Below are positions 1 to 64,000 of a DNA stretch of 64,000 bases, in pieces. Each line of letters begins with the position of its first letter. The stretch's first letter is position 1. The position numbers and the translations under genes are program-made. The notes below the pieces were generated by a model, which searched no databases, was not told the origin of the DNA, and saw only the letters and a program-made list of their open reading frames with translations. Source of the stretch: Paraescarpia echinospica (taxonomy: Eukaryota; Annelida; Polychaeta; Sabellida; Siboglinidae); the NCBI GenBank assembly GCA_020002185.1, contig CM034531.1, positions 46,306,029 through 46,370,028 of the forward strand. The letters run 5' to 3'.

Positions 1-1496
1 ACTCAAACCAACAACATATACGATATTATCGACATGCAATGGCACCCCAAACAACTCCCATTTTCACTTGCATTATTTTATAACAACTTAGACTACATCA
101 AGGGCAGCACCGAGAAAGTTATCAACGCCAATGTTTCCTTTGAATCAACATCGAAGAAATTTGTCTTGGCCTTAATTTACAACAAAATGGAGTTCATACT
201 CAAGAACATAAAAGCAACAAGTGAACGTCCACACACTGAATGCAAATGCTAGTTTCTACACAGCGCTCTATCGTGTCCTTAACTATTTCCGCTCAACATG
301 CGCAACGTCATCCATTAGATAGTATCTCAATGTACATCACCTCACCACCACCCAAAGGAAATCGTTTGACTCGCTCACCGATCGCTATCTCAAATTCTAG
401 TTTGGATTGCCCAATCATGGTGCCATATCTGCCATCATCTATAGCTTAGCGGTCCTAAATACGGCATCAGTATCACATCTCTATTCCCAACGCCACTGTG
501 TCGCTATAACAAAGACAATAAGGCTGGCGTAAGACTAGTCCAGATTCTTAACACCAAAATTGTCAGAGAAGCAAGTTTAGTACAGAAAGATCTAGTGACA
601 AGAAGGCCAGGCAATATTTCTAAGAAGCTGTCCCCTCCGGACTTTTTGTCATGAACAACCTAAAATCGAAAGTGAAAACCATGATTAGCACGGACGGATC
701 AATTTAAAGTGTGTCTAGATCATCTAAAACACCTGGTTGTCCGACGGTTTACGTAATTTCGAACAATCATAGAAAACACGCTACACAATTGTACGAATCC
801 TTATATGACAAGAACCATTACACCACAGAGAATATTCCGAAACACTAAGACCGTTATTTTTTTTCCATTTGTCGTAGACAAATCCCCAAGTTTAGCGCTT
901 GAAATGCAAACCATCTGGGTGGATGACGTTAGCATACCACCATTGGTACACACGCTGGCTCGATTAAAACCAGATTGAAATGCATATTGAAAGAAAACAA
1001 AATGTGTTCAAAATGAACAAGTGTACCACATAGATTAATGATATTAGCGATAATATGGTAAAATATCGTAATTACCATGAGTTAAAGTAGGTAGCAGAGG
1101 CTGTGACTGAGAAGCTACCAAGACATCACGAACGACAAATGTAGATCACTTGGAATAAAATAACAAATGAAACAACTTACTCAATATGTTTAAGAATTAG
1201 ATTTGTTAACCTCATCTCCATTTTTTTCAAATGCAACACTTTGACCCAAGACTGATTTAAATCATTTCGAATAGTCACTGTTAAGTAAATTATTATTAAC
1301 GCAATTTGTTAAACATATAATTATTAGTTATCCTGTCTATAATTTACTCCTGTGTGCGAATGAGAGAGGTGGATCAATGCTTCCAGTTTCTAGATACAAT
1401 ATCCCGTGTCAGCTTCCATGAATGAAAGCACCAAATACACTGGTCAGCTTGATGCACGTGCTCCAAAAGCATGCTCTGGTTTAATAAACAGAATCC
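1..1496. other. no recognisable gene
   Basis: Only short open frames (largest 72 codons at 34-252) without similarity that I recognise, codon structure or splice context. The sequence is AT-rich with many stops. A decayed mobile element is possible, but I cannot name a family. Confidence 0.4.
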
Positions 1497-1535
1497 TGAC
1501 AGACAGACAGACATACAGACAGACAGACAGACAGC

Positions 1536-1568
<33 letters not shown>

Positions 1569-1570
1569 GG
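1497..1570. repeat. (GACA)n microsatellite
   Basis: Tetranucleotide GACA/CAGA tract with two small interruptions (ACAT and a missing base). The open frame across it is a by-product of the repeat. Confidence 0.9.
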
Positions 1571-1639
1571 TAGACGTTGGATATGGATACTATAAAAATA
1601 CCTGGCAGTTCATCAACTCGAAAGAACTACACAAGCAAA

Positions 1640-1925
1640 GCAGGAGAACGTTAGCATCATCCTGAGAAGAAGAATACAAGAATGACTCGGACATCTCCTT
1701 TGAATGATCAATGATCTGTCAGCGAAAACAGCGTTGACTTGGATCCCAGAAGGGAACAGAAAAGGTGGCAGACAAGAAAGAACACGAAGACGAACGACGG
1801 AAGAATTGGATATTATTGCGGTGACTTTGGTCATAGCGACAAGGACAGCCCAAGACAGAGGGACCTTAGATATGACATCGGGAGAGCCTAATGTTTCACA
1901 CCTAGGCACGAACGAGATAAATACA
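1640..1925 (+). pseudogene. LINE reverse transcriptase C-terminal fragment (RTE-like)
   Basis: The frame at 1704-1928 reads SAKTALTWIPEGNRKGG, then RTRRRTTEELDI, then IATRTAQDRG. This is the familiar tail of RTE/Jockey-type endonuclease-reverse transcriptases: a 'KTALTW.PEGKRKRGRP..TWRR' basic block followed by 'AQDR..W'. Just upstream (about 1640-1700), in another frame, are remnants of the preceding 'RRRxxWLGHxLRM' block, so the copy is frameshifted. No RT catalytic domain is nearby; this is a 5'-truncated, decayed insertion. Confidence 0.65.
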
Positions 1926-2387
1926 TAAAGGACACCACGTCACTCACTACTCCTCCTGCGAGGCGGGTCAAGAGTGCAATAAAGCGGTTGTTTACAATGT
2001 GACGAGGAGTTTGCGTTGTCCTTGGCTTAGTCACTTGGGATCTCTGCTTGTTGCAGCTGTGGTGGACCCCAGGCGCGGAGAACGAACACGCGTCAATCAT
2101 AACATACTCCTTCTGCCGGGTTGCATCCATGCATTGCTTCATCTATCAAATCTCACCATATACATAATACACCTACCATACAACATTTACAGGGTGATGA
2201 TTCTGTAGTCAAGATTCACTACTTTATTGTATAATTGCCAAATACAAACGGGGCGCAGTTTTAAAGGTCCCTAATTATTGAATCAGGTTTGACCATTTTC
2301 TCCCCAAAATTTTGTTGATAATAAAAAATCGTAATAAGTGAAATAATTACGCTCATGAAAAGGTTCTGTTCCAGTTGTCATATATAT
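1926..2387. other. no recognisable feature
   Basis: Unique-looking AT-rich sequence, no coding signal seen. Confidence 0.35.
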
Positions 2388-2477
2388 ACAATATATATGT
2401 TAACATATTTTCATGTTATACAATTTTAACGTGTTCCTTGTGGGGATCACGCTGCGCCGGTTTACACTATGTAGACA

Positions 2478-2530
<53 letters not shown>

Positions 2531-2622
2531 CAGTGTCTACATAGGGTAAACCGGCGCAGCGTGATCCCCACAAGGAACACGTTAAAATTGTATAACATGA
2601 AAATATGTTAACATATTGTAAA
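2388..2622. repeat. large palindrome with (TA)n centre
   Basis: The left arm (about 2388-2481) and right arm (about 2530-2622) are reverse complements over roughly 90 bases, with one clear substitution (GTTTACACTATG versus GTTTACCCTATG) and a 4-base indel near the outer edge. The centre is an alternating TA run (about 2481-2530). It would extrude as a long hairpin. Foldback-type MITE or inverted duplication are both possible. Confidence 0.9.
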
Positions 2623-4150
2623 ATGTTCATGTATGTTGCCCGTGTTACTATGGTACGAATAGAAGCTCTAGATGAGTTAACAATAACAATAATAGCAGTA
2701 TCCAAAAACCGTCCTCCCCGTGTCATGTCTGCACCGATGATTTAAATGATACATGGTACACGTACAAAAACTTTTATTTTTGGAATCTGGTATCAATATT
2801 TATTTATTATCTATTAGGATAAATTGGTTAAGCGCCATGTATCCGGGTTATAGACATGCTCAAAGGCGTTGTTAGCATTAGTCGACGATCACCTGATTGA
2901 AACCCAGATGGTCAATCACTCAGAGTTCGGGCAAGGACCGCAGTCTTTTCTCTTAGATCGAGCTCTCAGATAGGACGTATGCGGCGTCACTCTCTCGCTA
3001 CCGTTGAGCCGTCACCGCGAAGTCGTCACACGACCGCCACGCTCGCAAACGACGCTTCCATCTCCATAATCAATACTTTAATACTTCTTTATACAGCTTA
3101 TATTCAGCCGATAGAATCACAAAACATATTCATTGACAAATAATGCATTTAAGCGAAAGGCCAAAACAACACGAGTGCCATTTATTAAGCTCGCTTTGTC
3201 CGAGATTGATGCATAAAATGCCGATAATGGGCTTCGGCTGTGATGTTTAAAAATAGGACGTGAAAGGCCGCTGAGCTAAAGACACGAGGGATCTAACGAG
3301 ACATCCCACGACGGAACTTATTGAACGGAAGGAGCAAGGAGGGCCACTTGAATGCTCCAACGAGTCCCGCCGGCCACGCGAGGCGACAAACAAGAATACG
3401 GGCAGCAGACGACGGCAGATGATACTCGGCGAGATATGTATTTATATGTTTTACAGCTATCTATAGAAGTAATCTTGTTTGTGTACAGCATAGACATATG
3501 TAAGCATGCATGCTTGCATATATATAATGTGTATGTGTAAATATTTACATACGTACGTTAAAGTGTGTTAACAACATGAATGCGGTTGTATGTATATACT
3601 GCATACTTAGGGCTATACAGCGTATATTGCATACATATAGTATTCGTAAATATGTAAAACATACATACATACATTCATATGCACGCACACACATACATAT
3701 ATACATACAGACACCGTTTAAACACATATATAAACACATGCATACAAACACACATATACATACGTTGCTATAAGTTTAATTTAGGGTCAACGGTTTGGCG
3801 ATGCTCCTGTCGATATCTTGATCGTCTACTGGCTGTGTTCACTGTCTGATGAAGATATCACATTAATGGCCTCGCCGCTATCACGACGACGCTGATATCG
3901 ACATATTAAGATTGGACGTGTGCTGGCTGGGGTCAGACGTGCTTCTACTAAAGCGCGTTAGGTCCACGGTCACTCAGCAACATGCTCAATCCAGCTGGAC
4001 ATTGGTCAATAGTGGTTGTTTGCACCAACATGGGTTGTCCAAAGCAGTGTAAATAACATATGGAACTTGGTAGAAAATGGATCTACTGTTCCAGATCTTT
4101 AAACAGAATTTGAAGTGTCTTTGACATTTGAACTTAGTACCCTTTTGTGT
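2623..4150. other. no gene seen; low-complexity ACATACAT tract
   Basis: No convincing coding sequence. Positions about 3480-3775 are rich in ACATAC/TATGTA words, which produce overlapping open frames on both strands. The rest is unremarkable. Confidence 0.4.
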
Positions 4151-4151
4151 G

Positions 4152-4270
4152 TCTATCCATCTGTCCGTCCGTCCGTCCGTCCGTCTGTCCGTCTGTCCGT
4201 CTGTCCGTCTGTCCGTCTGTCTGTCTGTCCTTCTGTCTGTCTGTCTGTCTGTCCATCTATCCGTCTGTTC
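4152..4270. repeat. (GTCC/GTCT)n microsatellite
   Basis: Alternating GTCC and GTCT tetranucleotides. Reading frames on both strands through it (PSVRLSVC / DRQTDRRT) are artefacts of the repeat. Confidence 0.9.
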
Positions 4271-4499
4271 GACTGCGAATATACTTACAAATTTCGAAAC
4301 GCACAGTATATATTGTAATTCAATTTCGTTCACTGTTAGTCTTGGTTAAAGAAAATATCTCAAAACGTTTTGTTCCAAAAAACGGGTTTATTATAAACAT
4401 CAATAGAACAATTGTAATCATTGTATCATCACGTGCTCGATCCACGCACAGGGACCAGGTAAACGGACGAGATGCGCACATTGGTAGCTCTGTTTAACA

Positions 4500-5778
4500 A
4501 GATTTAACAAGATTGCCATCCAGAAAATTAACTCTAGATGGCAGGTGGACGAGGAAGCCTTTTCGCTTATCGAGAGTCCAATACTTTTTATCTACGTGTT
4601 TCCCGCCCCTTTAAAGTATGTGTCGATTTTGTTTTAAACATATTCACGCTACTAGCACCAACATATTTCTATCAATATTTTCATAACCATTCAATATTTT
4701 AAACATTTCTATCTGATCTCCTCTCAATCTCCTAGTCTCTGGTGTTGTTAAACCACATTTTTTAGGCTTATTTCGTAACTAAGATCCCTCAGTTTTGGTA
4801 TCATTTTAGTTGCTCTCCTCTGCACTCTTTCTAGCATATCTATGTCCTTCCTGCGATATGGCCTCCACGCTTGAATACAATATACTAAATGAGGCCTAAC
4901 TATTGTTTTGTACAGCGGTATTATTAGCTCTTTTTCCTTATACGTTATGTTTCGCCTAATTAATCCAAGTATTTGATTTCCCTTTGAAGCTGCAATTCCG
5001 CACTGCTCTGAAACCTTCATATCAGCACTAATGGTTAACCCTAAGTCGTTTTCTTTTACAGTAGTACTTAGTACAGAACCTCCCATTGTATATTGTACAT
5101 CTTCGTTCCCATGTCCTGTGTGGAGGCATTTATATTTCCCAAAATTGAGCAACATTTGCCATTTTTCAGACCATTTTATCAATCTGTCAAGATCATCTTG
5201 TAAATGCTGTCTATCTTCATTCAGTTTAATCCTTCTAAACAATTTTGTATCATCCGCAAATTTCAATACCTTGCTTGTTATATCGTCGTTCAAATCGTTG
5301 ATATATATTAAGAATAATATAATAAGTCCCAGTACTGATCCCTGTGGTACCCCACTCAAAACTGATTTCCAGTTTGAAGCCTCCCCATCAACTACTACAC
5401 GTTGTCTTCTGTCAATCAGCCATTTTTTATCTAGTTTATTATACCATTTCCTATACCATGGGCCTTTAGTTTAAGCAGTAATCTTTGATTTGGCACTTTG
5501 TTGAAAGCTTTCTGAAAATATATGCAGATAATATATACTGGTGATCCTTTGTCTACCCACTTAGTGATGTCTTCCAAAAAACATAACACATTTGTTAAGC
5601 ATTACCTCGCTTTTAGAAACCCATGTTGAGATGAGTTTGTCAAGTTATGTTTAACAAGAAAATCCACCAAGTGATCTTTAATTAGTCTTTCTAATAATTT
5701 GCAAATCACCGACATTAAACTCACTGGTCTGCAGTTTCTCTGACTTGTTTCTGGAACCTTTTTTAAATAACGGTATAA
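4500..5778 (-). pseudogene. CR1/Jockey-like LINE, reverse transcriptase 3' part
   Basis: The minus-strand frame 5359-4748 carries SGVPQGSVLG, the catalytic box KFADDTKLF, then RPHLVYCIQAWRPYRRKDI and LERVQRRATKMI, all standard for non-LTR RTs. Frameshifted upstream parts reach to about 5778 (IPLFKKGS, then MSVICKLLER-type and GVPNQR-type blocks). Downstream remnants (LRGDQIEMFKILNGYENID) extend to about 4550. Several frameshifts and stops make it dead. The 5' half (endonuclease) is absent. Confidence 0.85.
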
Positions 5779-6525
5779 TTGTTGAGAACCTCTGCTCGGA
5801 TGCGACTGATCTCCTTCCTAACGTTCGCCTTCAGATATTCCAGCCTCTGATAATTGTCACCACGTTCTTTTCCATTACCTAGACATCCCCACAGGTGACA
5901 AATCGTCACTAAAGATAACATTGTCCCGAAAATCGGGCTCGTTTCCAATCCCCCGGGCAATGATGACACCAAAGACATGCCTTTCGCTCCTATCTTTTGG
6001 TTTGTTCGACAGCAAGATAGGTGTGTTACACAGATGCAAGTGCAGACCTGAATTAACGATTCTTCTTACTCTAAAGCGGGATGCTTATGCCGACGGATGA
6101 AGCATGTGTGTTATCTTCTTTAGTGAGGTTCAAGGCGCTTCGCTTAGAGTTTGGATCCTACCAAGTGTTCTCATGTTGTTCGTGCACGTTCACTGAGAGT
6201 TCATATGTTATCCTTCTAATGCGATACCAGTAGCTCTGACCGTCTGAACATATCTACACTTTTGATTGTTCTGTATTTTAGAATTCTTGTGTTTGCAACG
6301 TCCGTGTGAAATTGTCTCTAAATTCCAACATACGGTTTGCGCACTGAAATGTTTGTAATATTGTACACAGCTCGTTGACCAGAACAATATTTTTATTTGC
6401 CATGAGTAAAATTCTAAGTAGAACAACTTATGGACACCTTCATTTTTACCTTAATGCCAGGCGAAAAACAGAGAGAAAACATACAGGAATTCTAAAGGTT
6501 GTTAGTACATTTGGCTTACAATCAA
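5779..6525. other. no recognisable gene
   Basis: Sequence between two LINE pieces; no supported coding region. Confidence 0.35.
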
Positions 6526-6570
6526 ATTTAATGTCGGTGATTTGCAAATTATTAGAAAGACTAACAAAGT
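6526..6570 (+). repeat. short inverted copy of the neighbouring LINE
   Basis: About 40 bases (TTAATGTCGGTGATTTGC... onward) are the reverse complement of 5684-5724 within the minus-strand LINE and encode the same LMSVICKLLERL block on the plus strand. A GTTAGTACATTTGGCTT word is duplicated on both sides of it (about 6499 and 6568). Confidence 0.6.
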
Positions 6571-6615
6571 TAGTACATTTGGCTTTCCACACGCACAATC
6601 AAACAATCAAACAAT

Positions 6616-6735
<120 letters not shown>

Positions 6736-7675
6736 GCGCGTCCATCTGACCGCAGACCACGGTGGTTGGGCTGTCTTGGCCACCGACCTACTCAATCTCG
6801 TCGTAATTTCAATCATTGATTTGTTGACGATCGCGCCATCTATAGGGGCGATGCGACAGAGCGAGGCCGGCGTTTGACAGTGACGTAGCCCGTCCACATT
6901 GGTGACTGGCTGCCGCACCTCGCAGACCAACCCAATTGCCCACCTCAGTCCTTTCATTCTTACCTCTTGTCGTCAACGTCCAGCGGAGACATGGGCGATT
7001 GTTGCAGAGCAATCAACTATTGGACATGTTGCGTTGCTGCCAGAAGCAGGTCATAACATAACAACAGTTATCAGCGCATTCGCTGTGATATTATTAGGTC
7101 CCAAGTCCTCAAGATAGGAACAATGGTCATCAACTTTGGCTCATTGATTTATTATCGAGTGTAACATCAATTAAAGTGCCCAGTGTGCCCTATTCTTGAG
7201 ACACGGAGACAACAAAAGACAGGAATGCTACTATTAATACAAAACTAGCTTACACCCACCCATGGAACTACAAAGCAAGCGCAACAATTAGATCACCACT
7301 ATCGTGGCGTCATATGGAGAACTGATCACCACTCGGTTCTCTAAGGTGGGAGAAAGGCCCTTTCGTAAAGCACCGCATACCAAACACACGTGAGTAAACA
7401 ATTCCAAATAACTGTCGTTGTGTCGTTGTGTTTTCCTAAATGGTAGATCAGATTTCAAAGGTCCAAGGAACAGAATGAAGACAACGATGCGAGTGGACCT
7501 TGCCACCTGGGAGGGTATGCACTTAAAGTGTTCCAAAGTACGTGTATTAATGTATAGATAAATCGGGACATTGTTTTTTTTCAACTGACCGTCGAGTATG
7601 TGTGGATCAGTGTGACTAACATGTTCCTGATAATGTTGTTTCTTACAACGAGAGTCCATTCTATGTAATACACTA
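6736..7675. other. no recognisable gene
   Basis: Several open frames on both strands (for example 6899-7117 + and 7288-7659 -) have no motif or splice context that I recognise. Confidence 0.35.
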
Positions 7676-7760
7676 TTATATATATATATATATATAGTAG
7701 GTAGTATAGGGGGTAGTGTTTTAGATTTATGATATTATATATATATATATAAAATATCAT
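7676..7760. repeat. TA repeats flanking one orphan minisatellite unit
   Basis: Two TA runs (about 7676-7697 and 7733-7752) bracket a GGGGGTAGTGTTTTAGATTT word at about 7708. That word is one unit of the G-rich minisatellite found 450 bases downstream. Confidence 0.75.
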
Positions 7761-8098
7761 TATTTATGTCGATACCCATGCGGCACAATTAAAAGTATAT
7801 CCACTGTAGCATTTTAACTGCTCAAAAATGTCTTATTAAACAACACATCATTTGACTGATACCGCTTTGTGAATTTCAACGTCACCGTTCTGTACATATG
7901 CGAACAGCTGCTGACAATTTCCAATACTTGAGAACAAAGTCGATGGCGGCCCGGCATTGATGGGTCACGCGATGGTTAGCCTAACAACAGCTTCTCCTCA
8001 GTTGCACTTTTATCTTGTTAATGTCTCATTATGCCTAAATGAAATCAAAAATGTGTTCAGCTATATGTGTAACCAAATCAAGTTCTTCTGTTTCCTAG

Positions 8099-8158
8099 GC
8101 GTCGGAATTTTTTGAATATTGCCGGGAGCTGAAGTTCGCCAAGTCCGTTCGGAAGAAG
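8099..8158 (+). CDS. candidate internal coding exon, gene unknown
   Basis: Sixty bases are bounded by a strong acceptor (pyrimidine tract TTCTTCTGTTTCCTAG) and a strong donor (AAG|GTGAGG). They encode ASEFFEYCRELKFAKSVRKK without a stop. No gene is assigned and no partner exon was recognised, so it may belong to a gene with exons outside the window or be chance. The G-rich minisatellite starts within the first few tens of bases of the putative downstream intron. Confidence 0.4.
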
Positions 8159-8164
8159 GTGAGG

Positions 8165-8905
8165 GTGCTGTTGGAAATTGTTTGAGATTTGTCACGGGGG
8201 GGGTAGTGTTTTAGATTTGTCACGGGGGTAGTGTTTGAGATTTGTCACGGGGGTAGTGTTTGTCACGGGGGTAATGTTTTTTGTCACGGGGGTAGTGTTT
8301 GAGATTTGTCACGGGTGGTAGTGTTTTAGATTTGTCACGGGGTTATTTTGAGTTGTCACGGGGGTAGTGTTTGAGATTTGTCACGGGGGGTAGTGTTTGA
8401 GATTTGTCACGGGGGTAGTGTTTGAGAGGGTAAGATTTGTCACGGGATTTGTAGGTGGTGTTTGAGATTTGTTGTAGTGTTTTAGATTGTCACTCACGGG
8501 GGTTTGTCACGGGGGTAATGTTTTAGATTTGTCACGGGGGTAGTGTTTGAGATTTGTCACGGGTAGTGTTTGAGATTTGTCACGGGGGTAGTGTTTTTTG
8601 AGATTTGTCACGGGGGGTAATATTTTAGATTTGTCACGGGGGGTAGTGTTTGAGATTTGTCACGGGGGTAGTGTTTGAGATTTGTCACGGGGGGTAATGT
8701 TTTAGATTTGTCACAGGGGTAGTGTTTGAGATTTGTCACGGGGGTAGTGTTTGAGATTTGTCACGGGGGGTAGTGTTTGAGATTTGTCACGGGGGGTAGT
8801 GTTTGAGATTTGTCACGGGGGTAGTGTTTTAGATTTGTCACGGGGGGTAGTGTTTGAGATTTGTCACGGGGGATACTGTTTTAGATTTACCATGGGGTAG
8901 TGTTG
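8165..8905. repeat. G-rich 26-27 bp minisatellite
   Basis: About 27 degenerate copies of a unit close to TTTGTCACGGGGGGTAGTG plus TTTGAGA or TTTTAGA. G-run length varies from 3 to 8, and some units are truncated or rearranged (8440-8510). Confidence 0.9.
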
Positions 8906-9505
8906 GAGATTGTTTGTTATTGTGACCATCCTCCAGGCTCACAAAAACCATCAAACTGAACCAGCGCTTGCCGAAATATCGAGAGGACTAAACATATATC
9001 CAGCCCCAACCTAAATACTGGCTTCGGTGGGTGTTTTTCCACCAAAGGCCGGTACATGGAGGCTGCGTCAACTTTGGAAGACGAAGAACCCCAATACATT
9101 CAAATGTCAAATGTAACTTATAACGGTGGAAGGATATTTTAAAATCTGAACATTAAAACGCAGTTTGACGGTCAATGTTATAAAATAAAAACATAGGACC
9201 TACACATGGTATTGCTAAAAAACGCAACATATCACAGTAAGCACGGGTTGAACTGCTGGCACAGCTCCACTATACAGACGTTGTACCGCTGGTACCAACA
9301 TGCCCCCGCTGATGCAGCGCTGCGCAATGAGGTATTGTCGGTGTGAAACAATGCAAACTCCCAGAGCGTTTGATGTCTGGACGTGCCGCAAATACTACAG
9401 GCGCAAGGCGTTAACTAACCACAAAAACAGTTGTTTGTTTTCTTCGAAAGCGTAATTCATAGTGGGAGCTGCCATGGACGCGCGATGGCGTGGCAACGGG
9501 ACCAT
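8906..9505. other. no assigned gene; minus frame 9099-8917
   Basis: The minus-strand frame reads KHPPKPVFRLGLDICLV then ALVQFDGFCEPGG. It looks protein-like, possibly a repeat-derived fragment, but I cannot assign a family and see no splice context. Confidence 0.3.
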
Positions 9506-9725
9506 TCACTCGTGACGTCACGTCATCCGTGACGCAACGTCAATCGCGACGAAAAATCACCTGTGATGTTACGTCATTCATGACGCAACATCACTCATGA
9601 TATCGCTTCACTCGTGACGCAACGTCACCCGTGATACCACGTGACTCGTGAAGCTACGTCACCCGCAATATCGCTTCACTTGTGACGCAACGTTACGCAT
9701 ACGCAAAATCACTCGGGACGCCAGT
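9506..9725. repeat. 17-bp minisatellite with CRE-like words
   Basis: Thirteen consecutive units align to TCACTCGTGACGCAACG with 0-7 changes; one unit is 16 bases. The first unit contains the full palindrome TGACGTCA and many others contain TGACGCAA, resembling ATF/CREB half-sites. A looser set of similar words recurs at about 10035-10110. Confidence 0.8.
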
Positions 9726-10340
9726 GAAAGGCAGATGTACAATGTGCAGAGCCAGGACAGGACATACTCCACCTGTTGCCATTTTGAAACTTCAGAAATT
9801 TTTCTTCACCCCACGTTGCCTGTGTTTCTCTTGTTCGAAACACATCAAACCATTGGTTCATTCCACAGGGTTTCTAAATAGCAGGTTTTGTTAAATATCC
9901 TATGTAGGCGAAATGTAGAAAAAAAACGAAACCACAATGTAGGACATTTCTATATGTGAACATACTAACATATAAACTCCTGCGTTAGCCCTGGAAGAGG
10001 ATGTTAGGAACATTATATCATACGACACTCGATATCGTTCCTCTCGTGACGTCATCCAACTTATGACGCAAGCCCACTAGTGTCCGTTTAACGCCATCCA
10101 ATCGTGACGGAGACCATATAAACCTCAGTGCAAGCAATACAGCAACGTCAAGATTCACCAGACGTCCGGGTCATGCATAAGAAAACTAACTAGTTCGGCC
10201 TTACGACCGACCCGCGAGGATTTCAGGATAAAAGATCGAGTCGCTTCTCATCCGCTCTGGCGCGACGCCAATGACGTGACGTCAAAAGGGGCACGCGAAG
10301 CTAGCAGAAGCTCTAGAAGTGTACGGCCGGGGTAGACCGG
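9726..10340. other. no recognisable gene
   Basis: Unassigned sequence containing scattered TGACG words (10035-10110, 10260-10285) and leading into the CpG-rich block that starts near 10200. Confidence 0.35.
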
Positions 10341-10349
10341 GGTACTCAC

Positions 10350-10508
10350 GATCTTTCCGTTCAGCCGCTGCAGCTCATTCTCGGTCACTTTGCGCCGACT
10401 GTCCGACTGTCTCTGCCGCTTAAACTGGTTGTACTTGTGCACGAGAAACATGCCTGGCGCGTCGACCAAGGCCCGCCACGTCGAGCCCACCGCTCGACTT
10501 GCTGGCAT
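10350..10508 (-). CDS. candidate first coding exon in a CpG-rich block
   Basis: ATG at 10508-10506 opens a 53-codon frame (MPASRAVGSTWRALVDAPGM at its start, then a Lys/Arg-rich stretch KYNQFKRQRQSDSRRKV and ENELQRLNGKI). It ends at an excellent splice donor (AAGATC|GTGAGT, exon end 10350). The surrounding 10.2-10.76 kb is the most CpG-dense part of the left third of the window, as expected of a promoter. I cannot name the product; a basic, helical N-terminus is all that can be seen. The next exon would lie to the left, and I did not find it. Confidence 0.45.
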
Positions 10509-10917
10509 TTTGTGCCGAAAATGCACTTAAATCTTTCCTCATATAAAGCCCATCGATTTTCCACGTGCTCGGCCGCGACGCACGTGCGCGTGTCTTGCGG
10601 CAGATTAGCGCGCGCTGATTGGTCGTATCGACAGGCGGATCTCGGCCCGGAGACGTGCCGCAACCGCGGCGGCGGGTGCTGCCTCGCCACGGTCGGCGGG
10701 GGTCCGGTCAGATATTCGCCGTCTCACGCCGGAGACTCTCGCTTGGAGAGGGCAACAGAAACAACGCGCAAAACAAAAGAAAGCACAATCGACGTGGGGC
10801 AAATAATATATGTTGGTAGGCGTAGTCACGGTGATTGCACCTTTCTGTCGACAATCACGATGATTATACTATTGTGAACACAATCAATGTGATTATATTA
10901 TTTTGCGGTTCATTCTC

Positions 10918-11155
10918 TCAGATGAGTCTACGACAGAGGTTTGTCCACTTTCCTGAGTGAGATATTCTACTTCCTGTAGCAGAGACACCAGGTTGGATAA
11001 CTTTTAATATATCTTCCGAAAGACATAGGCAAAGTACGGTGAACGAAATCGCCCGAGTTTCAAAATAACAAATGAAATAGCCGGAGATGGATTCGAACCA
11101 CAATCCTCTCGATTGACGGTCCGATGACCTAACTAGTGGACCATCGCGCCCCGTT
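10918..11155 (-). mobile_element. tRNA-derived SINE
   Basis: On the minus strand from 11153 downward there is a tRNA-like head: GCGATGGTCCACTAGTTAGG (A-box-like) and, about 30 bases later, GGTTCGAATCC (B box, near 11091-11101). A non-tRNA body of about 160 bases follows. Acceptor pairing is poor, so it is a retroposon, not a working tRNA gene. The 3' boundary is uncertain. Confidence 0.65.
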
Positions 11156-11160
11156 AGCAT

Positions 11161-11610
11161 GTCGATTATTCGAACTGACACGTGTAAATTAGCCAAATCC
11201 CTAGATAATTTACAGTCGATGCAACATGGTAATCCGCTTTCGACATAGTTGAATAGTTTAACCACGAACAAAGCATGGTTTATTGTATTACCGGGTCCGC
11301 CCAGGTTTAATAAAAAGGTCACGCAACGGTGACATGATTCGTTAGACCTCTATACCGCAGGCATTATGATCATGTCCGATTCTGTGTGACAGCAACCAAA
11401 TAATTTTATTTAAAATACATGCGCAAGCAAATGTACACACACAATGTCACAGTTGGCGTCGTTGCAATAAACGTGTCCTTGATGGAACAAAATTCATACA
11501 TGTGATAAGCCAATGCTTCTCAACCCGTGTGCCGCGACAACCGCCCACGTCTGCCGCGGCATTGCTGGAAATTTAAATAAAAAGTAAGAATTTTGTTGTA
11601 TTGTATTGAA
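11161..11610. other. no recognisable feature
   Basis: Unassigned sequence between the SINE and the palindromic element. Confidence 0.3.
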
Positions 11611-12912
11611 GGGAATAAAAACATCTATTGTTTGAATTCATGTTATATTACATCCTGTTATCTATTTCCACGTCAACCAAGCCAACAAAATTCAGTGAAT
11701 TAGAAATTCCACATTTTATGCTGCCCAGCCGGACATTTTCGAATATGCACATATTTTTGGTGCGCTTTTCGGGATGCCGAGATGTGACGTCACACATGAC
11801 CCATGCTCGCATCAAGCCAGCCCTTTCCATGCATTCAGAGCATGTTTACAAAGATAGCTTTTGCTTCGAAGCGAGCGTCAAAATGAGTTATTGTGCGATA
11901 TTCCGATGTAATACAAACACTATTCATCATAGAGGAACAAGCAGTTATCTTATGGTTCCGCAAGAATCCAGTTTTATTCAAAACAATGAATGCGAATGGA
12001 CCTACAAGTCGTCTAAGTTTCGCCGAGCTTGGGCTTGTTTTCAGAATAATTATATCGTGCAACCAACGGGAGATAATCTACACCAATAAATAAACATAGC
12101 AAACATATATTGTATCCAGCTACAGAAAATAACGTGTATAATCTCGTAATATCAATAGAATATCGATATATGAAGGAGGAGTTGTACAATTTATTATAAC
12201 AACTTAAATCAGTCAGTGAATTTCTGTTGGTGTCGCTAGCTCAGTTGGTAGACGCGTTGGATTCTTGTCATTTATTTTACAATCGGGCGACGACTGTTCA
12301 ATCCTGACACCAAACCATTGATTTTCTTTACTTTTTTTTTACAAATGAAAGTGATTTTATGAGATTATACACGTTACATTCTGTAGCTGGATACAATATA
12401 TGTTTGCTATGTATGTTTATTGGTGTAGATTATCTCCCGTTGGTTGCATTCGATATAATTATTCTGAAAACGAGCCCAAGCTCGGCGAAAACTAGTAGGC
12501 TCATTCGCATTCATTGTTTAAACAAAATTGGATTCATGTGGAACCGTAAGATAACTGCTTGTTCCTTTATGATGATTAGTGTTTTTGTAGTACATCGGAA
12601 TATTGCACAATAACTCATTCTGATGCTCGTTTCGACCCAAAAGCAATCCTTGTAAACATGCTCTGAATGCATGGAAAGGGTCGGCCTGGTGCGAGTGTGG
12701 GTCATAGATGACGTCACGATACCACGTGATCGCCTTGCTGATTAAATTTTAATTTTCCGCGGGAATCGCTACACAGACGGGTTTAAAATCGAATTTATGC
12801 TACAAATGTATTTTTCTGTATTTATTTAATGTTCTCAAATGTTACATACAATGTTAAACTTTGTGTACACGTGGAAAACGGATTTTAGCTAATGCCTTGA
12901 TTTTATTTCCTT
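11611..12912. mobile_element. palindromic (foldback-like) element I with tRNA-like centre
   Basis: Left and right parts are extended inverted repeats of one another: about 11760-12180 against 12716-12355, including matching words CAACCAACGGGAGATAATCT / AGATTATCTCCCGTTGGTTG. The outermost ends differ but both begin GGGAATAAAA- or GGAAATAAAA-like, with TTGA (left) and TTAA (right) just outside. A tRNA-like module sits in the middle. A second, larger copy in opposite orientation lies at 30788-32693. No transposase is encoded, so it is non-autonomous. Confidence 0.75.
12228..12316 (+). other. tRNA-like module in palindromic element I
   Basis: GTCGCTAGCTCAGTTGGTAG is a good A-box region and CTGTTCAATCC a near-consensus B box, 60 bases apart. 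When the T arm is placed by its loop, the acceptor arm does not pair correctly, so I do not call a functional tRNA. Two sister copies lie in element II. Confidence 0.6.
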
Positions 12913-13039
12913 TAATATCAAGCTACATTTGTAGACCTTCCATTCTAAATACCACCGTTTTATAATCATAATGACGGTGTTCCATTAAGCGTATCTTAAG
13001 AGAAAAAGAAGACGGCCAGGAAATGCGCGCGTGTGTGTG

Positions 13040-13990
13040 TGTTTGTGTTTCGTTTGTTCATCCAACATTAGTACCATATATGACTTAATTTAAGACAGGT
13101 TTGGCAGAAGCTGTGAAGATCATCAACGTCATCAAATCAAGGCCTCTGACGTCTCCCCCTTTCTCCTGAGGATACGGAGCAGACCACCATGCTCTTTCTT
13201 CACACAGAGGTCCGCTGGCGTTCACGAAGCAAGGTCCTGTCAAGAATGTTTGAGCTGAGAGATGAGCTTCAAGAGTTACTCATGTTGCATAGGGAAATGC
13301 AGCATGTCCATTTGTTGCAAGACAATTACTGGGTGGCAATACTTGCATACACGGCTGACATATTTAAGAATATCAACGAACTGAATCGAAGAATGCAAGA
13401 TCGGGATGAGAACGTCATTGAATGTACGGACAAGCTAAATGGGTTCAAATCAAAACTTCAACTATAGCAAGAAGAACTACGACGTGGCTCACTGGACATG
13501 TTTAAACGGACGAATAACACAGATCCTGAACAGAAACTGCTGAATGTAGCAGAACTTCGCGACAAGTTTCAGCATTATTTCCAGTTAACCAGCATGAACA
13601 GTATGACTGGGTTCGTGATCCTTTCGCACCATCTCCAGAGATGGGAAGCTTCCACCGAAGGTTCGAGAGGAACTGATAGACCCAAGGAGCGATCGCACCC
13701 TCAAACGTAAGATCTCTGATGTGATTCTGGACACATTTTGGGTGCAGGTGAAAAATAGTATCCAACCATCGCTGATGTACTGTTTCCATTTTCAACAATA
13801 TACCTGTGTACTGTTTCCATTTTCAACAATATACCTGTGTGAGGTCAGCTTCTCGACATTAACGCTTATCAAGGTCAAAAAGAGGTCATGTGTAAAGAGC
13901 CTGGATCAGGAACTTCGCGTGTCTTTCCAGCACAGAACCGAACATTAAGCGTCTTTGTTCCACAAGACAAGCACAAGTTTCTCACTAGAG
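13040..13990 (+). pseudogene. hAT-type transposase relic (ZBED5/FAM200-like)
   Basis: The frame 13189-13467 reads LFLHTEVRWRSRSKVLSRMF, then LAYTADIFKNINELNRRMQ and CTDKLNGFKSKL. After one in-frame stop it continues with GSLDMFKRTN. Further blocks in shifted frames include DTFWVQVKN and VSFSTLTLIKVKKRSC (hAT dimerisation region). This matches the C-terminal half of ZBED5/FAM200/SCAND3-like domesticated hAT proteins and their parent transposons. A 32-base segment near 13778-13841 is tandemly duplicated. Multiple frameshifts make it dead. Confidence 0.8.
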
Positions 13991-15449
13991 CTAAACAGAC
14001 GTTCCGGCCTATACGTTATTTACCTAACATGTGATCTGTTACGTGTATTTAAAATACGTGTTTAGAAACATATTACGTTTATAATATGCTTGAAATATTG
14101 AATGGCAATTCAGATTTATTTTTAAAATAATACTACAATTCGTATTAGGTTATATTTCGTATGGCACTTGGAATTAATGATTTCATGCGCAATACGTTTG
14201 TTAAAAAGGGCTTATCCGTGCGGAAAACGATTCTTTACCATTCCATATGATGATTAGTGGACGGTGACAACACAGTACACTATGACATCGTAAAATGTGA
14301 CTCGGTGTGCCGCGAGGATCGAGCTAACTATAAAGTATGCCGCGAACTTAAAACGGTTGTGCAGCACTATGGTAAGCCATTGCTATTACCTCCAACCGTA
14401 AAGTTCATCTTACTTTCGATGTGTTAAAAACTGTCATGTGGTATTTAGGCCTATAAGTGGGAATCTTCTAGAAACGAGCCTTTCTGTAGTAGGCATACTA
14501 CCGATTATTTATAATTATGAAACACACATAACTGTAAATAATGCATGCGTCAAAGTAAAATAAAGGTAAGTTCTTATATAGCGCAGTATCCAGTCCTGAG
14601 GACTGCTCAAAGCGCTTTTACACTTTACTCCCTGGTAGACCTGTTCAATTGAACACCATCTCTGGAAGTACAAGGCGTGTAACACACGGTTTGTTTAAGG
14701 TATACGACAGACGTGTCTACACTCCTGTCAAGTGTGTTTCAATATGCAGCCACAGGCCTAAACTTACGGCAATACGTAAGCTTTACGATACTATTTACCT
14801 TTTATCTATGCCAGCTTGTGTAGATCTAAACAAGGAAAACCACGAACTCACTGGCGCAAAATAATAACATCAGTTATGTTCATTTTATCAAAGTGAATTA
14901 TAGGAAAGTTCAGTTGGATGTATACACTGCTTTCAGGTTACGTTGTTAGGATCCATGTTTTAAATCAGGCTCTAACGTTCCAATATTTGCTTTTGATATG
15001 CTATGAAGAAAGTATTATTCTAAATAATTAGTAAAATGGTCAAAATACGTAAGTGTTGCACTTTGTAACGTTTCAATTATTTGACCAGTTGCAATTAATG
15101 ACATACTGTACAAATTATGCTAATATGTTTGTTGTTGAAATAAACTCATTTATTAAAATGCAATAAGACGACAACGGATACATTATTTAGGCTTCACACA
15201 CCCAGCGGTTCGGTCTGGCCGAGAGAAATCCATTTGAAAATAATTCATCCCTGAGCAACACCTCGTCTAGTCTAGACGTGTTGCAGTCTTGATAACGCTA
15301 ATATAATTGGAGAGAATATCGTGGCGACCATGACGGATAAATCACTCGTTCCGTCCTCGTTCAAGCGCAGTGAACAAGCTATCGCACTTCACTCAATGTC
15401 ATCAGTGCGAGTTGGTAAACTGGCTCAAGTGGAACCATAGCCCCTCTTC

Positions 15450-15452
<3 letters not shown>
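13991..15452. other. no gene; one retroposon-tail-like segment
   Basis: No supported coding region. At about 14570-14630 a TATAGCGCAGTATCCAGTCC ... CTCAAAGCGCTTTTACA segment resembles the short imperfect inverted repeats found at the 3' ends of CR1-like LINEs; a similar GCGCC...GGCGC tail occurs at 46868-46902. Confidence 0.4.
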
Positions 15453-15526
<74 letters not shown>

Positions 15527-15580
15527 TGTGAATATATATACGGTGTGTATATGTGTGTGAGCGCGCGCGCGCGCGTCAGT
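15453..15580. repeat. (GA)n plus alternating GT/GC tract
   Basis: GA repeat with one AAAG interruption (15453-15525). It is followed by TATATATACGGTGTGTATATGTGTGTGAGCG and a CG-alternating run (GCGCGCGCGCGC, about 15562-15574), a sequence type prone to Z-DNA. Confidence 0.9.
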
Positions 15581-16240
15581 AATCATATTCTGGTCATGAC
15601 AGACTTGCCTGTAGCACCACGTAATATCTTGTTCTACGAAACCCGATGCAACTGTTCACAGATTGTAGTACCACAATGCGCACATATTGCAAGTACAAAG
15701 TTCAATATTCCTTTTCATGAGATCTATCGTAATAAACCATGGGTGGTTAGGGACAATTGGCTTGCTTAGAATACATTCTTGGTCACAAATGTAACAGAAC
15801 GTGATGAAATCCTGCTGCAAAATGTTGGTATGGTAGGTTGGGTACATTTTGTATAATTTTGCCATTCCCAGAAATAGATTCTGCCGCATTCAGTTCGAAT
15901 CGGAAAACATGCTTACCATAAACATTCCGATTGTCATTTTCTCTATTAGCAGCGTGTGCCGCTATGGGCCGACCCATTAATATACGCTGCACTTATTTAT
16001 GTTGCAAAAACAAGTGGAAAAAACAATGATAAGTTCAATCTACTCTTTCTATAAATCCAACATTTGTATTGCCATTTCCAATAATCTTAGCTAACAGGTC
16101 ATCGTGACCATTAATTCGTTATATTATGTTCACTCTTTTCATAAGTCGCCCACCAGTAGGCGATTATTACGACTTATCTACAAAGTTCAACTGCGTGGTC
16201 TTGTCACACAAAAAAAAAATCGCCAAGAACCGTCATAAAC

Positions 16241-16242
<2 letters not shown>
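15581..16242. other. no recognisable gene
   Basis: Unassigned sequence downstream (3') of the thiolase gene; no supported coding region. Confidence 0.35.

Positions 16243-16339
<97 letters not shown>
16243..16339. repeat. (GT)n microsatellite
   Basis: GT dinucleotide tract with one GTAT interruption. Confidence 0.95.
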
Positions 16340-16851
16340 ATAAGTATTGGTGAAACAATTACTTTATTTAAGCGTTACTAATATACACACACCATGACTA
16401 CGATTACACCATGCGATACGAAAAATTGTGCGTTTATAAATCTATAATTGTTAACCACTGAATACGGTCTATAGTTCGTTCTGTTTATGATACATATTAT
16501 TGTTTTATTTCACATATACATAATGTTTATTTTACACATCCATAATAATCAAACATTCAATGAACAGAACATTAAATAAAATATTAATATAATTAAAGAG
16601 CATCAGAAATTAAAAAACAATGTGTGTATGTGTGTATGCGCGCGCGTGTAAGCATATATGCGAATAAGCATAATTAGCATATGTATGCATACAAGATTGC
16701 ACAATTTACTTGTTCTAAAGTAACGTATAGGTAAATATTATGCATACCAGAAAATACTTTTGACTAAAATCAAATATAAACAGCAGCGTCACTGTTCAAC
16801 ACCAGGTCACCGGCAGGGGATCAATTACAATTTATTGTAGTTAGCAGCCAT
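16340..16851 (-). other. thiolase 3' flank / probable 3' UTR
   Basis: Sequence immediately downstream of the thiolase stop on the minus strand. An AATAAA word (plus-strand TTTATT, 16831-16836) lies 15 bases after the stop and could serve as a poly(A) signal, although that would give a very short 3' UTR. Further AT-rich sequence follows. Confidence 0.4.
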
Positions 16852-16960
16852 TCATAATCGCGACATTGGTCTGTCGTCTGCGCCGCTTCGGCCCGGATAT
16901 TCAAAGACAGCAGCTGCACCCATACCTGTGCCAATGCACATCGACACCACGCCGTAGGCC
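16852..16960 (-). CDS. ACAA1: ACAA1 exon 12 (C-terminus, PTS1)
   Basis: Encodes [20 protein letters not shown] and YPG, then a short tail [12 protein letters not shown] before the TGA stop at 16852-16854. Cys405 is the third catalytic residue. The tail extends past the usual family end and supplies the SRL peroxisomal signal. Confidence 0.93.
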
Positions 16961-19900
16961 CTGAAACAACGCAGTCTATGGAACACTCCTCGAGAAAACA
17001 ACTACAAACCGTATAGCGGCCGTCGCGCGTAGCTAAAGGAAATATGCCGTTTTCACAAATTTCTAAAGAAATATCTGTGACGGAGATCCACATTCAATTT
17101 CTCTAACACTTATTTAATTACATTTTTGTGTATAGACAATTTGTTTAAATCATGTGGTTTTAGTGAAAAAAAACTTACAAACATCTATGATGAAACTGGG
17201 CATGGCCCAGACATTTTCGTGACGTCCAATGTGCCTGCGATTATTAGCAATGAACGAGGTATTAACTGTTTGTGACCCATTCTGCGTCTCATAAACATGG
17301 CTTGGCGTTGAAATCTCGTAGATCTAGTAGCACGGTACGTGGCTGTGTATAATGGGTGACGTCGACGTCTGGTAATCCTCCAGTCATTGCGTCCGTATTA
17401 CTATGGCTTTATGTGCCATTCTTACCTCATTTATCTACCTTTAGCTGTTCCTTCAATCACATCACATCACATCATTTGTGACACACATGAGGCAGATGCT
17501 ATCATTAGCTATTACGTCGTAATGATGACAAATGACTTTGTTTGTGACGGGATAAAAATGGCATATTAAAGCAATAATAATCTAATCTAGTAACTTACCT
17601 TTTGGCTCGACGTTTCAACTCATGTAGCAGTGTCGCCACCTGGCGGGCACCGGTACAACCAACGGGATGACCAAGAGCAATGGCACCACCTTTAGGATTC
17701 AACTTCTCATACGGAATGCCCAGCTTCTCCACGCAATACGTCGCCTGACTGGCAAATGCCTCATTGAGCTCGAAAATATCAATGTCAGATATCCCCAGGC
17801 CTACAACAAATTTGACGTCATAACAAAAATGTCACCCAAAATGCATTATTAAAATAATACCTGATGCACTCAATTGAAACATCAAATCTCGTATTCAATG
17901 ACGGTGACAGAAAGACACATAGTACGGTCGTTCTATGTCCAAATAAAGGGCTACCGGGAAAAAAATGTTGCCTAAGCATATATAGTATAAACCAAAGCGC
18001 ATTGTTGTGCTCTTTAACATGGTGAAAACTCCTCTTCAATCCTCCTTCGGGAAAAAGTTATAGTCGTTTCACTGAAGGACCCCTTTTCAGTCAAATTCCA
18101 ATTGACTTCCCATGTCGGAACCACATATACGATATAAGCATACATGATATGTGCCTAGATGCACTGTCAAAGTTCATTAATCTTGTCATGTCAAAGTTCT
18201 CTAAGCCTGTTTAGCGGATATATTATATCAAATGTATTGTTCTGAACTTACGTGTGTTTTAGCGTGCCAATTTTTTTCATACCTTCATTTCCTTTAATTG
18301 ACAGTCTAAGATTCCCACTGGCATATTAAATAATGTTTCTGATTCACCTTGATATCATACTATTAATTTGTGGATCCTGGGGTCCTACTAGAGACTGTGG
18401 GCCATAACTCTAAAAGGACACTTTTTAGTTGAAGCAGCACTCATGGCCAGACTCATAGAAGCTGTGCTTCCGAGGAAATCTGGTTAGGGCGGCGATGGTG
18501 ATCCTGTCGTGGTGCATCACAGGACAGCAGGGAGGGTATATATGGACTGATTGCCTAGCAGCAACCTCTGAACTCTAATTAGCATATAGAGTAGTGGGCG
18601 CTGCCGTGTCGTTGCCGCTGTTAGTGTAGCGAATCAGTCTAGCCTAGGATTTAGATCAGTGTAGCTGTGTATCCACGTAGCAGCGTATTAAACATATTCT
18701 CTCGACGTGTTGTTTGTATGTTATATAAAACATGGATACAAGCAATACCGTTACATGGTGTCAGGAATTGACCTACCGTTACGTGTTAATTGGATTACGT
18801 TATCTGGATGATCGCTGAATTACCGGCTCAGCAGGATTGCGACAACAGTGCCTGAAAAGATCGGCTAGACTTCGTTAAGTGTGAGGGACACTGTGGTGGC
18901 TACGCCTTCGTCCAGTGTTCTGGCTACGCCACCGTCGCCAACATCGCCTCCACTTAATCGTATTGTGACAACATACAACAGCAGTATTCCACCACCGCCG
19001 CCGTTGAAAATTGACGCACTAACTGCTGCGAATTCTTGGCGTCTATGGAAAAGCGCCTGGATAGAATATGAAGTCGCCACAGATGTGGATGAAAAGACAC
19101 AACGGAAACGCGTGAGTACGTTGTTGTCAGTGATCGGCCAGGATGCGAAAGACATCTGGCAGAATCACCCGTGGACTGATCCTGCGCATCGGTACGAAGT
19201 AGAACCAGTTCTACAAATGTATGATAACTACTGTACGCCAAAGGTGGACATACCGTATGAGAGGCACATCTTTCATTCTCGTAAACAGCAAGCTGGGGAA
19301 GATGTCATGACGTGGTATAACGAGCTGCGGCGAATCGGAACAAACTGCTTTCGATGAGATCACGACGGATGAAATTTACCGTGACCACCTTGTTTTGAGT
19401 GTTATGGATGTGAGAGTCCGAAATGCACTCCTCGAAAAACGCGACGCAACGCTGGAGAAAGCCTTAGACATCATCAGAAATTCGGAAGTGAAAGCTGAAC
19501 GAGCTAAGGCATGGAATTCCAAAGAAATGCAGAGTCTGCCAGGGCCTGAACCACTTCGCCGTAAAGTGTCGCAACCTGAAAGTCAGAAGAGACGTCAAAA
19601 CAGTCGGGACAGAACAATATGGCGTGAGTAGTCTGATAGACGATTCAGCTACTCGACACTCAGTTAACCGTGTGGACGGACGGCAGACGGACGCTGGATA
19701 CATAACGCTTGATATCAGGTCGCACAAGGTGAAGTTCGAGTGCGATACCGGATCCCAATGTAACATCCTGCCGCTGAATGACTATAAGTTAGCTACAGGA
19801 GATACTAACTTGCAGAATCTGACACGAGTCACAGACACACTGACTGTGTATGGAGGGACGAAAGTTAAAGTGATGGGATCACAACACTTCAAGTCCACAG

Positions 19901-22900
19901 AAACGGCCGTAAACACAATCTGCACTTCAAAGTGATGAGCGGTAAACACCGCCAACCGCTTCTCAGCCGCCAGGCATGCGTTGGCATCGGTGCGCTGCAG
20001 TGGATTGATGAGGACGCCATTCGGTCATTAGAGGAATCGCCGGAGACCCCGAGCGTAAACAACGTTGATGCAAAGCAGGCAACGAAGATGCCTAGCTTTG
20101 ACACCGCTGACATACAGCACCAGTATGCAGATGTTTTCAAGGGACTTGGAAAATTACCAGGCCTGCACCACATCAAGATTGACAGAGACGTCAATCCTGT
20201 CGTACATGCCCCTCGACAAATACCAGTGCCTCTGAGGGACAAGCTGAAACATGAGCTGCGTGAGAAGGTCAACGATGACATCATCGCGCCAGTCAGTGAA
20301 CCGACAGATTGGGTTTCCAGCTTGTTGCTCGTGTCGAAGCCAGGAAAACTGCGCATTTGCATGGATCCACGGGATCTGAACCGAGCTATCAAGCGAGAAC
20401 ATTATCAAATGCCAACGATAGAGGAAATTGCCACACGACTAAGCGGTGCGCGTTTTCACTGTCATAGACGTCAAAATGCGTTTTGGCAGGTCGAATTGGA
20501 TGAGGAATCCCGCAGACGCACAACATTCAACACACCGTTTGGACGCTACAGATGGAAACGTATGCCATTTGGCATTTCCAGTGCACAGGAAGTCTGGCAG
20601 AGGAAGATGCATGAGACCATCGAAGGAATACAGGGCATCGAAGTAATCGCAGATGATTTTCTCATCACGGGGAAAGACGACAACTAACATGACGTCAACC
20701 TGCATGCGTTCCTCAAGAGATGTCGTGAGAGAAAACTAGTCCTCAACGCGAAAAAGGTACGCTACAAGCTAAACGAAGTAAGCTTCATGGGATGTCTGCT
20801 GACAGACGAGGGCACGAAACCTGACCCGAAGAAAATCGCGGCCATAATCGAGATGCAAATGCCCACGGACATAGAAGGAGTACGCCGCCTAATTCGTGAA
20901 GGGACTGACGGACCTCACAGCTCCGTTGCGTAAATTGATATGCAAGGAAAGCGAGTTCACGTGGAACGAGTCGCACACCAAAGCAGTGTGTGCGATATAC
21001 GAGAAGCTCAGTAACGCCCCAGTGCTGCGTTACTATGATGTGGATAAAGACGTAGCAATCCAGGCAGACGCGTCGCAAACAGGCCTGGGAGCTGCGCTCG
21101 TGCAGGACGGCCAGCCGATATGTTACGCAAGCAGAGCCATGACGGATACCGAACAAAACTACGCACAGATCGAGAAGGAACTGTTGGCGATAGTGTTCGC
21201 GTGTGAGCGGTTCAACGACTACATATATGGTCGAATGTAGTACACGTGGAGTCTGACCACAAGCCGCTAGAAACTATCTTCAAGAGTGAAATACACATGG
21301 CACCGAGGATACTGGAGTGCATGAGATTGCGACTGCAGATGTATCCACTCGAAGTGAGGTACAAGAAAGGATCGGAAATGTACGTTGCAGATACGTTGGG
21401 CCGAGCGTACAACACGGAGGCTAAACGACACTCGGCGAGATGCGAATGCCGATGTCAATAAAGTTGACGATTCAGACGAGATGATGCACAGCGACATCAT
21501 GCTGCCTGAAGATAAACTGTACTAAAACCGTACGTGCAGTTCAAAGATGAACTGTTAGTTGAAGATGGATTAATCTTCAAGGGAGACAGATTAGTAATCC
21601 CCCATGTGATGCGACCGGGAATGGTGAAATTGATACACCAGGGCCATATTGGAATAGAGGGATGCCTGCGCGTGGCGCGCGAAGTCATCTATTGGCCCGG
21701 CATGAACGCTAAGGTGAAGGACCACATCAGCAAGTGCGACGTTTGCAACGCACACCGACCGGAACAGTGCCGTGAGAAGCTGCAAACACACGAGTTCCTC
21801 CATCTGCCATGGGCCAAGGTCGCAACAGATTTGTTTGAGCTCGACGGACACCAGTATGTCATACTGGTAGACTACTACAGTTCTTCGAAATCAACGGGCT
21901 GAAGAAGACAACGACACAGGCTGTTGTCAACGCTATACGGCCACACTTCGCACGTCACGGAGTTCCTTCAATTCTGGTCAGTGACAATGCTTCACAGTAT
22001 GGGTCACAGGATTTTGCAACATTTGCTCGTGAGTGGGGCTTTGTGCACATAACATCAAGTCCGCACTACCCGCAAAGCAACGGGAAAGCGGAGGACGCTG
22101 TGAAAAAGCTAAAGCTTTGCTCAAGAAGGCCAAACTGGATGGAAGCGACCCACTGAAAGCTATTCTGGAATGGCGCAACACACCGACAGAAGGCTTGCAA
22201 AGCTCGCCCGTGCAACGTTTGGCGTCACGCCGGACTAAGACACTGGTGCCGACGCGAAACGGTCAACTTGCACCAAAAATCCAAGGAAGAAATGTCAGCA
22301 ATTCTATCGAACAACGAAAACAAAAGTACCAACGACATTACGACACCCACTCAAAGCGCTGAAAGAGCTAAATGTTGGACAGAGAGTCCGGATGAAACTG
22401 CCTGGACGCAACACTTGACAAACCTATCGGCGCACAGACGATAGTTGAGGGCAACCGACGAATCGGCGCCCTCGGTGACTGTTGCTCATGACGTAACGCC
22501 AGACGTGGGAGATTCCGTGCCCCGTGCAACGATCTCCAAGCCGACCGGTCAACGACAACCAGCTTTAGAGGACGAAAGTGAGGACGTTTCCAGTGAAGCT
22601 GACTTGGAATGTCACGAGGAGGTTGACATAATTTTGGATGAACTTGACTGCGATTTACACAAGTCCATCAAGACACTGAAGAAGACTGAAGTAGAAGAGT
22701 TACGAGCAGCTTAGAAATCTCGAAATCGGTATTGAGAGTACTGGCGAGTCACCTGCTCTCCTGAAAAGGAAAGACATGGAAGCCATCAAGTGTGAGCAAA
22801 AGAAGTGGTCAAAAACGGCAAAATTGTGGCTGATATATATGGAGTACATCGACACTTTAAAGCTGTTCATTCGTGCAGAGAGGATAGGCAGCTGGAATAT

Positions 22901-25900
22901 GCATATAATTGCAGTTAGTCGTATGCTGAACTTATTTGTTGCTGCCACCGGCCACTTCAACTATGCCACAAGTGCTCGCATGTACCTCCAGTGGATGTTA
23001 GAGCTGCATTCTAGCCACCCCTGGTTGTTTGCACAATTTTCAGAGCATGGGTATCACACAGTGCGTCGAAACGATCGCTCCTGGGGTAGCTTGTGGACAG
23101 ATCTTACAATTGAGTAAGTAATGAGGCAATCTATCAAGAGCCGAGAAGGGTTAACTAGAGGACGAGGGAATGCTATGGGTGTACAGTATGCATAAGTGTG
23201 CCGAGGTGCACGAGGCCATGACCGATGTCACTGGACTTGTCTACAGAACCAGTGAGCAGCATGTGGAACTGAGGAGCGCCCGCTGTAATCGAGATTTTGA
23301 ACATAATCTTCAAATGGCTTGCTCAGCATGATCCCTTTGATGGTCAGAGGCACGAATTGAGATCGCTCTCATCAGGGTTAATTGCTACCGATGGTGGCGG
23401 TTTCAATTGTGATCAGGTCGAAGAAGTTGGTTTGTTGGTCCAAGAAAAGCTTGATAACGTCAAGGTTCATGAAGCATCGATGAAACGCAGTGAGACAGTC
23501 CGCGCTGTGATTCATGTGACAAAAGGAATCAAGATCGATCAGCAGACGGTGCATGTTGATCCACTTATTCAAGACTGCTGGTCCTTCTAGAACGATGTGA
23601 AGACAAAGCACCCTACTTTCAGTACGAGCTTACTCCGTCCCCGACATCTTTGTTCAAATACTTTGCCATGCGTAAGCCGAATAAGGCAATTTGGCCAACA
23701 CGTTGAGTAGTGACGTAACCATGGCGATAGCAGTACCAAACCAATGTCTTAGATGGAGGGGCCTTCTTCATCATGTGCGATGGCTGGCTGGAAAGACGTA
23801 TAAAGAAATGATCATGCAGAACCTTTTGTATGTCCATTACAGGTATGGAATATGTAGCATCGTTTTCGATGGCTATACAAGTGGACCCTCAATGAAAGAC
23901 CACGAGCACCAGAGAAGGGCTGGAAAAGCTTCAGCGGATGTTCAGATCAGCGAAGAAATACACTCTTACAGAAATCAGCAGCTCTTTCTCGCAAACGAAA
24001 AGAACAAGACCCATTTCATCAACCTACTGAGCCACTATCTCAGGTTGGACGGTCATGAAGTGATTCAGAGTGAGAGCGATGCTGATACCCAGATCGTTTC
24101 TGCAGCCCTTGACCTAGCTTCAGCTGATCAGCTTGCCACAGTGATAGCTGATGACACTGACGTCCTTGTTCTTCTGCTCTTTCACTGGAACACTTACGAT
24201 CAGAATCCAAGAAAGCATAGAAGAGACCTTTGAAGCTCATTAGTATCAGAGAAGCTGTAGGACACTTAGAGCAGACTGTTCTTCATCATCTTCTGGTAAT
24301 TCACGCATGGGGTGGTTACAATACGTCTGCTGCACGGAAAATACAGGATCCTCAAGCTTGTCCAGAAATCGCAAGAAATGCAACAATGGTGTGCTGTAGT
24401 TGCGCAGGAGGATGCGACCCAGGATGCTGTCGAAGAAGCCGGTGCATGGATCTTCATCAATATGTATGGCGGAAAGCCAGACGACTCATTGACCAAATTA
24501 CGACATGCTTGCTACAGGGAGCTTGCAGCAACAACCTCTTCCACGATGCGACCAGAGCGACTTCCCCCGACGGAACGAGCTGCATTACAACATAGCCTCA
24601 GAGTGCATTTGCAGGTTATGATTTGGAAGAGTTCGAATGTGTCTCAAATGGAACCGTGTGAACAGGGTGGATGGTGGAGAATGGTAGATTGACGCCTGTC
24701 ATGACTGACATGGAACCTGCCCCCGATGATCTTCTGAAGTATATGCGCCGCAAATGTAAGGCATTGTCACAAAATCCCTCCAGCACCAATCTTTATTCCA
24801 GTTGGAAAAGTGGGCTCTGTTGTGTGACTGCTTGTCGTGACTGTCGAGGTGAAGGTGTCAGAATGCTGCTCCAGTGCAACCGGAAGAGGACGAAATGCCC
24901 GAGGACGCGAACATCTTCTAGAGACTATTTTAGATGTATTTCCTAGATAGTACATATTCCGTAGAATGTATGCCATTCCAGTTTGTTCCCTGTTATTTTT
25001 TTGCAATGTTGCTTGGTCATGGCCCTACTCTTAGATAGCACTATGTGGGGATTCCATGTGTGTCCCTCATATTTTGATTTAATTGTAGTAGTGTTTTAGA
25101 TGAATAAAACAACATTTAGAAAATCATACTCATTTTCCTTTACTAATTCACAAATAAACGTTTTATGATTTTTATGTAAATTAACTATACTGATATAATG
25201 CAAACACACTAATAATGTCATACCCCCTCACATGAGGCTATTACAATGTCATACCCCATCACACGAGGCTATTACAATGTCATACCCCCTCACATGAGGC
25301 TATTACAATGTCATACCCCCTCACATGAGGCTATTACAATGTCATACCCCATCACATGGGGCTATTACAATGTCATACCCCCTCACACGAGGATATTACA
25401 ATGTCATACCACCTCACACGAGGCTATTACAATGTCATACCCCCTCATATGAGGCTATTACAATGTCATACCCCATCACATGAGGCTATTACAATGTCAT
25501 ACCCCATCACATGAGGCTATTACAATGTCATACCCCGTCACATGAGGCTATTACAATGTCGGACCCCCTCACATGAGGCTATTACAATGTTATACCCAGT
25601 CACATGAGGCTATTACAATATTATACCCAGTCACATGAGGCTATTACAATGTCATACCCCGTCACATGAGGCTATTACAATGTTATACCCAGTCACATGA
25701 GGCTATTACAATGTCATACCCCCTCACATGAGGCTATTACAATGTCGGACCCCCTCACATGAGGCTATTACAATGTTATACCCCCTCACATGAGGCTATT
25801 ACAATGCTGGATTAATCAAAGAGGAGTTTTCACCATCTTGTGGATCATAAAATTGTGCTTCTTTTGGTTCCATATATGCCTTGGTAACAATTTTTCCCGG

Positions 25901-28900
25901 TACATACCTAAAACGACCATACTAACAGTGGACATTCACTGTTAATGTCACCCTTGGCCTTGGGCAAAACTGACGTGAGAGGCAAGGTGACCGTGTTAGT
26001 CAGACTAACCTTAATTGCAAGGTGGCTCTATTACTGAGGTGACCGTAAAGCAAGGTTCACCTGTACAATAACTATCCGAGATACAAATATGGTTAGAAGC
26101 AAACCACAACTATCTATTACTATTTTATTAGTTACCAAGGATCAAAATCTAGTGCATGTGTGTCCAAATTGATTTTAGATGATGCCTTTTAGGATACTGC
26201 AGCAGAAAAATGGTTTGATTCACTTTTTTAAATACGGAGGCTCCTAAATAATCTACCATGCCATCAAGACTTCATACACAATTCTTTGAATTTTTAAACA
26301 TGACAAAAATCACACTGCCCTGCCTAAACTTGCACAATTGATATGAAAGGGTAAGTCACGATGATAAGAAGATGTGGGGTGTCGAGTGATGTTTCTGATA
26401 CGTTGGAGTGAATTAATCTTGTACTGTATAGGAAAAGCTTCATCAGCTGAATGAATACTTTGGTTTTAACTGTGTGAATAGGGTGTCACTGTTTGGCTAT
26501 TAACATACACATGCACACTAACACACATGCACTCACGCATGCACACCAAACCAACACACACACAAACCCCCCACACACCGACACCACACACCCACATTCA
26601 CACACCCACCATCACCATTCCACCCCACACACATCCACCCACTGACCCACCCACACACACCACGCACAAACACATACATTCACAACCCAAGTATGCCCAC
26701 ACTAGACATATTCCGAGGCTATTCCCACCTGCCCTACGGAGAGCGACTGGGATGGCGAAGGCAGGCCCAATGCCCATGACGTCTGGGGGCACCCCAACCA
26801 CGGCGTAACTCTTGAGCACCCCGAGGACTGGCAGCCCTAGAGCTGCAGCTGTCGCCCGCCGAGCCAGGATCACGGCTGCTGCCCCGTCACTCACCTGACT
26901 CGAGTTACCTGAAGCAATAAAATAATAACAATTTATACAGCGTTTTAATCCACAGTAAATAAATTGCCATCGGAAGCCTCACATAAAATTTCATATATTT
27001 TTTCCTGGTAAATAACTATAAATAATTATGAATAACTACAAATGTTGTTGTTTTTTTAAATGCATCACCAATTCAGAGGCCAATAGTCCAAGGATGCGAA
27101 TGAACTCAGAAAGGAGACAAGTGAGTGGACTTCAGAGCTTGGGGGAGATGCACTTACAATAATCTCAAGTTCTTGAAATTTTTTATAAAAGCATAGAACT
27201 TTACAATTATTAATATACAACACAACAGAAAAAACAAGGAAAGTGACATGTCTATGTTAAACTTCTTTAAAAAGATGTGTATTTACAATTTCTGAAATGT
27301 GTTAAGGGTGTTAAATATGAATAGGTATTGTAGTCACTATCAATGCTGTGGAGCAACAGAGGTATGAGTGAGGACCTGCGGTGGAGGAGCCGTCCGGTTT
27401 GAAGGCAGGTTTCAGTCTAGCGAGAGCCTCCATGTTTGTTCCTGGTCGGATACCGTCATCAGCCACCACCTGACAACAACAAGTATATGTGTTATCTTTC
27501 CCACACTGCCACAGTCGAAAAAATACTTCCAAAATTACTGAGTAAACATAAGGTTAAATGCAATGAGAAAAATGATAGCTTTATAACAACCAAAATACAT
27601 AATTCTGTTGCAAAACTCATCCTCGCAAGCCGGAGACGGTGACCATATACACTACCCCTGGCAGATTTCCTAAGCATAGTATGGAATGTAGCTGAATGAA
27701 ACTTATACTTGACTTTGTTGTACCACCCTTGAGAACAGTGCAAACACCTGTCTGACTCACGCTCCAGTCCCAACACGAAGCCCTCGAGTTTCAGGAATCC
27801 CATATAATTACCCATTCAACCATTCTCACAAACTGGTATTGTGTATTCAAACACCTAACTATGTCTACTTCCCAAACAACCGGAAAACGCCGATAAGTGA
27901 TTTTATTGGCTGAGCTTATTCTGAGTTTCCCCAAGGTGATCTGCGAGGGGGTACTGAGACTGATGTCATCAGCAGCGCCCCCTGGTGCACGAGGATGGCA
28001 AAATTGGTCTTTGTCTTAGGTGTATTTTCTTAGAGAATATTTGAGTATCTGCGGAAACTATATTGAGTAGTTTGAACAATACTGGTACTGACAAAGTCCG
28101 AACATTACTGACAATGCTGGAATATGACTCACACTACTCACAAAGTAAGAACTTTACTGATATTACTGATAGTGCTGAAACATGACTGACAACATTGCCA
28201 CATTACTGACAATGTTTCAACTTGCAACATTACTGAAAATGCTGCAACATTACTGACAATGTTGGAACATTATTGACAACAAAGGAACATTACTATTTAC
28301 TGGCAATGTTGCAACAGTATTAACAATACACACAGTATAGAGGCTACTTACTGTGATATTGCTCTCATTGCCTGCCTTGTCGGTAATCTTTGTTCTCACT
28401 GGTACAATTTCATCCTTGAAATAACCGTTCATCTGGGCTCTTACAGCTCTGTAAAAAACGAACACAACCATAAGATGACGAAAGGTCATAGCGTTATTTG
28501 TAAATGTAGTATATTATATATTATCCAATTCGTCTGTCTTCTTAGTCTCCTAGTAAGCCAAGATTTGCACCATTCTATCCATAGTTCTAATCTAATATTC
28601 TGTGGATCTCTCTCAAAGGCAGTGTATTTAAACTGCTGGCTTCACACCACAGTTACATGCCAACCGAGACACAAATAAGAAACAAAAATAAACGAAACTT
28701 GCCTTCACCATTTACCAAGTACTACATTGCTAATAGACACAGTAATGAAGTGAGTTGTATTTCAAAGTAACTTAACTGTTCATAGAAAAAAGTAGGTAGT
28801 TTACTTTGCATGTGACTCAACCGCCATCTTGTCTTGTTGCACTCGAGTGATTCCATAGCGCTCGGCCACATTCTCTGATGTTATACTGAAAGGGTAAGAG

Positions 28901-31900
28901 TTTGTGGAAATGAATCAATATAGCAACATGAGACACTCTTAATGGAAATTATACAGGTGAAGTCATTCTTAGAATAAAGATACAATTTCAGGCCGTTTAA
29001 CTATCACTTGTTTGGTCAAAAAATGTATTAGTTCAACATAATTACCCATTATAAAGGGTTAGCTGTACGGAAGCCTAATAGAGAACATATTCAACAAGAG
29101 CACATGTTTATGCAGTCAGATGTTAATATTAATTTTTACATTTGCACGCATGTTTACACATGCCACGCACACGTGCACACATGGACATGGCGCACCACCA
29201 TGCCATTACCCACATAAACTGACTACAGATAAGAGACAGATAATAAAAACAGAGGTTTGCTAAAATCATTACTTGTTATTACTTTCTCTGTTATAACAAA
29301 TTAGGAATATCTGCTATTTTTAGTTTGGGTGGCTCCTACAACAGCAACCAGTTTTGGATTTTACTTAGTCTCTAGTCCCACAGTAACCGTCTTTGTTGAT
29401 AAATATATATATTTTTTGATTCTTTATTGATCGTTATTGTTCACCTTGCAGCTAAATGTTTGTATGTATCATGTATGCCTGTGTAATTTACATTATTTTT
29501 TCAATGTAATGTTTTTAATGCCTTTGCTTTGGGATTAATACAATTATTTATTGTCACCACGTCATTGCGAGGTTTCTCATTTGTAGACTTAGCTTTATAT
29601 TACCGACAGTGATGGGACCACAAAGTGGACCTACCCCATGGGAAGAAGAGTGTCCAAGGCCATCTTGTTCTCTCCCACTTTAGGGTTGACTACGAACCCA
29701 GGGGGAACAACATCGAGGGGATTGAGTGTCAATGACTCCACACTGCAACACAGACAGACAATCAGTCAGAGAAATAACTCCCCAGCCAACTAACGTCTCA
29801 GTTACCTTTACCGCAGATCATAGAAACCCCGTTTAAATAAGCAAAGAAATAAAAAGAGCACAATGGCTTGAACAATGATGTTGCTCTCCTCCTTGCCCCC
29901 TGCTGTACGGGGGTGAGGGTCAGGTACAATATTGCCAAACCATTCTCTGTGTTTTTTCTCTCCAAAGTTTTCTATCCATAGTTTCCTCTCTCCATCTTTC
30001 ACCTTCTCCCGACCTTCTCATGTCCCTCCTCACGCAGTCCTCCCATCTCAGCTGAGGCCTTCGCCTTTTCCTGTGTCCTTTATGTTGTTCTGCCTCTGCA
30101 ATTTTTGCTATCTCCATCTTTGCCAAGTGGCCTGCCCATCTCATTCGGTTTCTCTATAATCCTAGGATTATTGAGAATGACAGTACAACGTTTTCATGTA
30201 AGACTGCACTGTACAATTTGGTACCCATCATAGATTTATGTAATTTGTAAATATAAAAATTGTAGATATTTAAAATGTTGCAGAAATCTACGTGACACAT
30301 GTCTAACGACATTTGTAATATTTTATGGTTGATGTACATACAAGCATCACTTTGGATGTTTTTGTAAAAGTTTTAACATTTATTTTTTATATGTTGAATG
30401 AAGCTTTTTAATTACTGATGCATAACACGACAGTCACAATAAGAAAGAAATGACTTACCCCGCTGCTAAACCCAGGTCTATTGTACCAGTCTGGATACTT
30501 TCTGAAAGTAAATGCACAAGCATGGATATTATAACAGAAGAAACATATTATTTGACTGTCTATCAATTGTCAGCTGACTACAGAATAGTAAAGAAAACAT
30601 CATCAGTTTCTCAACATCATCAATTAATGTGTGGATTTAGATTATTTTGCAATGTTCAGTGTAGTTAAATGGAAATGCCAATTTATAATTCATTTTATAC
30701 AACTATCTAACGAAATATCTACAAATCTTGCATGCTTTTTTTATATAAAAAAAGGAATTCCCTAGATATTTTTGTTGAACAATTAAAGGAAATAAAAACA
30801 AGGCATTAGCTAAAATCCGTTTTCCATGTGTACACAAAGTTTAACATTGTATGTAACATTTGAGAACATAAAAAAATACAGAAAAATACATTTGTAGCAT
30901 AAATTTGATATTAAACCTGTCTGTGTAGCGATTCCCGCGGAAAATAAAAATTTAATGAGCCAGGCGATCACGTAGTATTGTAACATCACATATGACTCAC
31001 GCTCGAAGCAGGCCGACCCTTTCTATGCATTCAGAGCATGTTTACAAGGATAGTTTTGGGGTCGAAACGAGTGTCAGAATGAGTTATTGTGCAATATTCC
31101 AATGTAATACAAACACTAGTCATCATAGAGGAACAAGCAGTTATCTTATGAGTTACGGTTCCACATGAATTCAATTTTATTCAAAACAATGAATACGAAT
31201 GAGCCTACAAGTTGACTAGGTATCGGCTATCGCCGAGCTTGGGCTCGTTTTCAGAATAATTATATCGAATGCAACCAACGGGAGATAATCTACACCAATA
31301 TACATACATAGCAAACATATATCTTATCCAGCTACAGAAAGTAACGTGTATAATCTCATAATATCACTAGAATATCGATGTATGAAGGAGTTGTACAATT
31401 TATCATAACAACGTAAATCTGTCAGCAAATATCTGTCGGTCCTGCTAGCTCAGTTGGTAAAGGCGTTGGTTCCTTGGCAGTTATTTTGCAATCGGGCAAC
31501 ACCGGTTCAATCCTGACCCAAACTATTGATTTTCTTTACACTTTTTTTGTTTATGTTTTCACGAAGTAATATAAACCAAATCATTTTTATACTACGATGC
31601 ACTGTTTGTAAATATTTTTGTAGTAATTATTTATTCGCCACAAAAATGAAAACATGGTAATTATATATAACGATGTTTCTAAATTTTATTTATCCAGACA
31701 GATCACCATTTGTTTTCACATATATGATTACAATATATTACCGTACAATATATATACAGTGTATATACAGTTAATAAATTCGATGTCCATTACATTATAT
31801 TTGTTTGGATAAATAAAATTTTGAAACATCGTTACATAATTCCCATATTTTTATGGCGAATAAATAATTACTACAAAAATGAAAAACATATTTACAAACA

Positions 31901-34900
31901 GTGCATCATAAATATAAAAATGATTTGGTTTATATTACTTCGTGAAAACATAAACAAAAAAATTGTAAAGAAAATCAATGGTTTGGTGTCGGGATTGAAC
32001 CGGCGTCGCCCGATTACAAAATAAATGCCAAGGAATTAACCAAAGCCTTTACCAACTGAGCTAGCAGGACCGACATAAATTCGCTGACTGATTTAAGTTG
32101 TTATGATAAATTGTTCAACTCCTCCTTCATACATCGATATTCTAGTGGTATTATAAGATTATACACTTATACACGTTATTTTCTGTAGCTGGATACAATA
32201 TGTTTGTTATGTATGTTTATTGGTGTAGATTATCTCCCGTTGGTTGCATCCGATATAATTATTCTAAAAACGAGCCCAAGTTTGGCGAAACCTAGTCGAC
32301 TTGTAGGCCCATTCGCATTCAGTTTTGAATAAAATTGGATTGATGTGGAACCGTAAGATAACTGCTTGTTCCTCTATGATGACCAGTGTTTGTAGTACAT
32401 CGGAATATTGCATAATAACTCATTTTGACGCTCGTTTCGACCCGAAAGCTATCCATGTAAACATGCTCTGAATGCATGGAAAGGGTCAGCCTGATGCGAC
32501 TATGGGTCATATGTGACGTCACATCTCGGCATCCCGAAAAGCGCGCCAAAAATATGCATATTCGAAAATGTCCGGATGCACAGCAAAAAATGTGGAATTT
32601 CTAATTCATTGATTTTTTTGGGGGTTGGAGGACATGGAAATAGATAGCAGGATGTAATATAATATGAATTCAAGCCATAGATGTTTTTATTCCATTTAAA
32701 TATGCTAGCGAGTGTGAGACAGTCTTACGTGCAATGTTTATGACTGCCTGTAGACCCGACGAACACATTCTGCAAGTTGTGTAGAGAGGAACACTTTCTG
32801 GAATGCCACTGAAACAACACGATACATTCTGTACAAAACTCTTGGATCCGATTAAAATTAAACAACATAGTGCAACATTCACACGTTCTGTGAAATGTAT
32901 GTAGTACAACGTTCATGTATGTCATTAAAATAAACACAGTGTACAGCAGTTGAACATGATTTGATTTTCTTTCTAGCATGTTTCTGTACCACTGTAACGT
33001 CGTTATCGGAATAACAATTTTTGAACAGTATGTATTAATATTTTCCTAGAAAAATATTGATTATTATCGCACCACAATTGTGATACTCACCTAAAAAACT
33101 GCGCAATTCGTCCCATTTGTGCTCCAGCTCCTGGCTGCAGTACATTGCCTGTGAACAGAGAATTTAACATGAAAACTGCAAGGAGAGTAGGACAACAACA
33201 ATCTTGACATTGTGGGAGATTAGGATGAAAGGACACGTTGATCTTTCAAAATGTATATTGACGATACTGAAACTATTAACATATATGCATGTTTTATTAG
33301 GTCTGAAATTTGTTGATGGCCATATATCAGTTTGCTATCAGAGGTGTTACGAGGGCGGACAGACCTCTCAGCCAAAAATAACCAGATCAGAGAGGAGACA
33401 TTCACCGTTTAATCCATCTCAGATGTCATCAGACATATATAGAAGACTCAAGTGGTTTGGGCATGTTTTTGTACACTGTGCAAAAACCTTGTTAACACAG
33501 CTTTCACAACATACTTAAAAGGACAAATAAAATGAAAAAGGTCACAGAAGATGTACAACGACCAAATGAATCTTTTCGTTGGACTCCTGCTATGAACTGT
33601 GGAGGGTTGTGCTCTGGATAAACTAAGAGGTATGAGCCACTTGACGTCCAGGAGAACAGCAAAGGGTCAAGTTGGACTAGACCATTATCAACTACCCCTG
33701 GTAGATTAAATGACTGATACAAACCAATACAGATGTCTTGAATCCGTGACGGTTCAATTCCTGTGTCTTTGAGAACAGCTTTAAACACACATGTGAGGAG
33801 ATCATCGGGCAAGGTATCCTACAAGAAAATTAATTTATAAATTTATGCATAATTCTAATATTTCTAATGTTTTAGTGACATTGTATATAACAAACAAATA
33901 TTGGTTGGCAAATTTATAATCCATGTTTTAGCAGGTCCTTGAATTTGCTGTAATTACCTTCACTAGCAAAAAATGCCCATCACCTAACAGGATGCCTTGG
34001 TAGCAGTCGTGACAGTAATATTTATCAAATGTTAGAAAACACATAGTATCATTACATAAACACCAACACGCACTCGCAGATACTGGTTGTTTGCTCAAAA
34101 TGACGAAGGTCAGACAGAATGTGAAGTTGACGTCCATCAATAGGCCCTAGTCATGATAGTGTAGAAATGACAAATAATATTCACACTGCTATGCTATTGG
34201 CATGATGGTAGACATCACATAAGCACTGGTCAGCATTTAGTAGTAGTACTTCATGTTGCCAAGTCCATGACGCAGGAGCTGCTTTCCCTGAAGGATTTGC
34301 TGTGCGTGCATGGTTAGTGCGATTGTTGTGTTTTACATAGGTATTACATGCACATTACGTTGCATGTTCCGAAGTGCTCATGCATGCACGTCCAGATCTG
34401 CTCGATACAAATTACGAACGAAGTCGGCGTTATTTCTCGAGCAGCTCGACGAATAAGAAAAGTCATCGTTTCCTATCAGGTCGGACAAATACACCCACGA
34501 AATGATTGAACAGCGTCGGATTTACTTCAGACAATTAGCATGTCCACGTAAATATTTCTAAGTGCTCATGCATGCACGTCCAGATCTGCTCGATAAATAA
34601 CGAACGAAGAAGAACGATTATTTATCGAGCTGCTCGACAAATAACGATAAGAGTTGGCGTTATTTATCGAGCAGCTCGAGAAATAGCCCGAGCCTTTAAA
34701 ATTAACTGTAGTCTGATCTCACACACACACAAATTGCTTGAGAGTGAACAGTGGTCTGACCTCACGCACGAAAAGTACTTCAAAGTGAACTATGGTCTGA
34801 CACCACGCACAAAAAGTACTTCAAAGTTAACTGTTTTCTGACCGCTAGGAACGAAAAGTGCTTGAACGTTAATTGTAGTCTGACCCCACTTCTTGTAACC

Positions 34901-35083
34901 CTACAGTAATAATACCACCGGCACGAGTACCTTGAATCGGCCTCTGCGAGCCTTGCATATTGGCGTTCTCAAAGCCGACACGATTACAACGTCGTTGAAC
35001 GAAGCTCCACCAGTAAGTGTAACACTTTCGGTAACCACTCTTTCTGCCGTCGTACGGTTCATTGCTACTTCATTTATATTCAA
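16852..35083 (-). CDS. ACAA1: peroxisomal 3-ketoacyl-CoA thiolase (acetyl-CoA acyltransferase 1), 12 exons
   Basis: Catalyses the last step of peroxisomal beta-oxidation: thiolytic cleavage of 3-ketoacyl-CoA to acetyl-CoA and a chain-shortened acyl-CoA. Coding exons (minus strand, in order): 35083-34931, 33818-33725, 33148-33091, 32808-32729, 30501-30459, 29742-29635, 28885-28805, 28448-28352, 27469-27376, 26908-26729, 17800-17599, 16960-16852. They total 1,299 nt, giving 432 residues plus stop (family about 420). Every junction keeps phase and every acceptor is AG; donors are GT, although exon 9 uses the weak GTCCTC. Catalytic residues are visible: nucleophile Cys117 (MCSSGLQAV), NEAFAS at 342-347, His374 ([10 protein letters not shown]) and Cys405 (CIGTGMG). 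The C-terminus ends SRL, a PTS1 peroxisomal signal. The N-terminal RVVTESVTL (residues 15-23) has the spacing of PTS2 but Thr where His/Gln is required. The first ATG of the open frame was taken as start; Met8 is an alternative. Intron 10 (8.9 kb) is swollen by transposons. Confidence 0.95.
17599..17800 (-). CDS. ACAA1: ACAA1 exon 11 (NEAF and GHP motifs)
   Basis: Encodes [18 protein letters not shown], then [20 protein letters not shown], ending at KRRAK. Contains His374. The donor AG|GTAAGT is perfect. Confidence 0.93.
18505..18755 (+). repeat. putative 5' LTR and primer-binding site of gypsy I
   Basis: The end is supported by ...CCGTTACA (18755) followed directly by TGGTGTCAGGAATTGACC, a typical primer-binding site of gypsy-type elements. 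The start at TGTCGTGGTGCATCACAGGA (18505) is a guess based on the TG rule, because there is no second LTR to compare. A TATATA box lies near 18538. Confidence 0.5.
18881..19630 (+). pseudogene. gypsy I gag
   Basis: The frame 18881-19357 contains [20 protein letters not shown] and [13 protein letters not shown], typical of Mag-lineage gag capsids. A frameshift near 19355 moves it to the next frame ([19 protein letters not shown]). The zinc-knuckle region expected before the protease is missing. Confidence 0.75.
19631..22450 (+). pseudogene. gypsy I pol (protease, RT, RNase H, integrase)
   Basis: Protease motif [12 protein letters not shown] blocks [29 protein letters not shown] and catalytic [10 protein letters not shown]; RNase [14 protein letters not shown] and [18 protein letters not shown]; integrase zinc region [10 protein letters not shown]...CDVCNAHRP, core SDNASQYGS, and an NGKAED box. 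Frameshifts or stops occur near 20450 (a compensating pair), 20685, 21238, 21900 and 22100. Nonfunctional. Confidence 0.88.
22571..24960 (+). pseudogene. broken copy of a dispersed invertebrate protein family of unknown function
   Basis: A long plus-strand coding relic in several frames. Blocks in order: an acidic N-terminal region ([20 protein letters not shown]); [20 protein letters not shown] and HLR-type helix (22830-23110); [13 protein letters not shown] and [15 protein letters not shown] (23130-23230); [20 protein letters not shown] (23360-23420); [15 protein letters not shown] (23900) followed by [20 protein letters not shown] and [16 protein letters not shown] (24040-24190); [10 protein letters not shown] (24290); and a Cys-rich end with [16 protein letters not shown] (24810-24860). 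From memory, this arrangement is common in mollusc, annelid and cnidarian genomes as uncharacterised multi-copy genes. The DADTQIV...[10 protein letters not shown] part resembles FEN1/XPG-type PIN nucleases and the end resembles a CXC zinc motif; both are inferences. Many frameshifts. Confidence 0.7.
25214..25806. repeat. 31-bp minisatellite
   Basis: About 19 units of AATGTCATACCCCCTCACAT plus GAGGCTATTAC with point variants (CACACG, CCCAGT, GTCGGA). Within thiolase intron 10. Confidence 0.93.
25807..26728. other. thiolase intron 10, remainder, with CA-rich tract
   Basis: No coding signal. Positions about 26505-26690 are a C/A-rich low-complexity run (CACACACC words) whose open frame, rich in Pro, Thr and His, is an artefact. 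Confidence 0.5.
26729..26908 (-). CDS. ACAA1: ACAA1 exon 10
   Basis: Encodes [20 protein letters not shown] through [20 protein letters not shown] and PVALRRAG, matching the conserved thiolase core. The next exon is 8.9 kb away because of transposon insertions. Confidence 0.92.
28075..28325. repeat. degenerate ACATTACTGACAATG minisatellite
   Basis: About 11 imperfect copies of a 20-25 base unit (AACATTACTGACAATGCTG and variants) in thiolase intron 8. Confidence 0.7.
29810..30150 (-). pseudogene. RTE/Jockey-like LINE C-terminal fragment
   Basis: The minus frame 30144-29920 reads [20 protein letters not shown], then [19 protein letters not shown] and [16 protein letters not shown]. This is a standard 'RWAGHVARM...KRGRP..RWED.V..D' C-terminus of LINE polyproteins. 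Lies in thiolase intron 5 in the same orientation as the gene; 5'-truncated. Confidence 0.75.
31436..31525 (+). other. tRNA-like module, left arm of element II
   Basis: GTCCTGCTAGCTCAGTTGGT (A box) and CCGGTTCAATCC (B box) lie in sequence nearly identical to the module of element I. The acceptor stem does not fold canonically. Confidence 0.6.
31982..32075 (-). other. tRNA-like module, right arm of element II
   Basis: Minus-strand copy with GCTAGCTCAGTTGGTAAAGG and GCCGGTTCAATCCCGAC. This is the best-preserved T arm of the three. It lies in inverted orientation to the module at 31436-31525. Confidence 0.6.
32729..32808 (-). CDS. ACAA1: ACAA1 exon 4 (catalytic Cys)
   Basis: Encodes [20 protein letters not shown] and AVINIA. 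Cys117 in CSSG is the acyl-accepting nucleophile. The preceding residues are TTCRM, where the family usually has VNRQ, so a second Cys sits three residues before the nucleophile. Confidence 0.9.
34372..34690. repeat. duplicated segment with TCGAGCAGCTCGA hairpins
   Basis: A segment of about 50 bases (AAGTGCTCATGCATGCACGT through CGAACGAA) occurs at 34372 and 34558. TTATTTATCGAGCAGCTCGA-type palindromic words occur near 34430, 34620 and 34662, and could form several alternative hairpins. In thiolase intron 1. Confidence 0.75.
34705..34890. repeat. 42-bp tandem repeat
   Basis: Four to five imperfect units of GTCTGACCTCACGCACGAAA plus AGTACTTCAAAGTGAACTATG, ending 40 bases before thiolase exon 1. 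Confidence 0.75.
34931..35083 (-). CDS. ACAA1: ACAA1 exon 1
   Basis: Encodes residues 1-51, ending [20 protein letters not shown] plus RFK, the start of the thiolase N-terminal domain. The donor is AAG|GTACTC. The PTS2-like but imperfect nonapeptide lies here. LINE B begins about 300 bases upstream, so little host promoter sequence remains next to the gene. Confidence 0.9.
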
Positions 35084-35394
35084 GTTAAGTTAAGTATTTT
35101 TGTAAACACAAAATACGATCCAGCACGCATGTGGGTCGCACATCACGTACACTGACCTCAATTATAAGGTCAAGAGGTCAGTGATCCGTACGCGTGTAGG
35201 CAACGCGTGTAGCCTTGATTGTCCAGGTGCCGTGAGGTGGCAGCACTCGCCCCTCACAAGTTGCTGGATAAGTCAATTGTCGATGGGCACCGAAAAAACA
35301 TGTACATGGAGGTCACTGTTATGTGGTAATTTTTGCAATCGAATACATGGCTGTGTAATTTAATGTAACATGAAAATTACGAATTACAGATGAA

Positions 35395-36780
35395 CTTAAA
35401 TACATACACAAACTGGGAGGGTCAAATAATAAAGGTTAGTGGAGGAAGGTTGTCGCAGACCATAGTCATAGGAAATATATACCGACTCCCTAGACAATCA
35501 AACGAAAATTGTTACGAATTCATAAATGAATTTACACCGATTATATAAAACCTACAAAATAAACAAAAACATAACCTTATTCTTGCTGAGGATTTTAATA
35601 TAAATATGCTTAAAATAAATGACAATGCAGTGCTTTTTTGAAATGGTAACATCATTTAGTGGCACTCTAATTGATAATTTTGTATGTAACTTTGCAAAAG
35701 ATATACTAGAGAGTAAAGTTGGCATTTTGAGTAAAAAAAATTCTGATCATAAACCCTATTTTATGTTTTTAGATACTGTTCTGAAAAAGGAACACCCTTC
35801 CAAATTTATTTAAAAAAAATTAACATTCAAAATAGAGATGCTATGTTAAAGGTATATACTGATTTAGTTGCTTCTAATATATACAATAAGTTAAATATAA
35901 ACTTACATGCAGACCCAAACCTAAACTATAACGTTACCCTTATTGAAATAAATAAATCTAAAAATAAATATATGTGTAGTAAGATACAGATACAAACATA
36001 ACATGTTTCCATGGATAACTTGAGGTCTATTAAGATCAATACAATATAGGGATAAATTGCATAAGCAACTAAAAGTAATTGAATATGAGATAATTAAAAG
36101 TAATTTTAAATCGTATAACAATATTCTAAAAAAGTATTCGGACATCAATGCGAATGTACTTTGAATCATGTTTTAACAAGTTCAAATTTGATATAAAAAA
36201 ACCTTGGAATACAATAAATAAAATATTGTCCAAAGTAAAACTAAGACATCATTTCCAAAATGTTTCGATGTTTCTGACTCTAAAATATCTTATAAGCTAG
36301 ATATTGTTAACATATTTAATACATCCTTTATAACTGTAGGCCAGAATCTAGCTAAAAGCATTAAATATAATGGTATAAATGATCATTCCTATTATCTAAA
36401 TAAACGAATCAATTCTGTTATAATGTTTCAATGTTTTGACGAAGAAACCACAAGGAAAACAATAAGTATTCTGTCAAACAAAACGAGTTGTGGATTTGAT
36501 GGCATTTCCACCAAGCTGCTAAACATTATTGGACCCGCAATTACTAAATCCTTAACCTCATTAACACATCAAGTATTAACCACAGGAATATTCCCTGATA
36601 ACTAAAAAATTGCCAAGTAATTCCTATTTATAAAAAGGCGACTCAACATTATTTGAAAATTATAGGCCAATATCGCTTTTACCAGCTATTTCAAAAATAC
36701 TAGAAAAAGTTAATTTTGACCAAGTGTCTTTATATCTGTGAGATACAAAGCTACATTTTGATCATCAATATGGTTTTCGT
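35395..36780 (+). pseudogene. LINE B, 5' portion (endonuclease to early RT)
   Basis: Plus-strand blocks IGNIYRLPRQSNENCYEFIN, ILAEDFNINML and SDHKPYFMF come from an APE-type endonuclease. They are followed by TSCGFDGISTKLLNIIGPAI, ISLLPAISKILEKVNFDQV and HFDHQYGFR from the RT fingers. Frameshifts and stops throughout. The sequence breaks at 36780 inside the QYGFR...HSTE region because LINE A has inserted; LINE B resumes at about 46296. Confidence 0.8.
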
Positions 36781-39700
36781 CTTTGATTTTGACTTTGATT
36801 TTATCCAATATAAAATTTAAACTTGTGCATACATAAAATATAAATACAGGGTACATTAAATATAAAGGATGACACAAGAAATTGTATGCACTTGTTTTCA
36901 TTGTGGTCCTTGGACAGACACAGACAAATACATCACAAAATAACATACTAACACAACAATAATAAATAAATACTACCGGTAGTTACTGTTCTGTTCAGAT
37001 GTCAAAAGACATTGATAATTGTAATATTAAGAAGGGAGGGACATTACCTCCTGATTATAAACATTATTAAGTCATTTGAAAAACCGACTCATGTACTACA
37101 AATACATAATACCAGTGTTTTAAATAAAACACTTTTAACAAAAGATGCGTCATCAATAAAAAACTGTTTAAAAATATTATAAATAAAAAAGTTAGAATAA
37201 AAAACAGGTACCTCAAAAATAAGATTGAATTAAAAGTAAATAAATGAACTGGCTTCCTGATCATTAAGATAATTGAACAAAAACTGTTTCACTAAATGTT
37301 TAAATTGTTTTTTGTTTGTAGCACCTTGTGTATGTTATATGGCAATGCATTCCATGCCTGTATACCTGTGTAGTAAAAGAAGTTTGACCGAAAGATTTAA
37401 CATACGGCACATGAAGAGACAAAGTACTAGATCTTGTATTTATACTGTCCTGCTTGTGTGTTACGTTGAAAGAATCGGACAAATAAATCGGTGCTCTGTC
37501 ATTGACAATATTATAGACAAAATTTAGTTGCTTAACCCTTAGTTGACATGTCTAAACTCCTTCCAATGTGGATTCTGGCTGGTGCATTAAGAATGAAACG
37601 GATTACCTTGTTCTGGGTACACTGTAGTCTAGTTTTACTTGGTTAAACCCGACAACCATGATGAACAGGCATAGACAAAATTACATTGTATTAAGGCAGA
37701 GGTAAGAAGTTTTTTATTTTCATGTTGACATTTCTTGTTTGCCTGTACAATAATTTTAACTTAGCATTTGATTTACAAATGATCTTCTCAGCCACTCCTT
37801 CTCCAGTCAGTGACTGATCTAACTCTACACCTAGGCACATTTCACCTGCATGGAATTACATGTGTGGAGATTACGTTTCGATCCAAAAAGGATTGATTCA
37901 GTTTTCTCTATATGCATGGAGGGACAGTTTGTTATTTATCAGCCATTTTCTGGCTGCCTCAAGCTCCGAAGAGAGACTTTCTTGGATGTGTTGGTCGTTC
38001 TTACCCGAAACTATCAGGGCCGAATCGTTAGCGTACAAAAGAAGTTTGCAGCGAACAGCGAACATAATATCATTATTAATACATATTAGAAACAGTAACG
38101 GTCCGAGAATTGACCTTTGAGGTACACCACATGTGACAGTCATCGGTTTCGATAAGGTACCACCAATTTCAACTGATTGTCGTCGTTCATATAAATATGA
38201 TTGAAACCAAACTATGGCAGATTTGTGAAGTCCTATAGCTTCGATTTTGTTAAGCATAATCTTATGGTCTACGGTGTCAAAAGCCTTCAGAAGGTCAAGA
38301 AGCACCATACCTATATAATCACCTTTATCTTGTTCCTGTTTCAGGAAGTCTGTGAGATGTACTAAACATGTTTCGGTAGAATATAGAAGGATCTAAAACC
38401 AGATTGATATTCATATAGGATCTGATGTGCTTGGAGATACTCGTCCATCTGTTGATAGACGATCCTCTAAAATAATTTCGAGATCGTATTCAGAATCGAG
38501 ATCGGCCTGTAATTACCGGCTTCCATCTTACTATTCTTTTTATAAATGGGCATCACTCTTGCTGATTTAAGATCTTCTGGAATTTCGCCGGTGGACAAAG
38601 ATAAATTTAAAATATGCGCCAAAGGAGACGCAATGTGCTTAGCACCATCCTTAATAAATCTGGGTGACAATATATCCAAACCAGTTGCCTTGTTTGAGTT
38701 TAGTTTGCTAAGAATACTTAGTGCTTTGTTCTCGCTGACTTCACTAAAACAGAAACTATTACTGCATGGTGACACCCAGTGATTTGTAGAAGTCTTGGAT
38801 GTGTTGCCCTTCATATTTACCATTACTTGGTGGAAGTTTGCCAGCCAGTGTTGAGGCTACATCAGCAAAAATAATTGTTAAAATGCTTAGATACTATTGA
38901 TTTATCAAAACAGTTGTTGTTATCGATATCGAGTCCTATACTGCCTGACTTAGTTTCACACTGAGACGAAGTTCCGAGGCTTTGCAGCACTTGCCATAAT
39001 TTCTTTGGTTGTTGTTGTTTGAATTCGTTAGCCTTGTTAGCAATGAAGTCTGATTTGGCCTGTTTCTTCTTATATTGAACCTGATTCCGAAGATAAGTGT
39101 ATTTTCCGTGAAAACTTATGTTTTTGGTTCTTTGAATTTTTTAAATGCCCGATCTCTTTCATGAATGAGATGCAGTATCTCCCCGGTCATCCATTGAGCG
39201 GTACGCTGTTTAATCGGACATATACTTCAAAGGGGCAGTGTTATCAATAACGGCCATTAACTTAGATTTAAAATGATAAAAAACCTCGTGTACAGAGTTA
39301 ATATCCAGTACATTTTGCCAATCTACCTCCTGCAGTTTTGCTTCAAAAGTAGTTTTTGAGCGATCTTATTGTCACACCGCTGTGTTGATTAATAGGAATT
39401 TTCTTGCATATGCGTGTACAATGTATTAATTAGTGGTCACCCAAGCCAAGATCTAATACACGACATTGTGTTATTTTAGCAGGGTCTGAGATGAGGATGA
39501 GATCTAAGATGGTGGATTGTGTACTGGTAAACCTTGTAGGTGTGTTAATAAGCTGGGTCATACCAAACATAGACATATAATGCTTATGTGACACATGCAA
39601 CTAATTAGTATGAATATTCAGGTGAGAGTAGTCAACGTTAAAGTCACCCATTATGATGAATTCTTGGTTGGTGAAAGAATTACATTCCATGCAGCATTGT

Positions 39701-39877
39701 TCGAGTATATTAAAAAAGTCCATCTGCTTGGGTGGACGTACGGTACGTAGCATACACCAATTAAAATAGGTTTGGTCTTAGGTCAATACAATTCAGCCCA
39801 CACAGTTTCTAGATTAGTATATATATATATATCGTTTCTCGGTTTGAAACCAATGCCACTTCTAATGTAGATACATA
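36781..39877 (-). pseudogene. LINE A (CR1-like), 3' portion: rest of endonuclease, RT, tail
   Basis: Read leftward on the minus strand: ICIYIRSGIGFKPRND (about 39880-39815); MGDFNVDYSHLNIHT (about 39650); AGNYRPISILNTISKLF (38520-38467); LLDLLKAFDTVDHKIMLNKI, TCGVPQRSILGPLLF and catalytic box LLLYANDSALIV (38310-38020), where the canonical YADD is YAND; C-terminal blocks to about 37240; then a 3' tail ending in repeats of AAAATCAAAGTC (36780-36810). Frameshifted and dead. The 5' end is cut off by gypsy II at 39877 and continues at 44917. Confidence 0.85.
39873..39877 (+). repeat. target-site duplication, left copy (gypsy II)
   Basis: ACATA here and at 44912-44916 flank the LTR element exactly. 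Removing one copy and the element restores the LINE A endonuclease frame (GGVCIYIRSG). Confidence 0.8.
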
Positions 39878-40038
39878 TGTCGTAGTATTATGCGCTTTAG
39901 TATGACCTCATTATACTAGAGGTTAGAGTTCAGTTGTTCACGTGTTGGGCTTTGATTAAACATCCATTCCTTCTAACGTGTCTTGTAGTAAACTGTCATA
40001 TAATGGCTATTATCAGTACATCCAAACAACACAACAAA
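39878..40038 (+). repeat. 5' LTR of gypsy II
   Basis: Begins TGTCGTAGTATTATGCGC. Matches 44753-44911 almost base for base. Followed at 40040 by TGGTGGCAGCGACGAGAAC, the presumed primer-binding site. Confidence 0.88.
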
Positions 40039-40492
40039 ATGGTGGCAGCGACGAGAACAAACTAAGGGCGGCGGTAACGTATTGACACTGAAATCGTGAA
40101 CTTTGAATCAACTGATGAGTGAAAAATATATCTTTATTCGCCGTGCCTAAAATTTGTTCAAAAGAATCACGCGCAACATGAATGACGTCACTCGACAGCC
40201 GCGTCGGGATCAAAGTTCACATCACATGCAAATGGACAGCTACGTGTAAACGACAGAGACATTCAGCCTTCTGTAATTTTTTCCGGGACTCATAAAAGCG
40301 GTCTGGCTGGCTAGCAATTGAACACTGTTGCAGTCTGTTGTTATAGCTAGGCATATAACCCATATTGTCATAATTATAACTGACCGGGGCTCATTAAAGC
40401 AGCCTGGCTGGTAGTTTTAAGCTACACAATTTATAAGACACACAGCTAACACGCTACTAGTAGGCGCGAATTGGCTAACGACAACAGCGAAC

Positions 40493-42151
40493 ATGGATCA
40501 CGCACCAAGAATGGATTGGTCAGTGGAAAATCAAGCAGAAACATTCAAGTTATTTAAACAACGACTTGAATTATACTTCAAAGCAAAGCGAATTGAGGAA
40601 GGAGAACAAGTAGTACACATTCTACTACAAGTCGGCGATGAAGGACTACGCCGATACAACTCTTGGAGCCTCACAGAAGAGGAAAGGAAAGATCCTACCA
40701 AGATATTCGCCAAATTCGTTGAACAACTTGAGCCGTGTGAGAACTATCGCATCAGCCGGTTACGACTTATGCACTACCGTCAAAGGCCAGAAGAAAACTT
40801 AGATTGTTTCATAAACAGATGCAATTTGCTAGCTCTGAAATGCGAGTTTCAAGATAACGAATTGAATGAGCGACTCGTTGAACTGATCATAGCTGGTACG
40901 CCAATTCCTGATTACCAGAAGGAATTGCTTGGAAAAAACAAGAACTACACACTGGACGAAGCAATTCAGTTGGGACGAGCGTATGAAGCGAGTGCCTCCC
41001 ACGTCCAGCAGATTCGTGACATGGGAACAGTGGCGACAACTGCGGTGCATAGCTTCAGACGTGGTGCAAACTCATCCGCCAAATGTCGCAACTGTGGTCA
41101 ACAACACCCATTCAAACCGCGTGAAAGTTGTCCAGCGTTTGGAGTCAAGTGCAGAGCGTGCGGCAGAATGAACCACTGGGCGAAATGTTGTCTGACTAAG
41201 AAAAAACAGCATGCCAACAACATCACGCCACATCAGCGCGGACGTTCGAAATCCAGGAACAGGAACGAGCATCGGCAACGACAACATTCGTATGCAAACG
41301 AGAAGTCAATTCATCAAATGCGATCCAATGCACAGAACACTGACACACTTGAACAGTCATTTGATGCACTCAGTTTTCATGATGTGAAGGTGTCAGCAAT
41401 GTGTCTCGGGCAATATAATCGCGACGAAGCCTATGCGCAGGTGCAAATTAAACTGAGCAATCGTCCTGGCATCCACAATTTGAGCCTGAAAGTGGACACA
41501 GGCGCACAAGGCAATACACTTCCACTGCGAACATTTCGACGCATGTATCCGGACAAGTTAAATGCTGAGGGGTTCCTCGTTGATAACATCGTCGCAGCAA
41601 CAAGAGGCGCACGATTGACGGCGTACAATGGCACGTCCATCACATGCCATGGCGTGGTTAACATTTCATGCAGCTACAACAAGTCGGCATGGGGTGACAC
41701 TCGGTTCTACATCGTTGATGTAACCGGCCCTGCAGTGATTGGTCTTCAGTCGTGTGAAAAGTTGAAGCTGGTGACTCTACATTGCACCATCAAGACGCAC
41801 TCCTCAACAGAAGATAGACCTGCTACGGGACAATCAGCTGTCACGAGCACAGCCTCTATAAACAGCGTTGATGACCTCACTAGAATGTATCCAGAACAGT
41901 TTGACAGAATCGGCTGTTTTCCTGGTGACGTGAAGTTGGTGGTGGATCCCGCAGTTCCTCCTCGCGTGAATCCTCCAAGAAAGACACCAATTGCGCTAAA
42001 AGATGCTATCAAAAGCAGTCTTGACTCCATGGTGGAAAATGACGTCATACGCAAAGTGCATGAGAATGAGCCAACAGAGTGGGCCTCAAGCCTGGCATAT
42101 GCAAAGAAGAAATATGGGAGCCTAAGAATATGTTGGACCCCAAGTTCTTGA
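40493..42151 (+). pseudogene. gypsy II gag, protease and start of RT
   Basis: 552-codon frame. Residues about 1-180 are a gag capsid-like helical region. At about 200-240 there are two zinc knuckles (CRNCGQQHPF and CRACGRMNHWAKCC; the second is CX2CX4HX3C). Then comes the protease with VDTGAQGNTLPL and the RT start (NDVIRKVHENEPTEWASSLA). The frame ends prematurely after YGSLRIC because of a 1-base deletion near 42130; RT continues in the next frame. Confidence 0.9.
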
Positions 42152-43745
42152 ATCAGGCACTGAAGAGACCGCAACACAAAATTCCTACGTTGGAAGAACT
42201 TAATCACAAGTTCACAGGAGCAAGATATTTCTCCAAACTTGACGCCAAAGCCGGATACTGGGGTGTCCAGCTTCACAAGGACTCTCAACTCCTCACTACG
42301 TTTCAATCTCCTTACGGTCGATATGCCTTCAAGCGACTTCTATTCGGCTTGTCTGCATCACAAGACATCTTTCAATCCAGGATGGACATGATTCTCGAGC
42401 AGTGTGATGGAGCAGAGGGAATCGCTGACGACGTGGTGGTTTACGGTGCCACAGAAGATGAACATGACAGAAATCTTCATCAACACATGACCACTGTGTC
42501 GAGGAACGGGCTTGTCTTCAATTCCAGCAAGTGCCTGATCAAGAAGAGCAGTGTCCGTTTATTTGGCCTCATCTACGGCATCGATGGCATCAAACCTGAT
42601 CCGGACAGGATCCGCGATCTGCAAGACATACCACCACCTCGAGACAAGAAAGAGCTTCAGCAGTTTCTTGGACTCATGACCTTCTTGAGCCCATTCATAC
42701 CGAACTTGGCTGACAAGGCTTCAATGCTTCGAGATCTACTGAAAGAAGACAGCATGTTCATGTGGGAACCGCACCATCAAAGTTGCTTCGATGGTCTGAA
42801 ACATCTTGTCACCTCAAGGTCAAGTCTTCAATACTTCAACGTGTCCAAAACGCCCATACTTCAGACAGACGCTAGTCTCCTTGGACTTGGCGCGGCGTTA
42901 CTTCAAGAGAACGAGTCTGGTGTAATCCAACCGGTGGCATACGCATCGAAGAGTCTATCAAGCGCAGATAAACGATATGCCTGCATTGAGCGAGAGTTGC
43001 TAGCCATTGTTTTTGGCACACAACGGTTCCACACATACCTATACGGACGCAAGTTCAAGGTCGTCACGGACCACAAGCCTCTCGTTGCGATCATCCAGAA
43101 AGGTCTTGTCAACTCTCCACCGCGACTACAAAGAATGCTCCTCAAACTGCAAGGGTATGACATGGAAGTTGAATACCAACCAGGAAAGGACATTGTCCTT
43201 GCGGACACATTCTCGCGTCTTCCAAGTACGCACAACACAGAAACGATCGACCTTGATGTTCGTGTTGACTTCGTCCGATTCTCTGATGAACGCATCCAAG
43301 AGCTGAGGAACAAGACGAAGGCTGATCCAGTTCTCCAAGCACTCTCCGAAACGATCGTGACTGGATGGCCCGAAACAATAAAGGAGTTGCCAACTAGCAT
43401 CCGTTCGTACTGGTCGTTCCGCGATGAACTCTCCGAGGAAGATGGTATCCTATTGAAAGGAACACGAGTCGTCATTCCTGAGAGCATGCAGACATTCATA
43501 CTGGGGACACTACACTACGGTCACCTCGGCATAGAGAAGACGAGACTCAGAGCAAAAGACTCTGTGTGTTGGATCAACATCAATCGTGACATTGAGACTA
43601 CAGTCAAGTCGTGTGGCATCTGTCAAGAACACCAACCAGCGCAGCAGCACGAGACGCTACAGCCGCACGAAGTACCGAGTAGACCTTGGGAAGTGGTTGG
43701 TACAGACATGTTCTTCTTCAACGACGCAGACTGGCTCATCTTTTG
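42125..43745 (+). pseudogene. gypsy II RT, RNase H and integrase N-terminal half
   Basis: Continuation of pol: SPYGRYAFKRLLFGLSASQD; catalytic GIADDVVVYG; RNase H LQTDASLLGLGAALLQ and ADKRYACIERELLAIVFGTQ; integrase zinc-binding HYGHLGIEKTRLR...CGICQEHQP; and GTDMFFFN with the first integrase Asp. A frameshift near 43740 moves the rest into another frame. Confidence 0.9.
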
Positions 43746-44596
43746 CGGACTACTATTCAAAATTTCCCATCGTGCGCAAAATGCCGAAGCCATGTCTAAG
43801 CTCAACCGTCGTTTCTGTCACAAAGCAGATCTTCAGCGAGACAGGCGTTCCTATGCGTGTCGTGTCGGACAATGGCCCGCATTTCGCCAGTGCATGCTAC
43901 ACAGACCTGTCAAAGAAGATGGCATTCCAACACGTAACGTCTTCGCCGAGGTATCCACGCTCAAACGGCTTCATCGAACGCCAAATCCAAACCGTGAAGC
44001 ATGTCATGAAGAAGGCGAGGCAAAGTGGGCAGGATCTCGACTTGGCGCTACTGTGTTTGCGAACAACGCCAATTGACAGCAAACTTCCAAGTCCAGCAGA
44101 GCTCCTCAATGGTCGCAAAGTACAGTCAACTCTTCTGACGAAAATCGTTGACACACGCCAAGATCATGACGATATGAGAACGAGGCTACAAGAGCGACAG
44201 GACAAGATGACGTTTCAGCACGATCAACACGCAAGATATCTCCCGCCTCTGCACAACGGTCAAGCAGTTCGCTTCCGTGATCAAGACGGCCGGTGGAGAC
44301 CTGCGACGGTCCTTGACAAAAGACCGAATCCAAGATCGTACATTCTCACGACACCGAGCGCAAGCACTATCCGAAGAAACAGAAATCAAATCCGAGACAA
44401 CTCGACTCACCCGATCGTCAGGAGAGTATCGTTTGCCAGTCCGACTACAATCCAGCCCGCTCCAGCTGTTGTGGATTCAACTACTCCCACGAAGACTACA
44501 GACGGCTCGGCTGAGAACATTGTTCAAAATAATACAACTGGACTATATGTGACCTGCTCTGGTCGTCATATTAAGCAGCCTCAGCGCTATGCATGA
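43740..44596 (+). pseudogene. gypsy II integrase C-terminal half
   Basis: Contains VVSDNGPHFASACYTDLS (second catalytic Asp), YPRSNGFIERQIQTVKHV (catalytic Glu) and a basic C-terminal domain (RFRDQDGRWRPATVLDKRPN), ending SGRHIKQPQRYA. Confidence 0.9.
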
Positions 44597-44740
44597 ATAG
44601 ATACAAAGACTGTAAGCAAGGCATACTGTATAGTTTATAGTATAGTTAAATCTATTGCATGTTGTTATTTTACAAGTTTACAGTTATTTCAGAGACTTTA
44701 TAACAAGTTACTTTGAGTAAGTCATAATCTCTTCTTTTGT

Positions 44741-44752
44741 AAAAAAGGGAGA
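44741..44752 (+). promoter_or_regulatory. polypurine tract of gypsy II
   Basis: AAAAAAGGGAGA abuts the TG start of the 3' LTR; it is the plus-strand primer for reverse transcription. Confidence 0.85.
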
Positions 44753-44911
44753 TGTAGTATTAGGCGCTTTAGTATGACCTCATTATACTAGAGGTTAGAG
44801 TTCAGTTGTTCACGTGTTGGGCTTTGATTAAACATCCATTCCTTCTAACGTGTCTTGTAGTAAACTGTCATATAATGGCTGTTATCAGTACATCCAAACA
44901 ACACAACAACA
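44753..44911 (+). repeat. 3' LTR of gypsy II
   Basis: Begins TGTAGTATTAGGCGC and ends CA at 44911, next to the right ACATA duplication (44912-44916). Confidence 0.9.
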
Positions 44912-44916
44912 ACATA

Positions 44917-46295
44917 CACCACCGCCCTCACGATTCCTGTCGCGCCGGAGAATAGTATAGTCAGTGATTTCAATTTCCGAGTCTGTGACTGACGCATCTA
45001 ACCAAGACTCGGTGATGCCGATCACTGCAACTTTAGTGTTAGCTACGAGAACTCTTAGATCGTCAAGTTTCGGTAGAAGACTGCGTGAGTTCAAATGAAC
45101 AAAGTTGAGACCCTTTGAACGTAAACATTCAAAGTCAAGGGGTCTTTCACTTGTTGACTGGTCAGCGGGGTCACCATCAGTGACTGACAGGTGGTCGTTG
45201 CCATCAGGACAACATCCCTCATCCCCGTTGTTAGATTGCGTGAAGATCGACGAACGGCCGCTGATGTTGTCGTCGGCCTTGTCATCAGTAAACGGGAGGG
45301 CTTGAAGTGAGCATCGATCGCACAGATACGTAAAGAAATCACCGCTGTTGCAGAGCTCACCGTATGCTTCGTTTGTAAAAACTCCAGCACATTTGTTGGA
45401 GTCACACGAGGAGTCACACGAGATTGCTCTACTGGTGGGCAGTGACACCTTTGTCACAACGACTACACGGGTGTTTTGGCGTGTATAGTTTCTCTTGTGC
45501 TCAGCTGGGCTTGGGTTGGTGCTCACATCGCCGCTTTTCATAAGTAATAGTAGAGTTGAAGTTGATGGCGAGATGTTGTAGAAAGAGTTCTCTGTAGTCA
45601 CCGAAAGTCTGCAGAGTGCAAACTCTGCAGACTTTCGGTGACTACAGAGAACTCTTTTATTGAGATTTGCTCGTTTAGTTTTGTGGTTAAGGCGGTCGAA
45701 CTTGTGAATGGCTGACAAAACAATATCACTGCCTACTTCTAGAGAGTCTGTGAATTGCATGTGGAATTAGGCATCACACCCTGGTATAATGTTCTTATGT
45801 TTGTAGAAGATAAGTCTCTCTGGTATGCATTGTATTTGGTGAAACGGTGAAGAAAAAGAATAAATAGTGGAATTGCTGCACTTCCTGATGCCATGCCAGC
45901 TTAAGGAGCGATCACTACGAAGTCGTAATGTTAACGCTTGACCGAGCACAAGTTGTGTCAATCGTTCTGAGTAGTGAAGTCACAAGTCCACGTGTCAATT
46001 GCCATTGACATATCCGGTCATGCATGACGTGCAGTCAAGGATCTGATTGTTGACGTCTGGCATGACTAAATCACAGCTTGGTAATGTCACACAGGTGCAC
46101 GCAGAGATATAACAAAATGTTAAAATCACAAAATGTCACGTTCACTTACTAAAATCACGTAGTCCGCTAGAATCTCGGTGCGTTCGTGGATTTGTGTGCG
46201 AAAATATAGTGCTGTGAAATTGTTCAAACTTGTATAATTTACACTATTTTACAGAACACATCACAGGAGCAGCCACGGAACTGCATGCAATTACA
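44917..46295 (-). pseudogene. LINE A, 5' portion: N-terminal region and endonuclease start
   Basis: The minus frame from 45760 runs open to the gypsy insertion. It has a Cys-rich stretch (CDSSCDSNKC ... LCDRCSL, possibly a zinc finger), an acidic linker, then the APE endonuclease start NFVHLNSRSLLPKLDDL, AVIGITESWLDASV and RRDRNREGGGVC. The sequence to about 46295 would be the LINE 5' UTR. It contains a 36-bp-arm palindrome. The join to LINE B lies near 46295. Confidence 0.8.
45582..45657. repeat. perfect 36-bp inverted repeat, 4-base loop
   Basis: AAAGAGTTCTCTGTAGTCAC through GCAGAGT is followed by GCAA and then its exact reverse complement. It lies inside the LINE A open frame without breaking it. 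Confidence 0.95.
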
Positions 46296-46831
46296 TTACA
46301 CTGTCCCCAACATTCTACAGAATATGCTGCATTGGAAGATATAACTATAAATCAAATGGAAAATGGTGAATTAAGTGCCAGTAAATATTTATCTTGATCT
46401 TTCCAAGGCTTTTGATACTATTGGTCATATAATTTTAATCAATAAATTGTATTATTACAACATAAAGGGAGTCAACCTCAATTTACTATGTAGCTATCTT
46501 ACCAATCGTAAACAGTATACAGAAATAGAAAACACGAAGTCAAACACATTATCAATAACAACTGATGTGCCTCAGTGTTCAATGCTTGGACCTTTACTAT
46601 TTATTATTTACATGAATGACTTTGCAGAAGCCAGTACGCTATTTGATTTTATTATGTATGCTGATGACACAACTTTATCAAGTACTATAAATATCAGAAA
46701 TATTGCACTCAATGAAAATATAGATGTGTTAATAAATAAAGAATTATGTAAATTAAACGAATGGCTCAAAATAAACACATTATCATTAAACATAACGAAA
46801 TTTAAATATATGACTTTTTCAAAAAGATAAC
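46296..46831 (+). pseudogene. LINE B, middle portion (RT palm)
   Basis: Resumes with QHSTEYAALEDITINQMENG, then VNIYLDLSKAFDTIGHIILI, VPQCSMLGPLLFIIYMNDF and catalytic FIMYADDTTLSSTI. A frameshift lies near 46370. The catalytic YADD is intact here, unlike in LINE A. Confidence 0.85.
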
Positions 46832-47570
46832 AGAAATATAATAATAATAATATATTTTATTTAATATAGCGCCAGATCCAATTATAAATTGTTCGTGGCG
46901 CTTTACAACATGTAGAACCCAGATAGAGGTATTAATGATGGCTAAATAAGCATGCATTTTCTAAAAGAATATTAAAATATTAGTAAAATACGAATAAATA
47001 CAGTAATTAAATAAATATATTAAAATAATGATCATAGCTACAGTTCTATGTAGAAATAAGACATTGTCAATTCATTTAACTGAACTAATGTACATGTAAG
47101 TATAAAATAAATATATAAATAGGTTAATTAATACATAAGAGATATAAAACAAATCAATGCAGAGAGTAAACTATGCCACATTGGACAAGAACGAGAGTCT
47201 AAAAAAATGAGTCTTTAAGCGTGCCTTGAAAGTAGAGAGACAATCAGACGTTTTAATGTCATTAGGCAAAGTGTTCCACAATGTCGCTGCGGCGACCGCA
47301 AACGAATTGTCCCCAGCTTTGACATGAGTCCGCAGGACCGTTAACAAGTTATTGTTGGTAGAGCGCAGGGCTCTTGTTGGTTTGTATGGGCATACAAGGT
47401 CGCATAAATATTTCGGGGCATCGCCATCCACAGCTTTATATGTAAACACTAATAGCTTAAAGTCGATTCTGTGTGCTACAGGCAACCAGTGAAGAATGCA
47501 CAACAGAGGCATGGCGCTGTCACTCCGTGGGCGGCGTAGGATCAACCTAGCAGCAGAGTTGTGCATTTTA
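46832..47570 (-). pseudogene. LINE C, 3' fragment inserted in LINE B
   Basis: The minus frame 47566-47171 reads MHNSAARLILRRPRSDSAMP, LCILHWLPVAHRIDFKLLVF and VAAATLWNTLPNDIKTSDCL, the C-terminal region of a CR1-like LINE. Its 3' tail (46840-47160) is AT-rich, with a GCGCC...GGCGC stem and ATAATAATA end. It interrupts LINE B, which resumes at about 47575 with roughly 60 codons missing. Confidence 0.85.
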
Positions 47571-47574
47571 TACA

Positions 47575-48130
47575 GGTACTTGTTCTAAAAAATGGCATTA
47601 TAAATAAATTAAAACATGTTCTACCTCAACAAATAAAAGTTTTACTATATAATTCATTAGTTTTACCACATATAAATTATTGCATAATGGCATGGAGTTT
47701 TCATTCAAGTAAAATAATGAGAATTCAAAAGAAAGCTTTGAGAATCATAACACTAAGTAACTATAATTCACATACTGAACCACTTTATAAAACTAAACAT
47801 TTTAAAAGTAGGTGATATTCTTAAGCTACGACAATTACAATTTTACTATAAATATTTACATAATAACGTGCCATTTTACTTACAAAATTGGAACATAATT
47901 CCAAACTGTGATATACATAGCCATGGCACACGTATCAACAACAAAATATATATTTACAGAGTCAAACATGAATTCGCAAAGGAATGTCTTAGATATAATC
48001 TACCTCATTTATTAAACAGCATCCCAGATATAATCAAACAAAAGCTTACTTACAACACACAATTTATATGGATTTACAAACTATGTTAAACAACATTTTC
48101 TACAAACGTATCAAGATACATGCACAATCT
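47575..48130 (+). pseudogene. LINE B, 3' portion (RT C-terminus)
   Basis: LKNGIINKLKHVLPQQIKVL, LPHINYCIMAWSFHSSKI and IQKKALRIITLSNYNSHTEP. After a frameshift it continues DILKLRQLQFYYKYLHNNVP to about 48085. Confidence 0.82.
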
Positions 48131-48756
48131 CAAAATGTTATATATGTACACTAAATAATAACTGACAGTCGGTTACAATGCATGTAATCATGAAGGCACA
48201 TATTGCACGCATACACATAAACGCACATGCACTCGCACCCACACACATGAATATTTGCAGACAAAATTTCGTATATTTAATTTTAAATTATGTGTTTGTT
48301 TTTCTTCACTAGAAGAATAATTTGTTTGACCAACTAATTTTGTTATTGAAAGGTGGCTCCTCGATAGCGATTGTGAACAATAATCTTAGAGGAATCTCCG
48401 GACCCGATAACGTGTACCTGTTATGTGAACATTTATTTTCTACACATAAAAATTGTGACTTGTAATTTTTCTTTTATACTTTAATGTATATCTTCACACG
48501 GGTCAAATAAAACAAATTTCTTCTTCTCCTTCTCCTTTTTCTTCAAGTTGAACACATTGAGGGGCACTTCGGTCGGCTGTGAGCGGGTGTTGTCGGTAAT
48601 TTTTGACGTCACGGGAACATGTGCGTTTGTGGTGTGTGTTTTGATCGCTGTTGTCGTGGTCGAACTTATTCGGTAGTGACAGTGGTATAATTGAGCAGCG
48701 ACTGCACCCGCAGTACTTTACAACGTATCTGTTCAAGTAATAAATTCTGTAAAGTG
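48131..48756. other. upstream region of the P/G-rich gene
   Basis: AT-rich to about 48530, then more GC-balanced towards the presumed first exon. Contains TGACGTCA (about 48604). No coding signal on the plus strand before the ATG at 48757; the promoter and 5' UTR of the P/G-rich gene are expected here. Confidence 0.4.
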
Positions 48757-48898
48757 ATGTATCAACCGCCTCCTTATGGCTGTCGTCCTCCCATGCAAGA
48801 TCCCGCTGGTCCACCGCCGTGCTACGGAGGGCCACCGCCGGGACCACCGCCGCCAATGTGTTGGGGACCGCCCGGTCCTGCACGGCATCACGGACGTG
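48757..48898 (+). CDS. proline/glycine-rich protein, exon 1
   Basis: ATG at 48757 opens MYQPPPYGCRPPMQDPAGPP and continues with PPGPPPPMCWGPPGPARHHG. It ends at a donor G|GTAAAT (phase 1). The phase matches the acceptor at 62551, so exons 1 and 2 join to 132 codons. The product is a low-complexity Pro/Gly-rich N-terminus of the kind common in RNA-binding and splicing proteins, but I do not recognise the gene. The 13.65 kb intron carries the Harbinger array. Confidence 0.75.
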
Positions 48899-49091
48899 GT
48901 AAATTGGTTTGTCACATACAGTCCGTACTTTAGTTTGAACTAAAAATGTTGATAAGCTGAACAACTATCTACTATCCCTTGATCTAAAAAATTTGATAAT
49001 CGGCTTAGACCTCGGAGTGTTTCTGTGTAGGCATTCGACGATTCGTTATGTGTAAAGACTAACTTCACTAAGGCTAAGCCTAAGGCCCCTG

Positions 49092-49145
49092 GGGCCGGTT
49101 TCATGAAGCGTACTTAAACTACGCGGTTACTTAGCGCTATGCAAG
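49092..49145. repeat. left terminal inverted repeat of Harbinger element
   Basis: First 18 bases match the right end with one change; the next 35 are degenerate but alignable. Confidence 0.8.
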
Positions 49146-49325
49146 TGCATAAACTCCAATTCTTGCGTAGCTAAATAGTTGCGTAAAATTAAGCAAAGCG
49201 GGTTTCATGTAGCGCGCATGACCTATTTCTTAACTAAGTAGGCGCGTAAAACTGTCACGTGGTTAGATTAGCGTCATGATACGGGTAACCCCCGGGATTC
49301 CCCTTTCCATTTTCCCGCTAGCAAC

Positions 49326-49405
49326 ATGGCAACAGCAAGCGACGCTGCCGGTTCCGAAAAAAGAGAAAGAAAATCGAATTTCAGTGATGATGAGTTGAGC
49401 TGTTT
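49326..49405 (+). pseudogene. N-terminal fragment of a Myb/SANT-like Harbinger protein
   Basis: ATG at 49326 reads MATASDAAGSEKRERKSNFS then DDELSCL. This resembles the start of the Myb-like DNA-binding proteins encoded by Harbinger elements ('...KRERKPNFSDAEL'). It is cut off after about 27 codons, where transposase sequence begins on the other strand. Confidence 0.6.
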
Positions 49406-49444
49406 GCGCTGTTGTGCTGCATTTGTGATGTGGATAAATGGCGT
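49405..49444 (-). pseudogene. transposase remnant downstream of the array
   Basis: On the minus strand the last array unit reads DWLLT and continues PFIHITNAAQQRKQL. This is the family sequence that normally follows GDSGY...WLLTP in HARBI1-type transposases. The rest, including the catalytic Glu region, is deleted. Confidence 0.8.
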
Positions 49445-52400
49445 GAGCAGCCAGTCTTGGAGCTTGTAGCCGCTGTCACCGAGGATGTATCCTTCCAGTG
49501 TGAGCAGCCAGTCTTGGAGCTTGTAGCCGCTGTCACCAAGGATGTATCCTTCCAGTGTGAGCAGCCAGTCTTGGAGCTTGTAGCCGCTGTCACCGAGGAT
49601 GTATCCTTCCAGTGTGAGCAGCCAGTCTTGGAGCTTGTAGCCGCTGTCACCGAGGATGTATCCTTCCAGTGTGAGCAGCCAGTCTTGGAGCTTGTAGCCG
49701 CTGTCACCGAGGATGTATCCTTCCAGTGTGAGCAGCCAGTCTTGGAGCTTGTAGCCGCTGTCACCGAGGATGTATCCTTCCAGTGTGAGCAGCCAGTCTT
49801 GGAGCTTGTAGCCGCTGTCACCGAGGATGTATCCTTCCAGTGTGAGCAGCCAGTCTTGGAGCTTGTAGCCGCTGTCACCGAGGATGTATCCTTCCAGTGT
49901 GAGCAGCCAGTCTTGGAGCATGTAGCCGCTGTCACCGAGGATGTATCCTTCCAGTGTGAGCAGCCAGTCTTGGAGCTTGTAGCCGCTGTCACCGAGGATG
50001 TATCCTTCCAGTGTGAGCAGCCAGTCTTGGAGCTTGTAGCCGCTGTCACCAAGGATGTATCCTTCCAGTGTGAGCAGCCAGTCTTGGAGCTTGTAGCCGC
50101 TGTCACCGAGGATGTATCCTTCCAGTGTGAGCAGCCAGTCTTGGAGCTTGTAGCCGCTGTCACCGAGGATGTATCCTTCCAGTGTGAGCAGCCAGTCTTG
50201 GAGCATGTAGCCGCTGTCACTGAGGATGTATCCTTCCAGTGTGAGTGGCCAATCTTGGAGCATGTAGCGACTGTCACCGAGGATGTATCCTTCCAGTGTG
50301 AATGGCCAGTCTTGGAGCTTGTAGCCACTGTCACCGAGGATGTATCCTTCCAGTGTGAGTGGCCAGTCTTGGAGCTTGTAGCCTCTGTCACCGAGGATGT
50401 ATCCTTCCAGTGTGAGCAGCCAGTCTTGGAGCTTGTAGCCACTGTCACCGAGGATGTATCCTTCCAGTGTGAGCAGCCAGTCTTGGAGCTTGTAGCCACT
50501 GTCACCGAGGATGTATCCTTCCAGTGTGAGCAGCCAGTCTTGGAGCTTGTAGCCACTGTCACTGAGGATGTATCCTTCCAGTGTGAGCAGCCAGTCTTGG
50601 AGCTTGTAGCCACTGTCACTGAGGATGTATCCTTCCAGTGTGAGCAGCCAGTCTTGGAGCTTGTAGCCGCTGTCACCGAGGATGTATCCTTCCAGTGTGA
50701 GCAGCCAGTCTTGGAGCTTGTAGCCGCTGTCACCGAGGATGTATCCTTCCAGTGTGAGCAGCCAGTCTTGGAGCTTGTAGCCGCTGTCACCAAGGATGTA
50801 TCCTTCCAGTGTGAGCAGCCAGTCTTGGAGCTTGTAGCCACTGTCACCGAGGATGTATCCTTCCAGTGTGAGCAGCCAGTCTTGGAGCTTGTAGCCGCTG
50901 TCACCGAGGATGTATCCTTCCAGTGTGAGCAGCCAGTCTTGGAGCTTGTAGCCGCTGTCACCAAGGATGTATCCTTCCAGTGTGAGTGGCCAGTCTTGGA
51001 GCATGTAGCCGCTGTCACCAAGGATGTATCCTTCCAGTGTGAGCAGCCAGTCTTGGAGCTTGTAGCCGCTGTCACCGAGGATGTATCCTTCCAGTGTGAG
51101 CAGCCAGTCTTGGAGCATGTAGCCGCTGTCACCAAGGATGTATCCTTCCAGTGTGAGCAGCCAGTCTTGGAGCATGTAGCCGCTGTCACCAAGGATGTAT
51201 CCTTCTAGTGTGAGCAGCCAGTCTTGGAGCTTGTAGCCGCTGTCACCGAGGATGTAACCTTCCAGTGTGGGCAGCCAGTCTTGGAGCTTGTAGCCGCTGT
51301 CACCAAGGATGTATCCTTCCAGTGTGAGCGGCCAGTCTTGGAGCATGTAGCCGCTGTCACCAAGGATGTATCCTTCCAGTGTGAGCAGCCAGTCTTGGAG
51401 CTTGTAGCCGCTGTCACCGAGGATGTATCCTTCCAGTGTGAGCAGCCAGTCTTGGAGCATGTAGCCACTGTCACCGAGGATGTATCCTTCCAGTGTGAGC
51501 AGCCAGTCTTGGAGCATGTAGCCGCTGTCACCGAGGATGCATCATCCTTCCAGTGTGAGCAGCCAGTCTTGGAGATGTAGCTGTCACCAAGAAGGATGTA
51601 TCCTTCCAGTGTGAGCACAGTCTTGAGCATGTAGCCACTCGTCACCGCAGGATGTATCCTTCCAGTGAGCAGCCAGTCTTGAGCATGTAGCTGTCACCGA
51701 GGATGTATCCTTCCAGTGTGGAGCAGCCAGTCTGGAGTTTGTAGCCGCTGTCACCGAGGGATGGAATCCCTTCCAGTGTGAGCAGCCAGTCTTGAGCTTG
51801 TAGCCACTGTCACCTTCGGGAGGGGATGTATCCCTTCCAGTGTGAGCAGCCAGTCTTGAGCTTGTGGCCACTGCCTTAGGATGTATCCTTCCAGTGTGAG
51901 CAGCCAGTCTTGGAGCATGTAGCCGCTGTCACCGAGGATGTATCCTTCCAGCGTGAGCAGCCAGTCTTGGAGTTTGTAGCCGCTGTCACCGAGGATGTAT
52001 CCTTCCAGTGTGAGCAGCCAGTCTTGGAGCTTGTAGCCGCTGTCACCAAGGATGTATCCTTCCAGTGTGAGCAGCCAGTCTTGGAGCTTGTAGCCGCTGT
52101 CACCGAGGATGTATCCTTCCAGTGTGAGCAGCCAGTCTTGGAGCTTGTAGCCGCTGTCACCGAGGATGTATCCTTCCAGTGTGAGCAGCCAGTCTTGGAG
52201 CTTGTAGCCGCTGTCACCGAGGATGTATCCTTCCAGTGTGAGCAGCCAGTCTTGGAGCTTGTAGCCGCTGTCACCAAGGATGTATCCTTCCAGTGTGAGC
52301 AGCCAATCTGGAGCTTGTAGCCGCTGTCACCGAGGATGTATCCTTCCAGTGTGAGCAGCCAGTCTTGGAGCTTGTAGCCGCTGTCACCGAGGATGTATCC

Positions 52401-55400
52401 TTCCAGTGTGAGCAGCCAGTCTTGGAGCTTGTAGCCGCTGTCACCGAGGATGTATCCTTCCAGTGTGAGCAGCCAGTCTTGGAGCTTGTAGCCGCTGTCA
52501 CCGAGGATGTATCCTTCCAGTGTGAGCAGCCAGTCTTGGAGCTTGTAGCCGCTGTCACCGAGGATGTATCCTTCCAGTGTGAGCAGCCAGTCTTGGAGCA
52601 TGTAGCCGCTGTCACCGAGGATGTATCCTTCCAGCGTGAGCAGCCAGTCTTGGAGCTTGTAGCCGCTGTCACCGAGGATGTATCCTTCCAGTGTGAGCAG
52701 CCAGTCTTGGAGCTTATAGCCGCTGTCACCAAGGATGTATCCTTCCAGTGTGAGCAGCCAGTCTTGGAGCTTGTAGCCGCTGCACCGAGGATGTATCCTT
52801 CCAGTGGGAGCAGCCAGTCTTGGAGTTTGTAGCCACTGTCACCGAGGATGTATCCTTCCAGTGTGAGCAGCCAGTCTTGGAGCTTGTAGCCGCTGTCACC
52901 GAGGATGTATCCTTCCAGTGTGAGCAGCCAGTCTTGGAGCTTGTAGCCGCTGTCACCGAGGATGTGTCCTTCCAGTGTGAGTGGCCAGTCTTGGAGCTTG
53001 TAGCCACTGTCACCGAGGATGTATCCTTCCAGTGTGAGCAGCCAGTCTTGGAGCTTGTAGCCGCTGTCACCGAGGATGTATCCTTCCAGTGTGAGCAGCC
53101 AGTCTTGGAGCTTGTAGCCGCTGTCACCGAGGATGTATCCTTCCAGTGTGAGCAGCCAGTCTTGGAGCATGTAGCCACTGTCACCGAGGATGTATCATTC
53201 CAGCGTGAGCAGCCAGTCTTGGAGCTTGTAGCCACTGTCACCGGGGATGTATCCTTCCAGTGTGAGCAGCCAGTCTTGGAGCTTGTAGCCGCTGTCACCG
53301 AGGATGCATCCTTCCAGTGTGAGCAGCCAGTCTTGGAGCATATAGCCGTTGTCACCAAGGATGTATCCTTCCAGTGTGGGCAGCCAATCTTGGAGCTTGT
53401 AGCCGCTGTCACCAAGGATGTATCCTTCCAGTGTGAGCAGCCAGTCTTGGAGCTTGTAGCCGCTGTCACCGAGGATGTATCTTTCCAGGGTGAGCAGCCA
53501 GTCTTGGAGCTTGTAGCCGCTGTCACCGAGGATGTATCCTTCCAGTGTGAGCAGCCAGTCTTGGAGCTTGTAGCCGCTGTCACCGAGGATGTATCCTTCC
53601 AGTGTGAGTGGCCAGTCTTTGAGCTTGTAGCCGCTGTCACCGAGGATGTATCCTTCCAGTGGGAGCAGCCAGTCTTGGAGCTTGTAGCCGCTGTCACCGA
53701 GGATGTATCCTTCCAGTGTGAGCAGCCAGTCTTGGAGCATGTAGCCACTGTCACCGAGGATGTATCCTTCCAGCGTGAGCAGCCAGTCTTGGAGCTTGTA
53801 GCCGCTGTCACCGAGGATGTATCCTTCCAGTGTGAGCAGCCAGTCTTGGAGCTTGTAGCCGCTGTCACCAAGGATGTATCCTTCCAGTGTGAGCAGCCAG
53901 TCTTGGAGCTTGTAGCCGCTGTCACCGAGGATGTATACTTCCAGTGTGAGCAGCCAGTCTTGGAGCTTGTAGCCGCTGTCACCGAGGATGTATCCTTCCA
54001 GTGTGAGCAGCCAGTCTTGAAGCTTGTAGCCGCTGTCACCGACGATGTAACCTTCCAGTGTGGGCAGCCAGTCTTGGAGCTTGTAGCCGCTGTCACCAAG
54101 GATGTATCCTTCCAGTGTGAGCAGCCAGTCTTGGAGCTTGTAGCCGCTGTCACCGAGGATGTATCTTTCCAGGGTGAGCAGCCAGTCTTGGAGCTTGTAG
54201 CCGCTGTCACCGAGGATGTATCCTTCCAGTGTGAGCAGCCAGTCTTGGAGCTTGTAGCCGCTGTCACCGAGGATGTACCTTCCAGTGTGGGCAGCCAGTC
54301 TTGGAGCTTGTAGCCGCTGTCACCGAGGATGTATCCTTCCAGTGTGAGCAGCCAGTCTTGCTTGTAGCCGCTGTAGAGCTTGTAGCCGCTGTCACCGAGG
54401 ATGTATCCTTCCAGTGTGAGCAGCCAGTCTTGGAGCTTGTAGCCGCTGTCACCGAGGATGTATCCTTCCAGTGTGAGTGGCCAGTCTTGGAGCTTGTAGC
54501 CGCTGTCACCGAGGATGTATCCTTCCAGTGTGAGCAGCCAGTCTTGGAGCTTGTAGCCGCTGTCACCGAGGATGTATCCTTCCAGTGTGAGCAGCCAGTC
54601 TTGGAGCTTGTAGCCGCTGTCACCTAGGATGTATCCTTCCAGTGTGAGCAGCCAGTCTTGGAGCTTGTAGCCGCTGTCACCAAGGATGTATCCTTCCAGT
54701 GTGAGCAGCCAGTCTTGGAGCTTATAGCCGCTGTCACTGAGGATGTATCCTTCCAGTGTGAGCAGCCAGTCTTGGAGCTTGTAGCCGCTGTCACCAAGGA
54801 TGTATCCTTCCAGTGTGAGCAGCCAGTCTTGGAGCTTGTAGCCACTGTCACCGAGGATGTATCCTTCCAGTGTGAGCAGCCAGTCTTGGAGCTTGTAGCC
54901 GCTGTCACCGAGGATGTATCCTTCCAGTGTGAGCAGCCAGTCTTGGAGCTTGTAGCCGCTGTCACCGACGATGTAACCTTCCAGTGTGGGCAGCCAGTCT
55001 TGGAGCTTGTAGCCGCTGTCACCAAGGATGTATCCTTCCAGTGTGAGCAGCCAGTCTTGGAGCTTGTAGCCGCTGTCACCGAGGATGTATCCTTCCAGGG
55101 TGAGCAGCCAGTCTTGGAGCTTGTAGCCGCTGTCACCGAGGATGTATCCTTCCAGTGTGAGCAGCCAGTCTTGGAGCTTGTAGCCGCTGTCACCGAGGAT
55201 GTATCCTTCCAGTGTGAGCAGCCAGTCTTGGAGCTTGTAGCCGATGTCACCGAGGATGTATCCTTCCAGTGTGAACAGCCAGTCTTGGAGCTTGTAGCCG
55301 CTGTCACCGAGGATGTATCCTTCCAGTGTGAGCAGCCAGTCTTGGAGCTTGTAGCCGCTGTCACCGAGGATGTATCCTTCCAGTGTGAGCAGCCAGTCTT

Positions 55401-58400
55401 GGAGCTTGTAGCCGCTGTCACCGAGGATGTATCCTTCCAGTGTGAGCAGCCAGTCTTGGAGCATGTAGCCGCTGTCACCGAGGATGTGTCCTTCTAGTGT
55501 GAGCAGCCAGTCTTGGAGCTTGTAGCCGCTGTCACTGAGGATGTATCCTTCCAGTGTGAGCAGCCAGTCTTGGAGCTTGTAGCCGCTGTCACCGAGGATG
55601 TATCCTTCCAGTGTGAGCAACCAGTCTTGGAGCTTGTAGCCGCTGTCACCGAGGATGTATCCTTCCAGTGTGAGCAGCCAGTCTTGGAGCTTGTAGCCGC
55701 TGTCACTGAGGATGTATCCTTCCAGTGTGAGCAGCCAGTCTTGGAGCTTGTAGCCGCTGTCACCGAGGATGTATCCTTCCAGTGTGAGCAACCAGTCTTG
55801 GAGCTTGTAGCCGCTGTCACCGAGGATGTATCCTTCCAGTGTGAGCAGCCAGTCTTGGAGCTTGTAGCCGCTGTCACCAAGAATGTATCCTTCCAGTGTG
55901 AGCGGCCAGTCTTGGAGCTTGTAGCCGCTGTCACCAAGGATGTATCCTTCCAGTGTGAGCGGCCAGTCTTGGAGCTTGTAGCCGCTGTCACCAAGGATGT
56001 ATCCTTCCAGTGTGAGCAGCCAGTCTTGGAGCTTGTAGCCGCTGTCACCAAGGATGTATCCTTCCAGTGTGAGCAGCCAGTCTTGGAGCTTGTAGCCACT
56101 GTCACCGAGGATGTATCCTTCCAGTGTGAACAGCCAGTCTTGGAGCTTGTAGCCGCTGTCACCGAGGATGTATCCTTCCAGTGTGAGCAGCCAGTCTTGG
56201 AGCATGTAGCCGCTGTCACCGAGGATGTATCCTTCCAGTGTGAGCGGCCAGTCTTGGAGCTTGTAGCCGCTGTCACCGAGGATGTATCCTTCCAGTGTGA
56301 GCAGCCAGTCTTGGAGCTTGTAGCCACTGTCACTGAGGATGTATCCTTCCAGTGTGAGCAGCCAGTCTTGGAGCTTGTAGCCGCTGTCACCGAGGATGTA
56401 TCCTTCCATTGTGAGCAGCCAGTCTTGGAGCTTGTAGCCGCTGTCACCGAGGATGTATCCTTCCAGTGTGAGCAGCCAGTCTTGGAGCTTGTAGCCACTG
56501 TCACCAAGGATGTATCCTTCCATTGTGAGCAGCCAGTCTTGGAGCTTGTAGCCACTGTCACCGAGGATGTATCCTTCCATTGTGAGCAGCCAGTCTTGGA
56601 GCTTGTAGCCGCTGTCACCGAGGATGTATCCTTCCAGTGTGAGCAGCCAGTCTTGGAGCATGTAGCCGCTGTCACCGAGGATGTATCCTNNNNNNNNNNN
56701 NNNNNNNNNNNNNNNNNNNNNNNNNNNNNNNNNNNNNNNNNNNNNNNNNNNNNNNNNNNNNNNNNNNNNNNNNNNNNNNNNNNNNNNNNNNNNNNNNNNN
56801 NNNNNNNNNNNNNNNNNNNNNNNNNNNNNNNNNNNNNNNNNNNNNNNNNNNNNNNNNNNNNNNNNNNNNNNNNNNNNNNNNNNNNNNNNNNNNNNNNNNN
56901 NNNNNNNNNNNNNNNNNNNNNNNNNNNNNNNNNNNNNNNNNNNNNNNNNNNNNNNNNNNNNNNNNNNNNNNNNNNNNNNNNNNNNNNNNNNNNNNNNNNN
57001 NNNNNNNNNNNNNNNNNNNNNNNNNNNNNNNNNNNNNNNNNNNNNNNNNNNNNNNNNNNNNNNNNNNNNNNNNNNNNNNNNNNNNNNNNNNNNNNNNNNN
57101 NNNNNNNNNNNNNNNNNNNNNNNNNNNNNNNNNNNNNNNNNNNNNNNNNNNNNNNNNNNNNNNNNNNNNNNNNNNNNNNNNNNNNNNNNNNNNNNNNNNN
57201 NNNNNNNNNNNNNNNNNNNNNNNNNNNNNNNNNNNNNNNNNNNNNNNNNNNNNNNNNNNNNNNNNNNNNNNNNNNNNNNNNNNNNNNNNNNNNNNNNNNN
57301 NNNNNNNNNNNNNNNNNNNNNNNNNNNNNNNNNNNNNNNNNNNNNNNNNNNNNNNNNNNNNNNNNNNNNNNNNNNNNNNNNNNNNNNNNNNNNNNNNNNN
57401 NNNNNNNNNNNNNNNNNNNNNNNNNNNNNNNNNNNNNNNNNNNNNNNNNNNNNNNNNNNNNNNNNNNNNNNNNNNNNNNNNNNNNNNNNNNNNNNNNNNN
57501 NNNNNNNNNNNNNNNNNNNNNNNNNNNNNNNNNNNNNNNNNNNNNNNNNNNNNNNNNNNNNNNNNNNNNNNNNNNNNNNNNNNNNNNNNNNNNNNNNNNN
57601 NNNNNNNNNNNNNNNNNNNNNNNNNNNNNNNNNNNNNNNNNNNNNNNNNNNNNNNNNNNNNNNNNNNNNNNNNNNNNNNNNNNNNNNNNTGAGCAGCCAG
57701 TCTTGGAGCTTGTAGCCACTGTCACCGAGGATGTATCCTTCCAGTGTGAGCAGCCAGTCTTGGAGCTTGTAGCCGCTGTCACCGAGGATGTATCCTTCCA
57801 GTGTGAGCAGCCAGTCTTGGAGCTTGTAGCCACTGTCACTGAGGATGTATCCTTCCAGTGTGAGCAGCCAGTCTTGGAGCTTGTAGCCGCTGTCACCGAG
57901 GATGTATCCTTCCAGTGTGAGTGGCCAGTCTTGGAGCTTGTAGCCACTGTCACTGAGGATGTATCCTTCCAGTGTGAGCAGCCAGTCTTGGAGCTTGTAG
58001 CCACTGTCACTGAGGATGTATCCTTCCAGTGTGAGCAGCCAGTCTTGGAGCATGTAGCCGCTGTCACCGAGGATGTATCCTTCCAGTGTGAGCAGCCAGT
58101 CTTGGAGCTTGTAGCCGCTGTCACCGAGGATGTATCCTTCCAGTGTGAGCAGCCAGTCTTGGAGCTTGTAGCCGCTGTCACCGAGGATGTATCCTTCCAG
58201 TGTGAGCAGCCAGTCTTGGAGCTTGTAGCCGCTGTCACCGGATGTATCCTTCCAGTGTGAGCAGCCAGTGGAGCTTGTAGCCGCTGTCACCGAGGATGTA
58301 TCCTTCCAGTGTGAGCAGCCAGTCTTGAGCTTGTAGCCGCTGTCACCGAGGATGTATCCTTCCAGTGTGAGCAGCCAGTCTTGGAGCTTGTAGCCACTGT

Positions 58401-60074
58401 CACCGAGGATGTATCCTTCCAGTGTGAGCAGCCAGTCTTGGAGCTTGTAGCTGCTGTCACCAAGGATGTATCCTTCCAGTGTGAGCAGCCAGTCTTGGAG
58501 CTTGTAGCCGCTGTCACCAAGGATGTATCCTTCCAGTGTGAGCAGCCAGTCTTGGAGCTTGTAGCCACTGTCACCTAGGATGTATCCTTCCAGTGTGAGC
58601 AGCCAGTCTTGGAGCTTGTAGCCGCTGTCACCAAGGATGTATCCTTCCAGTGTGAGCAGCCAGTCTTGGAGCTTGTAGCCGCTGTCACTGAGGATGTATC
58701 CTTCCAGTGTGAGCAGCCAGTCTTGGAGCTTGTAGCCACTGTCACTGAGGATGTATCCTTCCAGTGTGAGCAGCCAGTCTTGGAGCTTGTAGCCGCTGTC
58801 ACTGAGGATGTATCCTTCCAGTGTGAGTGGCCAGTCTTGGAGCTTGTAGCCGCTGTCACCAAGGATGTATCCTTCCAGTGTGAGTGGCCAGTCTTGGAGC
58901 TTGTAGCCGCTGTCACCGAGGATGTATCCTTCCAGTGTGAGTGGCCAGTCTTGGAGCTTGTAGCCGCTGTCACCGAGGATGTATCCTTCCAGTGTGAGCA
59001 GCCAGTCTTGGAGCTTGTAGCCACTGTCACCAAGGATGTATCCTTCCAGTGTGAGCAGCCAGTCTTGGAGCATGTAGCCGCTGTCACCGAGGATGTATCC
59101 TTCCAGTGTGAGCAGCCAGTCTTGGAGCATGTAGCCGCTGTCACGAGGATGTATCCTTCCAGTGTGAGCAGCCAGTCTTGGAGCTTGTAGCCACTGTCAC
59201 CGAGGATGTATCCTTCCAGTGTGAGTGGCCAGTCTTGGAGCTGTAGCCACTGTCACCGAGGATGTATCCTTCCAGTGTGAGCAGCCAGTCTTGGAGCTTG
59301 TAGCCGCTGTCACCGAGGATGTATCCTTCCAGTGTGAGCAGCCAGTCTTGGAGCTTGTAGCCGCTGTCACCGAGGATGTATCCTTCCAGTGTGAGCAGCC
59401 AGTCTTGGAGCTTGTAGCCGCTGTCACCGAGGATGTATCCTTCCAGTGTGAGCAGCCAGTCTTGGAGCTTGTAGCCGCTGTCACCAGGATGTATCCTTCC
59501 AGTGTGAGCAGCCAGTCTTGGAGCATGTAGCCACTGTCACCGAGGATGTATCCTTCCAGTGTGAGTGGCCAGTCTTGGAGCTTGTAGCCGCTGTCACCGA
59601 GGATGTATCCTTCCAGTGTGAGCAGCCAGTCTTGGAGCTTGTAGCCGCTGTCACCGAGGATGTATCCTTCCAGTGTGAGTGGCCAGTCTTGGAGCATGTA
59701 GCCACTGTCACCGAGGATGTATCCTTCCAGTGTGAGCAGCCAGTCTTGGAGCTTGTAGCCGCTGTCACCGAGGATGTATCCTTCCAGTGTGAGCAGCCAG
59801 TCTTGGAGCTTGTAGCCGCTGTCACCGAGGATGTATCCTTCCAGTGTGAGCAGCCAGTCTTGGAGCTTGTAGCCGCTGTCACCGAGGATGTATCCTTCCA
59901 GTGTGAGCAGCCAGTCTTGGAGCTTGTAGCCACTGTCACCGAGGATGTATCCTTCCAGTGTGAGCAGCCAGTCTTGGAGCATGTAGCCACTGTCACCGAG
60001 GATGTATCCTTCCAGTGTGAGTGGCCAGTCTTGGAGCTTGTAGCCGCTGTCACCAAGGATGTATCCTTCCAGTG
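49445..60074 (-). repeat. 57-bp tandem array derived from a HARBI1-like transposase
   Basis: About 9.6 kb of visible sequence, roughly 165-170 units, plus a 1 kb gap of N. On the minus strand each unit encodes LEGYILGDSGYKLQDWLLT (19 residues). This is exactly the transposase segment lying between RWPGSVH...FESAPWP upstream and PFIHITNAAQQR downstream. Because 57 is divisible by 3 and no frame of the unit has a stop, three frames stay open for kilobases (also EQPVLELVAAVTEDVSFQC on + and TGCSHWKDTSSVTAATSSK on -). Common variants: ACCGAGG/ACCAAGG/ACTGAGG, GAGCAGCC/GAGTGGCC/GAGCGGCC, CTTGTAG/CATGTAG, GCCGCTG/GCCACTG. Multi-unit blocks recur (for example near 54041 and 54967). Confidence 0.97.
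56690..57689. other. assembly gap, exactly 1,000 N
   Basis: The round number indicates a placeholder of unknown true size. It falls inside the array, so the array length is a minimum estimate and uncertain. Confidence 0.98.
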
Positions 60075-60700
60075 GCCAGGGTGCCGACTCGAACACATTG
60101 AATACGGGACACTCCCGCAGAATGCGTGCGTTGTGCACCGATCCCGGCCACCTCACAACACTGTTCATGATCATGGCATCAGCATCACAGATCAGTTGGA
60201 CATTTATGTTATGGTCGTTTTTACGATTGATGTATTAATGTTCGTTGACCGATTGTGTTGCAGTTTTAATATGCATACAGTCGACTCAGGTGATAACATT
60301 AGGGACGTTTGCGATGTTGTTATGACACTGCACTTTCATGGCTTCCGTCTCGCCTATTTGGGGGAAGCGTACGTGACGTGGCAGTAGCCTGGCGAATGCA
60401 GGTGGAACTCTCTGAACAGTTTTACTCACGGTTGCCTTGCTAACACAAAACAAATCGCCTACAACCACATGCAAAGAAACGTAATACGATGAGTATTTGC
60501 AGTGTCGGTGTTAAAAAACCCTTCCGTGACACTATCGAGATGTCGTCACCGACTAAATCTATTAAATGCCTGATATTCTCCCGACGAAAACGATACCGGT
60601 CAAACAACTCAACGAGTGTGTCATGTATCTAAACACTCTCTCGCCGGAAAATTCGTCTAACTGCGCCGTTTATCTGATGAACTGGTCGTAAAGCCGCCAT
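60075..60700 (-). pseudogene. HARBI1-like transposase, N-terminal half (dead)
   Basis: Read leftward: HTH region VVGDLFCVSKATVSKTVQRV and LLPRHVRFPQIGETEAM (60474-60330), NVPNVIT, stop TGA (60286-60288), VDCMHIKTATQSVNEH (first catalytic Asp in VDC), stop TAA (60235-60237), NRKNDHNINVQLICDADAMI, MNSVVRWPGSVHNARILREC and VFESAPW, then the array. The order and spacing match HARBI1/PIF transposases. Two stops plus damage further upstream (60480-60700) show it is not functional. Confidence 0.88.
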
Positions 60701-60821
60701 TAAGAACAACTTAGTGGAGTTACGCCACGGGGGTAGGTGCCGTAGCCTAAGTAGGGCGTTGCACCCACTGCGTAGTCTAAGTAGACGACATGAAACGCGA
60801 AATCTTCTGCGATGACCTTTG

Positions 60822-60873
60822 TAGCACTAAGTAACCGTTCGTAGCCGCTAAGTAGGCTTCATGAAACCGGCCT
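60822..60873. repeat. right terminal inverted repeat of Harbinger element
   Basis: Reverse complement begins AGGCCGGTTTCATGAAGCCT and aligns with the left end. Confidence 0.8.
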
Positions 60874-60876
60874 CTG

Positions 60877-61370
60877 CCCTGGTTCCTCAGAGAATTAGGT
60901 CAGATTCTTTAAATTGTTGGGATGTCCGTTTTTGTTGCGTAGCTCTTTTATTATTGAATTTCCATTATTGTAAGTTGTAACTATTTTAAAGGACTTAGAA
61001 TGCTCTTCACATTGGGTGTAAATATGCTTTTGTATGAATAAAAAGAGTTGTCCATATCTCGGTAGGTACTAGGCCTAGGGGTGCCAGTATTTCGGTATTT
61101 CACTCGTATTATGAGCCATAACTTTTTATGGTTAATTTCTTACTGCTACAAGTTGTGTACATTTGAAAGATAATTTAATTACTGACATTTTGGTATACAT
61201 TTTTTATTATATCTAAGATATCTGTTGAACATGCTGGAATACAATGGAATCATACTTGACAAATTTTTAAAGCCAAAATTAAATATGGGGTTTAAAACAT
61301 ATCAAATTATGAACATTTATAAACTGAACAAATATGTAACAAACACTAATGCATAAACATAATAGGGGTA
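60877..61370. other. intron of the P/G-rich gene, no feature seen
   Basis: AT-rich, no coding signal. Confidence 0.4.
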
Positions 61371-61830
61371 TGTTATCAAATATATTTAATGACATGCTAA
61401 CGAAACACATCACCTTACACAATTATAATATGAGACAAGATATCGTTTACGAAATACCACATCGTAAAACCAACACCAGATAAAACACATTGGCATATGG
61501 TGGTCCCCAGTTGTGGAATACAATTGTTATGAAGAATCATATTGAAGATTGTACGTCTATCAATCTATTCAAAAAAGCAATGACATTACATCTGGGGATT
61601 CTGGGGAACCAATGAACAGGACAACTCCACACAATTAGGATAGTATATTTTAGTATATCAGTATGTATTAGTATTTGCGAACAGTAGTTAGTAAAAAATC
61701 TAGAAAACCTGTTATCGTGTTTTTTCGTGTACAAATAAGTTGCTTCTTTTGTTTTGCTTTTTACTGATTGTCTGTTTTGATTTGTATGTATATACCCAAT
61801 ATTATATTGGGACAATCACTCAATAAAGCA
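61371..61830 (+). pseudogene. LINE 3'-end fragment (RT C-terminus)
   Basis: Plus-strand blocks NYNMRQDIVYEIPHRKTNTR, YGGPQLWNTIVMKNHI and SINLFKKAMTLHL are the '(Y)NTR...GP.LWN.IP...SI..FK' C-terminal signature of CR1/L2-like LINEs. A 3' UTR with AATAAA (about 61821) follows. 5'-truncated. Confidence 0.75.
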
Positions 61831-62551
61831 ATTGTGTGTGCATCTACACTTCACTCACTCCATAAGCTGACATCCCTGGTCAGTGACCGTGTTCAACTCC
61901 ATTCGAAAACCATGTATCAGACATATGAATTATGATGAGATATATGGCATATCGCGAAGTCCTCGATCCTCTTACTCACTCTGGAATCTGGGAAGTTTTC
62001 AGCCACGCTGCAATTACTGCAAGAAGACCAATTTTGTTCACAAGTAGTGAAATATCCACCAGTTTAATGTAAATGTTGATAATCTATGAAGGTCTAGACT
62101 ATGCCTATGTGTATATATAGTCACTAAGCCAGGTTATAGATACTCATTCATATTCTTACCGTCAAATTCTTACCTCAGGTCAAATAAACGCCCATGATTG
62201 AACATTTTTGTTTTCTGTAGTTGTTTTCCAATTTCTCTGTTGATTTCGGTACTATTGTTACTGTTGACGTTTTTGTTTTTCTAGTTTCCCATACATATGA
62301 CACCTAGATTTACAGGAAAACCATTTCTAGAAATGGAATGCACGCAGAGGTACACTGTGTCATGTTAACTCTTTGTGTGCACAAGGCCAAAACTGCATCA
62401 GTGAGCTAAACGTCACCTAAATTTACAGTACCGAGCTACGCTGTACATAAACACACACAGTGTTAGCCACACTGTGAAGTTGACATTGTAATAATACATA
62501 TATAAATGAATGATTCATACATTAATTAAATACATGTGTATTTTGTTTCAG
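61831..62551. other. intron of the P/G-rich gene, 3' end
   Basis: No coding signal; ends in the polypyrimidine tract and acceptor at 62551. Confidence 0.45.
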
Positions 62552-62805
62552 GTCCATACTGGAGACCAAATATTCCTCCACAAGGACCAGGCATGAGAAT
62601 GCTATGGTCCCAGGGCGGTCCCCCTATGGGTCCGGGTCTTCACGGCGGGCCTCCTGGCTATGGACCCCCTCCAGGACACCAGATGTCAAGTTGTCCCCCT
62701 CCTCCTGGCTTTCATATGTCACACAAACACCCTCCTAACTTCCCCGGTCCCAGGCATCAGTTCCAAGGTTCAATGAAACGGAAAAACCCAGGCAACAACA
62801 CCCAG
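62552..62805 (+). CDS. proline/glycine-rich protein, exon 2
   Basis: The acceptor TTTTGTTTCAG precedes GPYWRPNIPPQGPGMRMLWS, followed by GGPPGYGPPPGHQMSSCPPP and HKHPPNFPGPRHQ, ending GSMKRKNPGNNTQ at the donor CAG|GTAAGG. Its composition matches exon 1 (Pro, Gly, His, Met). Further exons lie beyond the window. Confidence 0.8.
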
Positions 62806-63126
62806 GTAAGGGGGCAGGGGCAGGGGCTTAGCCAGATACCCATCTGGCCGTCTTCAAGACTGGCAGATGACTGGCCAATACAGGTGATTACAACCGATAT
62901 GAGGTGTGGAATTTAGAAGGGGCCAGCTGGCTACTAGATTAACTAATAGTTCCAAGTCTGCTGTCTACAGGCCCACATTAATTACTACCATTGGTAAACT
63001 GGTAGTGAAACAAATCAAATGGGTCAGTATTAAATAAATAAATGGCGCGATTATTTTTGATTAATTTCATTCTGAATTTAATTCCCTACAATATTGTATT
63101 GATCAATGATTTATCATGACAACAGT

Positions 63127-63283
63127 ATATATATATATATCAGACATATATATATATATCAGACATATATATATATATCAGACATATATATCAGACATAT
63201 ATTTATATCAGACATATACATCAGACATATATATATATATATCAGACATATATATTAGACATATATATATATATCGGACATAA
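63127..63283. repeat. (TA)n-CAGACA minisatellite
   Basis: About ten units of ATATATATATCAGAC with variable numbers of TA, in the second intron of the P/G-rich gene. Confidence 0.9.
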
Positions 63284-64000
63284 CAGAAAGAGAGCTCAAC
63301 CATCTGAATGGCCATTCCGCCAGCTACTGACCAATGAAAATCTTGTAAATGAAATCATTGATCACACACTAATTATGATATCCATTATGATATCCATTAA
63401 TAAAGTTAACTTACATGACCTGTTGCCTAGCAAAAGGTCTGTCAAGCCATAAAAAAATGGAAGCCGAACAATTTTGTTGAAAATCTGGCCCAGAAAGTTT
63501 TTCTTTCTAATAACAATATGTAGGCAAATTTGTTTAGGTGACAACTGTATGCGGGAATGTTTGATTTAGGAGATGTCGTGCCATAATAATGTAATTCACA
63601 TACCCTAACATCAACATTATTACTAAATTTAAAGCTAGACAGGTCATGCACATCATTTTCATTGTGACGCAGGCAAACCACAACGTAGCAGATTTATCAG
63701 TTATTGAACTGCCACCATCTCAACTAAAATCAAACGTGTCTGAGTGTGCATGCAATGACTCGGTGATCACTCTGGCATTAATGTCAACTTGTTTCTCATC
63801 TTAGGTAGATTTTGGATATATGTTCCTTAATTTATTCCATCCTCACAGTGAGTCGTCTTTACCTGTCACAATCCTCAAGAACCTGACAAGAAGATCCAAT
63901 TCTTTTCCACTCTCAGTTGGTCACTCACGGACTGCACTTTTGGGGTCTATCTTAAATTTGTTCTTCTTTTCTCCTTCTAATGCCCTCTTTTAGATGGCTT
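63284..64000. other. intron sequence, no feature seen
   Basis: Two short minus-strand open frames (63362-63681) have no recognisable motif. The stretch is probably intronic for the P/G-rich gene. Confidence 0.35.

Follow-up and report, generated by a model that had tools for sequence, protein, structure and literature searches.

The question raised by this locus is how a satellite came to consist of a piece of a transposase. The window, by which we mean the whole stretch of 64,000 nucleotides analyzed from contig CM034531.1 of the siboglinid annelid Paraescarpia echinospica, contains a long tandem array of 57-bp units, and the original prediction was that a catalytic segment of a HARBI1-type transposase had been amplified once, in frame, within its own gene. 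The explanation that we hold with good confidence is that a non-autonomous PIF/Harbinger-type transposon gave birth to an internal satellite, the unit number of which then rose and fell.

The array and its host element

Tandem Repeats Finder (TRF) reported two tracts of period 57 in the window, one at 49443-56689 (126.9 copies, 93% matches) and one at 57690-60074 (42.0 copies, 96% matches). These were parsed into 127 + 42 = 169 units separated by a run of exactly 1000 N, and because of this gap 169 is a minimum. The units are free of indels in 149 of the 169 cases, and of the remaining 20 three are simply truncated at the gap or an array end while 17 are broken by real or apparent indels, many of them at 51494-51894, a messy tract that may be an assembly error. 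Mean pairwise identity is 96.3% (166 units), and adjacent units are more similar than shuffled ones (0.9663 versus 0.9626 in the first part, sd 0.0009), which is what local unequal exchange predicts. A search for higher-order repeats gave no repeated run with four or more variant units, and the best lag in the first part was 1. We rejected hairpin-driven instability because dimers of the unit do not fold clearly better than shuffled sequences (z of -1.57 and -0.32; 16 and 69 of 200 shuffles, respectively, did as well).

The array is located in an 11.8-kb element that is bounded by inverted repeats and a CTG target duplication. Its features are as follows.

49089..49091, no strand: left target-site duplication, CTG/CTG on the plus strand and CAG/CAG in coding orientation
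49092..49139, plus strand: left terminal inverted repeat, 84% over 51 bp to the right end
49326..49407, plus strand: 5' fragment of the parent's Myb/SANT-like gene (MATASDAAGSEKRERKSNFSDDELSCL); window 49087-49407 aligns with the relative L063
49407..49442, minus strand: 12 transposase codons downstream of the unit (PFIHITNAAQQR), joined to the Myb fragment via an internal deletion (alignment to relatives)
49443..56689, minus strand: 57-bp array, first part, 127 units (TRF and unit parse)
56690..57689, no strand: assembly gap, 1000 N
57690..60074, minus strand: 57-bp array, second part, 42 units (TRF and unit parse)
60075..60826, minus strand: degraded N-terminal part of a DDE transposase with stops and a frameshift (reading frames and profile matches)
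60821..60873, minus strand: right terminal inverted repeat (alignment to the left end)
60874..60876, no strand: right target-site duplication CTG (flank comparison)

This host is very probably a non-autonomous DNA transposon of the PIF/Harbinger (PHIS) type. Its transposase flank, taken with the first units, matches the Pfam profile DDE_Tnp_4 with an E-value of 1.3e-18, and the relative L056 matches the same profile at 9.2e-29. The Myb/SANT second gene is present in the complete relative L063, whose ORF matches Myb_DNA-bind_5 (PF13873, E 1.3e-18), and the window keeps a fragment of it (the first ~27 codons) that by itself has no Pfam match. Target-site duplications are 3 bp of the form CWG, with identical CAG or CTG on both sides in 9 of 12 two-ended copies; the other three read CAG/CTG twice and TAG/CAG once.

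The unit is a segment of a DDE transposase

On the minus strand the unit translates as LEGYILGDSGYKLQDWLLT, 19 residues of a DDE transposase. The original prediction that matching transposase lies on both sides of the array was borne out. The upstream side is covered by the profile match given above. On the downstream side PFIHITNAAQQR with one unit gives a weak match to the next part of DDE_Tnp_4 (E 0.002; 18.2 bits, where the curated cut-off is 24.8), and it aligns residue by residue with relatives, for example PFIHAVNAEQQR. Likewise the unit is a single contiguous segment of the protein, and nearly all of the relatives examined carry it at this position, as the prediction required. Among 120 listed database homologues, 107 span the block and 106 of these have the segment once. 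All 11 of the less degraded transposase loci in the same genome (L050-L060) have one unit each, and 10 of the 11 continue into the C-terminal segment of the transposase.

When the open frames of the array were searched among 5.8 billion proteins, the best ~8000 candidates yielded only P0038, a related protein in which the motif is covered by a threefold repeat of another kind, and a second protein search with these frames (best ~8000 candidates by shared words) yielded nothing. A DNA pattern and P0005 were not found in viral and bacterial/archaeal contigs, and a sequence search of the PDB gave no match.

A unit-number series in one genome

Both one-unit elements and intermediate copy numbers, which had been proposed as the thing to look for, occur in the same genome. 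A relative of about 4.4 kb carries convergent Myb and transposase genes with one copy of the 57-bp segment, and the complete element at C2:3245339-3249767 has CTG on each side. A derivative of about 1.22 kb, made by internal deletion, is found with one unit and with 2, 4 or 7 units, and by flank spacing other copies hold 44, 46, 47, 66, 72, 78, 106 or 128 units. At least 12 distinct one-unit copies exist, and the same deletion junction is seen in the 11 of them that were read far enough.

The transposase flank has at least 43 matches in the genome (best 40 of 142 candidates scored) and the Myb flank at least 41 (best 40 of 610 candidates scored). Pairing of the flanks by coordinates drew on 37 of these transposase and 38 of these Myb matches, on three flanks read directly at loci (two of transposase, one of Myb) and on three further elements; the six excluded transposase matches lacked the array side, were fragments or were a second piece of the same element. 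This gave 32 elements, with 10 of 42 entries unpaired. Thirteen have at most one unit, four have 2-7 units, one has a 1.8-kb array holding an N gap and 14 are spaced at 40 units or more, including C11:18548106, which is an insertion with no array.

The arrays share with transposon-derived satellites the head-to-tail, near-identical units taken from element sequence and the presence at many loci. Of the single expansion in one gene that had been proposed, the segment origin stands and the one event does not, as there is a family of array-bearing elements. The window copy is moreover a derivative that lost the transposase C-terminus through an internal deletion, and in 17 of the 32 copies read one and the same codon upstream of the array is a stop.

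Origin of the arrays and alternative explanations

The arrays probably represent a transposon-borne satellite that had one founding duplication, spread by transposition and gained and lost units repeatedly. This reading follows from variants that the arrays share and single-unit copies do not, together with a unit number that is scattered over the flank tree. One alternative, which we consider unlikely, is that expansion took place independently in many insertions and always with the same breakpoints. The unit class changes 9 times over 30 copies on the flank tree, which rejects a single clade, and the labels single and array are about as scattered as expected by chance (188 and 99 of 500 shuffles gave values no higher); the tree itself is weakly supported, with 3 of 28 branches starred. 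Two copies with flanks that are 98.9% identical, L017 and L021, have 2 units and, by flank spacing, 47, and the different repeat in P0038 points the same way. Against these observations, the join CTCAC/ACTGG predominates at all 19 multi-unit loci read despite only ~1 bp of homology at the ends to guide the duplication, and CCA, a rare double variant at codon 17, is carried by 59 of 676 units and by 14 of the 15 long arrays. It is found in none of 12 single-unit copies, which is weak evidence because the last unit ends in CTG (as in the five closed multi-unit copies examined) and the absence would be expected even if these copies were contractions.

Mean differentiation among the 15 arrays is 0.045. 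L029a and L030 are one element and were counted once in the 30-copy tree and in the CCA and substitution counts, while the differentiation and branch support values come from sets with both. In the variant analyses the window array was taken to 147 units, and eight of the 15 arrays contribute only ~26 units each. Unit order, compared over at most the first 40 units per array, is seldom common to two loci (12 of 105 pairs scored above every one of 12 shuffles, where about 8 are expected), and L047/L048 is the only clear case. Growth in place from short arrays with exchange between copies therefore fits as well as the movement of long arrays.

It is very improbable that the array is a selected protein repeat. 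A length of 57 = 3 x 19 and long open frames would suit such a repeat, and L017a, which has 7 units, runs without a stop for 262 residues up to and into its array, so an early coding phase is possible. However, the other frames of the repeat are equally open, for hundreds of codons, and openness is thus no sign of coding. The window alone leans toward synonymous change (14 of 37 distinct variants versus 23-29% expected), but the 105 distinct variants in 676 units pooled from 15 arrays comprise 78 nonsynonymous, 23 synonymous and 4 stop changes, about what chance would give, with gaps in 59 units and CpG transitions accounting for 338 of 875 changes. Given this synonymous share and the common upstream stop, we rejected a reading frame under selection, and the array behaves as a satellite whose units vary like non-coding DNA. 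The original claim of amplification in frame needs correction: the frame is interrupted in 17 window units, and with the gene broken and the pooled units lacking a synonymous excess, the in-frame size looks like a coincidence.

Capture of a pre-existing foreign satellite by the element is thought to occur in some cases (PMC11136912), and here it is most unlikely: the unit and the transposase gene are collinear, and a single copy of the unit is what the less degraded loci and the one-unit derivatives carry. In addition, each of the nine array places examined (best listed of 238 matches) has one or both element flanks, and none is a free-standing array outside the element. The N gaps in several arrays and the messy tract in the window could suggest an assembly artefact, which is hardly credible given arrays at many independent loci, two of which, L009 (66 units) and L014 (46 units), read through gap-free from flank to flank.

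The transposon-borne origin starts from a ~4.4-kb relative with a single segment. An internal deletion that connected transposase codons immediately beyond the segment with the beginning of the Myb gene gave the one-unit derivative. The array probably began with one tandem duplication of ACTGG...CTCAC. Unit number went up and down many times during the spread and now ranges between 1 and at least 169, probably through unequal exchange and through slippage when double-strand gaps left by excision are repaired. The derivative was probably moved in trans by the transposase of relatives with the same inverted repeats.

Comparison with known systems

Satellites born in transposons, non-autonomous Harbinger elements included, have already been described (PMC7290377, PMC9659126). 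VaccSat7 of Vaccinium likewise has tandem units within a non-autonomous Harbinger transposon with 3-bp target duplications. As described, it has 3-5 units made from a terminal part and mostly TAA/TTA duplications (PMC7290377), whereas here a catalytic segment is present in 1 to at least 169 units with CWG. The monomer of miDNA4 of Xenopus tropicalis also arose inside a non-autonomous element before spreading in a burst, but that element is a Tc1/mariner MITE and its table row in the review does not put the monomer in transposase coding sequence (PMC9659126). The same table derives PROsat and Pvc 20 from LINE-1 ORF2 and HinfI from CR1; these monomers too come from element coding sequence, although the source is a retrotransposon and the entries mention no within-genome series from one unit upward (PMC9659126). 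The hobo TPE repeats are a variable tandem repeat within a transposase reading frame, with a 9-bp unit in 3 to 7 copies in a working gene (PMC4807377), unlike the 57-bp array. The NuwaI group of the PHIS superfamily likewise has a DDE transposase, a Myb/SANT second gene and a 5'-CWG-3' duplication, and the account of that group mentions no internal satellite (PMC4482050). What is unusual here is the catalytic coding source, the array size, the birth series in one genome and the apparent gap between short and long arrays.

Array length and significance

This gap is seen in 28 elements, the 32 paired ones minus the C11:18548106 insertion and three with N gaps: 17 have at most 7 units, the spacing of 11 corresponds to about 44 to 128 and none falls between. 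Several of the long arrays were sized by flank spacing, with no more than their first units read. We tentatively suggest that array length in this family may be bistable. If so, short arrays past some threshold would run away, perhaps through transposition-coupled gap repair, before spreading as a mobile satellite, and the birth, take-off and collapse of a satellite would be measurable on one defined sequence.

The route from unique sequence to satellite usually has to be reconstructed from its end products. In this genome the one-unit parent gene and the one-unit deleted derivative stand beside more than 30 copies that range from 1 to at least 169 units. Lying in known flanks, with identical target duplications in most of those tested, the copies are natural replicates of expansion and collapse, and contrasts such as that of L017 and L021 make the rate and mechanism of take-off testable. 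A satellite can thus be seeded by the catalytic coding sequence of a DNA transposon, and not only by its terminal or untranslated parts.

The repeat unit as a transposase segment

The 57-bp array shares the window with a retrotransposon and two further tandem repeats:

8179-8911: minisatellite, 26-bp unit, 28 copies, outside the array-bearing element
25214-25806: minisatellite, 31-bp unit, 19 copies, 92% matches, outside the array-bearing element
40421-44596: Gypsy-like retrotransposon with long reading frames, which match reverse transcriptase, RNase H and integrase zinc-binding domains at 42070-44073
49443-60074, read on the minus strand: array of 57-bp repeats, interrupted by 1000 N at 56690-57689

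Wrap-around alignment resolved the array into 127 and 42 units on the two sides of the N gap, giving a total of at least 169 with a mean pairwise identity of 96.3% (166 units). Adjacent units are closer to each other than under shuffling. The minus-strand translation of the unit is LEGYILGDSGYKLQDWLLT. The original prediction took this for a piece of a HARBI1-type transposase with the matching protein on either side, and this was correct: the upstream flank together with the first units gives a match to DDE_Tnp_4 (PF13359) at an E-value of 1.3e-18, and the downstream piece plus one unit matches the next profile positions, though below the curated cut-off (E-value of 0.002). The claim that the segment was amplified in frame holds less completely, as the unit does read as transposase but the frame is broken in 17 units. 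In all, 149 of the 169 units are free of indels and 20 have gaps, three of these through truncation at the N gap or where the array ends. Of the frame-breaking units, many fall in 51494-51894, a stretch dense in small indels that may be an assembly error. Open frames carry little meaning in this repeat because its alternative frames are also open over hundreds of codons.

A homologue search with the read-through as query gave 421 sequences at E ≤ 0.001, of which 120 were listed, and 107 of these 120 cover the block. Among these matches the segment is a single copy of 18-21 residues in 106 of the 107, and the Asp of GDSGY, which we take to be the second catalytic acid, is identical in all 107. 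The exception is P0038, a related transposase from a database (source ena, 542,526-bp contig), where a 27-residue unit distinct from that of the array, and overlapping the same GDSGY motif, stands in three in-frame copies. Because P0038 triplicates another unit over the same motif, this spot in the protein may be prone to tandem duplication.

The host element and its one-unit relatives

The array-bearing element is 11,782 bp long with the N gap counted, has inverted repeats (84% over 51 bp) and is bordered by CTG on either side. Its minus-strand transposase carries stops and one frameshift and has lost its C-terminus, with only 12 transposase codons to the left of the array. These are joined to the start of an opposite-strand gene, whose counterpart in locus L063 is a Myb/SANT protein (PF13873, E-value of 1.3e-18). 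The element derives by internal deletion from a Harbinger element with two genes. In target-site duplication and genes it agrees with the CWG group named NuwaI (PMC4482050), a putative placement based on these two features. Ahead of it stands a proline-rich ORF at 48758-48901 and then, some 190 bp short of the element, a possible splice donor, and for this reason the insertion may lie within a first intron; a Pfam search of the ORF gave zero matches.

Relatives with one unit do occur in the same genome, as was anticipated. The 11 transposase loci L050-L060 (69-78% identity to the related protein P0005), taken to show the ancestral state, each have one unit, and in 10 of the 11 the C-terminal segment can be read beyond it. 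The frame is lost past the unit in L060, the N-terminal part is absent from L059 and several of the loci contain stops. Unit position 12 is Met in all of them versus Lys in most array units. The complete element at C2:3245339-3249767, covered by the overlapping loci L063 and L050, has CTG on both sides and holds a Myb gene and a transposase. It is 94% identical to the window element on the Myb side versus about 70% on the transposase side, which hints at exchange between Harbinger lineages. A second, remoter transposase family (e.g. C14:10263561-10264334, about 50-53% identity to P0005) has numerous frames that run for about 326-372 codons without a stop and is possibly active.

Copies of the family

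The search covered 1.08 Gb in 3111 contigs and matched the transposase-side flank at 43 or more places (best 40 of 142 candidates), the Myb-side flank at 41 or more (best 40 of 610) and P0005 at 140 or more (best 135 of 1657), these counts being lower bounds because only part of the candidates was scored. Flank-coordinate pairing succeeded for 32 of 42 entries. Thirteen of the paired elements have at most one unit, four have 2-7 units, one has a 1.8-kb array with an N gap inside and 14 have flanks at least 40 units apart (43.7 to 186.5 with gaps counted), one of the last (C11:18548106) being an insertion and not an array. The four elements with 2-7 units supply the intermediate copy numbers that the original prediction had in view, and, with N-gap arrays set aside, arrays of between 7 and about 44 units are apparently missing among the paired elements. 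The long arrays at C4:19.9M, C4:24.6M, C5:41.98M and C11:60.7M are known by flank spacing alone, and five others were sampled by sequence from their first 26 or so units.

Among the loci read, exactly one unit is found in 12 distinct copies of the flank set, with an identical deletion junction in 11 (those read far enough); L061 is an additional one-unit deletion copy. Where both ends were read, nine of 12 copies have identical 3-bp duplications (CAG or CTG) and in the remaining three the two triplets disagree at one base (CAG/CTG twice, TAG/CAG once). Two loci have a compound arrangement: L017 (C2:73990773-73993642) holds elements of 7 and 2 units head to tail with 20 bp between, and L040 (C6:67370525-67372424) holds two single-unit copies in an inverted, palindrome-like arrangement.

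Coding capacity

Of the 32 copies read, 17 have a stop at one shared codon ahead of the array, which indicates that a large part of the family was already non-coding as it spread. The distinct variants over 15 arrays comprise 78 nonsynonymous, 23 synonymous and 4 stop changes, a synonymous share of 22% versus 23-29% expected; the window array alone leans the opposite way, with 14 synonymous of 37. Among 875 changes 338 are CpG transitions, a share as would be expected for methylated repeats. There may have been an early coding phase, since the 7-unit element of L017 is open for 262 residues before its array.

Relation to known satellites

In the library searched, which holds only a minority of subscription papers, we recognised no report of a satellite derived from the coding segment of a Harbinger transposase. 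The satellite units of non-autonomous Harbinger elements are made from a terminal part (PMC7290377), whereas the window array is made from a transposase coding segment. Elsewhere, LINE ORF2 (PMC9659126) and central parts of DNA transposons (PMC12628747) are described as satellite sources. Merlin elements have tandem repeats in their interior (PMC8101967), oysters have satellites related to TEs (PMC11136912), and the reading frame of hobo contains a nine-base repeat (PMC4807377); PMC12692304 is a general review.

Origin and spread of the array

The join CTCAC/ACTGG is predominant at all 19 multi-unit loci read, whereas the sequence in single-unit copies is GGCCACTGG...CTCACG. Comparing the two points to a founding duplication guided by homology of about 1 bp. 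All but one of the 15 long arrays carry the double variant CCA at codon 17, in 59 of the 676 units read, and none of the 12 single-unit copies has it. Arrays at different loci diverge only slightly more than units within a locus (4.2% versus 4.0%), with a mean differentiation of 0.045.

Speaking against a single origin, grouping the multi-unit copies as one clade was rejected on the flank tree of 30 copies. Single and multi-unit copies are intermixed there, with 9 changes and few well-supported branches, and the scatter of labels is near that of shuffled ones (188/500 for single, 99/500 for array; 68/500 and 34/500 with an outgroup). When the tree is rooted by four C-terminus-bearing copies, arrays fall on early and late branches, above a weakly supported base. 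Unit order is clearly common only to L047 and L048 (C11:21.83M and C11:21.82M), whose first six units agree at variable sites and then diverge. These two elements have 8.7 kb between them, and we read the pair as a snapshot of array turnover following duplication.

The long arrays may have moved as such or may have grown once inserted, and exchange between copies may have played a part. The simplest account is that a single founding duplication would have been spread by transposition, with rapid gain and loss of units.
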